The notes under the pieces are model-generated. The model was not told where the DNA came from, made no database searches, and saw only the letters and a list, made by a program, of their open reading frames with translations. The position numbers were made by a program, and so were the translations under genes. A stretch of DNA of 45,034 nucleotides from Prevotella sp. (GTDB taxonomy: Bacteria > Bacteroidota > Bacteroidia > Bacteroidales > Dysgonomonadaceae). How positions within the stretch are numbered: the stretch's first letter is position 1; each line of letters starts with the position of its first letter. The DNA is taken from NCBI GenBank assembly GCA_031273295.1, contig JAISSD010000243.1:1-45034 (forward strand), in the 5' to 3' direction. Shown in pieces: positions 1 through 45,034 of the stretch.

Positions 1-2259
1 GTCGACGTTCTTGTCTTTGACAATAGCAACAGCAAATTCCTGTGCCATGCTCCGGGAGAAGACATAGCCGATGCATCCGGCGGTGGCAATGCAAAAACCT
101 TCATCGTGGACTTGTCGGAGGCCGGCGACGTCACATCCGTCCAGGTAATGGTTATAGCCAATGCCCATACCATTGTAACTGCGGCGGTTGGAAATACGAT
201 CATATCCGGTACCACTACTGCAACGGAAGCAATGACAAAGCTGGAATTCACTTGTCCGGGCAAGTGGAATGTAACCAAGGCCACCGCCACGGATTTCACG
301 CCTTTTCCGATGTGGGGCATGGAGACTGTAGACCTGTCCGACATTGAGTCGATACAGGCCATATCACTGATGCGGGCTGTTGCCAAAATAGACGTCGGAC
401 TCAATTTCAATGGTGAAACGGCTCAGGGACTTTCCACATTCAAGCTCGAATCGGTTTATCTGTACAATTCTCACGGCAAGGGTTCCGTGTCTCCTTATAG
501 CGGCAATTATTCGGGAGCAACTGCTACTGCGGTATCCATACCGTCGGCAGCCGCCGTCAACACTACCAATCCGGTTCCATACGACAAGGCAACTACCACT
601 GATGGTTTCAGCGGGGACGTCTCTTGCATGAATGCGATATACATGGCAGAGCATGCCGCAGGGACGGCAGGCAATGCCAACAATGCCTGCCTTGTCGTTG
701 GAGGCAAATACAACGGTGAAGCCACTACCACCTGGTACCGTATCGACTTTGTGAATACAAGCGGGACATACCTGCCGGTTTTGCGCAATCACCGTTACAA
801 GGTCAATATCAAAAGCGTGGTTCACAGGGGTTACGCTACCGCGGCGGAAGCTTTGGTCGGGGATGCCCTTGCCGCCGTGCAGATCTCTGTCACAAACGAG
901 TCTTTGACTTCCCATGCCTACAACAAGGATTATTCATTGAGCGTCAGCACAGACGCTTTTACTCTCGCCAATAATGCTGTCAATACAACTGGAGCTATAA
1001 GTTTGTCCACAAGTTATCCGGGTGGTTATACAACTGCAGTCACGTCCACCGGCAGCTGGCTGGCAATATCGGCTGGCGGGTCAAGTACGGCCCCTACTGC
1101 AACAGGGTCGCTCAACACAATCACCGTTCGCGCTTCTTCGGCAAATACAACTGGCAGTCCCCGTTCCGGAACTGTCACTGTCACTTCGGGATTGTTGACA
1201 AGAGCGGTCACCGTCACTCAGCCTGCGGCCAAAACCTTTACCGTAGCTAATGCATTGGCCGAGTACCCTGCCAACGGTGGTCTACAGACTCTGGCGGTTA
1301 CTTCGAATTGCGAGTGGTGCGTGAAACTAGACTACCTTGGCAATATCGTCGTGTCTTTCGATACAGGCGTTTTCACCGGAAACAAAAACTTCGCTTTCAC
1401 GCTGATCGACAACGATCCCGTGATTGTTTACGGCGATGATCTTTCCGCCACTTTCACCTTTTACAGTCCCGCAGGCGAGTTTGAACCTGTATCCAGAACC
1501 GTAAAACTGCCGGAGTTGGCGACGACGTATATCCCTACCCCTGTCACTTCCGGTGGTTGGGCGGGCAGTAATATTTATTGGGATGGTAGCAAGCTCACTT
1601 TTGCCGACGCGGACACAACCGATAAAGGATACTATCAGGGCGTTTACTTCAGGTGGGGCAGCCTGTGGGGACTTGATGCAAGTGGCGGTTACTGGTCTAC
1701 ATCCAAAATAGTCTACAAGCCCAATGCTGCCACTAACGGTTGGACGTCCGCTACCGGTTATGCAGGGAATAATATACCTTATGCCGCGTCTAGTGATGTC
1801 AACGATAAAACCCGTGCCTTTCTGTACGAGATTCACAATCCTTCCATCGGTAAGGGTGATATATGCCGTTACATAACTGACGTTGCGGGCGGCTCGTTGT
1901 ACGGCAAGAGATGGCGTATGCCTACATACAGTGAGTATGAAAACGCAGATTGGGGCGGCAAAACAGGTACATTCAGTGATGTTAGTTCCAGCGCCAATCG
2001 TCCCGACGGTACGTGGCAGAATCCCAATAAGCCGGCTTGGAAAATGACTTCCGGTGTGGTCTTCCCCGCTTCCGGGTGCCTCTCCTACACCAGCCTCGAG
2101 CTGTTCTCCGTCGGCACCGACAACAGCGGCTATCGGACGTCGTCAGCCACCGGGCCGACTACGTACGGCGTCATCGATCCCGATCCCGGCGATCTCGAGT
2201 CTCTTGTGCCCGCTACCACTCGGTCGCAGGGCTCGCCTGTTCGTTGTGTCTCGTATTAA
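1..2259 (+). CDS. Fimbrillin-family surface protein with BACON domain and hypervariable C-terminal lectin-like tail (5' partial)
   Basis: The reading frame is open from base 1 (VDVLVFDNSNSK...), so the start and the expected lipoprotein signal lie left of the window; the GTG at 106 is internal. The first ~280 residues match the fimbrillin (Mfa/FimA-like) pattern, including the VxVFDN strand and the late RNHRYKVNIKSV strand. A BACON-type repeat follows at about 1000-1226 (GSWLAIS ... GTVTVTSG ... VTVTQPA), probably for glycan or mucin binding. The C-terminal third has the FISUMP/C-type-lectin-like pattern GKRWRMPTYSEYENA ... VVFPASGCLSY ... SPVRCVSY. Such proteins sit on the cell surface as adhesins. 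The last ~55 codons differ sharply in codon use from the rest (see the variable-region entry). The family call is firm; the ligand is unknown. Confidence 0.85.
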   Translation, partial: VDVLVFDNSNSKFLCHAPGEDIADASGGGNAKTFIVDLSEAGDVTSVQVMVIANAHTIVTAAVGNTIISGTTTATEAMTKLEFTCPGKWNVTKATATDFTPFPMWGMETVDLSDIESIQAISLMRAVAKIDVGLNFNGETAQGLSTFKLESVYLYNSHGKGSVSPYSGNYSGATATAVSIPSAAAVNTTNPVPYDKATTTDGFSGDVSCMNAIYMAEHAAGTAGNANNACLVVGGKYNGEATTTWYRIDFVNTSGTYLPVLRNHRYKVNIKSVVHRGYATAAEALVGDALAAVQISVTNESLTSHAYNKDYSLSVSTDAFTLANNAVNTTGAISLSTSYPGGYTTAVTSTGSWLAISAGGSSTAPTATGSLNTITVRASSANTTGSPRSGTVTVTSGLLTRAVTVTQPAAKTFTVANALAEYPANGGLQTLAVTSNCEWCVKLDYLGNIVVSFDTGVFTGNKNFAFTLIDNDPVIVYGDDLSATFTFYSPAGEFEPVSRTVKLPELATTYIPTPVTSGGWAGSNIYWDGSKLTFADADTTDKGYYQGVYFRWGSLWGLDASGGYWSTSKIVYKPNAATNGWTSATGYAGNNIPYAASSDVNDKTRAFLYEIHNPSIGKGDICRYITDVAGGSLYGKRWRMPTYSEYENADWGGKTGTFSDVSSSANRPDGTWQNPNKPAWKMTSGVVFPASGCLSYTSLELFSVGTDNSGYRTSSATGPTTYGVIDPDPGDLESLVPATTRSQGSPVRCVSY
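2083..2253 (+). other. Candidate DGR variable region (VR)
   Basis: From FPASG to PVRCVSY the gene changes character. In the 48 codons that follow GCT TCC GGG, 28 end in C, A is scarce (23 A in bases 2091-2220), and residues vary with no obvious hydrophobic pattern, while fixed points (FPASG, SVG, TSSA, PVRCV) match the frame of lectin-fold DGR targets. This is what adenine-directed mutagenesis of AAC-rich template codons leaves behind. The region sits at the extreme 3' end of the gene, where DGR variable regions lie. No template repeat or reverse transcriptase is visible in this window, so any retroelement would act in trans or lie to the left. Confidence 0.6.
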
Positions 2260-2269
2260 GAGAATGGTA

Positions 2270-2282
2270 GCGCCGGCGGCGC
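2270..2282 (+). other. GC hairpin just after the variable region
   Basis: GCGCC-GGC-GGCGC is a perfect 5-bp stem with a 3-base loop, 10 bases after the stop codon. DGR targets studied in phage need a short hairpin just downstream of the variable region. The position fits, but the stem is shorter than those described. Confidence 0.35.
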
Positions 2283-2305
2283 GTATTCGATTGATTTGAT
2301 TTATT

Positions 2306-2336
2306 CCTTCCCGCATTAAAAGCGGGAAGGTTTCTT
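2306..2336 (+). terminator. Rho-independent terminator of the fimbrillin-type gene
   Basis: A 9-bp perfect stem CCTTCCCGC / GCGGGAAGG with a 7-base loop, followed by TTTCTT. Confidence 0.85.
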
Positions 2337-2340
2337 AAAA

Positions 2341-2424
2341 GAATTAAGAATTAAGAATTAAGAATTAAGAATTAAGAATGGAGAATGGAGAATGGAGAAA
2401 AGAATTAAGAATTAGGAATTAGGA
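2341..2424. repeat. 7-bp tandem repeat (GAATTAA / GAATGGA)
   Basis: Five GAATTAA units (2341-2375), three GAATGGA units (2376-2396), then degenerate GAATTAA/GAATTAG units. Simple AT-rich intergenic microsatellite; no gene is seen in it. Confidence 0.85.
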
Positions 2425-2460
2425 ATGAATGAGGTTGGGGGGATTATATGATCCCATTGC

Positions 2461-2880
2461 TCTACCGAGGTTGTTTTGTTAAGAAAATTAGCTGGAAACG
2501 AGTTTTTTTACCATTTTGCGGCGTGGCGTTCTTCCTGATTTTCAAGGAAATTCTTTGTGTTACACTTTGTGCCCTTTGTGATATATTCGCAGTTGTCCGG
2601 AAATTACGCCCGCCCGTGCCTTGTTACACCGTGGCGGCATGGTTTTGTACATGGAATAGATTGATAATGAAAGAGTTAATGAGGTAATGAGGTTTTGGTT
2701 TGGGGTAACTCGTTTGCTCTCTACGAGGTTGTTTTGTTAAAAAAAATTAGGTAAAAATGAGGTCTTTGTACTCCAAAATTTTTAACGCAAAATCCGGAAA
2801 ATCTGCAAAGGAAATTCTTTGTGTCCTTTGTGATATACTTTGTATTCTTTGTGTTAATGGATTTAGCCGGAGGTCTTTGA
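2461..2880. repeat. Composite dispersed intergenic repeat, copy 1 (duplicated modules)
   Basis: Contains the modules GAGGTTGTTTTGTTAA (2468 and again near 2724), GGAAACGAGTTTTTTTACC (about 2492), TTTGTGCCCTTTGTGATAT-type tracts (about 2553-2585 and 2817-2855) and CGGCATGGTTTTGTACATGG (about 2633). The same modules recur at 5455-5640 and 37238-37370. This stretch carries no convincing gene; small ORFs across it are translations of the repeat. Confidence 0.7.
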
Positions 2881-2910
2881 TGTGAATGATTAATAAAAAC
2901 AAAATTTAAT

Positions 2911-3453
2911 ATGGAAAATAAAAAAAAGAAGAAGAAACTTGATATCCCGGAAATACTGGAGCGGGAAAACAAATGCCCTGATTTTATAAATCTGTATCTT
3001 GTGGGCCGTTCATGGAAGGCTTACGAGCAGTCTGTCTGTAAAATAGATCGCTGTTGTAAGGAAGGTAATGACCTGTTGCTCTGTTGTAAGGAAGGCGATA
3101 GCCTGCTGCGCTGTTTTGCGGAAGGCTTGATGATATTGACGGAATATGTCAGTAGCGTGAGGCCGGAAGTATATTTAATCCGTATCCCGGAAGGCAGTCT
3201 TCTCCGGATTTTTGACCCCGCCCGGATTGAACGGGTATCCGACAGTCAAATCAGGATACCGTGTCCGCCGCTGGAGGAATCCTATTATCAGAACTGGCTT
3301 GCGGTACAGTCGACCAACCCGTATCCTTGCGTGGAGTGTAGTTTGGAGTTGCATCCGGAAAGAGATCTTCGTGTTTACAGCGCTTTATTGGCACTGAACC
3401 TCAAGGCGTTCGATCAGCCAGCCGTCTTTGCAGCGATTACAGCCGCCGGCTGA
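2911..3453 (+). CDS. Hypothetical protein with Cys-rich 10-residue tandem repeat; 3' end possibly frameshifted
   Basis: 180 codons, family not recognised. No signal peptide; the N-terminus is a lysine run (residues 4-10). Residues about 50-78 are two and a half copies of a 10-residue unit, CCKEGNDLLL, CCKEGDSLLR, CFAEGLMILT, mirrored in DNA as a 30-bp tandem repeat at about 3052-3130. A second Cys pair lies in YPCVEC. The frame stops at 3453, but the +1 frame across 3410-3530 reads fluently (QRLQPPAECQYKVKDR, then YDASHTPLDW) with ordinary codons and leads toward the downstream ORF in a third frame. The gene may therefore be a broken longer gene rather than a complete 180-residue protein. Confidence 0.5.
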   Translation: MENKKKKKKLDIPEILERENKCPDFINLYLVGRSWKAYEQSVCKIDRCCKEGNDLLLCCKEGDSLLRCFAEGLMILTEYVSSVRPEVYLIRIPEGSLLRIFDPARIERVSDSQIRIPCPPLEESYYQNWLAVQSTNPYPCVECSLELHPERDLRVYSALLALNLKAFDQPAVFAAITAAG

Positions 3454-3488
3454 ATGCCAATACAAGGTCAAGGACCGGACTTGTATGT

Positions 3489-3755
3489 ATGATGCCTCGC
3501 ATACACCGCTGGATTGGCAATCCGGAAGAAAAGGAAAGGGAAAAGATACTGGCTCAGGTTCGCAAGCATGTGGATGCGCTAAAGTCCCAGGCGGGGCATC
3601 TCACGGGTACGAAGCTATATAAAGATATTTGCAAACTGGCGGATTCTCTTTTGGAGCAGCTGTCGGTTTGGCAGAAAGCGGGTGCGCCTCCTCCTCCTGC
3701 TTCCTCTTCCTCTCCCCAAACCGGCGCTTCCGTTCAAAAGGAGGAGTCTGTCTGA
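3489..3755 (+). CDS. Small helical hypothetical protein with Pro/Ser-rich tail
   Basis: 88 codons, not recognised. Residues ~12-60 are charged and probably helical (NPEEKEREKILAQVRKHV ... LYKDICKLADSLLEQL); the last ~25 residues are a low-complexity Pro/Ser tail (APPPPASSSSP). It lies 35 bases after the previous ORF, in a different frame. The first ~12 residues (MMPRIHRWIG) use poor codons, while the overlapping frame reads better there, so the true N-terminus may belong to a frame-disrupted gene starting at 2911. Confidence 0.45.
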   Translation: MMPRIHRWIGNPEEKEREKILAQVRKHVDALKSQAGHLTGTKLYKDICKLADSLLEQLSVWQKAGAPPPPASSSSPQTGASVQKEESV

Positions 3756-3869
3756 ACTGTGATTTGAATGATTGAATGATTTGCATGATTGTGTCCGTTG
3801 TTACGGTTCATATATCATTATATTTGCCGATATATATCATTCGGGCGGGTTCGTTTCACAAAATATTTT

Positions 3870-3877
3870 TATCTTTG
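3870..3877 (+). promoter_or_regulatory. -7 box TATCTTTG
   Basis: Perfect match to the Bacteroidetes TAnnTTTG box, about 30 bases upstream of the 33-codon leader ORF and 140 bases before the Hint gene. No clear -33 TTTG at the usual distance. Confidence 0.5.
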
Positions 3878-3909
3878 TATAAAACTTTACATAGAAAACG
3901 GAATTGACT

Positions 3910-4011
3910 ATGGAACGGGCAGGCAAGAGTAGCGCCAAAGAGCATGAAACAGGGTTCGGCGGAGCCAAATATGTTGCAAGTTCCTTGCGATCATTAAAAA
4001 ACAAATTATAG
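3910..4011 (+). CDS. 33-codon leader ORF, copy 1 (related to 39031-39132)
   Basis: ATGGAACGGGCAGGCAAG... encodes MERAGKSSAKEHETG ... VASSLRSLKNKL and stops 4 bases before the ATG of the Hint gene. A second ORF of the same length at 39031 shares M(E/K)RAxK, AKEHE, VASxxRxLK. The copies differ by a 21-base (7-codon) in-frame insertion here and by synonymous changes (GCA/GCG, CGA/CGG), which favours translation. They differ by one A in the final A-run, so the last residues are out of register. It could be a translated leader peptide coupled to the next gene, or a small dispersed element that happens to be open. Confidence 0.45.
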   Translation: MERAGKSSAKEHETGFGGAKYVASSLRSLKNKL

Positions 4012-4015
4012 ACAC

Positions 4016-4552
4016 ATGAAAATCAGATCTTTCCTATTCACGTTTGCCTGCCTGCTCGCATCCAATACGGGTATGATCGCCCAAAGCGGCAGTCTGGCCG
4101 CGGGTACAAAAATTACAATGTTTGACGACAAGAAAAAGAATATTGAAAATCTGGAAGTTGGCGATGCAGTTTTGTCATTCAACACGAAAGACAAGGTATA
4201 CGAAGAAAAAAAGGTAAAAAGTATAAAGAAGATCATGTACAACCGGCTGGTGCGTGTCACACTGGAAAGCGGAATGCAACTTACCATGACCGGCGACTGT
4301 CCGTTTCTGGCTGAAAAAGGCTGGGTATCCGTTGATCCGGGACCGGACGAACCAGACAAAAAATATACCGGTGTAAAACCTTGCCGGACAGGAGAATTCA
4401 CTCTTTTCTACAATGTGACCAGTACCGACTATGTAGAAATCACCGCCATACAAGGCATAATGGCACCAACCCAGACTTATATGGTAGAACTGGAAGGAAA
4501 CGGCGCCATTATCGCCAACGGTTTTCTGGCGGGACAAAACAAGATGGAATGA
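4016..4552 (+). CDS. Secreted free-standing Hint (hedgehog/intein) domain protein
   Basis: 178 residues. A signal peptide (residues 1-23, ending MIAQ) is followed at once by a Hint domain. Its N-terminal block SLAAGTKITM ... NIENLEVGDAVLSFN begins at residue ~26 with Ser where Cys is usual. Block B reads LTMTGDCPFLAEKGWVSV, with Cys where the TxxH histidine is expected. The C-terminal block YMVELEGNGAIIANGFLAGQ lacks the His-Asn pair. Almost the whole mature protein is the Hint fold, with no exteins to splice. Bacteroidetes carry small secreted Hint proteins of unknown role; this one looks catalytically altered. It overlaps the next gene by ATGA. Family call firm, function unknown. Confidence 0.8.
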   Translation: MKIRSFLFTFACLLASNTGMIAQSGSLAAGTKITMFDDKKKNIENLEVGDAVLSFNTKDKVYEEKKVKSIKKIMYNRLVRVTLESGMQLTMTGDCPFLAEKGWVSVDPGPDEPDKKYTGVKPCRTGEFTLFYNVTSTDYVEITAIQGIMAPTQTYMVELEGNGAIIANGFLAGQNKME

Positions 4553-4983
4553 GACTCGACGCCAATATAAAAGAACGGATAAAGAATACCTTTCTGGAGA
4601 CATTGAACATCACCTTCATAGAATCTGACGACCCGACGTCTCTCGAAGCAATTATGCCCGTCACCGGACAAACGGCGCAAACAATGGGAATCCTGCATGG
4701 GGGCGCTACTATTTCCCTGGCCGAATCGTTAGCAGGAATAGGATCCAATAGTGTATGCGCCGGCGACGAAAGGTGCTTTGGCATGCAAATAAGCGCCAGT
4801 CACATATCAAGCGCCAATGTGGGTGATGTAGTGCGTGCCAAAGGCGTGATTCAGCATAAAGGACGATCCACCCATGTTTGGAATATCAATGTGTTTTCGG
4901 ACAACACAGGGCGATTGGTTTCGTCTATCCGCATTACAAACGCTGTGGTGAAACAGGCGGTTTATTCGGGGAAAGGGAAATGA
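4549..4983 (+). CDS. Hotdog-fold acyl-CoA thioesterase (PaaI/MenI-like)
   Basis: 144 residues, the usual length for PaaI-type single hotdog domains. The hallmark GILHGGATISLAESLAGIGS gives the HGG loop and the downstream catalytic Glu (AE in SLAESL). The C-terminal strand GRSTHVWNINVF and SSIRITNAVV complete the fold. The start chosen is the ATG at 4549, which overlaps the Hint stop as ATGA and implies translational coupling; an in-frame TTG at 4381 would lie inside the Hint gene. It hydrolyses an acyl-CoA thioester in the cytoplasm. Members include the DHNA-CoA hydrolase of menaquinone synthesis and phenylacetate thioesterases; no pathway neighbour here decides between them. Confidence 0.8.
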   Translation: MRLDANIKERIKNTFLETLNITFIESDDPTSLEAIMPVTGQTAQTMGILHGGATISLAESLAGIGSNSVCAGDERCFGMQISASHISSANVGDVVRAKGVIQHKGRSTHVWNINVFSDNTGRLVSSIRITNAVVKQAVYSGKGK

Positions 4984-5047
4984 ATACGCGGAGATTGGAT
5001 TTTTTGTCGTACACGGTGAATTATGTGCCATAAAATTTGTAGAATGA

Positions 5048-5075
5048 AAACAAAATTGTAATTTTGTTTTGGAAA
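5048..5075 (+). terminator. AT-rich inverted repeat after the thioesterase gene
   Basis: AAAACAAAAT-TGTA-ATTTTGTTTT is a perfect palindromic stem of 10 bp. It is a weak terminator candidate because the stem is AT-only and no long T tract follows. Confidence 0.4.
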
Positions 5076-5454
5076 AAGCAGATGGAAACAGTCTGTATAT
5101 TTCATTCATTTGGAGCATTATGATCTGTATTTACAGACGCCTTGGCAATTAATTCGCCCGATAAGACGGAAGTATTGTTATTTGCAAAATTACAGAAGAT
5201 TGTTGCTTGATATTCGTGCAAGTTGCAATGATTTAGACAGTTAATATTAACCGGGTTGTTTGTAATGTTGAATTTGTTTGATATAATTATATGAATATAC
5301 ATAAGACCAATGCGGCAGGGACACAATCGGATATATTGGGCATTTATTACTCCGAACGATGGTTTTTATTCTAAAGATATAGTTTCATGTTTCTGCTTGT
5401 GAAAGTTGATCCATGAGATTCGACCATTGATATACAACCTCTAATGCATTGGTT
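5076..5454. other. Intergenic region, no supported gene
   Basis: AT-rich sequence. A 74-codon minus-strand ORF (5102-5326) has a fluent second half (ATIFCNFANNN ... IAKASVNTDHN) but a poor first half and no recognisable family. It may be a gene remnant. Confidence 0.4.
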
Positions 5455-5640
5455 TTTATGTATTACATCGCGCACGGTATGGTTTTGTGCATGGAGGTAT
5501 ACGGTAAAAAAACTCGTTTCCACTTGATTTTTCCAACAAAAGAACGGCTAAATTCATTTAACGCAAAGGGCGCCAAATCAATTTAACACAAAGGACGCAA
5601 AGCGTAACACAAAGAACACAAAGGGCGCACCTTTCTTTTT
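5455..5640. repeat. Composite dispersed intergenic repeat, copy 2
   Basis: Contains CGGTATGGTTTTGTGCATGG (about 5475) and, on the minus strand, GGAAACGAGTTTTTTTACC and TTTTGTTGGAAAAATCA, followed by repeated AACACAAAGGACGCAAAG-type units (5555-5630). The module order is the inverse of copy 1 near 2.5 kb. Confidence 0.7.
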
Positions 5641-5735
5641 TATACCCGTTCTAAATAATACCCTCAAAAAAAATTCTTCATATCTGAAAAAATACGCATC
5701 TTTGTATCGCTATATTAAAAGAAAGACTGATTGGT

Positions 5736-8225
5736 ATGCTTTTATCAGACCTGAAAACAGGAGAGAAAGGCGTTATTGCACGGGTTAACGGTAGTGGATC
5801 CTTTCGCAAGCGCATTATGGAAATGGGCTTCATTAAAGGGAAAACCATCAAGGTTATATTGAATGCTCCCTTGAAAGACCCTATCAAATATAAAATTATG
5901 GATTATGAAGTTTCTCTTCGCCGTAGCGAAGCGGGACTTATAGAAGTTGTTTATCCGGATACAGGCAAGAATATCGAAAAGCCGGCTTCGGCGCTTTCCT
6001 GCAATGCGGATCCATCTCAAGAAAAAGCCTTGATAGAAGAAAGTTGTCCGGTAAACAGGAATTATTCCGTAAACAGGAAAGTTATAACCGTAGCCCTGGT
6101 CGGTAATCCCAATGCAGGTAAAACATCCCTGTTCAATATCGCATCGGGGTCGCATGAGCATGTGGGCAATTATGGCGGGGTCACTGTCGATTCGAAAGAA
6201 GGACGGTTTAAACACGGCGGTTATCTTTTCAAAATAGTCGACTTGCCGGGCACATACTCCCTGTCGGCCTATACACCGGAAGAACTTTTTGTAAGAAGAC
6301 ACATCGTGGAAGAAAAGCCGGATATCGTAATCAATATTGTGGCCGCATCAAATCTCGAAAGGAATTTGTATCTGACGACCGAGTTGATAGATATGGAGGC
6401 ACCTGTCGTTATCGCATTGAACATGTATGACGAGTTGAAAGAGAGCGGAAGCGAATTTGACTATCGAAAATTATCCAGGATGATCGGCATCCCGATGGTT
6501 CCGACGGTAGCCAAAACGGGTGCGGGAATAAATGATTTGTTCGACGCCGTCGTCAGGATATATGAAAACAAGGAACCCATAGTCCGCCGGGTACATATAT
6601 ACTATGGTAACATCATAGAGAATTCGATAAGCAGGCTTAATATACAGCTTGAAAAAGACAAGACCGCCCGGCCTGTTTTTCCCTGTCGTTATATTTCAGT
6701 CAAATTACTGGAAAAGGACAAGGACGTCGAGGCTTATGCGTCAACTTTTCCCGGCAAAGAAGATCTGTTTGCCATAAGGGATGCGGAGGTAAGGGATATT
6801 GAAGACACGCTGAAAGAAGATACCGAGTCGGCGCTGACAAACGCCCGTTATGGATTTATTGCCGGCGGACTGAAAGAGACGCTGCAAGAACGGACAAACG
6901 AGTCGGGCCGCACACGTATCATCGATTCCATCGTCACCAATAAATATTGCGGGTTTCCATTATTTTTCTTTTTCATGTGGATCATGTTTGAATGTACATT
7001 CCGTTTGGGCGGCTATCCGATGGCATGGATTGAAAACGGGGTTGAGGCTTTAGGCAATTTTGTACGGGGGGCCATGCCCGGAGGTATGCTCAAAGATTTG
7101 ATTGTAGACGGCATTGTAGGCGGAGTAGGAGGCGTAATCGTGTTCCTGCCCAATATATTGATACTGTATGCCTTTATTTCCTTTATGGAAGATTCCGGTT
7201 ATATGGCGCGGGCCGCGTTCATAATGGACAGGGTAATGCACAGGATGGGGTTGCACGGTAAATCGTTCATTCCGCTGGTAATGGGTTTCGGGTGTAATGT
7301 TCCTGCCATTCTAGCCACACGTACTATCGAGAGCCGCAATAGCCGCATGATAACGATGCTTGTCAATCCGTTTATGTCTTGCAGCGCCCGCTTGCCGGTT
7401 TATTTGCTTTTTGCGGGGGTATTTTTCAAGCCTTATGCGAGTATCGTACTTTTCGGGCTTTATTTTACGGGTATATTGATTGCGGTGGTATCGGCCAGGC
7501 TATTCAAGCGATTTTTGTTTCCAAAAGAAGATACCCCGTTTGTCATGGAGTTGCCCCCGTACCGCATGCCTACATTGCGTGCCGTATCCATTCACATGTG
7601 GGACAAGTCCCGGCAGTATTTGAAGAAGATGGGAGGGGTTATTTTGATTGCGTCCATCATCATCTGGTTTCTTGGATATTTCCCGGGAAACAGGGAGCGT
7701 GAAATGGTGTTCGACAACCGGATCTCCAAAATAGAAGCCCGGTTTGACAATAAAGAGATAAACGAGGAACAAAAAACAGAGTTGATAGAAGAGGTTGAAT
7801 ATCAGCGCAATATTGCGCATCAGGAAGAATCGTATATCGGACGTATCGGAAAAACAATAGAGCCGGTGATGCGTCCGTTAGGCTTCGACTGGAAAATAAG
7901 CGTGAGCCTGCTCTCCGGTATGGCCGCCAAAGAAGTGGTTGTCAGTACGCTTGGCGTATTGTATACGGGCGATTCTGAAAATCAGGAGTCGCTGGAGGTT
8001 CGCCTTGCAAGTGACGCCAAAGCAGACGGCTCGCCGGCTTTTACTCCATTGGTCATTGTCAGTTTGCTGCTTTTTGTGCTGATTTACTTTCCTTGTGTTG
8101 CGACTATCGCCGCAATAAAGGAGGAATCCGGATCATGGAAATGGGGGATTTTCAGCATTATTTATACTACATTATTAGCCTGGCTGATCTCGTTCCTTGT
8201 CTTTCAAACCGGAAATATGTTGTAA
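5736..8225 (+). CDS. feoB: Ferrous iron transporter, FeoA-FeoB fusion
   Basis: 829 residues. Residues 1-75 are a FeoA SH3-like domain (MLLSDLKTGEKGVIARV ... GLIEVVYP), fused to FeoB, a common arrangement in Bacteroidetes. The GTPase domain shows G1 GNPNAGKT (123-130), G2 GGVT (147-150), G3 DLPG (169-172) and G4 NMYD (229-232). The membrane part has the two Gate regions, VMGFGCNVPAILATRTIE and SLLSGMAAKEVVVSTLGVLY, and about 8-10 helices. It imports Fe2+ across the inner membrane, driven or gated by nucleotide. A weak -7 box (CATCTTTG, 5697-5704) precedes it; no Fur box was recognised. The related Cys-rich protein lies 5.2 kb downstream, after susCD. Confidence 0.97.
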   Translation: MLLSDLKTGEKGVIARVNGSGSFRKRIMEMGFIKGKTIKVILNAPLKDPIKYKIMDYEVSLRRSEAGLIEVVYPDTGKNIEKPASALSCNADPSQEKALIEESCPVNRNYSVNRKVITVALVGNPNAGKTSLFNIASGSHEHVGNYGGVTVDSKEGRFKHGGYLFKIVDLPGTYSLSAYTPEELFVRRHIVEEKPDIVINIVAASNLERNLYLTTELIDMEAPVVIALNMYDELKESGSEFDYRKLSRMIGIPMVPTVAKTGAGINDLFDAVVRIYENKEPIVRRVHIYYGNIIENSISRLNIQLEKDKTARPVFPCRYISVKLLEKDKDVEAYASTFPGKEDLFAIRDAEVRDIEDTLKEDTESALTNARYGFIAGGLKETLQERTNESGRTRIIDSIVTNKYCGFPLFFFFMWIMFECTFRLGGYPMAWIENGVEALGNFVRGAMPGGMLKDLIVDGIVGGVGGVIVFLPNILILYAFISFMEDSGYMARAAFIMDRVMHRMGLHGKSFIPLVMGFGCNVPAILATRTIESRNSRMITMLVNPFMSCSARLPVYLLFAGVFFKPYASIVLFGLYFTGILIAVVSARLFKRFLFPKEDTPFVMELPPYRMPTLRAVSIHMWDKSRQYLKKMGGVILIASIIIWFLGYFPGNREREMVFDNRISKIEARFDNKEINEEQKTELIEEVEYQRNIAHQEESYIGRIGKTIEPVMRPLGFDWKISVSLLSGMAAKEVVVSTLGVLYTGDSENQESLEVRLASDAKADGSPAFTPLVIVSLLLFVLIYFPCVATIAAIKEESGSWKWGIFSIIYTTLLAWLISFLVFQTGNML

Positions 8226-8651
8226 GTATTGATTTATTCGCTCCACTTTGACATGCAATAGTTCCATTTTACAGATATAATATTGGAAACAGACAAATAT
8301 CGCTTTCTTTTTTATATTTCCGAAAAGACAGGATACAGAAGTGTTAAATTAATTTTTTTTTGACGTTAAGTAATTGCTTGTTTGAATCATATTTACCGAT
8401 ATTTCTTTAAATGTCTTTCAAAACAATATGTATTTAACCAAAATACAAATAATATGTCCGTTATTTGACTTTGTCTGTTTCTAAATATCATATTTTATAT
8501 GGATTAAGTCAAAATTTTTTTTTCCGTGAAAATTGTCTAAATTTGCATACGAAAGAACAAACTGATGCTAAAAAGCCCAATATGGCATTAATTTGTTAAA
8601 TTGACAATGTTAAATTAAAGTAGTGTTTTAATTTTAAACAAGTGTGTGTGT
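8226..8651. other. AT-rich intergenic region upstream of susC
   Basis: No gene seen. Contains a susC promoter box near its right end and no clear terminator for feoAB. Confidence 0.6.
8538..8545 (+). promoter_or_regulatory. -7 box TAAATTTG for susC
   Basis: Perfect TAnnTTTG; predicts a start near 8552 and a ~100-base untranslated leader before the susC ATG. The -33 region is a T-run without a clear TTTG. Confidence 0.5.
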
Positions 8652-11600
8652 ATGAAGACAAGAGTGATGTTAATTTTGTCCTGCTTATTTCTAAGTTCAG
8701 GATTTATTGTTGCGCAAACGACAAAGGTAAACGGTACTGTGACGGACAGTCACGGAGAGCCTGTTATCAGCGCTTCAGTTGTAGTGAAAGGGACTACTGT
8801 CGGTACTGTTACGGATGTGGACGGTAAGTTTTCGCTGGATGTGTCCGGAGAAAAAAACACTTTGGCGTTCAAGCTGGTAGGAATGAAAACAGTGGAAATG
8901 AAAGCTTCCAAAGACATGAAAGTGGTGATGATCGCAGACGAGACGCTTCTGGACGAGGTCGTTGTTGTTGCCTATGGCACACAGTCGGCCCGTACGGTCG
9001 CTTCTTCCATATCTACGGTAAGAGCCGACGCGATCAAGGATGTGCCCAATGTAAGTTTTGATCAAATGTTGCAAGGACGCGCATCCGGCGTGCAGATTAC
9101 CACGCCGTCCGCCGGTGTGGGACAACCCCCTATTGTGCGTGTGCGTGGAGTGAATTCCATTACTTCCGGCACACAACCGCTGTATGTCGTAGACGGTATT
9201 CCCATTGTATCGGGAGATATTGCCTCCATGGGCAATTCAAATGCGCTGGCCGATATAAATCCCTCCGATATAGTTTCAATGGAAGTATTGAAGGATGCTT
9301 CTGCGGGAGCTCTTTACGGATCAAGAGCAGCAAACGGAGTCATATTGATCACAACCAGGAAAGGATCAAAAGGCAAACTAAAAGTTTCGTATGACGGTTA
9401 TTTCGGTTTTGGGCAGAAGACCGGTTTTTATGAGATGTTAAATGCCAGGGAATATGTTGACTTTAAAAATATGGCTGTAAAAAACCGTTACGGAACCGAT
9501 TTGGTTAGCGGGTTGCCTTCCGCTACATTTCGGAAATCCGAATACGGGGACAAAGCCTTTAACTTGATGACTAAACCCGGAGGGGGATATTATGATTCCG
9601 ACTGGTCCAAGTCTGCATTTCGAAACGGTATGACTCACAGTCACACGCTATCCTTTAGTGGGGGAAACGATCTGGTACAATACTATATTTCAGCAAATTA
9701 TATGGACAAGGAAGGTATAGTAAAAGGAGACAAGTACGACCGGTATGGATTTAAAGCCAATGTTACAGCGAATGCAACGAACTGGCTCAAGTTAGGCGCC
9801 GACGTCAATGCAACCTCCAGCGCCACGTCGTATGTAGACGCCGCCCGTAATGGCGCGAATTTCTCCGTAGGCGGTTTTCCCCGTATGGCGTTGATCAATT
9901 CGCCCAATATACCGATATTTGATGAATCGGGAGCTCCCTGGGGCGGCAAAGGAGGCCTGGGCTATGGGCCTAATGCTGTGAACAACACCTATTCCAATCC
10001 CGAAAAGATCCTTGAAATAGGAAATGGCATCGATACCGAATCAAATCGTGTGATAAGTAATTTCTTTGGAGAAATAAAACCGGTAAAAGGTTTTACAGCC
10101 AAAACCCAATTCGGACTGGATTACAATAAAGTGGAAGACACCAGATTCTGGTCGCCCTTGCAAGGAGATGGCGTAAACTCGGGCGGATTGGCAAACGGAT
10201 ATTCTGCTACTCATAAAAGATGGACCTGGACCAATACGTTAAATTATAATTTCTCTATTAACAAAGACCATCACTTTGACATACTGGCCGGCGCCGAATT
10301 GTCTGCATATAAATTAAACTATTGGAATACGCAGCGTACCGGTTTGCAAGATGATAAATTTACAGGGATTGAAGGCCCGTTCCTGAATGCCACTTCATCC
10401 GGAAATATAACTGAAAACTCACTGGCTTCATTCTTTGGAAGAATAAATTATGATTTTGCCTATAAATATATACTTTCCTTGAATTATCGCCGCGATGGTT
10501 TTTCGGCTCTGGGCGCCAACAACAAATGGGGTAATTTTGGCGGAGTATCCGTTGCTTACAGGATCTCCGAAGAATCTTTCTTTGACCCCTTAAAAGGAAT
10601 TGTGGAAGATCTCAAGATCAAGGGAAGTTTTGGCGTGGTGGGTAATACCGATATTGCCAATTATGCCTCCAAGTCTTATTATGGCAGCTATTTTTACGGG
10701 ACAAATGGCGTATATCAGTTGAATCAGGTTGGAGATCCCGATTTGAAATGGGAATCTTCCAATAAATACGATATTGGTTTCAATGCAACCTTCCTGGATA
10801 AATTTACTTTGGACTTCGATTATTATCTGACCAAATCCAAAGATCTGATATTAAAAGTACCGCAAGCCCCTTCGAAAGGAATTCCGGGAAATTTAATCAC
10901 TACCAATGTGGGAGAAATGAAGAATAGCGGCGTGGAGCTAACTCTGGGTGTGGATATTGTAAATAGAGAAGACTTTAGATGGTCGACCGGCTTCAATATA
11001 ACTACAAACAGGAACGAGGTGGTTTCTCTGGCTCCGGGAGTTGAGCAAATACTGGGTTCCGATGCAAGTAATCTTGAAACCAGCAGCATAACTGTTCCGG
11101 GTAAATCCATAGGGCAGGTATATGTTTATCCTACCGCAGGCATAGATAAAAAAACCGGACGACGGATCTTTATAGGCACAAAGGGAGAGCGGGTATTGGT
11201 TAGCGTCGGCCAAAATCCTGTAACAGGAGCGTCTGCGAGTTCAACCTTTTGGAATGAAGACGGTACTCCTTTTGAAGGGAATATAAAACAGGAAATGTAT
11301 GGAGGCTCCTTGCCGACATGGTATGGCGGATGGAGTAACAATTTCTCTTACAAAAGATTTGATCTGTCGTTGTTTTTCCAGTTTTCGGGAGGAAATAAAA
11401 TATATAACGGGACGCATGCCACTGTGAGCGATATGCGTTTTTGGAACAATACAAAAGAGATCCTGGCCAATTACTGGACGCCGGAAAGAACCGATGCGAA
11501 ATATCCGATACCCGTTTATGGAGACAATGTATCGAACGGATCGGCATATCAAATATCGGATTGGGTTGAAAAAGGCGATTATTTGCGTCTTAAAAATGTT

Positions 11601-11828
11601 TCACTGGGATACACATTCAATACAAATGCATCGTGGGCCAGGAGATTGGGCATTTCCGGGCTTCGTCTCTTTGCGCAAGCTCAAAATCTGTTTGTTATAA
11701 CAGGATATTCAGGTATAGATCCGGAAGCCTTGACAAATGTTGCATCGCCAACACTGGCAGGAGGAACAGACAAGAATACCCTACCTCAGGAAAGGGCTTA
11801 TACATTCGGACTTAATTTAACATTTTAA
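8652..11828 (+). CDS. SusC/RagA-type TonB-linked outer membrane transporter
   Basis: 1058 residues from the ATG at 8652 (an in-frame GTG two codons earlier is less likely). Signal peptide MKTRVMLILSCLFLSSGFIVAQ. Residues ~25-105 form a carboxypeptidase-like regulatory fold (VNGTVTDSHGEPVISASVVV). The plug follows (DQMLQGRASGVQITT ... VRVRGVNSI ... PLYVVDGIPI ... SMEVLKDASAGALYGSRAANGVILITT), then the beta-barrel ending in Phe (FGLNLTF), the barrel-insertion signal. It works with the SusD protein encoded 14 bases downstream to import a large nutrient with TonB energy. No glycan enzyme or regulator is adjacent, so the substrate cannot be assigned. Confidence 0.96.
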   Translation: MKTRVMLILSCLFLSSGFIVAQTTKVNGTVTDSHGEPVISASVVVKGTTVGTVTDVDGKFSLDVSGEKNTLAFKLVGMKTVEMKASKDMKVVMIADETLLDEVVVVAYGTQSARTVASSISTVRADAIKDVPNVSFDQMLQGRASGVQITTPSAGVGQPPIVRVRGVNSITSGTQPLYVVDGIPIVSGDIASMGNSNALADINPSDIVSMEVLKDASAGALYGSRAANGVILITTRKGSKGKLKVSYDGYFGFGQKTGFYEMLNAREYVDFKNMAVKNRYGTDLVSGLPSATFRKSEYGDKAFNLMTKPGGGYYDSDWSKSAFRNGMTHSHTLSFSGGNDLVQYYISANYMDKEGIVKGDKYDRYGFKANVTANATNWLKLGADVNATSSATSYVDAARNGANFSVGGFPRMALINSPNIPIFDESGAPWGGKGGLGYGPNAVNNTYSNPEKILEIGNGIDTESNRVISNFFGEIKPVKGFTAKTQFGLDYNKVEDTRFWSPLQGDGVNSGGLANGYSATHKRWTWTNTLNYNFSINKDHHFDILAGAELSAYKLNYWNTQRTGLQDDKFTGIEGPFLNATSSGNITENSLASFFGRINYDFAYKYILSLNYRRDGFSALGANNKWGNFGGVSVAYRISEESFFDPLKGIVEDLKIKGSFGVVGNTDIANYASKSYYGSYFYGTNGVYQLNQVGDPDLKWESSNKYDIGFNATFLDKFTLDFDYYLTKSKDLILKVPQAPSKGIPGNLITTNVGEMKNSGVELTLGVDIVNREDFRWSTGFNITTNRNEVVSLAPGVEQILGSDASNLETSSITVPGKSIGQVYVYPTAGIDKKTGRRIFIGTKGERVLVSVGQNPVTGASASSTFWNEDGTPFEGNIKQEMYGGSLPTWYGGWSNNFSYKRFDLSLFFQFSGGNKIYNGTHATVSDMRFWNNTKEILANYWTPERTDAKYPIPVYGDNVSNGSAYQISDWVEKGDYLRLKNVSLGYTFNTNASWARRLGISGLRLFAQAQNLFVITGYSGIDPEALTNVASPTLAGGTDKNTLPQERAYTFGLNLTF

Positions 11829-11842
11829 TAAAAAAGATTGAG

Positions 11843-13255
11843 ATGAAAAAGAAAATCAGTATATATTTAACGTTATCCGGCTTGCTTCTTTTTGGTAATG
11901 GCTGTAATGATTTTATTGATAAAGAACCGCCTTTATATGTAAACGAAGGCGATGTTTATTCAAATCCGGCCCGTATAGAAAACGCTTTATCGGGGCTGTA
12001 TGCATCAATGAAGAATGCGGGTTCTACATACGCTCTTGTTGGAGGTAAAGGTTATGCGGCAATGGATGCAAGGGGAAATGATATTGTGAATGTTTCAAGT
12101 AACAATGTGGAGCTTCTCGACGTCTATAACATGGCCGTTAATGACGTGTATGCAGACAATACTCATTTTTGGACTTATTCCTATTTGACGATAAACAGAG
12201 TGAACGTGTTTTTGGCCGGGATTGACGGCGCAAAAGAATTGTTGGGAACCAGTCTTTATAATCAATACAGATCGGAAGCTCTGTTTGTCAGGGCGATGTG
12301 TTATTATTATCTGAACAATTTATATGGCAAACCTTATATTTTGGACAGTAATGCCAAATCTGTTCCTTTGCGGTTGCTGCCGGAACTTACTGCCGGTAAT
12401 AACAGTATGCCGGCTTCGACAGTAGCCCAGGTATACGATCAGGTTTTATCCGATCTAAGCGATGCAAACATAAGCGCATTGCCTGATACCAAAAACGATT
12501 ACACTACGGTAACCCGCGCTACCAAAGCTGCCGCAAACATGTTGAAAATGAGAGTTTACATGTCTCAGAGCAAATGGACGGAAGCAATTTCGGCCGGGGA
12601 AGCAATCACAGGCTATGCTCTTGCCGCCGATGTGGCGGCAACATTCAAACCTCCTTATTTTAACAAGGAAAGTATATTTTCATTGCCGATGGCCCAGAAT
12701 AACAGGCCAAACACTCAATTGTCCCTGCCTGAATTTTATAACTCGGCCAATGATATATTGTTGGTTGATACGGAAGCTGGTATTTTGTCGAAAGCCAATT
12801 ACAGTTTGGCTATCGACGCCCGGGTGAAAAGTTTCGTTGGCGACAATAAACGATTGCTCAAATACACCGATGTAGCCAATAAACTGGACTGGGTTCCTGT
12901 TTTTCGTTATGCTGAAACTTTATTGAACCTGGCTGAATGTTATGCCAGTCCGGGCGGATCCAATAATGAAGCGAAAGCGAAAGAACTATTGAAGCTGGTC
13001 AGAAACAGATCTGTCGACCCCAATCAGGATCCTTTGAAGATAGATCAACTGTCGGGCAGCAGTTTAATAGAAGCGATTTCCGACGAACGACGACTGGAAT
13101 TGATAGGAGAAGGAGTTAGAGGTATTGACATTACCAGAAAAGGCGAGACATTCAAAAAAGGGGCCGGAGCCAATTACTTTGAGGTCAAGCCAACAGATGT
13201 TGGTTACTTGTGGCCGATTCCCGCTTCCGAGAAACTTTCAAATCCCGGACTCTGA
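11843..13255 (+). CDS. SusD/RagB-family nutrient-binding outer membrane lipoprotein
   Basis: 470 residues. Signal peptide ending LLLFGNGC, with the lipid-anchored Cys at residue 21, then the typical N-terminus NDFIDKEPP. TPR-like segments follow (YRSEALFVRAMCYYYLNNLYG) and the family's C-terminal pattern (EAISDERRLELIGEGVRGIDITRKG ... LWPIPASE). It is the lid that captures substrate over the SusC barrel. Co-transcribed with susC; a strong terminator follows directly. Confidence 0.95.
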   Translation: MKKKISIYLTLSGLLLFGNGCNDFIDKEPPLYVNEGDVYSNPARIENALSGLYASMKNAGSTYALVGGKGYAAMDARGNDIVNVSSNNVELLDVYNMAVNDVYADNTHFWTYSYLTINRVNVFLAGIDGAKELLGTSLYNQYRSEALFVRAMCYYYLNNLYGKPYILDSNAKSVPLRLLPELTAGNNSMPASTVAQVYDQVLSDLSDANISALPDTKNDYTTVTRATKAAANMLKMRVYMSQSKWTEAISAGEAITGYALAADVAATFKPPYFNKESIFSLPMAQNNRPNTQLSLPEFYNSANDILLVDTEAGILSKANYSLAIDARVKSFVGDNKRLLKYTDVANKLDWVPVFRYAETLLNLAECYASPGGSNNEAKAKELLKLVRNRSVDPNQDPLKIDQLSGSSLIEAISDERRLELIGEGVRGIDITRKGETFKKGAGANYFEVKPTDVGYLWPIPASEKLSNPGL

Positions 13256-13260
13256 TAAAT

Positions 13261-13300
13261 AAAAATCCTCCGATACTCCGGTACCGGAGGATTTTTATTT
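13261..13300 (+). terminator. Rho-independent terminator of the susCD operon
   Basis: 12-bp stem AAAAATCCTCCG / CGGAGGATTTTT, 4 bases after the susD stop region, followed by a T-rich stretch. The A-rich foot could also let it act on the opposite strand. Confidence 0.9.
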
Positions 13301-13427
13301 CTTTTAACCCTGAATTAATTTCTATCCTCGTTTTTCTTCCATACCTTTAATCCCGGAAGCAGGAGGATGTTTGGAATCCGTTTAAATTTTTCACGAATAT
13401 TCTCTTGCCTGAACGGATACTTAAAAT

Positions 13428-13592
13428 ATGTTTCAAGAAATAATAACAGGAATAATCGGATTTTGTGTCGTTTCGTTGGTTGTATATAAAATATATGGCT
13501 TTTTCTTTTCAGGGAATGACAAAAAAGGAAATTGCGAATGTTTAAATTGCGGATGCGGTAAAAAACACAAGCATAAACAGATTAAATATTGA
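13428..13592 (+). CDS. Small Cys-rich membrane protein, FeoB-associated type
   Basis: 54 residues: MFQEIITGIIGF..., one membrane helix (about residues 5-26, IITGIIGFCVVSLVVYKIYG), then a cytosolic tail GNCECLNCGCGKKHKHK with four closely spaced Cys and two His. This is the layout of the FeoB-associated Cys-rich membrane proteins, proposed to sense or hand over iron beside FeoB. It is normally next to feoB; here susC and susD (5.2 kb) separate them and a terminator precedes it. ATG chosen as the only start before the helix. Confidence 0.75.
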   Translation: MFQEIITGIIGFCVVSLVVYKIYGFFFSGNDKKGNCECLNCGCGKKHKHKQIKY

Positions 13593-13599
13593 TATTTTA

Positions 13600-13631
13600 T
13601 TTGCATAATTCAATTATTCCGTTTATCTTTG
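13600..13631 (+). promoter_or_regulatory. Strong Bacteroidetes promoter for the candidate small RNA
   Basis: TTTG (13600-13603), 20 bases, TATCTTTG (13624-13631): a full match to the -33/-7 consensus. Predicted start near 13637. No open reading frame of note begins soon after it. Confidence 0.75.
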
Positions 13632-13636
13632 ATATT

Positions 13637-13880
13637 GAAATTGAAATAAAGCCTGGTCTAAGTCGTATTGGTCGATTGGGAAGCTCATCAATGAATAAAA
13701 TAACCGAGACCGGCTTTTGATTCTAATGGCGGGCCACGCCTTCGGGTTGTTTAGCACAGTGGATTACAAAGGGATCGAAGCGCTCAAATCCTGTTTTAGG
13801 GAGTTTCGGCTATATCCGCCAATACGGCTTTTATATACAAAGGGAGTCATTCGACAAGAGTGTCTCCCTTTGATTTTGTT
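13637..13880 (+). ncRNA. Candidate structured small RNA between the Cys-rich gene and pyrE
   Basis: About 240 bases with a consensus promoter on the left and a terminator on the right and no convincing ORF. Visible pairing: AAAGCC(T)GGTCT (13648-13659) with AGACCGGCTTT (13707-13717), a near-continuous 11-bp stem; and TGGCGG (13727-13732) with CCGCCA (13816-13821), closing a second ~95-base domain. pyrE has its own promoter further on, so this is unlikely to be only a leader. The family is not recognised; a 6S-type RNA is one possibility by size and independence, but I cannot confirm it. Confidence 0.55.
13839..13880 (+). terminator. Terminator of the candidate small RNA
   Basis: Stem AAAGGGAG / CTCCCTTT (13839-13846, 13864-13871) followed by TGATTTTGTT. 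Confidence 0.7.
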
Positions 13881-13945
13881 ATTGACTTTCCTTTTTATTC
13901 ACATTTTCTTCCTGCTATATTTTCTTTTATTCTACCTATTAATTG

Positions 13946-13953
13946 TATATTTG
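13946..13953 (+). promoter_or_regulatory. -7 box TATATTTG for the pyrE operon
   Basis: Perfect TAnnTTTG, giving a start near 13960 and a ~36-base leader to pyrE. Confidence 0.6.
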
Positions 13954-13995
13954 TAGCCGAATGATGTTGATTGTTGTTATTTAGAAAAGATAAAT

Positions 13996-14625
13996 ATGAA
14001 CACTTTAGAAAAACTGACAGCCGAGAAGCTTCTTAGTATCAGAGCCATAAAACTGCAACCTTCCAATCCGTTTACATGGGCTTCGGGTTGGAAATCGCCC
14101 ATCTATTGTGATAACCGGAAATTAATATCGTATCCCGGAATACGTACATTTATAAAAATCGAACTAAGTCGTTTGATCATAGAAAACTTTCAGGAAGTAA
14201 ATGCCATTGCCGGAGTGGCGACGGGAGCCATTGCCCCGGGAGTATTGGTTGCCGATGCTCTGGGTTTGCCTTTTATTTACATTCGCGCTACACCGAAGGA
14301 TCATGGTTTGGAAAACCTCATTGAGGGAGAATTGAGGCCGGGAAGCAAGGTTGTTGTGGTTGAAGACCTCGTTTCCACAGGTTCGAGTAGCTTGAAAGCC
14401 GTTGAAGCCATTCGCAGAGACAGTTCGGATGTTATCGGGATGGCTGCTAACTTTACCTATGGTTTTCCAATTGCCGCCGAGAAATTCAAGGCTGCAGACG
14501 TCCGGTTATTGACATTGACCGACTATGACGCGGTTTTGAAAGAAGCATTGCGAATAAACTATATTGCCGAAGCCGATCTTGTGACCTTGCAAGAATGGAG
14601 AAAAGCCCCTGCCGACTGGAAATAA
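13996..14625 (+). CDS. pyrE: Orotate phosphoribosyltransferase
   Basis: 209 residues. Converts orotate and PRPP to orotidine 5'-phosphate in pyrimidine synthesis. The PRPP-binding motif is at residues ~119-133 (VVVVEDLVSTGSSSL), the flexible catalytic loop PKDHGLEN at 100-107, and the N-terminal FTWASGWKSPIYCDNR segment is family-typical. First gene of a tight operon with the SRPBCC protein, argH and serB. Confidence 0.96.
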   Translation: MNTLEKLTAEKLLSIRAIKLQPSNPFTWASGWKSPIYCDNRKLISYPGIRTFIKIELSRLIIENFQEVNAIAGVATGAIAPGVLVADALGLPFIYIRATPKDHGLENLIEGELRPGSKVVVVEDLVSTGSSSLKAVEAIRRDSSDVIGMAANFTYGFPIAAEKFKAADVRLLTLTDYDAVLKEALRINYIAEADLVTLQEWRKAPADWK

Positions 14626-14640
14626 ACCGGTAAATAACGT

Positions 14641-15081
14641 ATGACAGAATTTGTAAGCGAGATAAAAACGATTCCGCACCCGGATGCAGACGTTTATGCC
14701 GTGCTTTCCGATTTGAATAATCTGAAGCCGGCCCAAAAGACAATACCTCGGGATAAAATCAAAGATTTTACTTTTGATACCGATTCATGTACCCTGTCTG
14801 TTGACCCTGTGGGTAAAATAAGACTTGTTGTCGTGGAACGCAAGCCTGACAGTACGATAAAGTTTCGGGCAGAGCAATTGCCTTTTGATGTGACCATGTG
14901 GATACAACTGGCGCCCGCCGGTAATGGAGAAACAAAAATGAAACTAACCGTAAAAGCCGATTTGAATCCCTTTCTGAAGCCAATGATTGGCAAACCTTTG
15001 CAGGCAGGATTGGATAAAGTGGCGGAAGGGCTGGCCGGATTGCCCTACAACGAGATTTTAAATAAAGGAACAATAGAATAA
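14641..15081 (+). CDS. SRPBCC (START-like) family protein
   Basis: 146 residues, a single helix-grip domain: N-terminal strand and helix (PHPDADVYAVLSDLNNL), a central beta-sheet (IRLVVVERKPDSTIKF), and a long C-terminal helix (PFLKPMIGKPLQAGLDKVAEGLAGL). Such folds bind hydrophobic ligands; no enzymatic residues can be assigned. It lies 15 bases after pyrE and 3 bases before argH, so it is co-translated with metabolic genes, but its job is unknown. Confidence 0.75.
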   Translation: MTEFVSEIKTIPHPDADVYAVLSDLNNLKPAQKTIPRDKIKDFTFDTDSCTLSVDPVGKIRLVVVERKPDSTIKFRAEQLPFDVTMWIQLAPAGNGETKMKLTVKADLNPFLKPMIGKPLQAGLDKVAEGLAGLPYNEILNKGTIE

Positions 15082-15084
15082 TTG

Positions 15085-16425
15085 ATGAAACTTTGGGAAA
15101 AAAGCGTTCAGGTAAATAAAGACGTCGAGTCTTATACAATAGGGCGCGATCGCTGTATGGATATCTATCTTGCCCCTTACGATATCCTTGGTTCCATGGC
15201 TCATATTACAATGCTTGAGTCGATAGGTCTGCTTGCCGGGGATGAATTGTCGATCCTCTTAAAAGAACTTAAAGCGATTTATCAAATAGCTGTCGAAGGC
15301 GCGTTTGAAATAGAGGAAGGCATTGAAGATGTTCATTCGCAAGTAGAACTGATGCTCGTCCGAAAACTGGGAGATGCAGGCAAGAAGATACATAGCGGAC
15401 GCTCGCGTAACGATCAGGTATTGGTCGATTTGAAGCTTTTTGCAAGAGACCGGATTCATGTGCTTGTTGATTCGGTTTCGGCATTAATAGACGTCCTGAT
15501 CTCGCAAAGTGAAAAGTACAAGGACGTCCTGATGCCGGGATATACCCATCTGCAAATAGCAATGCCTTCGTCATTCGGACTTTGGTTCGGAGCTTATGCG
15601 GAAAGTCTTGTGGATGATCTGCAGTTGCTTCTGGCCGCTTACAAGATATGTAACCGTAATCCCTTGGGTTCGGCCGCGGGATATGGTTCTTCATTTCCGC
15701 TCGACAGGCAAATGACTACCGATTTGTTAGGCTTCGATTCCATGAACTATAATGCGGTATATGCCCAGATGGGACGCGGTAAAATGGAACATACCGTTTC
15801 GTTTGCCATAGCAAGTATAGCCGGCACCTTGTCCAAACTTTCGTATGACGCCTGTTTATATAACAGTCAGAATTTCGGATTTATCAAGCTGGCAGATGAA
15901 TATACGACAGGATCGAGCATCATGCCTCATAAAAAAAATCCTGACGTTTTCGAACTTACACGGGCCAAATGCAACAAGTTGCAGGCATTGCCCAATGATA
16001 TTACATTGATCATGAATAACCTTCCTTCGGGATATTTCCGCGATTTGCAAATGATCAAAGAATTGTTCATTCCATCATTCGAAGAAATAAATGATTGCCT
16101 GCACATGGTGACGCGTATGATGAACGAGGTGAAAATAAACGAAAATATCCTTGACGATCCCAAATACCTCCTTATATTCAGTGTGGAAGAAGTCAACCGC
16201 CTTGTATTGGAGGGAACGCCTTTCCGCGAGGCGTACAAGCAAGTCGGCCTGAATATTGAAAAAGGCGATTTCAGCCATGACAGGAAAGTGCGCCATACGC
16301 ATCAAGGCAGTATAGGTAATTTATACAATGGCCATATAGATTTGTTGAAACAACAGATCATAGATCAATTCGATTTTGATAAAGTAATGTCGGCCGAGCA
16401 GGCATTGCTGGATTCTATTAACTGA
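15085..16425 (+). CDS. argH: Argininosuccinate lyase
   Basis: 446 residues from the ATG at 15085; a TTG directly before it is also possible. Splits argininosuccinate into arginine and fumarate. The fumarase-superfamily signature GSSIMPHKKNPD lies near residues 275-287, with HSQVELMLVRKLG and SGRSRNDQVLVDLKLF as further family blocks and the catalytic TH in GYTHLQIA. Third gene of the pyrE operon. Confidence 0.96.
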   Translation: MKLWEKSVQVNKDVESYTIGRDRCMDIYLAPYDILGSMAHITMLESIGLLAGDELSILLKELKAIYQIAVEGAFEIEEGIEDVHSQVELMLVRKLGDAGKKIHSGRSRNDQVLVDLKLFARDRIHVLVDSVSALIDVLISQSEKYKDVLMPGYTHLQIAMPSSFGLWFGAYAESLVDDLQLLLAAYKICNRNPLGSAAGYGSSFPLDRQMTTDLLGFDSMNYNAVYAQMGRGKMEHTVSFAIASIAGTLSKLSYDACLYNSQNFGFIKLADEYTTGSSIMPHKKNPDVFELTRAKCNKLQALPNDITLIMNNLPSGYFRDLQMIKELFIPSFEEINDCLHMVTRMMNEVKINENILDDPKYLLIFSVEEVNRLVLEGTPFREAYKQVGLNIEKGDFSHDRKVRHTHQGSIGNLYNGHIDLLKQQIIDQFDFDKVMSAEQALLDSIN

Positions 16426-16436
16426 TCCCGATATTA

Positions 16437-17681
16437 ATGCAAGAAAAAAGTTCTCTTGATATGGAAGATTCGGAAATAATACTGGCTAGTCTGTCGGGAG
16501 AGGATAAACCCGGTGTGACAGCCGCCCTGACAGCCGTATTGGCGAAACATGATGCGAACATTCTTGATATAGGTCAGGCCAACATTCATCACTCGCTGTC
16601 GCTGGCGATAATGTTTGAAGCAAAAAATGCGGGCGAAGTTATCAAAGACCTCCTGTTTAAAGCGACGAAAGTAGGAGTTGTTATTCGTTTTTCGCCTGTC
16701 AGCAAAGAAGAATACATGCGCTGGGTATGTTTGCAAGGAACAAAGAACCGCTACATTGTGACATTGTTGGGGCGCGCCTTGAATCCCGGCCAGATCTCTG
16801 CCGTGGCGCAAATAAGTCAGAAATACGGTCTTAATATTGAAAAGATAATCAGACTCACCGGTCGCGTGCCTCTTGAAACCGAGGAGCGTCCGAGCCGTTC
16901 GTGTATAGAGCTGGCAATAAGAGGTTCGGTAGACGATGTGCAGCAATTGAAACACGACTTTATGAAACTGGCCGACGAGCAAGGCATTGATATTGCTTTT
17001 CAGGTAGAAAGCATGTATCGCCGTATGCGCCGTCTTATTTGTTTCGATATGGATTCCACGCTGATTCAGACAGAGGTGATAGATGAACTGGCCGAGCGAG
17101 CGGGAGTAGGGAACGAAGTAAGAGCCATCACCGAATCGGCCATGCGCGGAGAGATTGATTTTTCTGAAAGTTTCAAGAAAAGAGTTGGCCTGCTGAAAGG
17201 CCTTGACGAATCGGTGATGAAAGAAATCGCTGAAAATCTTCCTATTACGGAAGGTATGACCCGCCTTATCCGTATCTTGAAAAAGAGCGGATGTAAACTG
17301 GCGATACTGTCGGGCGGATTTACCTATTTCGGTAATTACCTGAAAGAGAGATACGGCTTCGATTACGTGTATGCCAATGAGCTGGAGATAGCAGACGGTA
17401 AACTTACCGGAAACTATGTGGGCGACATCGTAGACGGCAAACGCAAAGCCGAATTGCTTCGTTTATTAGCCCAGGTTGAAAAGGTTGATATGCGCCAGAC
17501 TGTGGCGGTCGGAGACGGAGCGAATGATTTGCCTATGCTGGGTATTGCCGGGCTGGGTATAGCCTTCCATGCAAAGCCAAAAGTGAAAGCGAACGCAAAA
17601 CAGTCGTTATCCACTGTGGGACTGGATGGTATCCTTTATTTTCTGGGATACAGGGATTCCATGCTTGCGGGAGAAGATTAA
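16437..17681 (+). CDS. serB: Phosphoserine phosphatase with N-terminal ACT domains
   Basis: 414 residues. Residues ~12-90 and ~105-190 are two ACT-type regulatory domains (LASLSGEDKPGVTAALTAVL). The HAD phosphatase domain starts at DMDST (204-208), whose first Asp is the nucleophile; motif II is ILSGGF and the Mg-binding VGDGANDLPML lies near the C-terminus. Completes serine synthesis from phosphoserine. Follows argH by 11 bases, so probably the last gene of the operon; no strong terminator was found. Confidence 0.96.
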   Translation: MQEKSSLDMEDSEIILASLSGEDKPGVTAALTAVLAKHDANILDIGQANIHHSLSLAIMFEAKNAGEVIKDLLFKATKVGVVIRFSPVSKEEYMRWVCLQGTKNRYIVTLLGRALNPGQISAVAQISQKYGLNIEKIIRLTGRVPLETEERPSRSCIELAIRGSVDDVQQLKHDFMKLADEQGIDIAFQVESMYRRMRRLICFDMDSTLIQTEVIDELAERAGVGNEVRAITESAMRGEIDFSESFKKRVGLLKGLDESVMKEIAENLPITEGMTRLIRILKKSGCKLAILSGGFTYFGNYLKERYGFDYVYANELEIADGKLTGNYVGDIVDGKRKAELLRLLAQVEKVDMRQTVAVGDGANDLPMLGIAGLGIAFHAKPKVKANAKQSLSTVGLDGILYFLGYRDSMLAGED

Positions 17682-17863
17682 GCGATGAAAGACCCGGAAA
17701 CCGTCTGAAATAGAAATTCGCGATATGGCATTGACTCTCAAAACTCAACTTCAAACTATCTGCTACTTGTTTGTATGGCGATGAAAAACAAATAACCTGT
17801 AACAGCAAACCTTGACATGATGCAATTATTTGCAGGCAGGGTTGCATTTCGTTACGGTATGCC

Positions 17864-17920
17864 GCCAGGGCTGAAAGCCTTCCGTTCGACATAGCATGTC
17901 GGGTGAAATGAACATGCCCG
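17864..17920. repeat. Dispersed intergenic repeat, left inverted copy
   Basis: GGGCTGAAAGCC ... CATGTCGGGTGAAATGAACA ... TGCCCG. The reverse complement matches 19509-19573, so the ATPase gene lies between inverted copies. Internal hairpin potential (CATGT / ACATG, CGGG / CCCG). The rest of 17682-17966 shows no gene. Confidence 0.75.
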
Positions 17921-17966
17921 GAAAAGTCAAATAATTCCGAATATTTCGATCATTTATTGTCTTTTG

Positions 17967-19256
17967 TCAGATACAGAAAGCCGCGTATAAGGGTACTGAT
18001 TTTATTCCGTTCTCAAAACCAAAATTCTTTTTGGATATTCGGATACCATAAGCGCATTTATATTTCATCATAAAAACATTCATGCTTTTGGAACGAACTC
18101 GCAGACCGGCTTTTACTTCGACCGGAATAACGTCAACTCCTTTCTGAATCACAAAATCAACTTCGGCTGTATTATCATTCTTCCAATAAAGCAACGGGAT
18201 GAGATTGGCTGCAAAGGTCTGTGCTACATAATTTTCAGCAATGGCTCCTAAAAATGTATTTTCTGTTTCAAGAGGAGAAAGAATGGCTTGCGCCACCATT
18301 CCCGACTGCATGGCAAGCATGCCCGTATCCGACATGTACAGTTTAAAATCGCTTAAATCAATATACACTTTAACAGGCATAACGCCATGTGTTGTTTTCT
18401 GGCATTTAAGAACAACACCTGCGTATTTGAGCCATTCTATAGACTCGCCAAAAATGGTAACGCTTCCGCCTTTTTGCACAACGCTATATTGGAATTTATG
18501 ATTCTCTTTTGCCAATTGGGCAGGAATGGATTCATAGCAAGCGCGTATCTTGACGCTTGTAGAAGGCTCTGCATATTTTGCCATATCGGCAATATATTCG
18601 TTCAGAATCCTGTTTTGGACATCGGCAACCGCAACAAAGCTATTCGTGTTTATAAATTCTTTGACAGCGGCAGGCATACCACCAACGATCAAGTATTGAT
18701 TATAAAAATCTATAGCCATTGAGTGTACGTCCAATGGCGCATTGGATTCATAATGTTTACGGATCAGTTCTGCAAAGTTTTCTCTTCCCAATGCCCATAA
18801 AAATTCCTCAAAATCCATTGGGAACAGGGTTGCTTCATTGACTTTTCCTACCGGAAAAGAGTATTTTTCCCGGTTTATAGCTACGCCAAGCAAGGATCCG
18901 GCGGCGACGATATGATATTCGGGAACTTGCTCGCAAAAATATTTCAGCGAGGCAAGAGCTCTTTCGCAAGCCTGAATTTCGTCCAGAACAATAAGCGTCT
19001 TGCCCGGGATGATACGTTGTGAGTGTGCGGATTCCAAATACCGGATAATAGCCGCAGGAGTGAGGCTTTCGTCAAACTTTTTTACCAAAGGTTTATCTAT
19101 TTCAAGATTGACAATAATATAGTTGTCAAACTCTTGTTTGCCGAACTCTTGTAAAATATAGCTTTTTCCTACCTGACGCGCCCCATTAACAATTAGCGGC
19201 ATCCTGCCGGCTCTGTCTTTCCAACTGACTAATTCATCATATATCTTTCTTTTCAT
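17967..19256 (-). CDS. AAA ATPase with C-terminal DUF4143
   Basis: 429 residues from the ATG at 19256. An upstream ATG (19283) overlaps the -7 box and should not be transcribed. Walker A GARQVGKS at residues 25-32, Walker B in TLIVLDEIQ, sensor AAGSLLGVAI, then a DUF4143 region (ending near FVIQKGVDVIPVEVKAG), which has a PD-(D/E)xK-like EVK core. These solitary ATPases are common in Bacteroidales genomes; their role is unsettled (substrate targeting, toxin-like or mobile functions have been suggested). Stands alone, between inverted repeats. Confidence 0.9.
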   Translation of the reverse strand: MKRKIYDELVSWKDRAGRMPLIVNGARQVGKSYILQEFGKQEFDNYIIVNLEIDKPLVKKFDESLTPAAIIRYLESAHSQRIIPGKTLIVLDEIQACERALASLKYFCEQVPEYHIVAAGSLLGVAINREKYSFPVGKVNEATLFPMDFEEFLWALGRENFAELIRKHYESNAPLDVHSMAIDFYNQYLIVGGMPAAVKEFINTNSFVAVADVQNRILNEYIADMAKYAEPSTSVKIRACYESIPAQLAKENHKFQYSVVQKGGSVTIFGESIEWLKYAGVVLKCQKTTHGVMPVKVYIDLSDFKLYMSDTGMLAMQSGMVAQAILSPLETENTFLGAIAENYVAQTFAANLIPLLYWKNDNTAEVDFVIQKGVDVIPVEVKAGLRVRSKSMNVFMMKYKCAYGIRISKKNFGFENGIKSVPLYAAFCI

Positions 19257-19272
19257 TGCCTTGTGTTTTTTG

Positions 19273-19280
19273 CAAATATA
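19273..19280 (-). promoter_or_regulatory. -7 box TATATTTG for the DUF4143 ATPase gene
   Basis: Perfect TAnnTTTG on the minus strand. A start about 7 bases on, near 19266, supports the ATG at 19256 with a very short leader. Confidence 0.55.
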
Positions 19281-19508
19281 CACTTATCTGTGGAAAAATA
19301 AAAATATTTCATACTTTTCCATAGATAAAATACAAATTGCACTCCAATGATTTTTGCATGCTTCTTTAATCGAGAGAAATGTAACTACCCAGGTACCATG
19401 AAAAAGATTGCAAACGATTGCATATTACAAAAGGATAATTGCATTTGTATTATGGAAGAGAAGAAAGGCGCATTTGACTACGTCGAACTGACGTTTCAAA
19501 TTAATTGT

Positions 19509-19573
19509 CGGGCATGCTCATTTCACCCGACATGTTATGTTGAGCTGGGATATGGAAAACTTTCAGCCTTGGC
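19509..19573. repeat. Dispersed intergenic repeat, right inverted copy
   Basis: CGGGCATGCTCATTTCACCC, then GACATGTTATGTTGA, and CTTTCAGCCTTGGC; differs from the left copy at a few positions in the first ~34 bases and then by a small insertion. A 92-codon ORF across it (19347-19625) is not supported as a gene. Confidence 0.75.
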
Positions 19574-19660
19574 CTGCCAGCTCTGTATGGGGTGCGTCGC
19601 TCGGCAGAACGTAACCAAGGCATGACGAACAGGCTGTTATTAATTATTTATTTCTCATGC

Positions 19661-20878
19661 CTATATAACTAAAGCCTGTCTGTCCAGCTTCAATCTATCG
19701 GCCATTGCTTTCCCTAACAAAATACAGGCGTCGTATGTATCGTGGCGCATAGCCTGACGCATCTCTACCGGCTCGCCAATCACTTCGAACTTGGTATCCA
19801 AAGCAAACTGAGCCAAACGTTTCACGGCTGCTCCCGCCCATGTGAACGAACCGAAGTAACCGAAATAACGATGTTTCATATCCCTGCCTTCTATCTTCGA
19901 CAACAGGTATTCCACTTCGGGAAACAACTTGTTATTGTATGTGGGCGAACCTACAATCAGCCCCTTGTATTTGAAAATATCACGGATAATATAGGAATGC
20001 GAACGTTTTGACACATTGTGCAGGATCACTTCCCTGATCCCCTGCATGGCCAGTTCACGGGCTACGGTTTCCGCCATCTGTTCCGTATTTCCGTACATGC
20101 TTCCATAAGCTATGACCACACCTTCATCGCCTTCGTAACGGCTGAGCCTGTCGTAAATGGAAATCACTTTTTCGATTTGCTCGCCGGTTGTCCATACAGG
20201 CCCGTGGGTAGAACAGATCATCTTTATATCCAGCGCAGCCAGCTTTTCCAATGCCTTCTGTACCGGAGAGCCGAATTTACCCACCACGTTGGAGTAATAG
20301 CGTATCATTTCGTCGTAATAACGATTCGGACGCAGCTGCGTATCGGTTATGCCGCCATCCAGTGTGCCGAATGTGCCGAAAGCGTCTCCCGAAAAGATAA
20401 TCTTGTCGGTAGTATCATACGTCATCATGGTTTCGGGCCAATGCACCATCGGAGTAAGATAAAACACAAGATCATGTTTGCCGAGAGACAGGCAGCCACC
20501 GTCTTCAACTATCGTTACCCCGTCTTTTATACCATAAAAGCCCTGCAGCATATCAGCCGTACGCTTGTTACCCACAATCTGCACATCCGGATACCTGTTT
20601 TTCAACAAGCCGAGAGAACCGGAATGGTCAGGCTCCATGTGATTGATAATGACGTAATCGAGAGGCTTTCCGGCCAATGCGATTTCCAGTTTGTGAAAGA
20701 AAATATCGGAATAACAAATGTCGACAGTATCGAACAATGCCGTTTTTTCATCTGTAACAAGATACGAGTTATAGGAAATTCCTTCGGGCAAAGGCCACAG
20801 ATTTTCAAAAAGATGCCTGGCGCGGTCATTTACGCCGATATAGAACAAGTCGTCTTTTATGGAAACCGGTTTTAACAT
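19661..20878 (-). CDS. A-type flavoprotein (flavodiiron protein)
   Basis: 405 residues, a two-domain flavodiiron protein. The metallo-beta-lactamase-like diiron domain carries HMEPDH (His80, Glu82, Asp84, His85), VHW near 147, SGDAFG and CSTHGP as further iron ligands. The C-terminal flavodoxin domain starts at VIAYGSMYGNTEQMAETVA. It reduces O2 to water or NO to N2O, protecting an anaerobe. Downstream of lgt by 26 bases on the same strand. Confidence 0.95.
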   Translation of the reverse strand: MLKPVSIKDDLFYIGVNDRARHLFENLWPLPEGISYNSYLVTDEKTALFDTVDICYSDIFFHKLEIALAGKPLDYVIINHMEPDHSGSLGLLKNRYPDVQIVGNKRTADMLQGFYGIKDGVTIVEDGGCLSLGKHDLVFYLTPMVHWPETMMTYDTTDKIIFSGDAFGTFGTLDGGITDTQLRPNRYYDEMIRYYSNVVGKFGSPVQKALEKLAALDIKMICSTHGPVWTTGEQIEKVISIYDRLSRYEGDEGVVIAYGSMYGNTEQMAETVARELAMQGIREVILHNVSKRSHSYIIRDIFKYKGLIVGSPTYNNKLFPEVEYLLSKIEGRDMKHRYFGYFGSFTWAGAAVKRLAQFALDTKFEVIGEPVEMRQAMRHDTYDACILLGKAMADRLKLDRQALVI

Positions 20879-20904
20879 GCTATCTGTATTAAGCGATTAT
20901 TATT

Positions 20905-21957
20905 TTATTTCTTTTTTAGGTTATCAGTCTTGGTCGCCATATCCGCTATCGGTTCTTCTTTTGTAAGGGCGCCATATACCAGCCATATTCCCCAAACGAT
21001 AAACGGAATGCTGAGCAACTGTCCCATATTGACGCCGAATGTGTTTACCATTTCCACCTCGAACTGTTCCTGTATATTCTTGATAAATTCTATACAGAAT
21101 CTTGAAAAGAAAATGCCAATCAAGGATATTCCCAGAATAAGCCCCGTTTTATCCTTCGCGTTGGTCTTGTAATACAGGTACAGCCCCAAACCGAATATAA
21201 ACAAATAGACAAGCGCTTCGTATATCTGTGTGGGGTGGCAAGGCAATTCACCCGAACCTCCCATGCCAGGCAGCTTGCGCCACTTGGGGTCTTCTGTAAA
21301 ATTGAAGCCCCAAGGCAAGGTTGTGGGGCCTCCGTATATTTCGGAGTTCATCAGATTACCCAGACGTATGGATGCGGCCCCTATTGCAACCCCGACCACA
21401 AGGCGGTCTAAAGTCCGGATGGCAGTCGGATAAGCCGTGTACAACATGGCGATACAAACGCCAACGGACAATCCCATGAATGCAATCCCCAGATTTGCGT
21501 CAAGACTGGCAGGACTGAAAATATATCCGCCAATCCCTCCGGTAACCAAACCCGAGAAAGCTCCGATTGTTATATATTTCCAGTTTTGTTTCTTTTTGGT
21601 TATGCGCAATGAATAAAGACATACGCCTATAACCATGCCTATAGCCCCTCCGTGACTGGCCAACCCGCCTTGCCACACCTGAACAAGACTAACCGGATTC
21701 GACAGGTATTCCAAAGGGGCGTAAAACAGGCAATGACCCAGACGCGCGCCTATTATAAGGCCTGTCAACACATGCAGGAAGAGCGAATCGAAACTTTTTT
21801 CCGGAAGTTTTTCCGACTTGTACATCCTCTGCACAACCATTGTAGTGAAAAGAACCCCGGCGGCCCATAAAATGCCATACCAGCGGATTTCTCTTCCAAA
21901 CAGTGAAAATGCTTCGGGTTCCACATCCCATGTTATGAATGAAAGCATATCAAGCAT
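20905..21957 (-). CDS. lgt: Prolipoprotein diacylglyceryl transferase
   Basis: 350 residues, longer than the ~280 of the enterobacterial enzyme because of extended loops and a C-terminal tail. Transfers diacylglycerol from phosphatidylglycerol to the lipobox Cys of prolipoproteins at the inner membrane. Family motifs: GGLASHGGAIGM, RLGNLMNSEIYG, and HPTQIYEALVY; seven membrane helices expected. It serves the SusD, FKBP and fimbrillin lipoproteins seen in this window. The start could also be the Met three codons later. Confidence 0.95.
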   Translation of the reverse strand: MLDMLSFITWDVEPEAFSLFGREIRWYGILWAAGVLFTTMVVQRMYKSEKLPEKSFDSLFLHVLTGLIIGARLGHCLFYAPLEYLSNPVSLVQVWQGGLASHGGAIGMVIGVCLYSLRITKKKQNWKYITIGAFSGLVTGGIGGYIFSPASLDANLGIAFMGLSVGVCIAMLYTAYPTAIRTLDRLVVGVAIGAASIRLGNLMNSEIYGGPTTLPWGFNFTEDPKWRKLPGMGGSGELPCHPTQIYEALVYLFIFGLGLYLYYKTNAKDKTGLILGISLIGIFFSRFCIEFIKNIQEQFEVEMVNTFGVNMGQLLSIPFIVWGIWLVYGALTKEEPIADMATKTDNLKKK

Positions 21958-22007
21958 ACTAAATTATATTAGAGTTTATTCACAAGCTATTTCTATTTTT
22001 CGGATTA

Positions 22008-22038
22008 CAAACTTACATGAAATTCTTCGATTTACAAG
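22008..22038 (-). promoter_or_regulatory. Promoter of the lgt-flavodiiron operon
   Basis: On the minus strand CTTG (22035-22038), 19 bases, TAAGTTTG (22008-22015); predicted start near 22002, about 45 bases before lgt. Confidence 0.65.
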
Positions 22039-22099
22039 CGCATGCGATAAAAATCAATACCACCCGCCCTTTATCCCCCTCCTGTCTGCAAAGCGCCAT

Positions 22100-22500
22100 A
22101 CCATTTGGCCGGAGCGCTGTTTTTGCACACAGACGACGCGGATTGAACGGACGAACGCAGATTGTAGACGGTGAGTTTCGCATCCCCTAATCGTTTTATT
22201 GGGGGTAAATGCGTTCCGATAACAAACACGAACAATCCGGTTCGGGCGCACATACAGGTTTAGGTGCACAGACAGGTTCGCCCCTACGTTGACAATGATG
22301 GCATAAAATCGTTTGATCTCCGGCGCAAAATAATGATGTGTAACGCATGGGTATTTAAATACGGGAGCGTCAGGCATTGCTGTTCGTATTTCAAGCTCAA
22401 CAGGTCTTCGGGGAATAATGTTCGCCGGAAGAGAGGGGGATACGGCAGGCGTAAAAGAAATACTTCACAACTTCTTGTGGCGGTGCTGTAAAGATGAAAT
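22100..22500. other. Intergenic region with dispersed repeat sequence, no gene
   Basis: Contains repeated CACAGACAGGTTCGCCCCTA and a related GCGCACATACAGGTTTAGGT (about 22227-22292), the GTAGGGGCGAAC-type intergenic repeat. ORFs on both strands here lack a plausible protein. Confidence 0.5.
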
Positions 22501-22547
22501 TTGACATAAAAAAACAAAAATATACAAGATACTATTTTATAGGAAAC

Positions 22548-23192
22548 TTATGGCAATGTTTTTAAATAATCACTTGTATTTTTTGTTAGAAAGCTTTTCA
22601 AAGGGTCTAAAGCAGAGCTGGCCATATCCCAATACTCGGCATTGTCAAAAAGAAAATCTTTATTTTTGAACCTCTCCCTGTCTTTATTACTCTTCTTCAT
22701 TACATCAATGTAGGCAAATACTTTCGACTTGCGTAGAGGAGTATTATACAATTGAATCTTTGTTTTCGGATCTTTATGACTTTCTATACAATTCTGAAAA
22801 CGATTAAAGCAATCAAATACGCCACTATGTTTCTTATTGATCATTTGTTCCAATAATGTTTCAAAGTTCCCATTATCTTTATGATTAGGAAACAAGAAAT
22901 ATTCAAAAGAAATACTATTATCAGTTTTCTGTTCTTCTAAATATTTACATCTTTCAGAAAATCCACCGAATGTTTTAGAGGGATCATCTGTATCAAAAAT
23001 AACAAGATTTATCCCTGTATTCTGATCCGTATTTTCTTGAAAACTATTTATAAGTAATGGAATTTTAGTAAAACCTTGCGTTACCACTATTTGTAATAAT
23101 GATAAATGCTTTGTATCAATAAGCTCCAGATATTCGATATACTTCTCAATAAATGCCTTGTCACTATCTCCTTCTACAAATATTTGTATCAT
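22548..23192 (-). CDS. TOPRIM-like (DUF3226-type) protein, partner of the ATPase upstream
   Basis: 214 residues. N-terminal IFVEGDSDKAFI gives the TOPRIM-type Glu (residue 7). FDTDD (66-70) follows after the second strand, and FLFPNHKDNGNFETLLEQM matches the DUF3226 pattern of a Pro, a Gly and an acidic helix. TOPRIM domains of this kind are the nuclease or effector half of OLD-like, AbiL-like and PARIS-like systems. Its ATG lies 2 bases after the stop of the ATPase gene, so they are co-translated. Markedly AT-rich compared with lgt. The exact family needs a profile search. Confidence 0.7.
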   Translation of the reverse strand: MIQIFVEGDSDKAFIEKYIEYLELIDTKHLSLLQIVVTQGFTKIPLLINSFQENTDQNTGINLVIFDTDDPSKTFGGFSERCKYLEEQKTDNSISFEYFLFPNHKDNGNFETLLEQMINKKHSGVFDCFNRFQNCIESHKDPKTKIQLYNTPLRKSKVFAYIDVMKKSNKDRERFKNKDFLFDNAEYWDMASSALDPLKSFLTKNTSDYLKTLP

Positions 23193-23194
23193 AT

Positions 23195-24295
23195 CTACCT
23201 TATTTCGTGTTCAGCAGTTATAGCATATTCAAATTTTTCAAAATCATACTTATATGCAATCAGATTATCATCTTCAGCTTTTCGAAGTCTATAACACATA
23301 GTCTCTTTTTGAAAATGAATATTTTGATCTTCTTCCAAAACATTCTTTAATGCTTTCAAGGAATCAATATTATGAGTGGTAGCATATAATTGGACATTAA
23401 ATTGCTCCGCTGTACTTAAGATTGTTTGCCATAGAGTAGACATTGAAGAATGATGCAGTCCGTTATCTATTTCATCTATAAATAGATTGCCTCCTTGACA
23501 CTTGTACAGGTACACAATAATTGAAAGAAGCCGCCTTATACCATCTCCTAAAACTTCTATTGGAACCATTTTATCAATTCCAACATCAACATAAACTCGA
23601 AATTGAATTATAGCTATATCTTTTATCCGGGGTTCTATCTCTTGCAAACTCGACAAGATAATATTTTTTTTCTTGTCCTTTATGATTGATGATAAATCTT
23701 TAATGGGAAATGAAAAAATAGACTTGGAACCAAGATAAGATCCTTTATATTTCTCGTCATAGATAGCAGTATTTCCATCTTTAGTTGTTATATTCCCCGC
23801 CCTTGCATGAGTTTCAGGATCATCTGAATCATTATGTTCCTCCAATATATTAATATACTCTTTTCTAGAAGATTTGGATTCTATTTCAAATTCGTAGATA
23901 ATTCTATTTAATTTTTGTTTACTTTGGGTAGATAGAACGCCATTTGAGTCTGCGATTTCAAATATTTCGCCCCAAAGAGGGCGTATTACTAAATTTCGCT
24001 TTTCTTTAGATGTTAAATCCAAGCCTTGAATATTTATTGGTTTATTAAAATCCAGATTGTAAAAATTGATAGACGAGACGCCTTCAAAATCAGTAAAGCC
24101 ACATTCTCTAAAACTATTTATACTGTAAAATAAATAAGGATTTGATATTCCACTCAACATAAATATAGCATCAAGAACGCTTGTCTTTCCACAATTATTC
24201 TTTCCGACAAATAAGTTGACTCGCTTACCCAAGGAATCGATATCACAGTGTCTAATCCCTCGAAACTGATCTATTATAACTTTGCTGAATGCCAT
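23195..24295 (-). CDS. AAA/ABC-type ATPase of a putative two-gene defence system
   Basis: 366 residues, SMC/OLD-like ATPase (AAA_15/AAA_21 type). Walker A GKNNCGKT at 31-38 after the KVIIDQFRGIRHCDI strand; ABC signature region GDGIRR near 250; Walker B FIDEID at 272-277; H-loop ATTHNIDSL near 306-314. It lacks a fused nuclease; the TOPRIM-like protein encoded next supplies it. Very AT-rich, close to a tRNA gene. Known pairs with this plan are anti-phage (OLD-family, AbiL, PARIS); which one, if any, is inference. Confidence 0.8.
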   Translation of the reverse strand: MAFSKVIIDQFRGIRHCDIDSLGKRVNLFVGKNNCGKTSVLDAIFMLSGISNPYLFYSINSFRECGFTDFEGVSSINFYNLDFNKPINIQGLDLTSKEKRNLVIRPLWGEIFEIADSNGVLSTQSKQKLNRIIYEFEIESKSSRKEYINILEEHNDSDDPETHARAGNITTKDGNTAIYDEKYKGSYLGSKSIFSFPIKDLSSIIKDKKKNIILSSLQEIEPRIKDIAIIQFRVYVDVGIDKMVPIEVLGDGIRRLLSIIVYLYKCQGGNLFIDEIDNGLHHSSMSTLWQTILSTAEQFNVQLYATTHNIDSLKALKNVLEEDQNIHFQKETMCYRLRKAEDDNLIAYKYDFEKFEYAITAEHEIR

Positions 24296-24441
24296 TTTAT
24301 TAACTTAATAATTATACCAAATCCTAGTGCATAACAAAAATAATATTTTTTATAATATACTCGCTTGCAAAGATGATATAATTAGCCTTTCTCAAAATAT
24401 TCCGGTTGAGTTTTTTGTTTCAAGAAAAAACACATATTGAA

Positions 24442-24475
24442 AAAACCTTGACTTCCTACCGAAAATCAAGGTTTT
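24442..24475 (-). terminator. Terminator of tRNA-Lys (may be bidirectional)
   Basis: 10-bp perfect stem AAAACCTTGA / TCAAGGTTTT with a 14-base loop, about 25 bases beyond the tRNA 3' end; A/T runs on both sides. Confidence 0.7.
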
Positions 24476-24499
24476 ACTTCTTCTTACATCATTTGCCCG

Positions 24500-24572
24500 T
24501 GATCCCGCTGGGGCTCGAACCCAGGACCCCATCATTAAAAGTGATGTGCTCTACCAGCTGAGCTACGGAATC
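24500..24572 (-). tRNA. tRNA-Lys (UUU)
   Basis: 73 bases on the minus strand. Acceptor GATTCCG pairs with CGGGATC (one G-T); D arm GCTCAGCTGGTAGAGC; anticodon stem CATCA-CTTTTAA-TGATG with anticodon TTT; T arm CTGGGTTCGAGCCCCAG. The discriminator is A and CCA is not encoded. Confidence 0.97.
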
Positions 24573-24598
24573 TTCCCGTTGCTTTATTAAAGCGAGTG

Positions 24599-24629
24599 CA
24601 AAGGTAGTTCAAATATTTTATTTTCCAAA
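24599..24629 (-). promoter_or_regulatory. Promoter of tRNA-Lys
   Basis: On the minus strand TTTG (24626-24629), 19 bases, TACCTTTG (24599-24606): a full consensus match. Start predicted near 24593, about 20 bases before the tRNA. Confidence 0.75.
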
Positions 24630-25012
24630 TTTATCCTCTCAAAAAATATAAATTCCGCTTGTTTACCTGGAATAGCTTGTCAAATTTTTTCAAACAGGAA
24701 ACTTAACAGGGAATCTTAATCGCTGAATTTTAGATGATTGAACAAATATCATGCTTGTGAGATAAAAACCGGGAATAGCCATATTGTTTTTCTTGATTTG
24801 GCTTTTTTTGCTTTTCCGGCTGTCTTGATTGAGATTGGCTATCACTGATTTAACCGGAATCGCGTTTAATATATGGCAAAATAAATTAAATATCGAGGAT
24901 GGAAAATGTTATTTTTATTAAATAGATGGATGTTAATATGAATGAAACATCTATCTTCGTTATGTTTTTTAAATCGAAATATTTTCAATATTAAATCTTA
25001 AATAATTAACCA
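24630..25012. other. AT-rich intergenic region before the sugar operon
   Basis: No gene seen. A near-consensus -7 box TATCTTCG at 24952-24959 is the best candidate promoter for the operon. Confidence 0.4.
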
Positions 25013-26110
25013 ATGAATGCAGGAGCACACTTTTCTTTTGACGGGCCGATTAAAGAAATACGCCCTTTAGGCGAAGGCCTTATTAACGATACCTTTTTTG
25101 TAGAAACTACAGGTGATAACCCGAATTATATACTACAGAAAAAAAACAGGAATATCTTTAAGGATATACCGGCTATGATGGATAATATCCATAAAGTAAC
25201 CACCCATCTGAAAGAGAAAATTATCAGGCAGGGCGGCGATCCGTTACGCGAAGCGCTTACCATAATACCCGCAGTAGATAACAAGCTATATTATCTGGAC
25301 GAAAACGGGGATTATTGGGCCGCTTGCCTGTTTATAGAAGATACGCTTGCATACGGATATGCCGACTCTCCGGAATTGGCCAGACAGGGAGGTCGGGGTA
25401 TTGGAAAGTTTCAGGCGATGCTTGCCGATATGAAAGACCCGTTAGCGGATATATTACCGGGCTTTCACAATATGAAATTCCGTTTTCAACAATGGGATGA
25501 AGTTTTGAAGAAAGATCCTGCGGGACGCAAATCCCAAGTGCAAAAAGAAATAGACTGGATCGAAAGTCGCAGGGAAGAAATGCTTGCTTTATGGACAAAA
25601 GTAGAATCCGGCGAAATGCCAATCCGCGTTACTCACAATGATACCAAGATCAACAACATACTGTTTGACAAACAGGGAAATGTGTTGTGCGTGATAGATT
25701 TGGATACGGTATTGAGCAGCATGTGCCTGAATGATTATGGCGACGCCATCCGTTCATATACCAATGCAGGAAAAGAAGATGACGAAAACCCGGATAATGT
25801 ATATATCAAGATGGATATTTTCGAGGGATACACAGCGGGTTACTTGTCCGAAGCGATTGCATTCCTTACTCCGGTGGAAATAGAAAATCTGGCTTTTTCC
25901 GCGAAATATATCACATTCGAACAAACGCTCCGCTTCCTTATGGATTATATAGACGGAGATAACTATTACAAAGTGAAAGACAAAACGCATAATCTGGTAC
26001 GCACGCATGCGCAATATAAATTGTTGCAATCCATGGAAGAAAATTACGACGGGATGTGTGCAATAGTGAACAGGCTTGTAAACGAGCAAAAGAAACAATC
26101 TGTAATTTAA
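25013..26110 (+). CDS. Phosphotransferase-family sugar kinase (N-acetylhexosamine 1-kinase-like)
   Basis: 365 residues of the aminoglycoside/choline kinase fold: N-lobe LGEGLINDTFFVE and YILQKKNRNIF; catalytic loop THNDTKINNILF near residues 205-218; metal-binding VIDLDT near 226-231. The LINDTFFVE and QKKN pattern resembles Bacteroidales and bifidobacterial N-acetylhexosamine 1-kinases, which phosphorylate GlcNAc/GalNAc at C1, rather than antibiotic kinases. Twenty-eight bases before a GH97 gene, so it probably handles the sugar released by that enzyme. Substrate is inference. Confidence 0.8.
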   Translation: MNAGAHFSFDGPIKEIRPLGEGLINDTFFVETTGDNPNYILQKKNRNIFKDIPAMMDNIHKVTTHLKEKIIRQGGDPLREALTIIPAVDNKLYYLDENGDYWAACLFIEDTLAYGYADSPELARQGGRGIGKFQAMLADMKDPLADILPGFHNMKFRFQQWDEVLKKDPAGRKSQVQKEIDWIESRREEMLALWTKVESGEMPIRVTHNDTKINNILFDKQGNVLCVIDLDTVLSSMCLNDYGDAIRSYTNAGKEDDENPDNVYIKMDIFEGYTAGYLSEAIAFLTPVEIENLAFSAKYITFEQTLRFLMDYIDGDNYYKVKDKTHNLVRTHAQYKLLQSMEENYDGMCAIVNRLVNEQKKQSVI

Positions 26111-26138
26111 ACAATAAACTTTTCAAACATAGCCAGCA

Positions 26139-28145
26139 ATGAAAAAAAACAATCCGGCAATACTGTCTTTATTCGGTTTACTATTCTGTTGTACAATGAC
26201 AATGGTTGCCCAGAAACAATTCACGCTGAAATCGCCCAATGGAAAATTGGAAACAAACATCGATGTCGGCAAAACAGTTGAGTATTCCGTATTCCATGAT
26301 GGAGACATGATGCTTGCAAAATCATCTGTCGCCATGATATTGGCGGATGGAAGCGCTTTCGGGATCGACGCCAGGCTTTCAGGCTCGTCTACAGGGACAG
26401 TCAATCAAACTATTGACGCTCCCGTTTATAAACGGAGCAAGATCATTGAAAACTACAATGAGCTGACCCTGAAATTTAAAGGTGATTACAATATCATATT
26501 CAGGGCTTATGACGACGGGATAGCCTATCGTTTTGTCTCCACTTCAAAAAAACCGTTTATAGTGGAAAACGAACAGGCTGAATTTAATTTTCCTGCCGAC
26601 CGGAAAGCATTTATAGCGTATGCCAACAAGCCTGAAACCACTCCTCTCGAAAAACAATTCTCCAACTCTTTTGAGCAACCGTATCATAATATCCCTTTGT
26701 CTGAATGGAATAAAAAACGCCTCGGTATTTTGCCTTTGGTCGTTGAAGGAGCAAAAGGAAAAAAAGTCTGTATCGCGGAAGCCGACCTGATAAATTACCC
26801 GGGAATGTTTCTGTATCCGGGTGAAACTGCAAACAGTTTGAAAGGCGTTTTCGCACCTTATCCGAAAGACACGCGCCAGGGAGGGCACAACGAATTACAG
26901 ATACTGGTCGATTCCCGCGAATCATATATCGCAAAATTTGACGGTGCGGTCAGCTTCCCATGGAGAGCTGTTATTGTAGCCGAAAAAGATGCTGAACTGG
27001 CCGACAGCGACATGGTATATAAGCTGGCGACGCCGGCGCAGGGCGATTATTCATGGATAAAGCCGGGCAAAGTAGCCTGGGACTGGTGGAATGACTGGAA
27101 TCTTTATGGCGTGGATTTCCGTGCGGGTATAAACAACGAGACATACAGGTATTATATTGATTTTGCTTCAAAATACGGCATCGAATATGTGATTCTTGAT
27201 GAAGGCTGGGCCGTCAATAAAAAAGCCGACCTGTTTCAGGTCATACCCGAAATCAATTTGCCGGAATTAATCGCTTATGCCGAAAGCAAGAACGTCGGTC
27301 TCATACTGTGGGCCGGTTATTACGCCTTTGACCGTGATATGGAAGCTATTTGCAAGCATTACGGTGAAATGGGCGTCAAAGGATTCAAAGTTGACTTTAT
27401 GGACAGAGACGATCAAATTATGGTTGACTTTCACCGTCGTGCGGCTGAAACGGGCGCTAAATACAAAGTCCTGATAGACTTTCATGGCACATACAAACCT
27501 ACGGGATTGCAACGCACCTATCCGAATGTAATCAACTTTGAAGGTGTAAACGGGCTGGAACAACTAAAATGGTCGGGTCCGGAACTCGACCAAGTCACAT
27601 ATGACGTGACGATCCCCTTTATCCGTCAAGTGGCAGGCCCGATGGATTATACGCAAGGCGCGATGCGTAATGCCACAAAAGGAAATTACAGGAGTGTGTA
27701 CAATGAAACCATGAGTCAGGGCACGCGTTGTCGTCAGTTGGCAGAATACGTCATTTTCGAATCTCCTCTCAACATGCTGTGCGATAGTCCGTCCAATTAC
27801 ATGTCGGAGCAGGAGTGTACGGAGTTTATCGCCGCTGTGCCGACTGTATGGGACAATACCGTCTCTCTGAGCGGGGAAATAGGTAAATATGTATCTATCG
27901 CCCGCAAGAAAGGCGCCGATTGGTATGTGGGCGCCATGACTAACTGGGACGCCCGCCGGATGGAACTTGACCTGTCATTTCTTGGCGAAGGCAACTTCAA
28001 AGGCGAAGTATTCAAAGACGGGATCAATGCCCGTCGCGCCGCCCGCGATTACAGGAAAGAAACGATAGATATTCCTGCCGACAGAAAGCTGCCAATATAC
28101 ATGGCTCCGGGAGGAGGCTATGTGATCAGGATCACCAGGCAGTAG
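26139..28145 (+). CDS. Glycoside hydrolase family 97 (SusB-like alpha-glycosidase)
   Basis: 668 residues. Signal peptide (MKKNNPAILSLFGLLFCCTMTMVAQ), an N-terminal beta-sandwich (FTLKSPNGKLETNIDVG), a (beta/alpha)8 barrel, and a C-terminal beta domain. YVILDEGWAV, GFKVDFMDRDDQ (about 414-425) and VINFEGVNGLEQ (about 463-474) are the GH97 barrel blocks. Asp in KVDFMD aligns by position with the nucleophile of the retaining branch, and the Glu residues with those of the inverting branch, so alpha-galactosidase and alpha-glucosidase are both open. Periplasmic. Paired with the upstream sugar kinase. Confidence 0.92.
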   Translation: MKKNNPAILSLFGLLFCCTMTMVAQKQFTLKSPNGKLETNIDVGKTVEYSVFHDGDMMLAKSSVAMILADGSAFGIDARLSGSSTGTVNQTIDAPVYKRSKIIENYNELTLKFKGDYNIIFRAYDDGIAYRFVSTSKKPFIVENEQAEFNFPADRKAFIAYANKPETTPLEKQFSNSFEQPYHNIPLSEWNKKRLGILPLVVEGAKGKKVCIAEADLINYPGMFLYPGETANSLKGVFAPYPKDTRQGGHNELQILVDSRESYIAKFDGAVSFPWRAVIVAEKDAELADSDMVYKLATPAQGDYSWIKPGKVAWDWWNDWNLYGVDFRAGINNETYRYYIDFASKYGIEYVILDEGWAVNKKADLFQVIPEINLPELIAYAESKNVGLILWAGYYAFDRDMEAICKHYGEMGVKGFKVDFMDRDDQIMVDFHRRAAETGAKYKVLIDFHGTYKPTGLQRTYPNVINFEGVNGLEQLKWSGPELDQVTYDVTIPFIRQVAGPMDYTQGAMRNATKGNYRSVYNETMSQGTRCRQLAEYVIFESPLNMLCDSPSNYMSEQECTEFIAAVPTVWDNTVSLSGEIGKYVSIARKKGADWYVGAMTNWDARRMELDLSFLGEGNFKGEVFKDGINARRAARDYRKETIDIPADRKLPIYMAPGGGYVIRITRQ

Positions 28146-28255
28146 ATCTATTGATAGCAACAAAAGGGGCTGTCCAAAAACTCCTCTACCGGCAAGTCAT
28201 GAACGGATAATTTTCTATCAATAAATGTCCCGTTTATTTTTGTACAATTCCTTGG

Positions 28256-28299
28256 TAAAACATTTTAGATAATCTGATTGGGTTATCTAAAATGTTTTA
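28256..28299. terminator. Perfect 17-bp inverted repeat, bidirectional terminator
   Basis: TAAAACATTTTAGATAA, 10-base loop, TTATCTAAAATGTTTTA, between the convergent GH97 gene and the Abi-like pseudogene. Confidence 0.7.
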
Positions 28300-28383
28300 T
28301 CAATTTTGATACTCCACAAATAGATAATTCTGTTTTCCACCTCGTGCAATACGGTCATTAAGAGTATAAAAGAAAATAGCCGG

Positions 28384-29279
28384 TCATTGCCAGAGTGGCT
28401 CCGTTTGCCATCGGGCGGGAAAGCCCGTCGCCCGACTGTCCACGTTGGGATATTTCAGCAATAAATTCGAAAGTTTTTGCCTGAACGTATGCTCGGGATT
28501 GACCATATTGAGCAGGTAGATAATCATGGAAAGGATGTAATAGATGCGGTTGTTGCATACGGTTTTATCGGTGAGCCAGATGTTGAACGGTTTTCGGGGG
28601 AATAAGGGACGAATATGCATTTGACGATTCCAAAGCCGTCCGTGATGGGCGCAGATATTTCGGATACAAACGAAGCTGTGAAGCCATGATGTAAAAACAT
28701 TATCGGTTAATCTGAATGACCCTGCGATGTCTCTTTTTGTTTTACCCGATTTCAGGTTGCTGTATAATCGCGAAAGCGCTCCAAACGAGGTGATCTCCAA
28801 TGTAATGAAAGACGGCGGAAGCGGGTCTGAATATTTGGTGCGGAAAGACAAAATAAATTTTTCATCGCTCCGTGACAGTTCTTCCTCTATTTTGGCAAAC
28901 GTAGCCTGATGTTTGGCAGGATCGGCAAACAAAGCGGCATCTCCCATTCAAAACGGGTTGTGCGTTGTGGAGAGCACATAAGCCATCTTCGCGCGAACGG
29001 CAATTTCAATTTTTTCCAGTTCGGAGATAATCAGCTTGTGAAGTTCCCGGTCGAATTTATACAGGTTGAAAACGGTTTCAATGTTAGTATCGGGTTTAAG
29101 ATATGATTTTGCTTGTCTGCCAACAACGGATACCAATAGCCGCTAAAACGGTAATAGCTGATGTTTTCGAGCAGGTGCAGGGTTTTGTTTTCGTTGGGAA
29201 ACTGCATTCCGCGAGATTTCAGCAATGCGATTTGCGCCTGACAAGACTGAAATAGTTTTGTATAACTAATCTTTGCCAT
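28384..29279 (-). pseudogene. Abi_2 (AbiD/AbiF-like) abortive-infection protein, disrupted
   Basis: Reading from the ATG at 29279: MAKISYTKLFQSCQAQIALL ... ENISYYRFSGYWYPLLADK, an Abi_2 N-terminus. The frame must shift near 29096-29106 to continue LKPDTNIETVFNLYKFDREL ... EKIEIAVRAKMAYVL. At 28948 a TGA stop stands where the family has Trp (NPF-stop-MGDA), after which the same frame runs on to 28384 (FVCIRNICAHHGRLWNR, the RNxxAHH-type motif typical of Abi/HEPN-like RNases). Joined length ~298 codons, normal for the family. One indel and one nonsense change, so not functional as one protein. Confidence 0.85.
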
Positions 29280-29405
29280 AATATAAAAAACGACTCGCCC
29301 TGAGCGCGCTGTTCTAACGGGAAGCGGGGTGAGTACTTGTCGCAAAGGTACGATTATTTTTTATCATACCCGTTACTACGACTCCAAAATGACAGCGCCA
29401 AAATA

Positions 29406-29441
29406 AAAAAGCTGCCTGAAAAACTTTCAAGACAGCTTTTT
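29406..29441 (-). terminator. Terminator of the 29459-31024 gene
   Basis: AAAAAGCTG ... CAGCTTTTT with an inner TGAAA / TTTCA stem, 18 bases beyond the stop codon. Confidence 0.85.
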
Positions 29442-29458
29442 GGTTATTGTTATTCAGC

Positions 29459-31024
29459 TTATGGGGCGGCAATCTGTTCTATCATAAAGAATGCTTTTGT
29501 TTTATTGCAAACGCCGCCCGGACAGGTTGTCGAATTTGCTACGGCAGTAGTGGGAGTGGGGTCTTCGATAGACATCATAAAGGATATCTTGTAAAAGACC
29601 TTGTCGCTACCCGATATCGGAGTGAATGAATAAACTCTATATTCGGGAGCATTGGAAAAATAAACCGCCTCGTTACCCCAGGAAGGAAAATTGCTGGATG
29701 ACTGTTGTACGAAAGTGGTTCCATTTCCTGCAGACGCATTATTTCCTCCACCGCCCCATCTGCCCGCGATTGTAGGCATCTGGTTTCTTGAATTGGATGT
29801 GGTTCCCCCTTGATAAGAGGTTGATTCTACCGATGCAATTACAACGTTGCCTGAATTTGATCTGAACTGCAGATTTGTTTCGGCAAATTCTTCTCCGTCA
29901 GGAATAAATGCACGGATAGAGAACCTTCCATCAGGAGTAGTAATTACAAATTCATAACCGGCTCTACCGGATTCGGATTGGCTTGTATATGTAAAATTAC
30001 CCATTGTCGCATTTGAGCGGACTTCAGCTTCAATACGGGTACCGACTGTTGTAAAACAGCTCCCATTCCAGAAAGGAATATTGATGCCCATGGCGGCGTA
30101 GTTTATTAAAACAAGCGTGCCTTGTGGCGATCCTACAATGGGTGTGCCGGCTACCGTAAAAACCAGTTCGCCACCGCCATTCTCCAACTTGCCTTCCGGC
30201 AGCGTAAACGATAATCCGTTGTTAGTAAAAGTATTGCTTTGTCCATAATATCCTCCTCCGTTACTGGTATACGGGATTTTCAGAGTGCCTCGATAGGGCT
30301 TGTTTGCATAATAAACAGAAGGGCTAAGCGTAGCCATATTACAATACAGATTTGTGATATTCGGAACAACAGCCGGCGAACTGTTAAATAGCCTCCATTT
30401 GCCGCCGTCCCAATACATATATCCTTCTATATTAAAGTTCGCATGATTTCCTGTGTTGTATACAAGCAATCCTTCCGTTGGCGTTGGTATGGTAATTGTG
30501 TCAGTGGGGTCGGTGAGAGTAATACGGGGGAGCAGAACCCCTTTGTCTTTGGCTATAACATCAAAAATAGCGCTCGCGTCCGGCGCTTGTGAAGAACCTA
30601 TAGTCACTGCTCCCATCGAATATATACTGTCTGTATTCAGAGTCGCGGCGTTATTTGTTCCTGATTTTTTCCATGGGCCTGCGGCGCCGGATCCTCCACT
30701 GCCTAATTTTATCCATTTTGCCCCGTCATTGTAATAATAGCCCGGAGTTACATCGTTTGCAGTAACCGTGTTGTACACAGTCATACCGGCCACGTGTGTC
30801 GACAATGGTTTTGGCGAGGTTGTTTGTTCCAGCGCTACGCGAGGCAACAGCAATCCTTTTGTGGCTGTGCCGGCGTCTGTTTCCTTCAAATCCAACAAGG
30901 CATTCTCGTCCGGTTTTACCCCCGAACCGATGGTCACCTGAGCCTGTAAAGTGTGTATTAAGCCTGCGCTAAGCAAGGCCATGCATAATCCGAATAGTCT
31001 TCTTTTCATTCTTGTTTGTTTCAT
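29459..31024 (-). CDS. Secreted surface protein with two N-terminal VTIG/LLLPR repeats
   Basis: 521 residues. Signal peptide (to about residue 28, TLQAQ). Two ~75-residue repeats share VTIGS ... PDxxAxxD ... KGxLLPR ... T ... GxxVYNT ... GYxYxDGxKW, seen in Bacteroidetes cell-surface proteins that often carry FISUMP-type tails. The remaining ~280 residues are Ser/Gly/Asn-rich beta-type sequence ending in a Cys-containing segment (TTCPGGVCNK). No enzyme motif. Its own terminator follows. Function unknown, probably surface-exposed. Confidence 0.75.
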   Translation of the reverse strand: MKQTRMKRRLFGLCMALLSAGLIHTLQAQVTIGSGVKPDENALLDLKETDAGTATKGLLLPRVALEQTTSPKPLSTHVAGMTVYNTVTANDVTPGYYYNDGAKWIKLGSGGSGAAGPWKKSGTNNAATLNTDSIYSMGAVTIGSSQAPDASAIFDVIAKDKGVLLPRITLTDPTDTITIPTPTEGLLVYNTGNHANFNIEGYMYWDGGKWRLFNSSPAVVPNITNLYCNMATLSPSVYYANKPYRGTLKIPYTSNGGGYYGQSNTFTNNGLSFTLPEGKLENGGGELVFTVAGTPIVGSPQGTLVLINYAAMGINIPFWNGSCFTTVGTRIEAEVRSNATMGNFTYTSQSESGRAGYEFVITTPDGRFSIRAFIPDGEEFAETNLQFRSNSGNVVIASVESTSYQGGTTSNSRNQMPTIAGRWGGGGNNASAGNGTTFVQQSSSNFPSWGNEAVYFSNAPEYRVYSFTPISGSDKVFYKISFMMSIEDPTPTTAVANSTTCPGGVCNKTKAFFMIEQIAAP

Positions 31025-31145
31025 GTTTGTTTCTCTATTATTAATTGCTAAAATTTATGTTTGTGCGTTGTTTGCGTAATGGAATCCTTCCGTATATTGC
31101 GTGTCTGTGATATTTGCAGCTACCGGGTCCGCCGCTCTCTCTTTT

Positions 31146-31208
31146 ACATAAAAATGCATCCGGGATATTTGCAGGCAAGAGCAATGCGTCCGGATTTTGT
31201 TTTTATGT
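31146..31208 (-). terminator. Stem-loop after the 31386-31952 gene
   Basis: ACATAAAAA ... ATCCGG / CCGGAT ... TTTTTATGT, a two-part stem, 178 bases beyond the stop codon; candidate terminator. Confidence 0.45.
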
Positions 31209-31385
31209 GACTGATATTACGTCGTAGCGATTTTTTGTTTGGCGTTGTTTTGGTTCCAGGAAATCCGCCTTTAGAGAAGCCATAAATTCAAGATTTAATG
31301 GCAAAGAGATTTCATATTTTGTCCGTCTTCAGCTTTTTTTGTTTCACAAAAGTATATGTCGCGGCAAACAATACAAGGATTAATC

Positions 31386-31952
31386 TCATTGTCTTCTCCT
31401 GGTTGAAAATGGCGATACATATGCAATTGTCAAATCAAATGCCGGATAAAACAACCCGTATGAATACTCAAAATTACGGTCGTAGCCTGTTCCGGACGAA
31501 TGGTTGCATAACCCTTGTTTTCCCGTATTAAACCGGCCGCCCCAATTTAAGTTTGCAAGTATTGTATTCGAAAGATATTGGGGTCGGGAACGGGTTGCAG
31601 ACACATATTTGACTTTTACGCCGGTAAAGTTATCCGAATCGAGCAAAAATCTTCTCTTTCTTGATTTGGCGTCTCCGGTATAGAGAAATTTTCCGTAAGT
31701 TGAACCGTGAAAACCCGATTTTGGTAAAGCCTTATACCAGTTCGTTTTATTACTCTGACCATATTTCTCATTATGCATGTAGCCTGGTACTGCTCCGATA
31801 ACAGGTTCAACAGCCATCCTGTTGCTTGCAGGAATTTCCAGAGAAGTTCCGATACCGTTTATTCCGGCTTCCAGTTTTCGATATATGCCTGTTTTTTGAG
31901 CCGGCGCGCTCAAGGAGACAAGAAATAGCGTTATTGTTATTGAATATTTCAT
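31386..31952 (-). CDS. Putative exported outer-membrane beta-strand-rich protein
   Basis: 188 residues. A short signal peptide (MKYSITITLFLVSLSAPAQ) precedes alternating strands (GINGIGTSLEIPAS, FTGVKVKYVSA, NTILANLNWGGRFN, FEYSYGLFYPAFDLTIAYV) that resemble a small porin-like barrel. No named family recognised. Same strand as the 521-residue surface protein 360 bases downstream. Confidence 0.6.
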   Translation of the reverse strand: MKYSITITLFLVSLSAPAQKTGIYRKLEAGINGIGTSLEIPASNRMAVEPVIGAVPGYMHNEKYGQSNKTNWYKALPKSGFHGSTYGKFLYTGDAKSRKRRFLLDSDNFTGVKVKYVSATRSRPQYLSNTILANLNWGGRFNTGKQGLCNHSSGTGYDRNFEYSYGLFYPAFDLTIAYVSPFSTRRRQ

Positions 31953-32677
31953 AAACTGTTTTCAGTTAATTTGGTGAACTTTTTTATAATTCTTTAAATA
32001 TATGTGAATCGCAAGGCCGGGAAATAAACTTGTAAACTTTGTCGATTCCAGTGCAAATTTATAGCGAAAAGATGCATATCCGTTTGCATACAAAGAAAAA
32101 ACCTTTGTAATTGCTCGATGTTATATAGCTTGTTTTCAGCTGGTTAAAATTTACGTTTTACGCTTTCTTTTGTATTTTGCCGTGTAATATTTGTAACGGA
32201 CGGTTTTCAGTCTTTGTTTGTCGCGATATATGCGTTTGTGAAACAAAAAAAGCTGACGATGATACAACAATAAATCTCTTGGCCGTTAAATCTGAAATTT
32301 ATACGACTTCTCTAAATGCGGATTGCCTGAAACAACCGATATTAAGCAACAAATTGTTACGGCGCGTCAGCTATCACTTAAAACTTGACAATTAACAATC
32401 GACGAAGCAAAAGCGAGTTAAATTTTACACATTTTACACTTTTCATTTTTGGTTGCCGATTTTGGCTCCGCCGATTTTCAATTTTAGACAATTTGAATTG
32501 AAAATCGACGTAGTCTAGTGCACCCTGGCGATGGGTCTACGATTCAAATTCATGTAAAATCTCAAGGTCGAGAAACGGAATATATCAAAATTCATGATCA
32601 GCAGTTGGTTTTGTTCCAAGCTGATACCTCGTCGTCTTTGCTGCGAGGTTGTTTCTTCTTTGAAAAAAACGGAAATA
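31953..32677. other. Long intergenic region, no complete gene
   Basis: Holds a minus-strand -7 box TAAATTTG (32054-32061) suited to the 31386-31952 gene, then AT-rich sequence. The interval 32518-32640 reads as a fluent peptide fragment (STIQIHVKSQGRETEYIKIH), possibly a remnant of an unidentified gene. Sequence at 32455-32515 is shared with 37376-37474. Confidence 0.45.
32455..32515. repeat. AAAATCGGC-type repeat, short copy
   Basis: On the minus strand AAAATCGGCGGAGCCAAAA, and on the plus strand AATTTGAATTGAAAATCGAC with GTAGTC; the same modules build the tandem array at 37399-37473. Confidence 0.6.
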
Positions 32678-32709
32678 TTTGCATATATAACAAAAATGCT
32701 ATATCTTTA
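32678..32709 (+). promoter_or_regulatory. Promoter of hicAB
   Basis: TTTG (32678-32681), 20 bases, TATCTTTA (32702-32709), one mismatch from the consensus; the ATG follows 25 bases later. Confidence 0.55.
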
Positions 32710-32734
32710 CCTTGTAATTAAGAAACAAATCAAT

Positions 32735-32917
32735 ATGAAATGGTCGGAATTAAGAAAAATTGCAGAAAGAAATGGATGGACACTTATAAGGCACGGTAAA
32801 AAACACGACGTTTACGGGCATCCCGAAAAAGATATCCGGATAGAAATTGAGCGGCACGATTCGCAGGAGATTAAGAGCGGGTTATATTACAAACTAAAAA
32901 AGCAGATAGGCTTTTAA
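32735..32917 (+). CDS. hicA: HicA-type mRNA interferase toxin
   Basis: 60 residues, the normal HicA length, from ATG at 32735. A dsRBD-like fold with MKWSELRKIAERNGWTLIR followed by HGKKHDVYGHP, which contains the conserved catalytic His region, and the closing RIEIERH ... IKSGLYYKLKKQIG. It cleaves mRNA unless bound by HicB, encoded 30 bases downstream. Toxin-first order is usual for hicAB. Confidence 0.9.
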   Translation: MKWSELRKIAERNGWTLIRHGKKHDVYGHPEKDIRIEIERHDSQEIKSGLYYKLKKQIGF

Positions 32918-32947
32918 GCCCTGTCTGCCATTAAAAACAAATATACA

Positions 32948-33349
32948 ATGAAAACAACAGCCCTGATAGAGAGAGGAAAAGACGGCACCTATGGCATCTT
33001 TACGCCGGATATCGAACATACGATCATAGGCGAAGGCGATACCGTGGAAGAAGCCAAAGAGGATTTCGAGAACTCCGTTAAAGAAATGATTTTATCCTAT
33101 ACCGAAACGGGTAGAGATTTGCATCCCGAGTTGAAAGACATCGAATTTGAATACAAGTACGACATTGCTTCCGTGTTTAACTGTTACAACTGGATCAACG
33201 TTTCAAAATTTGCCCGGAAAGCCGGCATCAACGCCTCCCTGATGAGACAGTACCGTACAGGCAAAACCTACATATCGGAAGGTCAAATCGGTAAAATTGA
33301 AAACACGTTGCATCAACTGGGAAAAGAACTGGCAGCAATCAAACTTTGA
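32948..33349 (+). CDS. hicB: HicB-type antitoxin
   Basis: 133 residues. N-terminal partial RNase-H-like domain (TALIERGKDGTYGIFTPDI ... EGDTVEEAKEDFENSVKEM) and a C-terminal helix-turn-helix (WINVSKFARKAGINASLMRQ), which binds the promoter. It neutralises HicA and represses the operon. A double hairpin terminator follows at once. Confidence 0.92.
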   Translation: MKTTALIERGKDGTYGIFTPDIEHTIIGEGDTVEEAKEDFENSVKEMILSYTETGRDLHPELKDIEFEYKYDIASVFNCYNWINVSKFARKAGINASLMRQYRTGKTYISEGQIGKIENTLHQLGKELAAIKL

Positions 33350-33372
33350 TTTGGTTTTTTAATTACACAAAC

Positions 33373-33422
33373 CCGGCAAGGCTGCCTTGCCGGTAAGCCC
33401 GCCCCTGAAAAGGCGGGTTTTT
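33373..33422 (+). terminator. Double hairpin terminator of hicAB
   Basis: CCGGCAAGG-CTG-CCTTGCCGG (33373-33393), then CCCGCC ... GGCGGG with TTTTTAT (33398-33423). Confidence 0.9.
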
Positions 33423-33425
33423 ATG

Positions 33426-33533
33426 GTGTGCCGTGCATGATAATTAACTATGTGGTGCAAGTCCACTATGGGGGCAGGTAGTAGCCAACCATTAACCTAA
33501 GGCAAGGGTGTTCGTTGCGAGGTGGGATTTGGT
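33426..33533 (+). mobile_element. Truncated group II intron, 5' end of domain I
   Basis: Starts GTGTG (the GUGYG intron 5' end), then TATGTGGTGCAAGTCCACTA, GGGGGCAGGTAGTAGCCAAC and GGCAAGGGTGTTCGTTGCGA, blocks characteristic of domain I of bacterial group II introns. Homology fades by about 33533; no intron-encoded reverse transcriptase follows. It begins 3-4 bases after the T tract of the hicAB terminator. Confidence 0.75.
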
Positions 33534-33623
33534 CGAAAAAATGAAAAAATGCAGAAATATTCGGACGACAGTAGAAAAACAGTTATCTTCACATCGTAGT
33601 TAATTGATAAAATATTTATCGCA

Positions 33624-33860
33624 ATGAGTCCAACATTTTTAGATAAACAAGGGTACAAATTCGGTATTTTTTCAAATGAAGAGAAACGGATGCATGTACA
33701 TATTTACAAACAAGACTGCGAAGTGAAAATCTGGCTTGAACCGACAGTCGAAATTGCTCAAAATTATGGGTTTTCAAAAAAAGAATTGAGAGAAATAATA
33801 ACAATAGTAAAAGAAAATGAAGAAGATTTCAAAACAAAATACAGAGCGCACATCGGTTAG
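33624..33860 (+). CDS. DUF4160 protein
   Basis: 78 residues: MSPTFLDKQGYKFGIFSNEE, then MHVHIYKQDCEVKIWLEP and IAQNYGFSKKELREI ... VKENEEDFKTKYRAHIG, a complete DUF4160 domain. These small proteins are usually encoded beside DUF2442 proteins and are suspected toxin-antitoxin partners. Overlaps the next gene by 44 bases. Confidence 0.88.
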   Translation: MSPTFLDKQGYKFGIFSNEEKRMHVHIYKQDCEVKIWLEPTVEIAQNYGFSKKELREIITIVKENEEDFKTKYRAHIG

Positions 33861-34101
33861 TGTACGTTCCATTCTTCCGGATGGAATATTTATCTCCGTC
33901 TATGGAAAGGATTACTATCTCTCGTTTGAGCGTTTACCGTGGTTCAAGCACGCAAAAGTATCGGAAATAATCAATGTATCGATGATGGGAAAAAATGCCA
34001 TTCGCTGGGAAGACTTGGACGTCGATTTGGAAATCGAAAGCCTGATGTACCCCGAGAGATACCCGCTTGTAATGAAACGCACGGTAAATGAAGTCTTGTG
34101 A
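33817..34101 (+). CDS. DUF2442 protein
   Basis: 94 residues. SVRSILPDGIFISVYGKDYYLSF, a PWF motif (LPWFKHAKVSEI) and AIRWEDLDVDLEIESL are the DUF2442 hallmarks. The only in-frame ATG is at 33817, inside the DUF4160 gene; its stop overlaps the next start (GTGA), so all three genes are translationally linked. Confidence 0.88.
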   Translation: MKKISKQNTERTSVSVRSILPDGIFISVYGKDYYLSFERLPWFKHAKVSEIINVSMMGKNAIRWEDLDVDLEIESLMYPERYPLVMKRTVNEVL

Positions 34102-34310
34102 AGCGCTACCGTGATCCGGAAACGTTTTTGAATTTTTATTCCGGGATACTGTCCAAATCCGGACTGGAAAAGATAACCGGCGTCAATCAAAAGCAGTTGT
34201 GGCGTTATTCATCCGGAAACCGGCGACCCAAACCGGAAACAACAAGAAAAATACAGCAAGGCATACGCGATTTTGCCGCCGCTTTAAAGCAGGTGCATTT
34301 TATTGATTAA
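34098..34310 (+). CDS. Small HTH protein completing the DUF4160-DUF2442 unit
   Basis: 70 residues from GTG at 34098, which overlaps the DUF2442 stop. Helix-turn-helix of the XRE-like or LacI-like type: SGLEKITGVNQKQLWRYSSG then RPKPETTRKIQQGIRDFAAAL. Likely DNA-binding autoregulator or antitoxin. A terminator follows 30 bases later. Confidence 0.75.
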   Translation: MKRYRDPETFLNFYSGILSKSGLEKITGVNQKQLWRYSSGNRRPKPETTRKIQQGIRDFAAALKQVHFID

Positions 34311-34340
34311 CTACAATTCTCAATGTTTGCCGCCGCTTTT

Positions 34341-34368
34341 AGCCCGCTTTTTTGGCGCGGGCTTTTTA
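34341..34368 (+). terminator. Terminator of the DUF4160-DUF2442-HTH operon
   Basis: AGCCCGC / GCGGGCT stem with TTTTT tail. Confidence 0.85.
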
Positions 34369-34376
34369 GCTATAAA

Positions 34377-34575
34377 TTCAGAACTCCAATACTATCGCAA
34401 ATTAAAATGCAATAACAAACAAGATAATCCGCGTCGGATTACGACATATGATAGCTAATAATCAGTTGTTTATGATTCGCACACTTGCATAGTAACGCAT
34501 AAATACCAGCATAATTAATTTACGTATAAATGCGGTTTTACAGGCATTTAAAACCATTAGTATTGGAGTTCTGAA
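34377..34575. mobile_element. MITE-like element with perfect 18-bp terminal inverted repeats
   Basis: TTCAGAACTCCAATACTA at 34377-34394 and its exact reverse complement at 34558-34575 bound a 199-base AT-rich segment with no ORF and an internal hairpin AATCCG-CGT-CGGATT (about 34426-34440). No clear target-site duplication is seen. Confidence 0.7.
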
Positions 34576-34897
34576 ATTGTTTATTTTTCATACCTGAACG
34601 ATAAAATTTCCGGTAGACAAATGGCCGTTTTATAGACAAAATGCTTTATTGACTAAAATCAAACGGTTTCCATAAATTCTATAAAATATTTTTTGTTGTA
34701 ATTACAAGGTTTTATTTTTGTATTTTTAATGTCTCTTTTCGGTTAAATTTTTTTTTGACAGAAAAGGGACAGGAAGCCGGTATTTCGTTTTGGATAATGC
34801 CGAAATGAAAAACAAGTCTGGCAGGAAGCATCGATTGAAAGGGGGGGCGTTAAAATATCTTGGTTAATTCCTGCCCCTTGCTTAAATATGCGCAATT
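34576..34897. other. Intergenic region before the glycosylase gene
   Basis: AT-rich with no gene. TATTTTTG (34713-34720) fits a -7 box with TTTG 17 bases upstream (34692-34695), a plausible promoter for the glycosylase with a long leader. Confidence 0.4.
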
Positions 34898-35401
34898 ATG
34901 AGAAAAATAGCTTTCAAACCCATAGCCGGAGAAAAGTCCCGTATACTGATACTGGGAACAATGCCCAGCGAAGAATCCTTGAGAAAACAGGAGCGTTACG
35001 GACATAAAAGCAATCAGTTCTGGAAAATCATTTTTACATTGTTTGATAAACCGCTTCCTGATAATTACGCGGAGAAGAACGCCTTGCTTGAACAGAATAA
35101 CATCGCTATCTGGGATGTGCTCGAATCGTGTGAAGGAACGGGGAGTCTTGATAGCAATATCAAGAATGAAAAACCCAACGATTTCAAAAAGTTTTACAAG
35201 AAATGTCCTCAAATCAAGCATGTCTTTTTCACTGCCAGAAAAGCCGAAGAGTTTTATCGAAAATATGTCGGCTTCGACCCTGACAGAATATTTATAACCT
35301 TGCCTTCTCCCAGTCCGGCCAATGCAAGGATGACCTTGGCGGAAAAAATCGAGAAATGGCAAATCCTTGTCGATACTGTGAAATTGTACAGGGAAGAGTA
35401 A
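34898..35401 (+). CDS. DNA-deoxyinosine (hypoxanthine/uracil-type) glycosylase
   Basis: 167 residues, UDG-superfamily family 6 layout. N-terminal active-site motif LILGTMPSEESL near 17-28, HKSNQFWKIIF, NNIAIWDVLESC, and C-terminal LPSPSPANARM near 128-138, where the SPSPAN motif replaces the HPSP of uracil glycosylases. It removes deaminated bases (mainly hypoxanthine) for base-excision repair. Confidence 0.85.
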   Translation: MRKIAFKPIAGEKSRILILGTMPSEESLRKQERYGHKSNQFWKIIFTLFDKPLPDNYAEKNALLEQNNIAIWDVLESCEGTGSLDSNIKNEKPNDFKKFYKKCPQIKHVFFTARKAEEFYRKYVGFDPDRIFITLPSPSPANARMTLAEKIEKWQILVDTVKLYREE

Positions 35402-35514
35402 ATTATCAATCGCCTGTTCCGATAAAATAAATCAACGGAAATGCAAATCAAAAAACAATAAAAGTGAATTTAGTCGTCAAAAAACAATAGATTTGCAATA
35501 AATAAGCGTCGGGA

Positions 35515-36969
35515 TTGGAAAAAAACGATTCGTCATATAATCAAATACTTAAATCCACCGCTGTTTTTGGCGGTTCGCAGGTATTCGTTATCCTCATTGG
35601 CATTATCCGCGCCAAGATAGTAGCTGTCTTGTTGGGCGCTTTCGGGGTAGGGGTTATCGGTATTTATCAGTCTGTCATAGATATGATACGCTCCGGTTGC
35701 ACTATGGGGATGGACACTGCCGGAGTGAAAGAGATCGCCGAATCAAACAGCAGGGAAGATAAAAATATACTTTACAAAACGGTATCCGGGTTCAATTGGT
35801 GGTTCCGCGTTTCAGCCTTGCTGGGCTTATTGGTTTGCGTTGCCTTTTCATATCCTGTCAGTATCCGGGCTTTCGGCGACAGCGGGTTTGCTTCCCATGT
35901 GGCCGCCTTGTCTGTCTGCGTATTTCTGGCTGTTCTTACTACAGGACGTTCGACTGTACTGCAAGGAATGCGGAAAATATCCGAACTGGTGAAGTCTGCT
36001 ATTTGGGGAAGTGTTCTCGGCCTTTTATTCACGGCGCCTGTCTACTATTTTTTCGGGATAAAAGGGATTGTTCCTGCCTTGGCGGGCACGGGGCTTATAT
36101 CGTTCTTGTGTGTGGAATATTATTACCGGAAACTGCGTATGGCGAAAGCCGGCATAAATAACGGAGAGGCGTTCAAATCCGGTTTGACGACTTTGAAGCT
36201 GGGTTTTTTTATTGTCATGGCCGGATTTGCAGGAACGGCAAGCATGTTCCTTGTCAGGGCTTATGTCTCGCGGAATATTGATATTGACGCTGCCGGGTTA
36301 TTTCAGTCTGCATGGGCGATTACAAACATTTATCTGAGCCTTGTTCTCCGGTCGATGGGCGCTGATTTTTTTCCGCGGCTGTCGGCTATCGCAAACGAAA
36401 ACAGGAAAGTGGAAAAACTGGTAAACGAGCAAAGTTATATTATTCTGGTGGTAGCTTCACCTGTTATTGTAGGGATGCTGCTGTTTGCCGGTTTTGCCTT
36501 GTCGGCGCTTTACAGCCCGGAATTCGGGCGTGCCGGCGGCGTTTTGAGGTGGCAGATATTAGGGTCTTTTTTTAAGGCGCTCGGGTGGCCGCTGGCATTT
36601 ATTATGCTGGCTAAAAACAGGGGCGCCGCTTTTTTAGCGACGGAGATTGTGTTTTACGTTGTTTACCTGTTATCGGGATATTTGTTATTTCCAAAACACG
36701 GGCTTGACGCCACGGGTATCGCTTATCTGATAGCCTATGCGGTTTACTTGCCGATGGTATTTTTTGTGGGTAAAAGTATTTCGGGTTTTGTATGGAATCG
36801 CAGCGTTATAAAAATGACAGTCATGAATATGCTGTTTATCGGAATCGCTTTTTACATTGCGCAATATTATTCGGGAGGATATGGATTTCTGTTAGCTGCA
36901 GGTATTTTAGCCATATCTCTGATATATGCGTATTTTAAGCTGAAAAAAGCAATAAGTTCAAAAAAATAA
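35515..36969 (+). CDS. O-antigen/polysaccharide flippase (Wzx/MATE-like)
   Basis: 484 residues with about 12-14 membrane helices: ILKSTAVFGGSQVFVILIGI ... GAFGVGVIGIYQSVIDMI near the N-terminus is typical of O-antigen translocases. The start is TTG at 35515: an in-frame stop lies four codons upstream and there is no ATG before residue 57. It should move lipid-linked glycans across the inner membrane. No glycosyltransferases are adjacent. Confidence 0.88.
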   Translation: MEKNDSSYNQILKSTAVFGGSQVFVILIGIIRAKIVAVLLGAFGVGVIGIYQSVIDMIRSGCTMGMDTAGVKEIAESNSREDKNILYKTVSGFNWWFRVSALLGLLVCVAFSYPVSIRAFGDSGFASHVAALSVCVFLAVLTTGRSTVLQGMRKISELVKSAIWGSVLGLLFTAPVYYFFGIKGIVPALAGTGLISFLCVEYYYRKLRMAKAGINNGEAFKSGLTTLKLGFFIVMAGFAGTASMFLVRAYVSRNIDIDAAGLFQSAWAITNIYLSLVLRSMGADFFPRLSAIANENRKVEKLVNEQSYIILVVASPVIVGMLLFAGFALSALYSPEFGRAGGVLRWQILGSFFKALGWPLAFIMLAKNRGAAFLATEIVFYVVYLLSGYLLFPKHGLDATGIAYLIAYAVYLPMVFFVGKSISGFVWNRSVIKMTVMNMLFIGIAFYIAQYYSGGYGFLLAAGILAISLIYAYFKLKKAISSKK

Positions 36970-37001
36970 TTGTTGACAAATATCCAACCTCCTGATGAAC
37001 G

Positions 37002-37230
37002 TCATTCGAAAACGATACTTGCGGCAATCCGATAACCGGAGATTCTCTCTGCATTACACAAGATGACATGTTTCTGTCCGCCGGCATCGTAACGGAAGCC
37101 TTGATCCGTATCACCGGCAGGTATGGATGCGGGTATGCCGTTACTGACAGCCCCCGTTCCGGTATCTTCTTCAAGTTCCAGACTACCCTCATATCTGTAG
37201 AAAACATTGAATAAAACGGGCGGACATTGC
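37002..37230 (-). pseudogene. 3' remnant of an unidentified gene
   Basis: Minus-strand codons read well over ~73 residues (NVFYRYEGSLELEEDTGTGA ... AERISGYRIAASIVFE, then stop). The frame runs upstream into the dispersed repeat at 37238-37370 and no start is found. It looks like the tail of a surface protein truncated by repeat insertion. Family not recognised. Confidence 0.4.
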
Positions 37231-37237
37231 TTTTTAC

Positions 37238-37370
37238 CATATATCCATGCACAAAACCATGCCGTACACGGTATAGCAAAGGGCGCAAAGAATACACAAG
37301 GAACACAAAGCGTTTTTTCCCTGTGCCCTTTGTGATACCTTTGTGCTCTTTGTGTTAAAAATTCTTTAAA
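37238..37370. repeat. Composite dispersed intergenic repeat, copy 3
   Basis: On the minus strand CGGCATGGTTTTGTGCATGG (about 37246-37265), and AACACAAAG / CCCTTTGTGATACC units at 37278-37360, matching the copies at 2.5 and 5.5 kb. Confidence 0.7.
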
Positions 37371-37398
37371 GTGCGACAATTTGAATTGAATTGAATTG

Positions 37399-37473
37399 AA
37401 AATCGGCAGAGCCAAAATCGGCAGAGCCAAAATCGGCAGAGCCAAAATCGACGTAGTCAAAATCGGCGTAGTC
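37399..37473. repeat. 15-bp tandem repeat, five units
   Basis: AAAATCGGCAGAGCC three times, then AAAATCGACGTAGTC and AAAATCGGCGTAGTC. Preceded by AATTGAATTGAATTG. Non-coding. Confidence 0.9.
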
Positions 37474-37549
37474 AAACGTCAGTTCGACCGGTCAAATTGG
37501 AACAGGTACCGGTGAATTGAAAGAATGGTTCGGGACAAAACAAACAGAA

Positions 37550-38248
37550 TCAGGCTGTTCCCTTTTCTATTTCTTTTACTCTCGGTATCACCAGGTTGTT
37601 TTCGATATAAGTATGGGCCTCCAGCTCCTCCCCCGACATATATAACTTGGTGAGAATGTCTATCATCAGCATCTGGTCGGCAGTTCCCGGCACATACTTC
37701 AGCAGTATCTGTTTCAGGTCATTCATTTTACCCTCTATGTCGTTGTGCCTTTCTTCGAATATGTTGATGGAGTATTTTTTTTCACCGGATTCATTTATAA
37801 GGGAATATACATAGGGGAAAACAACTTCATCCTCATATAGCATGTGTTCCTCCACCTCTTTGGTATAGTCATCGAAAAAGTTGAGAACAACATCTTTTAA
37901 TTCTTTCTCCGAAGTGTTGAAAACCAGTTCCAGATTGCGGCGGATGTCAGGAAGCCTTTTGTCCAGAAAATAGCTGTGCGACTGTTTCAGATACCTGAGA
38001 AACGGCGCCAGCGGAAGGGATTTGAAGGTCTCTTCTATGTTGACGATGGATTTATTGGATTGATAGTTGGCAAGAAACAGGAAACAGTCGGCGTCGAATC
38101 CGTTTTCCCTGCAAACCGAGTCCACACTTTTTTCGCCAAATCCTAAAGAGATATTAAGGCGGCCGAGCAATAACAAGAGCCGGTAGTCGGCGTCTATCAA
38201 ATCCGACATCTTCATTGTCTTCTTAAATATAATGGTGATATTCTGCAT
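37550..38248 (-). CDS. Hemerythrin-domain protein (RIC/ScdA-like iron-sulfur repair type)
   Basis: 232 residues. An N-terminal segment (GEKSVDSVCRENGFDADCFL) resembles the ScdA_N region; the C-terminal four-helix HHE domain carries the iron-ligand His/Glu pattern QSHSYFLDKRLP, EEHMLYEDEVVFPYV, EERHNDIEGKM and LEAHTYIENNLVIPRV. Such di-iron proteins repair iron-sulfur clusters after NO or O2 damage. Thirteen bases downstream of the LuxR-type regulator gene. The start could be Met12 or Met14. Confidence 0.85.
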   Translation of the reverse strand: MQNITIIFKKTMKMSDLIDADYRLLLLLGRLNISLGFGEKSVDSVCRENGFDADCFLFLANYQSNKSIVNIEETFKSLPLAPFLRYLKQSHSYFLDKRLPDIRRNLELVFNTSEKELKDVVLNFFDDYTKEVEEHMLYEDEVVFPYVYSLINESGEKKYSINIFEERHNDIEGKMNDLKQILLKYVPGTADQMLMIDILTKLYMSGEELEAHTYIENNLVIPRVKEIEKGTA

Positions 38249-38261
38249 GATGTTGATGATT

Positions 38262-38870
38262 TTATTCGTCCTGGTATTTTATTTCGGATATGTCCACAAG
38301 TTTGTTTATTATAGCATAAATGGTCAGTCCCGAAATACTATGCACTTTCAGTTTGCGGGTTATGTTCCGGCGGTGCGTTATCGCCGTGTGGATAGAAATA
38401 TTGTGATGCTCGGCTATTTCTTTGTTGCTCATTCCTTTTACCACGCTGATAAGGATCTCTTTTTCTCTGTCGCTGAGTTCTTCCTGGTCGATCAGGTTGG
38501 ACTGATCCCTGTTCAGGCAGTTGAGCAATGTGTCTTCGATCTTTGATTCCGAATCGTTTATCTTGATGACCGCGTCATACGATTTATAAAATTGCTCGTC
38601 AATGATGTTGTATACCAGTGCGATGATTGCGATGTTCTTACTCAGATTCAATTGTTGGCGTATATCTTGCTTCGATGTATGCCCCAGAAGCATCGGGTTG
38701 ACAAGTATAGCGTCGGGTTGGAGTATGTTGAGTTGATAATTTATATCTTCCATCTCTTTCAGTTCCACAACCTTCCCCACGCCGGATAACTGGGACAGGA
38801 CATAAACCAGTCCTTTGCGTATTATATATGATGTTTCGGCTACCGCCAATACTTTTTTTATATTCGACAT
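38262..38870 (-). CDS. LuxR-family regulator with degenerate receiver domain
   Basis: 202 residues. C-terminal LuxR helix-turn-helix (LSDREKEILISVVKGMSNKE ... HTAITHRRNITRKL). The N-terminal half has the receiver fold, but the phosphoacceptor position is Asn58 (PDAILVN), and the acidic pair after strand 1 is Ala-Glu (VLAVAE). It probably does not use normal aspartyl phosphorylation. Co-transcribed with the hemerythrin gene and likely its regulator. Confidence 0.85.
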   Translation of the reverse strand: MSNIKKVLAVAETSYIIRKGLVYVLSQLSGVGKVVELKEMEDINYQLNILQPDAILVNPMLLGHTSKQDIRQQLNLSKNIAIIALVYNIIDEQFYKSYDAVIKINDSESKIEDTLLNCLNRDQSNLIDQEELSDREKEILISVVKGMSNKEIAEHHNISIHTAITHRRNITRKLKVHSISGLTIYAIINKLVDISEIKYQDE

Positions 38871-39014
38871 TTTTTATGACAGTTTCTTATATAGAATCAT
38901 TCTTTATAAAATGCAAATTACGTCATAAATTATGTCATTGGCAAATGTTATCGGATATAATGAGCGCCGGCAAAAAATTATCTTTTTACTACTGCCTGAT
39001 AACAATATTTATAT

Positions 39015-39022
39015 TAGCTTTG
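39015..39022 (+). promoter_or_regulatory. -7-like box TAGCTTTG
   Basis: Matches TAnnTTTG just 8 bases before the second leader ORF; if used, the leader ORF would be nearly leaderless. Confidence 0.35.
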
Positions 39023-39030
39023 TCGAGCAA

Positions 39031-39132
39031 ATGAAACGAGCCTGCAAACCTTGCGCCAAAGAGCATGAACATGTTGCGAGTTTCATGCGGCCTTTAAAAA
39101 CAAATTATGTACACATGAAATATGTAAAGTAG
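39031..39132 (+). CDS. 33-codon leader ORF, copy 2 (related to 3910-4011)
   Basis: MKRACKPCAKEHEHVASFMR ... KYVK, ending 4 bases before the ATG of the DUF2156 gene, exactly the spacing of copy 1 before the Hint gene. Shared DNA includes GCGCCAAAGAGCATGAA and ACAAATTAT..ACACATGAAA. A hairpin GCATGAA / TTCATGC can form (39063-39086). The sequence could be a translated leader peptide or a small repeat. Confidence 0.45.
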   Translation: MKRACKPCAKEHEHVASFMRPLKTNYVHMKYVK

Positions 39133-39136
39133 TTTT

Positions 39137-40051
39137 ATGATGAATTTTAAACCAATCACATTACCGGATAAAAAAGATATAGACGCCTGTTTTTCCGGAA
39201 ATATTTACCGTGCCTGCAGTTTCTCCTTTGCCAATCTGTTTGCATGGAATGCCAAGTTCAATACAATGTTTGCCATAGAGAGCCAGACTGTATTTATTCG
39301 TTTTCAAGATTTCGACGGGCAGATTTATTATATGATGCCTGTAGGCAAGATGCCGTTGAAAGATGCTTTTGACCGGATAACGGAAGACGCCGCAGACAAC
39401 AATATACCGTTCCGGATGAAAGGGATCACTTCCCTTATGCGGGATAACATACAAAAGGTGTTGCCGGGCAGGTTTTGTTACCTCCCCGACCGGAATAATG
39501 ACGAGTACATCTATCTGTCGGAAAAATTAATAAAACTTTCGGGGAAAAAACTGCAAAGCAAACGAAATCACATCAACCGCTTTAAAGCCGACAATCCCGA
39601 TTGGAAATATTTCCCGCTGACGTCAGGGAAAGAGTTGGCCGAATGTGTGAAAATGCTTGATGAATGGGAAGAAAAATCAATTTCCGGAATCAGTATGACC
39701 CGACGATACGACTATATCGCCACGAGGCTTATGCTTGAACATTTCAACAGTCTGCGGCTATGTGGCGGGGCCATCCGCGCAAACGGAAAAATCGTGGCTT
39801 TTACAATCGGGGAACCATTGACCAAAGACTCTTTTGTGGTACATGTGGAAAAGGCATTCGGCGATGTGAACGGAGCTTATACTATTATTAACCAGCAGTT
39901 TCTCGAACACGAAGCATCGGGGTTCATGTACGTCAACAGGGAAGAGGATATGGGACTCGACAACTTGCGTAGAGCCAAGATGTCGTATTATCCGGATATA
40001 ATTCTGGAAGAAGCGATACTGATACCGGCGGCTAACAAGAACGAAAAGTGA
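39137..40051 (+). CDS. DUF2156 (GNAT-fold, LPG-synthase-like) protein
   Basis: 304 residues. Two GNAT-type halves as in the C-terminal domain of lysyl-phosphatidylglycerol synthase: FKPITLPDKKDIDACF ... FANLFAW, GKKLQSKRNHINRFKADNPD, and FVVHVEKAFGDVNGAYTIIN ... YVNREEDMGLDNLRRAKMSY. No membrane part. Possibly aminoacyl-tRNA-dependent transfer, but the substrate is unknown. The ATG at 39140 is an alternative start. Confidence 0.82.
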   Translation: MMNFKPITLPDKKDIDACFSGNIYRACSFSFANLFAWNAKFNTMFAIESQTVFIRFQDFDGQIYYMMPVGKMPLKDAFDRITEDAADNNIPFRMKGITSLMRDNIQKVLPGRFCYLPDRNNDEYIYLSEKLIKLSGKKLQSKRNHINRFKADNPDWKYFPLTSGKELAECVKMLDEWEEKSISGISMTRRYDYIATRLMLEHFNSLRLCGGAIRANGKIVAFTIGEPLTKDSFVVHVEKAFGDVNGAYTIINQQFLEHEASGFMYVNREEDMGLDNLRRAKMSYYPDIILEEAILIPAANKNEK

Positions 40052-40339
40052 TGGCTTCTTCAGCCTCTTTGGGAACTGTTGTGAATTAGATTAACTGTTA
40101 TTGTTTTTTAATACATTGTAAAACAAGTGTTTATGATGTGATAATCGTTATGTTATTCAGTAATAATTCCTTAAAGGGAAGAAACAGGAAAAATAAATTC
40201 AATGCGCCCATACATCGACCGGTAAATGTGCCAATGGAGCGAAGCGGCTGGAAATTTGTAATCTGTAACTGAAAAATATGCACTCTGTGTATCTTCCCTC
40301 TTTTTGGGAGGGATAAGGGGGCTGTGATAAACTGAAAAG
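40052..40339. other. Intergenic region, no gene
   Basis: Contains a hairpin CCCTC-TTTTTG-GGAGGG near 40296-40314, just before the GNAT gene; weak terminator or regulatory stem. Confidence 0.35.
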
Positions 40340-41119
40340 ATGATACAATTTGCGAATGAATACACAATGCCATTGGTTCGACAGATGTGGAAGGTCTGTT
40401 TTGGCGATACCGACGAATTTCTGGATATACTTTTCAAGTACAAGTATAAAAATGAAAATACATTGATCTGCTTTGAAGGGGATAAAGCCGTCGCATCCTT
40501 GCAAATGTTGCCTTACGTCATTACGTTTTATGGAGAAGAAATTCCTTTTGCCTATCTGGCCGGGCTGTGCACGCTGCCTGAATACCGGAAAAGAGGGTAT
40601 ATGGGACGGTTGATACACAAGGCGCATGAAGTGATTGAAGAAAGAGGAATACCCTTGTCTATCCTTGTGCCGGCGGAAAGACGGCTATATGGCTTCTACG
40701 AAAAATATGGCTATGAGAAAGTTTTCGAAAAGGGAGACATGCCTTTGTATCCGTTGAAGAAGATACTGGACGCTCATCCCGACATTGGAGACGCCTACAG
40801 GACGTATGACGGATTGTTCCGGAACAAGGATCTCTGCGTGCAAAAGACATTCACGGATTTCAAAGCCATAGTTGAAGAACAAATCATGGATGGATTTCCC
40901 GAAAAGTATGATATTGCGGGGATGGCGCGGATCATGAACGCGGAATTCCTGGTTGGTCTGTATGCCAAAAGAAATCCCCGTGCCGGAGCAAATCCGGAGG
41001 TGAAAGATATCCGTTTTCTTTGCCGCTTACTGTTCGGTTACAGGACAAACGAACTTGACGAACCTTACAGAAGTTTGTTTCCTCCACATCAACCTGTGAT
41101 GAACCGGATGCTTGAATAA
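40340..41119 (+). CDS. GNAT-family N-acetyltransferase
   Basis: 259 residues. The acetyl-CoA binding motif CTLPEYRKRGYMGRLIHKAH (Q/RxxGxG/A type) near residues 75-95 follows YLAGL; LVPAERRLYGFYEKYGYE is the typical motif B. The C-terminal ~100 residues resemble the sterol-carrier-like extension of Eis-type acetyltransferases. Substrate unknown. Confidence 0.85.
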   Translation: MIQFANEYTMPLVRQMWKVCFGDTDEFLDILFKYKYKNENTLICFEGDKAVASLQMLPYVITFYGEEIPFAYLAGLCTLPEYRKRGYMGRLIHKAHEVIEERGIPLSILVPAERRLYGFYEKYGYEKVFEKGDMPLYPLKKILDAHPDIGDAYRTYDGLFRNKDLCVQKTFTDFKAIVEEQIMDGFPEKYDIAGMARIMNAEFLVGLYAKRNPRAGANPEVKDIRFLCRLLFGYRTNELDEPYRSLFPPHQPVMNRMLE

Positions 41120-41175
41120 AAGATTTTTTAAGAAGACCGGGGCGTTTTTTTAGAGCGGGTCTGAAAGAAATCCGC

Positions 41176-41183
41176 TATCTTTG
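41176..41183 (+). promoter_or_regulatory. -7 box TATCTTTG for cdaA
   Basis: Perfect consensus; start near 41190, which excludes an in-frame TTG at 41181 and supports the ATG at 41217. Confidence 0.6.
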
Positions 41184-41216
41184 GCGTTTGTTTTTTTATA
41201 TTGTTACATCCTGATA

Positions 41217-42011
41217 ATGGAAAATTTCGGAATAAAAGATATTATTGACATCCTGCTGGTCGCGACGGTAATGTACCAATTGTACCGGATTGTTTCCAGA
41301 TCCGGTACGGGGGCGATTTTCAAAGGCGTGTTGGCGTTTATTGTTCTGTGGGTGCTTATTTCGCAGGTATTGCAGATGCGGTTGATGGGCGCTATCCTCG
41401 ACAAGTTCACCGACTTCGGCTTGTTTGTCCTCATCATCATATTTCAGGACGAGATAAAACGTTTTCTTATATCTCTGGGATCGAACCGCACGTTTCGCTT
41501 TATCACCAAAATATTCAGTTCCAAAGATACCGGGGAACTGAACGATTCCGTGATCACCGCCTTGGCGCTGGCTTGTATGAATATGGCGAAGACTTATACC
41601 GGGGCGTTGATCGTGATAGAGCAGGAGATAAAACTTGGCAATTACGCCGACACGGGAGAAGCGTTGGACGCGGATATAAGCGCCCGCCTTATCGAAAATA
41701 TTTTCTTCAAGAATACGCCTTTGCACGACGGGGCTGTGATCATAGGGGGAAACAGGATCAAAGCCGCAGGTTGTATCCTTCCTGTCGCCCAGAATCAAGA
41801 TATTCCAAAATCTTTCGGATTGAGGCACAGGGCGGCTATAGGCGTTTCTCAGGAAACAGACGCCAGGGTTATTGTTGTATCGGAAGAAAGAGGCAGGATA
41901 TCGTTTGTAAGCAAGGGTAAAATAGAGACTAATATAACCCCCGAGAAGTTGCAGGAGCTTCTGATAGGCAGTATACGTAAAAAGAAAAAAGGAAGACCGG
42001 CAGGAAGCTAG
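41217..42011 (+). CDS. cdaA: Diadenylate cyclase CdaA
   Basis: 264 residues from ATG 41217. Three N-terminal membrane helices (IIDILLVATVMYQLYRIV, IFKGVLAFIVLWVLI, GLFVLIIIF), then the DAC (DisA_N) domain with catalytic LHDGAVIIGG near 169-178 and LRHRAAIGVS near 201-210. Makes cyclic di-AMP from two ATP at the inner membrane, controlling osmolyte and wall homeostasis. The basic C-terminus (RKKKKGRP) is typical. The neighbouring genes do not include the usual glmM or folP partner. Confidence 0.95.
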   Translation: MENFGIKDIIDILLVATVMYQLYRIVSRSGTGAIFKGVLAFIVLWVLISQVLQMRLMGAILDKFTDFGLFVLIIIFQDEIKRFLISLGSNRTFRFITKIFSSKDTGELNDSVITALALACMNMAKTYTGALIVIEQEIKLGNYADTGEALDADISARLIENIFFKNTPLHDGAVIIGGNRIKAAGCILPVAQNQDIPKSFGLRHRAAIGVSQETDARVIVVSEERGRISFVSKGKIETNITPEKLQELLIGSIRKKKKGRPAGS

Positions 42012-42092
42012 CGGGTTAAAACCGGATAAGGCGAAATAAAAACGGCGCAAAAGACTGATCTTTCACGCCACATTTTTTTCGTCCGGGCAATG

Positions 42093-42680
42093 CTATTTTT
42101 TAAATTCGTCAGGATTATCGGGTATAATATCCAGCAGGTATATCTTGAACCTCAGGGTCGTGTAACCCGGTATTGTTTGAACGCTTCCGCTATAATTCCC
42201 GTAAGTTCCATATCCAAGCAGGTAAGGGATCACAACCTCTACCTGGTCGCCTTTGTGCATGTGCTGGAGCATGGTAGCGAATCCGTCTACAAAACCGGAA
42301 ACCCGCGAACGCAGTATCCTTCCGTTATTGTCCCCCTCTGTTGTGTCAAAGGTGTATTTTGTACCGTCTTTCAATAAAAAAGACCCTTCGTAGCGGATAG
42401 CTACGCTATCAGTAAAATAGGGCGTTCCATCGTCTGTTATTTTAGTGGATTTGGTAGCTGTTTCGGCAAAAAAATCTATATACTTGAAATATATGGAGCC
42501 GTTATCACTCTGGGATTTGCGTGGCTGATAATCCGTATTTTTGGAAACATCCGCCACCTGTTGCTCATTATAGGCTTTCCATTCCTCGTCTATATCGGAG
42601 GTGTTGTCATCCATTCCGCATGATGCGAATAATGTCAATGAGCAGAACAAGGTAATTGAAGCAAACAGTTTTTTATTCAT
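42093..42680 (-). CDS. FKBP-type peptidyl-prolyl isomerase lipoprotein
   Basis: 195 residues from the ATG at 42680. Lipoprotein signal MNKKLFASITLFCSLTLFAS then Cys21, followed by an acidic stretch (GMDDNTSDIDEEW). The C-terminal FKBP domain contains YEGSFLLKDGTKYTFDTT, VDGFATMLQHMHKGDQVEVV and IPYLLGYGTYGNYSG with TTLRFKIYLLDI. It assists folding of exported proteins in the periplasm or on the surface. Downstream of glyS on the same strand. Confidence 0.9.
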   Translation of the reverse strand: MNKKLFASITLFCSLTLFASCGMDDNTSDIDEEWKAYNEQQVADVSKNTDYQPRKSQSDNGSIYFKYIDFFAETATKSTKITDDGTPYFTDSVAIRYEGSFLLKDGTKYTFDTTEGDNNGRILRSRVSGFVDGFATMLQHMHKGDQVEVVIPYLLGYGTYGNYSGSVQTIPGYTTLRFKIYLLDIIPDNPDEFKK

Positions 42681-42739
42681 ATTTTTATAGTTGCGGGTTA
42701 CAGACAATGGATATACATGATTTATAACCCATAATTATT

Positions 42740-44275
42740 TTATATTGTTTTCAATAAGTTTTTCATACTTGCCTTGTCGGCTATTATATCAGCCAGTTTA
42801 TCTATTGCCACGCGCTCCTGCTCCATTGTATCGCGGTAGCGGACAGTCACAGTATTGTCTTTCGTAGACTGATGGTCTACGGTCACGCAATAAGGGGTGC
42901 CGATGGCGTCCTGACGGCGGTAACGTTTACCTATACTGTCTTTTTCGTCATACTGGCATTTGAGATCGAATTTCAGATTGTCAATGATTTCACGGGCTTT
43001 TTCCGGCAACCCGTCTTTTTTTACCAACGGCAACACCGCTAGCTTGATTGGCGCCAATGCAGCCGGCAATTTCAATACCACGCGTGTTTCGCCGCCGTCC
43101 AGTTCTTCTTCCGTATATGCCGCTGAAATAATAGACAAAAACATACGGTCGACTCCGATAGATGTTTCAATAACGTAAGGAGTATACGATTTATTGAGTT
43201 CGGGATCGAAATATTGTAATTTTTTACCGGAATATTTTTCGTGGCTGACCAGGTCGAAATCTGTCCGGGAGTGGATGCCTTCCACTTCCTTGAATCCAAA
43301 CGGCATCTCAAACTCGATATCGGTAGCCGCGTTCGCGTAGTGTGCCAGTTTGTCGTGGTCGTGGAAACGATATTTGTTGTCCCCGTATCCCAGCGCTTTG
43401 TGCCATTTCATACGGATTTCTTTCCATTTTGCGAACCATTCCAGCTCTTCGCCCGGACGAACAAAAAACTGCATCTCCATCTGTTCGAATTCGCGCATGC
43501 GGAAAATAAACTGACGGGCAACTATCTCGTTACGGAATGCTTTGCCTGTCTGCGCTATACCGAACGGTATCTTCATACGGCCTGTTTTCTGCACATTCAG
43601 GAAGTTTACGAAAATACCCTGTGCCGTTTCGGGACGCAGATACACTTTCATCGCACCGTCGGCGGTAGATCCCATTTCGGTGATGAACATCAGGTTAAAC
43701 TGACGCACATCGGTCCAGTTGCGTGTTCCACTGATCGGATCCGCTATCTCGCAATCAATGATAATCCGGCGAAGCTCCTCCAGATTGCTGTCGTTCAACG
43801 CTTTTGCAAAGCGGGCATGTATTTCGTCGCGTTTCGCCTGATTTTCAAGGATACGCGGGTTTGTCCGGTGAAACATGGCTTCGTCGAAGCTGTCGCCAAA
43901 TCTTTTCGCCGCTTTCTCTACTTCCTTGTTTATTTTATCGTCAATCTTTGCCAGGTACTCTTCTATCAATACATCGGCGCGATAACGTTTTTTGCTGTCT
44001 TTGTTGTCAATCAAAGGGTCGTTGAACGCATCCACATGTCCCGAAGCTTTCCAGATGGCAGGGTGCATAAAGATGGCCGAGTCTATACCCACTACATTTT
44101 CGTGCAGCAGCACCATACTGTCCCACCAGTATTTTTTGATATTGTTTTTCAGTTCCACACCCATTTGTCCGTAATCATACACGGCGCTCAATCCGTCGTA
44201 TATTTCACTGGACTGAAATACAAAACCATACTCTTTGCAATGTGAAACTATCTTCTTAAAAGCATCTTCCGACAT
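42740..44275 (-). CDS. glyS: Glycine--tRNA ligase (alpha2 type)
   Basis: 511 residues, eukaryote-like single-chain class II enzyme. EYGFVFQSSEIYDGLSAVYD at the N-terminus; motif 2 GKAFRNEIVARQFIFRMREF, then EQMEMQFFVRPGEE; motif 3 near SIGVDRMFLSIIS; C-terminal anticodon-binding domain from APIKLAVLPLVKK. Charges tRNA-Gly. Followed by the FKBP gene after 59 bases. Confidence 0.97.
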   Translation of the reverse strand: MSEDAFKKIVSHCKEYGFVFQSSEIYDGLSAVYDYGQMGVELKNNIKKYWWDSMVLLHENVVGIDSAIFMHPAIWKASGHVDAFNDPLIDNKDSKKRYRADVLIEEYLAKIDDKINKEVEKAAKRFGDSFDEAMFHRTNPRILENQAKRDEIHARFAKALNDSNLEELRRIIIDCEIADPISGTRNWTDVRQFNLMFITEMGSTADGAMKVYLRPETAQGIFVNFLNVQKTGRMKIPFGIAQTGKAFRNEIVARQFIFRMREFEQMEMQFFVRPGEELEWFAKWKEIRMKWHKALGYGDNKYRFHDHDKLAHYANAATDIEFEMPFGFKEVEGIHSRTDFDLVSHEKYSGKKLQYFDPELNKSYTPYVIETSIGVDRMFLSIISAAYTEEELDGGETRVVLKLPAALAPIKLAVLPLVKKDGLPEKAREIIDNLKFDLKCQYDEKDSIGKRYRRQDAIGTPYCVTVDHQSTKDNTVTVRYRDTMEQERVAIDKLADIIADKASMKNLLKTI

Positions 44276-44694
44276 ATCCTTTCGACTTGTTTATGTTTGT
44301 TTTATATGTAATTGAATAAGTTGCACAAAGTAAACACTTTTTTTTGACATGGAAAGGCGTGTCATATTACTTATGGAGTAATTAAAGCCGGAATATTATG
44401 ATTTTTTATCAAGAAACTGTTTAAATCTTGCCTGCTCAAATTTCCCGGGCTGTTTTCAGGCCGGTTTTTTCTTTTGTAAAGCGACAATTCACGCCTCCTT
44501 TGGCCTCTTCCTTTCAGTTGGAATGACATGCCCCGGTTTGAGCAGATGTTTCAGCTTCCTCAATTTCCTTAAATTCTTTAAATTGCCTTGAAGAGAAGAC
44601 CAGCCAGTGGCGTCACAGGCATAAAAAGCGCCCTCCTCGTTTGATTTCAATCCCGAATTCCGCTAATTGAATATAAAAAGGCGGAAATATGTAA
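44276..44694. other. Intergenic region between divergent glyS and the second fimbrillin-type gene
   Basis: No gene seen. A weak minus-strand -7-like box (TTACTTTG, about 44325-44332) fits glyS. It also holds an orphan terminator-like hairpin, listed separately. Confidence 0.4.
44446..44471 (+). terminator. Orphan terminator-like hairpin
   Basis: CCGGGCTG-TTTT-CAGGCCGG with one internal G-G mismatch, then TTTTTT. No gene on the plus strand precedes it, so it may end a short RNA or act as an attenuator. Confidence 0.45.
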
Positions 44695-44724
44695 TTGCTT
44701 ATCCACCCGGATTGAATATATTTG
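44695..44724 (+). promoter_or_regulatory. Promoter of the second fimbrillin-type gene
   Basis: TTG (44695-44697), 19 bases, TATATTTG (44717-44724); ATG lies about 48 bases after the -7 box. Confidence 0.65.
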
Positions 44725-44771
44725 TTGGATAAAATTATTATATATAAAACTCATTAACTAAATTCAAACTT

Positions 44772-45034
44772 ATGAAAAAAGCGATTATTTCAGTAGCTCT
44801 TCTTGCTTCCGGGTTGTTGTCCGGTTGCAGCAGTGAAGAGTCTGTCTCCAGGCCGGAGACAATTGGACAGACAGGGACTTTGACCTTCAGTTTTCCCGCT
44901 CCCGGTCGAAGCGTGACCTATGCCGGTGCAACCACAGACGAAAACAGTCCTGTGGATGCGGTCGGTGACGAAGCCGCGATTAACGACGTTACGATTTACA
45001 TGTTCGAGGATTCGGACGGTGTGTTGAAGGCAAG
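44772..45034 (+). CDS. Fimbrillin-family surface lipoprotein (3' partial)
   Basis: First 87 codons. Signal MKKAIISVALLASGLLSG with lipid-anchored Cys19, then TGTLTFSFPAPGRSVTY and INDVTIYMFEDSDGVLKA, the first fimbrillin strands (compare VDVLVFDNSN at the left edge). The gene runs off the right end of the window. Probably a fimbrial or adhesin subunit; whether it also has a variable tail cannot be seen. Confidence 0.8.
   Translation, partial: MKKAIISVALLASGLLSGCSSEESVSRPETIGQTGTLTFSFPAPGRSVTYAGATTDENSPVDAVGDEAAINDVTIYMFEDSDGVLKA

Follow-up and report, generated by a model that had tools for sequence, protein, structure and literature searches.

Probable orphaned variable repeat of a diversity-generating retroelement in a pilus-tip adhesin gene of Prevotella sp.

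Diversification of the type V pilus tip pilins of Bacteroides by diversity-generating retroelements (DGRs) is on record (Macadangdang et al. 2024; review PMC12632263). As outlined in that review, these pilins resemble the adhesin described here in being of the fimbrial tip type with a variable C-terminal binding domain; they differ from it in that many paralogs are found in a single genome here and that the copy under study has neither template nor reverse transcriptase (RT) at its locus. Remote targets, and targets remaining in strains that lack RT and template, are likewise described for the DGR of Treponema denticola, which in the cited passages has two to seven targets and one template, as against 54 tails and several template types here (PMC4891356). 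Thiohalocapsa PB-PSB1 offers a parallel for many DGR loci in one genome, for degenerate loci, for an inferred action in trans and for MITE-like repeats near the loci; its nine loci, a number which its authors term unusually high, and 15 targets are linked to conflict systems in that account, whereas here the targets are pilus adhesins and are more numerous (PMC10907252). DGRs with many copies of the variable repeat (VR) are also on record, the large example in the cited source being of a non-A-to-N type (PMC6642488). Since tip-pilin DGRs, remote or left-over targets and genomes with many loci are known, the system reported below is of a known kind and unusual in the size of its repertoire. A repertoire of this size, or arrays of the kind described below, were not met in a limited literature search, and absence from print is not claimed.

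The stretch of DNA analysed (the window, 45,034 nucleotides) is the entire contig C51 of genome G000, an assembly of 4.17 Mb in 312 contigs with a completeness of 98.26% and a contamination of 2.48%. The features of the locus are listed in Table 1. The adhesin matches the Pfam families Mfa2 (1.6e-6) and BACON (1.8e-6) above cut-off, and the NCBIfam FimD tip adhesin below cut-off (2.8e-9; 36 bits, cut-off 170). Its reading frame is open at the contig edge, and the start of the protein is therefore missing; none of the 19 matches of positions 1-300 showed another contig overlapping the start of this one.

Table 1. Features of the adhesin locus and of the RT remnant in the window.
Feature	Position	Strand	Basis
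Adhesin ORF: Mfa2-type N-terminal part, BACON, C-terminal domain ending in variable tail	1..2259	+	Frame open from base 1; Pfam
Variable-repeat-like tail of the adhesin	2062..2250	+	A-poor; 35:4:35 against C49 template; one of 54 such tails
3' flank common to other tails of the family	2260..2273	+	One mismatch to 14-base flank
GC-rich inverted repeat (stem 5 bp, loop 3 nt), 20 bases behind the RCV anchor	2270..2282		Shuffle test
Frameshifted gene, first part; relative of the gene immediately upstream of the RT on C41	2911..3453	+	40.9% identity over 2938-3414
Frameshifted gene, second part, other frame	3420..3755	+	47.0% identity over 3420-3749
RT C-terminal remnant	22303..22413	+	68% identity over RT residues 361-397, E 1.4e-11

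The initial annotation had described the final ~55 codons of the adhesin (2083-2253) as A-poor and NNC-rich, with fixed anchors, and both features proved real. Adenine makes up 24 of the 171 bases (0.14), below all of the 637 earlier 57-codon windows of the ORF (0.193-0.287), so the drop in A goes beyond anything in the remainder of the gene. Third-position C reaches 0.49 of the 57 codons; values of up to 0.491 occur elsewhere in the ORF, so NNC-richness by itself does not set the tail apart. In a comparison with 17 larger ORFs of the contig, picked by hand (7,467 windows), 0.46% of the windows were equally A-poor and 0.04% equally rich in third-position C. The anchors were found in the translation of the ORF. 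Judged by homology with other tails, the limits given in Table 1 appear better drawn than the earlier ones.

The tail belongs to a large family. An nhmmer search of 149 loci plus the window (150 sequences) returned, at E up to 1e-3, 70 template- or tail-like elements that are not identical to one another, and our own motif rule returned 54 distinct ORF tails, the window tail among them; for 46 of these the ORF is 200 codons or longer, and the upstream domain signature is present in 50. A limited number of candidates was scored, and more than 54 tails may therefore exist. Aligned with paralogs and tails, the adhesin has an anchored C-terminal domain with a hypervariable tail. This domain gave 50 matches in its own genome and one or two each in six of 24 other genomes of the genus; across the family, 13 genomes out of 100 others had matches, never more than three. 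A DGR-like RT (E up to 1e-10) was found in seven of the 24 other genomes of the genus, at about 50% identity only in G007 and G008. Identity in the tail was below that of the preceding sequence in all 11 paralog pairs compared (0.956 before the tail and 0.798 within it for C222/C290, 0.937 and 0.740 for C91/C70, 0.922 and 0.764 for C70/C56), with a small contrast in C225/C115 (0.935 and 0.909), a pattern that would fit a process focused on the tail. Paralog domains matched Lcl_C and Fib_succ_major below cut-off only, and the domain of the window adhesin matched nothing. No solved relative of the domain was found at E up to 1, and its structure model (pLDDT 32) was unusable.

The mismatches between tails and templates have a clear direction. 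With symmetric scoring against six templates, the window tail differs from the C49 template at 35 sites with A in the template, four with A in the tail and 35 others (35:4:35), the A-directed pattern of the tip-adhesin targets of this genome. Pooled over the 54 tails of the genome, the ratio of template-A to tail-A mismatches was 1543:386, with 1010 others; for six tails from the same genus it was 144:126, with 217 others (Fisher test of 35:4 against 144:126, p = 7.5e-6). With five templates the ratios were 1622:381 for the own tails and 161:109 for the six same-genus tails, and that of the window tail was unchanged. Identity values, given first for template-A sites and then for the remaining sites, were 0.36 and 0.69 for the window tail, 0.46 and 0.79 for the 54 own tails, and 0.51 and 0.55 for the same-genus tails. 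The templates are A-rich and the window tail is A-poor, so composition alone yields part of the 35:4. Those own tails whose upstream domain is most like that of the window adhesin (C198, C102, C15, C222 and C290) have a weaker A-direction (0.49-0.74).

True pairs of template and target usually have 75% of their mismatches at template A, according to the cited part of PMC8144416. The window tail, with 35 of 74 mismatches facing A in its best template, lies below this value. Its best local A-aware match was the C167 template (114 columns, 67 matches), with 25 template-A mismatches and 22 others, seven of these with A in the tail. One A-aware scan reached a best real score of 35, ending about halfway along the tail, against up to 19 for the reversed-query null; no cognate template was recovered by A-aware scans of the fetched loci. 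The check proposed in the initial annotation, a near-copy of the tail with all mismatches at A, has so far come out negative: no near-copy appeared in whole-genome DNA searches with the tail, a template of the genome and template flanks, or with a predicted template as query, among the candidates scored (up to 40 for each query). Among the 70 elements the window tail has no close partner, its best local match to another being 76 of 111 columns. The cognate template may belong to a lost lineage, or it may lie in a gap where the contigs carrying RT genes break off.

DGR machinery is present elsewhere in the genome. An RT family search of the assembly gave seven matches, six of them above cut-off, and a query with DGR-type RTs gave 13: four long matches (C152, C154, C41 and C68), five copies that break off inside the gene at contig ends (C108, C310, C104, C84 and C38) and four short C-terminal pieces (C258, C227, C97 and the remnant in the window). 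The NCBIfam matches of the RT were all below cut-off, the best of them being to group II RT. The closest RT in named genomes was 54% identical, in a search from which records of the window's own genome may be missing. A profile of the four long RTs matched the solved chain 8ub7_A, which we take to be the BPP-1 DGR RT, at 1.2e-41; the second-best chain had 8.3e-8. The RTs are thus closer to DGR RTs than to those of group II introns, retrons or DRTs, and an assignment to group II introns or retrons was rejected on these values.

Contig C68 carries a complete cassette in the order target, bAvd (Pfam 1.3e-13, above cut-off), template and RT. Its template differs from its own target only at template A (13:0:0), and the values against tails on other contigs are 17:1:0 (C224), 15:0:1 (C225) and 13:1:0 (C115). 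The template fits these three tails almost only by changes at template A, and the DGR has therefore written genes on other contigs. Two further tails (L120 and L124) scored best with this template and misfit it (26:11:35 and 23:12:33). Five AAC-rich, full-length template-like sequences are found on C49, C95, C167, C121 and C261, contigs which carry none of the 13 RT matches, and shortened templates on C57, C289, C160, C204 and C203. The five full-length templates, which stand alone (L004, L008, L009, L016 and L017), directly follow a conserved element with inverted ends, as judged by eye; the same element occurs without a template on C201 and C169 (L148 and L149). On C121 (L143) a tail, a relative of the window's neighbour gene, an Avd in two frames and a template stand in a row with no RT match, apparently another decayed cassette. 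Several mutated template-like copies in short ORFs surround two of the long RTs, those on C154 and C152 (L130 and L131), and such copies also occur on a third contig, C264 (L394).

Arrays of template- or tail-like copies occur at DGR loci of other organisms as well. When one profile was run over 80 cellular and 80 viral DGR RT loci, two copies were found at 41 and 60 of them, respectively; five of the cellular loci, from gut Bacteroidales by their titles, had 9 to 14 copies, and none of the viral loci had more than three. In Odoribacter lunatus DSM 112344 (L224:2698-6300) eleven copies precede the RT: one lies in an ORF of 902 codons, and the other ten lie in short ORFs at a spacing of about 280 bases. 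One A-rich unit of this array explains the tail of the target gene (9:0:0 over 159 columns), and a second unit accounts for a short-ORF copy (15:0:0 over 162 columns), so at least one array copy outside the long gene was also written. The same test gave no clean pair of unit and copy at eight other loci. In four relatives of Rikenella and Alistipes by titles (L195, L196, L197 and L198), nine to fourteen copies with an A content of 0.10-0.25 lie before or around the RT, with no clean pair of template and copy. In Parabacteroides chinchillae DSM 29073 (L271:5286-7800), four short A-rich copies (A 0.30-0.33), spaced at about 365 bases, come after one long target ORF; they appear to be multiple tandem templates.

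Behind the window tail lies a short flank which is present within two mismatches in 28 of the 54 tails. The 14-base pattern was picked after the flanks had been seen; two matches occurred in 1,500 background stretches, both by position on the window tail's own flank. The GC-rich inverted repeat that overlaps this flank was equalled in one of 200 shuffles (p = 0.005). A GC-rich inverted repeat shortly after the variable repeat is also a feature of the BPP-1 target site, where homing requires a hairpin or cruciform immediately behind the VR; stems in the phage set measure 7-10 bp with a 4-nt GRNA loop, as against 4-7 bp and 3-6 nt here (PMC3240598, passages on the target site). Stems of five or more lie within 40 nt behind 15 of the 54 tails and differ from gene to gene with the pairing kept. 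No stem of four or more is found behind 22 of the 54, including the clean targets on C224, C225 and C115, and the inverted repeat is therefore unreliable as a mark; it may serve in transcription end. Repeats at 2336-2430 resemble the GAATTAAG-type simple repeats that are joined to shortened templates in L033, L034, L035 and L037; L372 (C182) has the opposite end.

The gene downstream of the adhesin is broken; its reading frame changes near 3414-3420, which may be an assembly error. Further relatives occur on C117 and, in part, on C121. No convincing Pfam match was obtained, and a low-confidence model (pLDDT 56) has four helices in the second part. An identification as a plain Avd was rejected: the second part has no bAvd match, and the second half of the C41 relative has no BLAST similarity to the C68 Avd. 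By its similarity to the gene beside the C41 RT, the neighbour gene marks this site as a one-time DGR cassette or as something related to such a cassette. The statement in the initial annotation that RT and template are absent holds for the template, the best one found anywhere having fewer than half of its mismatches at A, and has to be amended for the RT, of which a short C-terminal remnant lies 20 kb off. A small ORF at 4016-4552 has an intein-splicing-like (Hint) match (E 5.9e-6, under the Pfam cut-off).

Taken together, the window tail is probably the VR of a pilus-tip adhesin diversified by a DGR, and has since been orphaned. The family resemblance, the A-directed mismatches, the machinery in the same genome and the broken neighbour gene are direct observations; we infer that mutagenic homing wrote the tail and that it is now an orphan. 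An error-prone DGR RT would have copied an adenine-rich template RNA, and the resulting cDNA would have replaced the 3' end of the adhesin gene, changing AAC- and AAT-derived codons of the putative lectin-type domain and sparing the anchors. This would have taken place in a host with a large adhesin family, in which at least one complete DGR has written several remote genes. Later the local machinery would have been lost or broken and the tail left behind, as suggested by the frameshift in the DGR-associated neighbour, the lack of RT and template nearby and the failure to find a template of its lineage. The orphaned target is best read as part of a cassette that has decayed, or as a remote target with its template missing from the assembly. 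The earlier view of the tail as a DGR target thus gains the DGR RTs, AAC-rich templates and related tails of its own genome and the 35:4 ratio, and still lacks the cognate template; its reserve that the target would be remote or orphan was right, and the frameshifted neighbour favours the orphan.

As a special case of this reading, the tail could be a remote target that is rewritten in trans today from a template and RT hidden in an assembly gap. The five RT copies that break off at contig ends, beyond which the adjoining sequence is unassembled, and the remote targets written from C68 speak for such activity; the broken neighbour gene, the five assembled full-length templates of which none fits, and the isolated position of the tail among the 70 elements speak against it and make it rather doubtful. 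That the tail was not made by a DGR at all, and that selection or an exchange of tails between paralogs diversified what is an ordinary C-terminal domain of lectin type, is very unlikely. Exchange could also make tails more variable than the preceding sequence, as in the 11 paralog pairs, and the same-genus tails without A-direction carry the same anchors, four of the six coming from genomes without an RT match; the A-direction of 35:4 and the abrupt loss of A, in a genome with evident DGR writing of sister tails, are at odds with this explanation.

The size of the repertoire may in part be an effect of the assembly, if variants from different strains or contigs of contaminants were taken for loci of their own. 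The number of contigs, the contamination estimate and the 13 pairs formed by upstream regions with a likeness of 88% or more, in three cases close to 98% over 178-198 bases, point in this direction; most of the 46 longer ORFs have no such partner in the upstream comparison, and we consider the effect unlikely. It would leave the signal in the window tail intact. There is also a slim chance that the species runs a distributed DGR network of dozens of tip adhesins, templates without RT and RT loci with arrays of short, mutated cassettes, the latter acting as a silent store that feeds expressed tails by recombination; the window tail, its own template gone, would then still be rewritable from elsewhere. 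Such a store would join DGR mutagenesis with cassette-type antigenic variation.

Pilus tips diversified by DGRs are a reported way for gut Bacteroides to vary adhesion. If upheld in a closed genome, the repertoire would exceed the 15 targets reported for Thiohalocapsa PB-PSB1 several times over, and it would give access to the number of targets served per RT, to the decay of orphan targets and to the use of stand-alone templates in trans.
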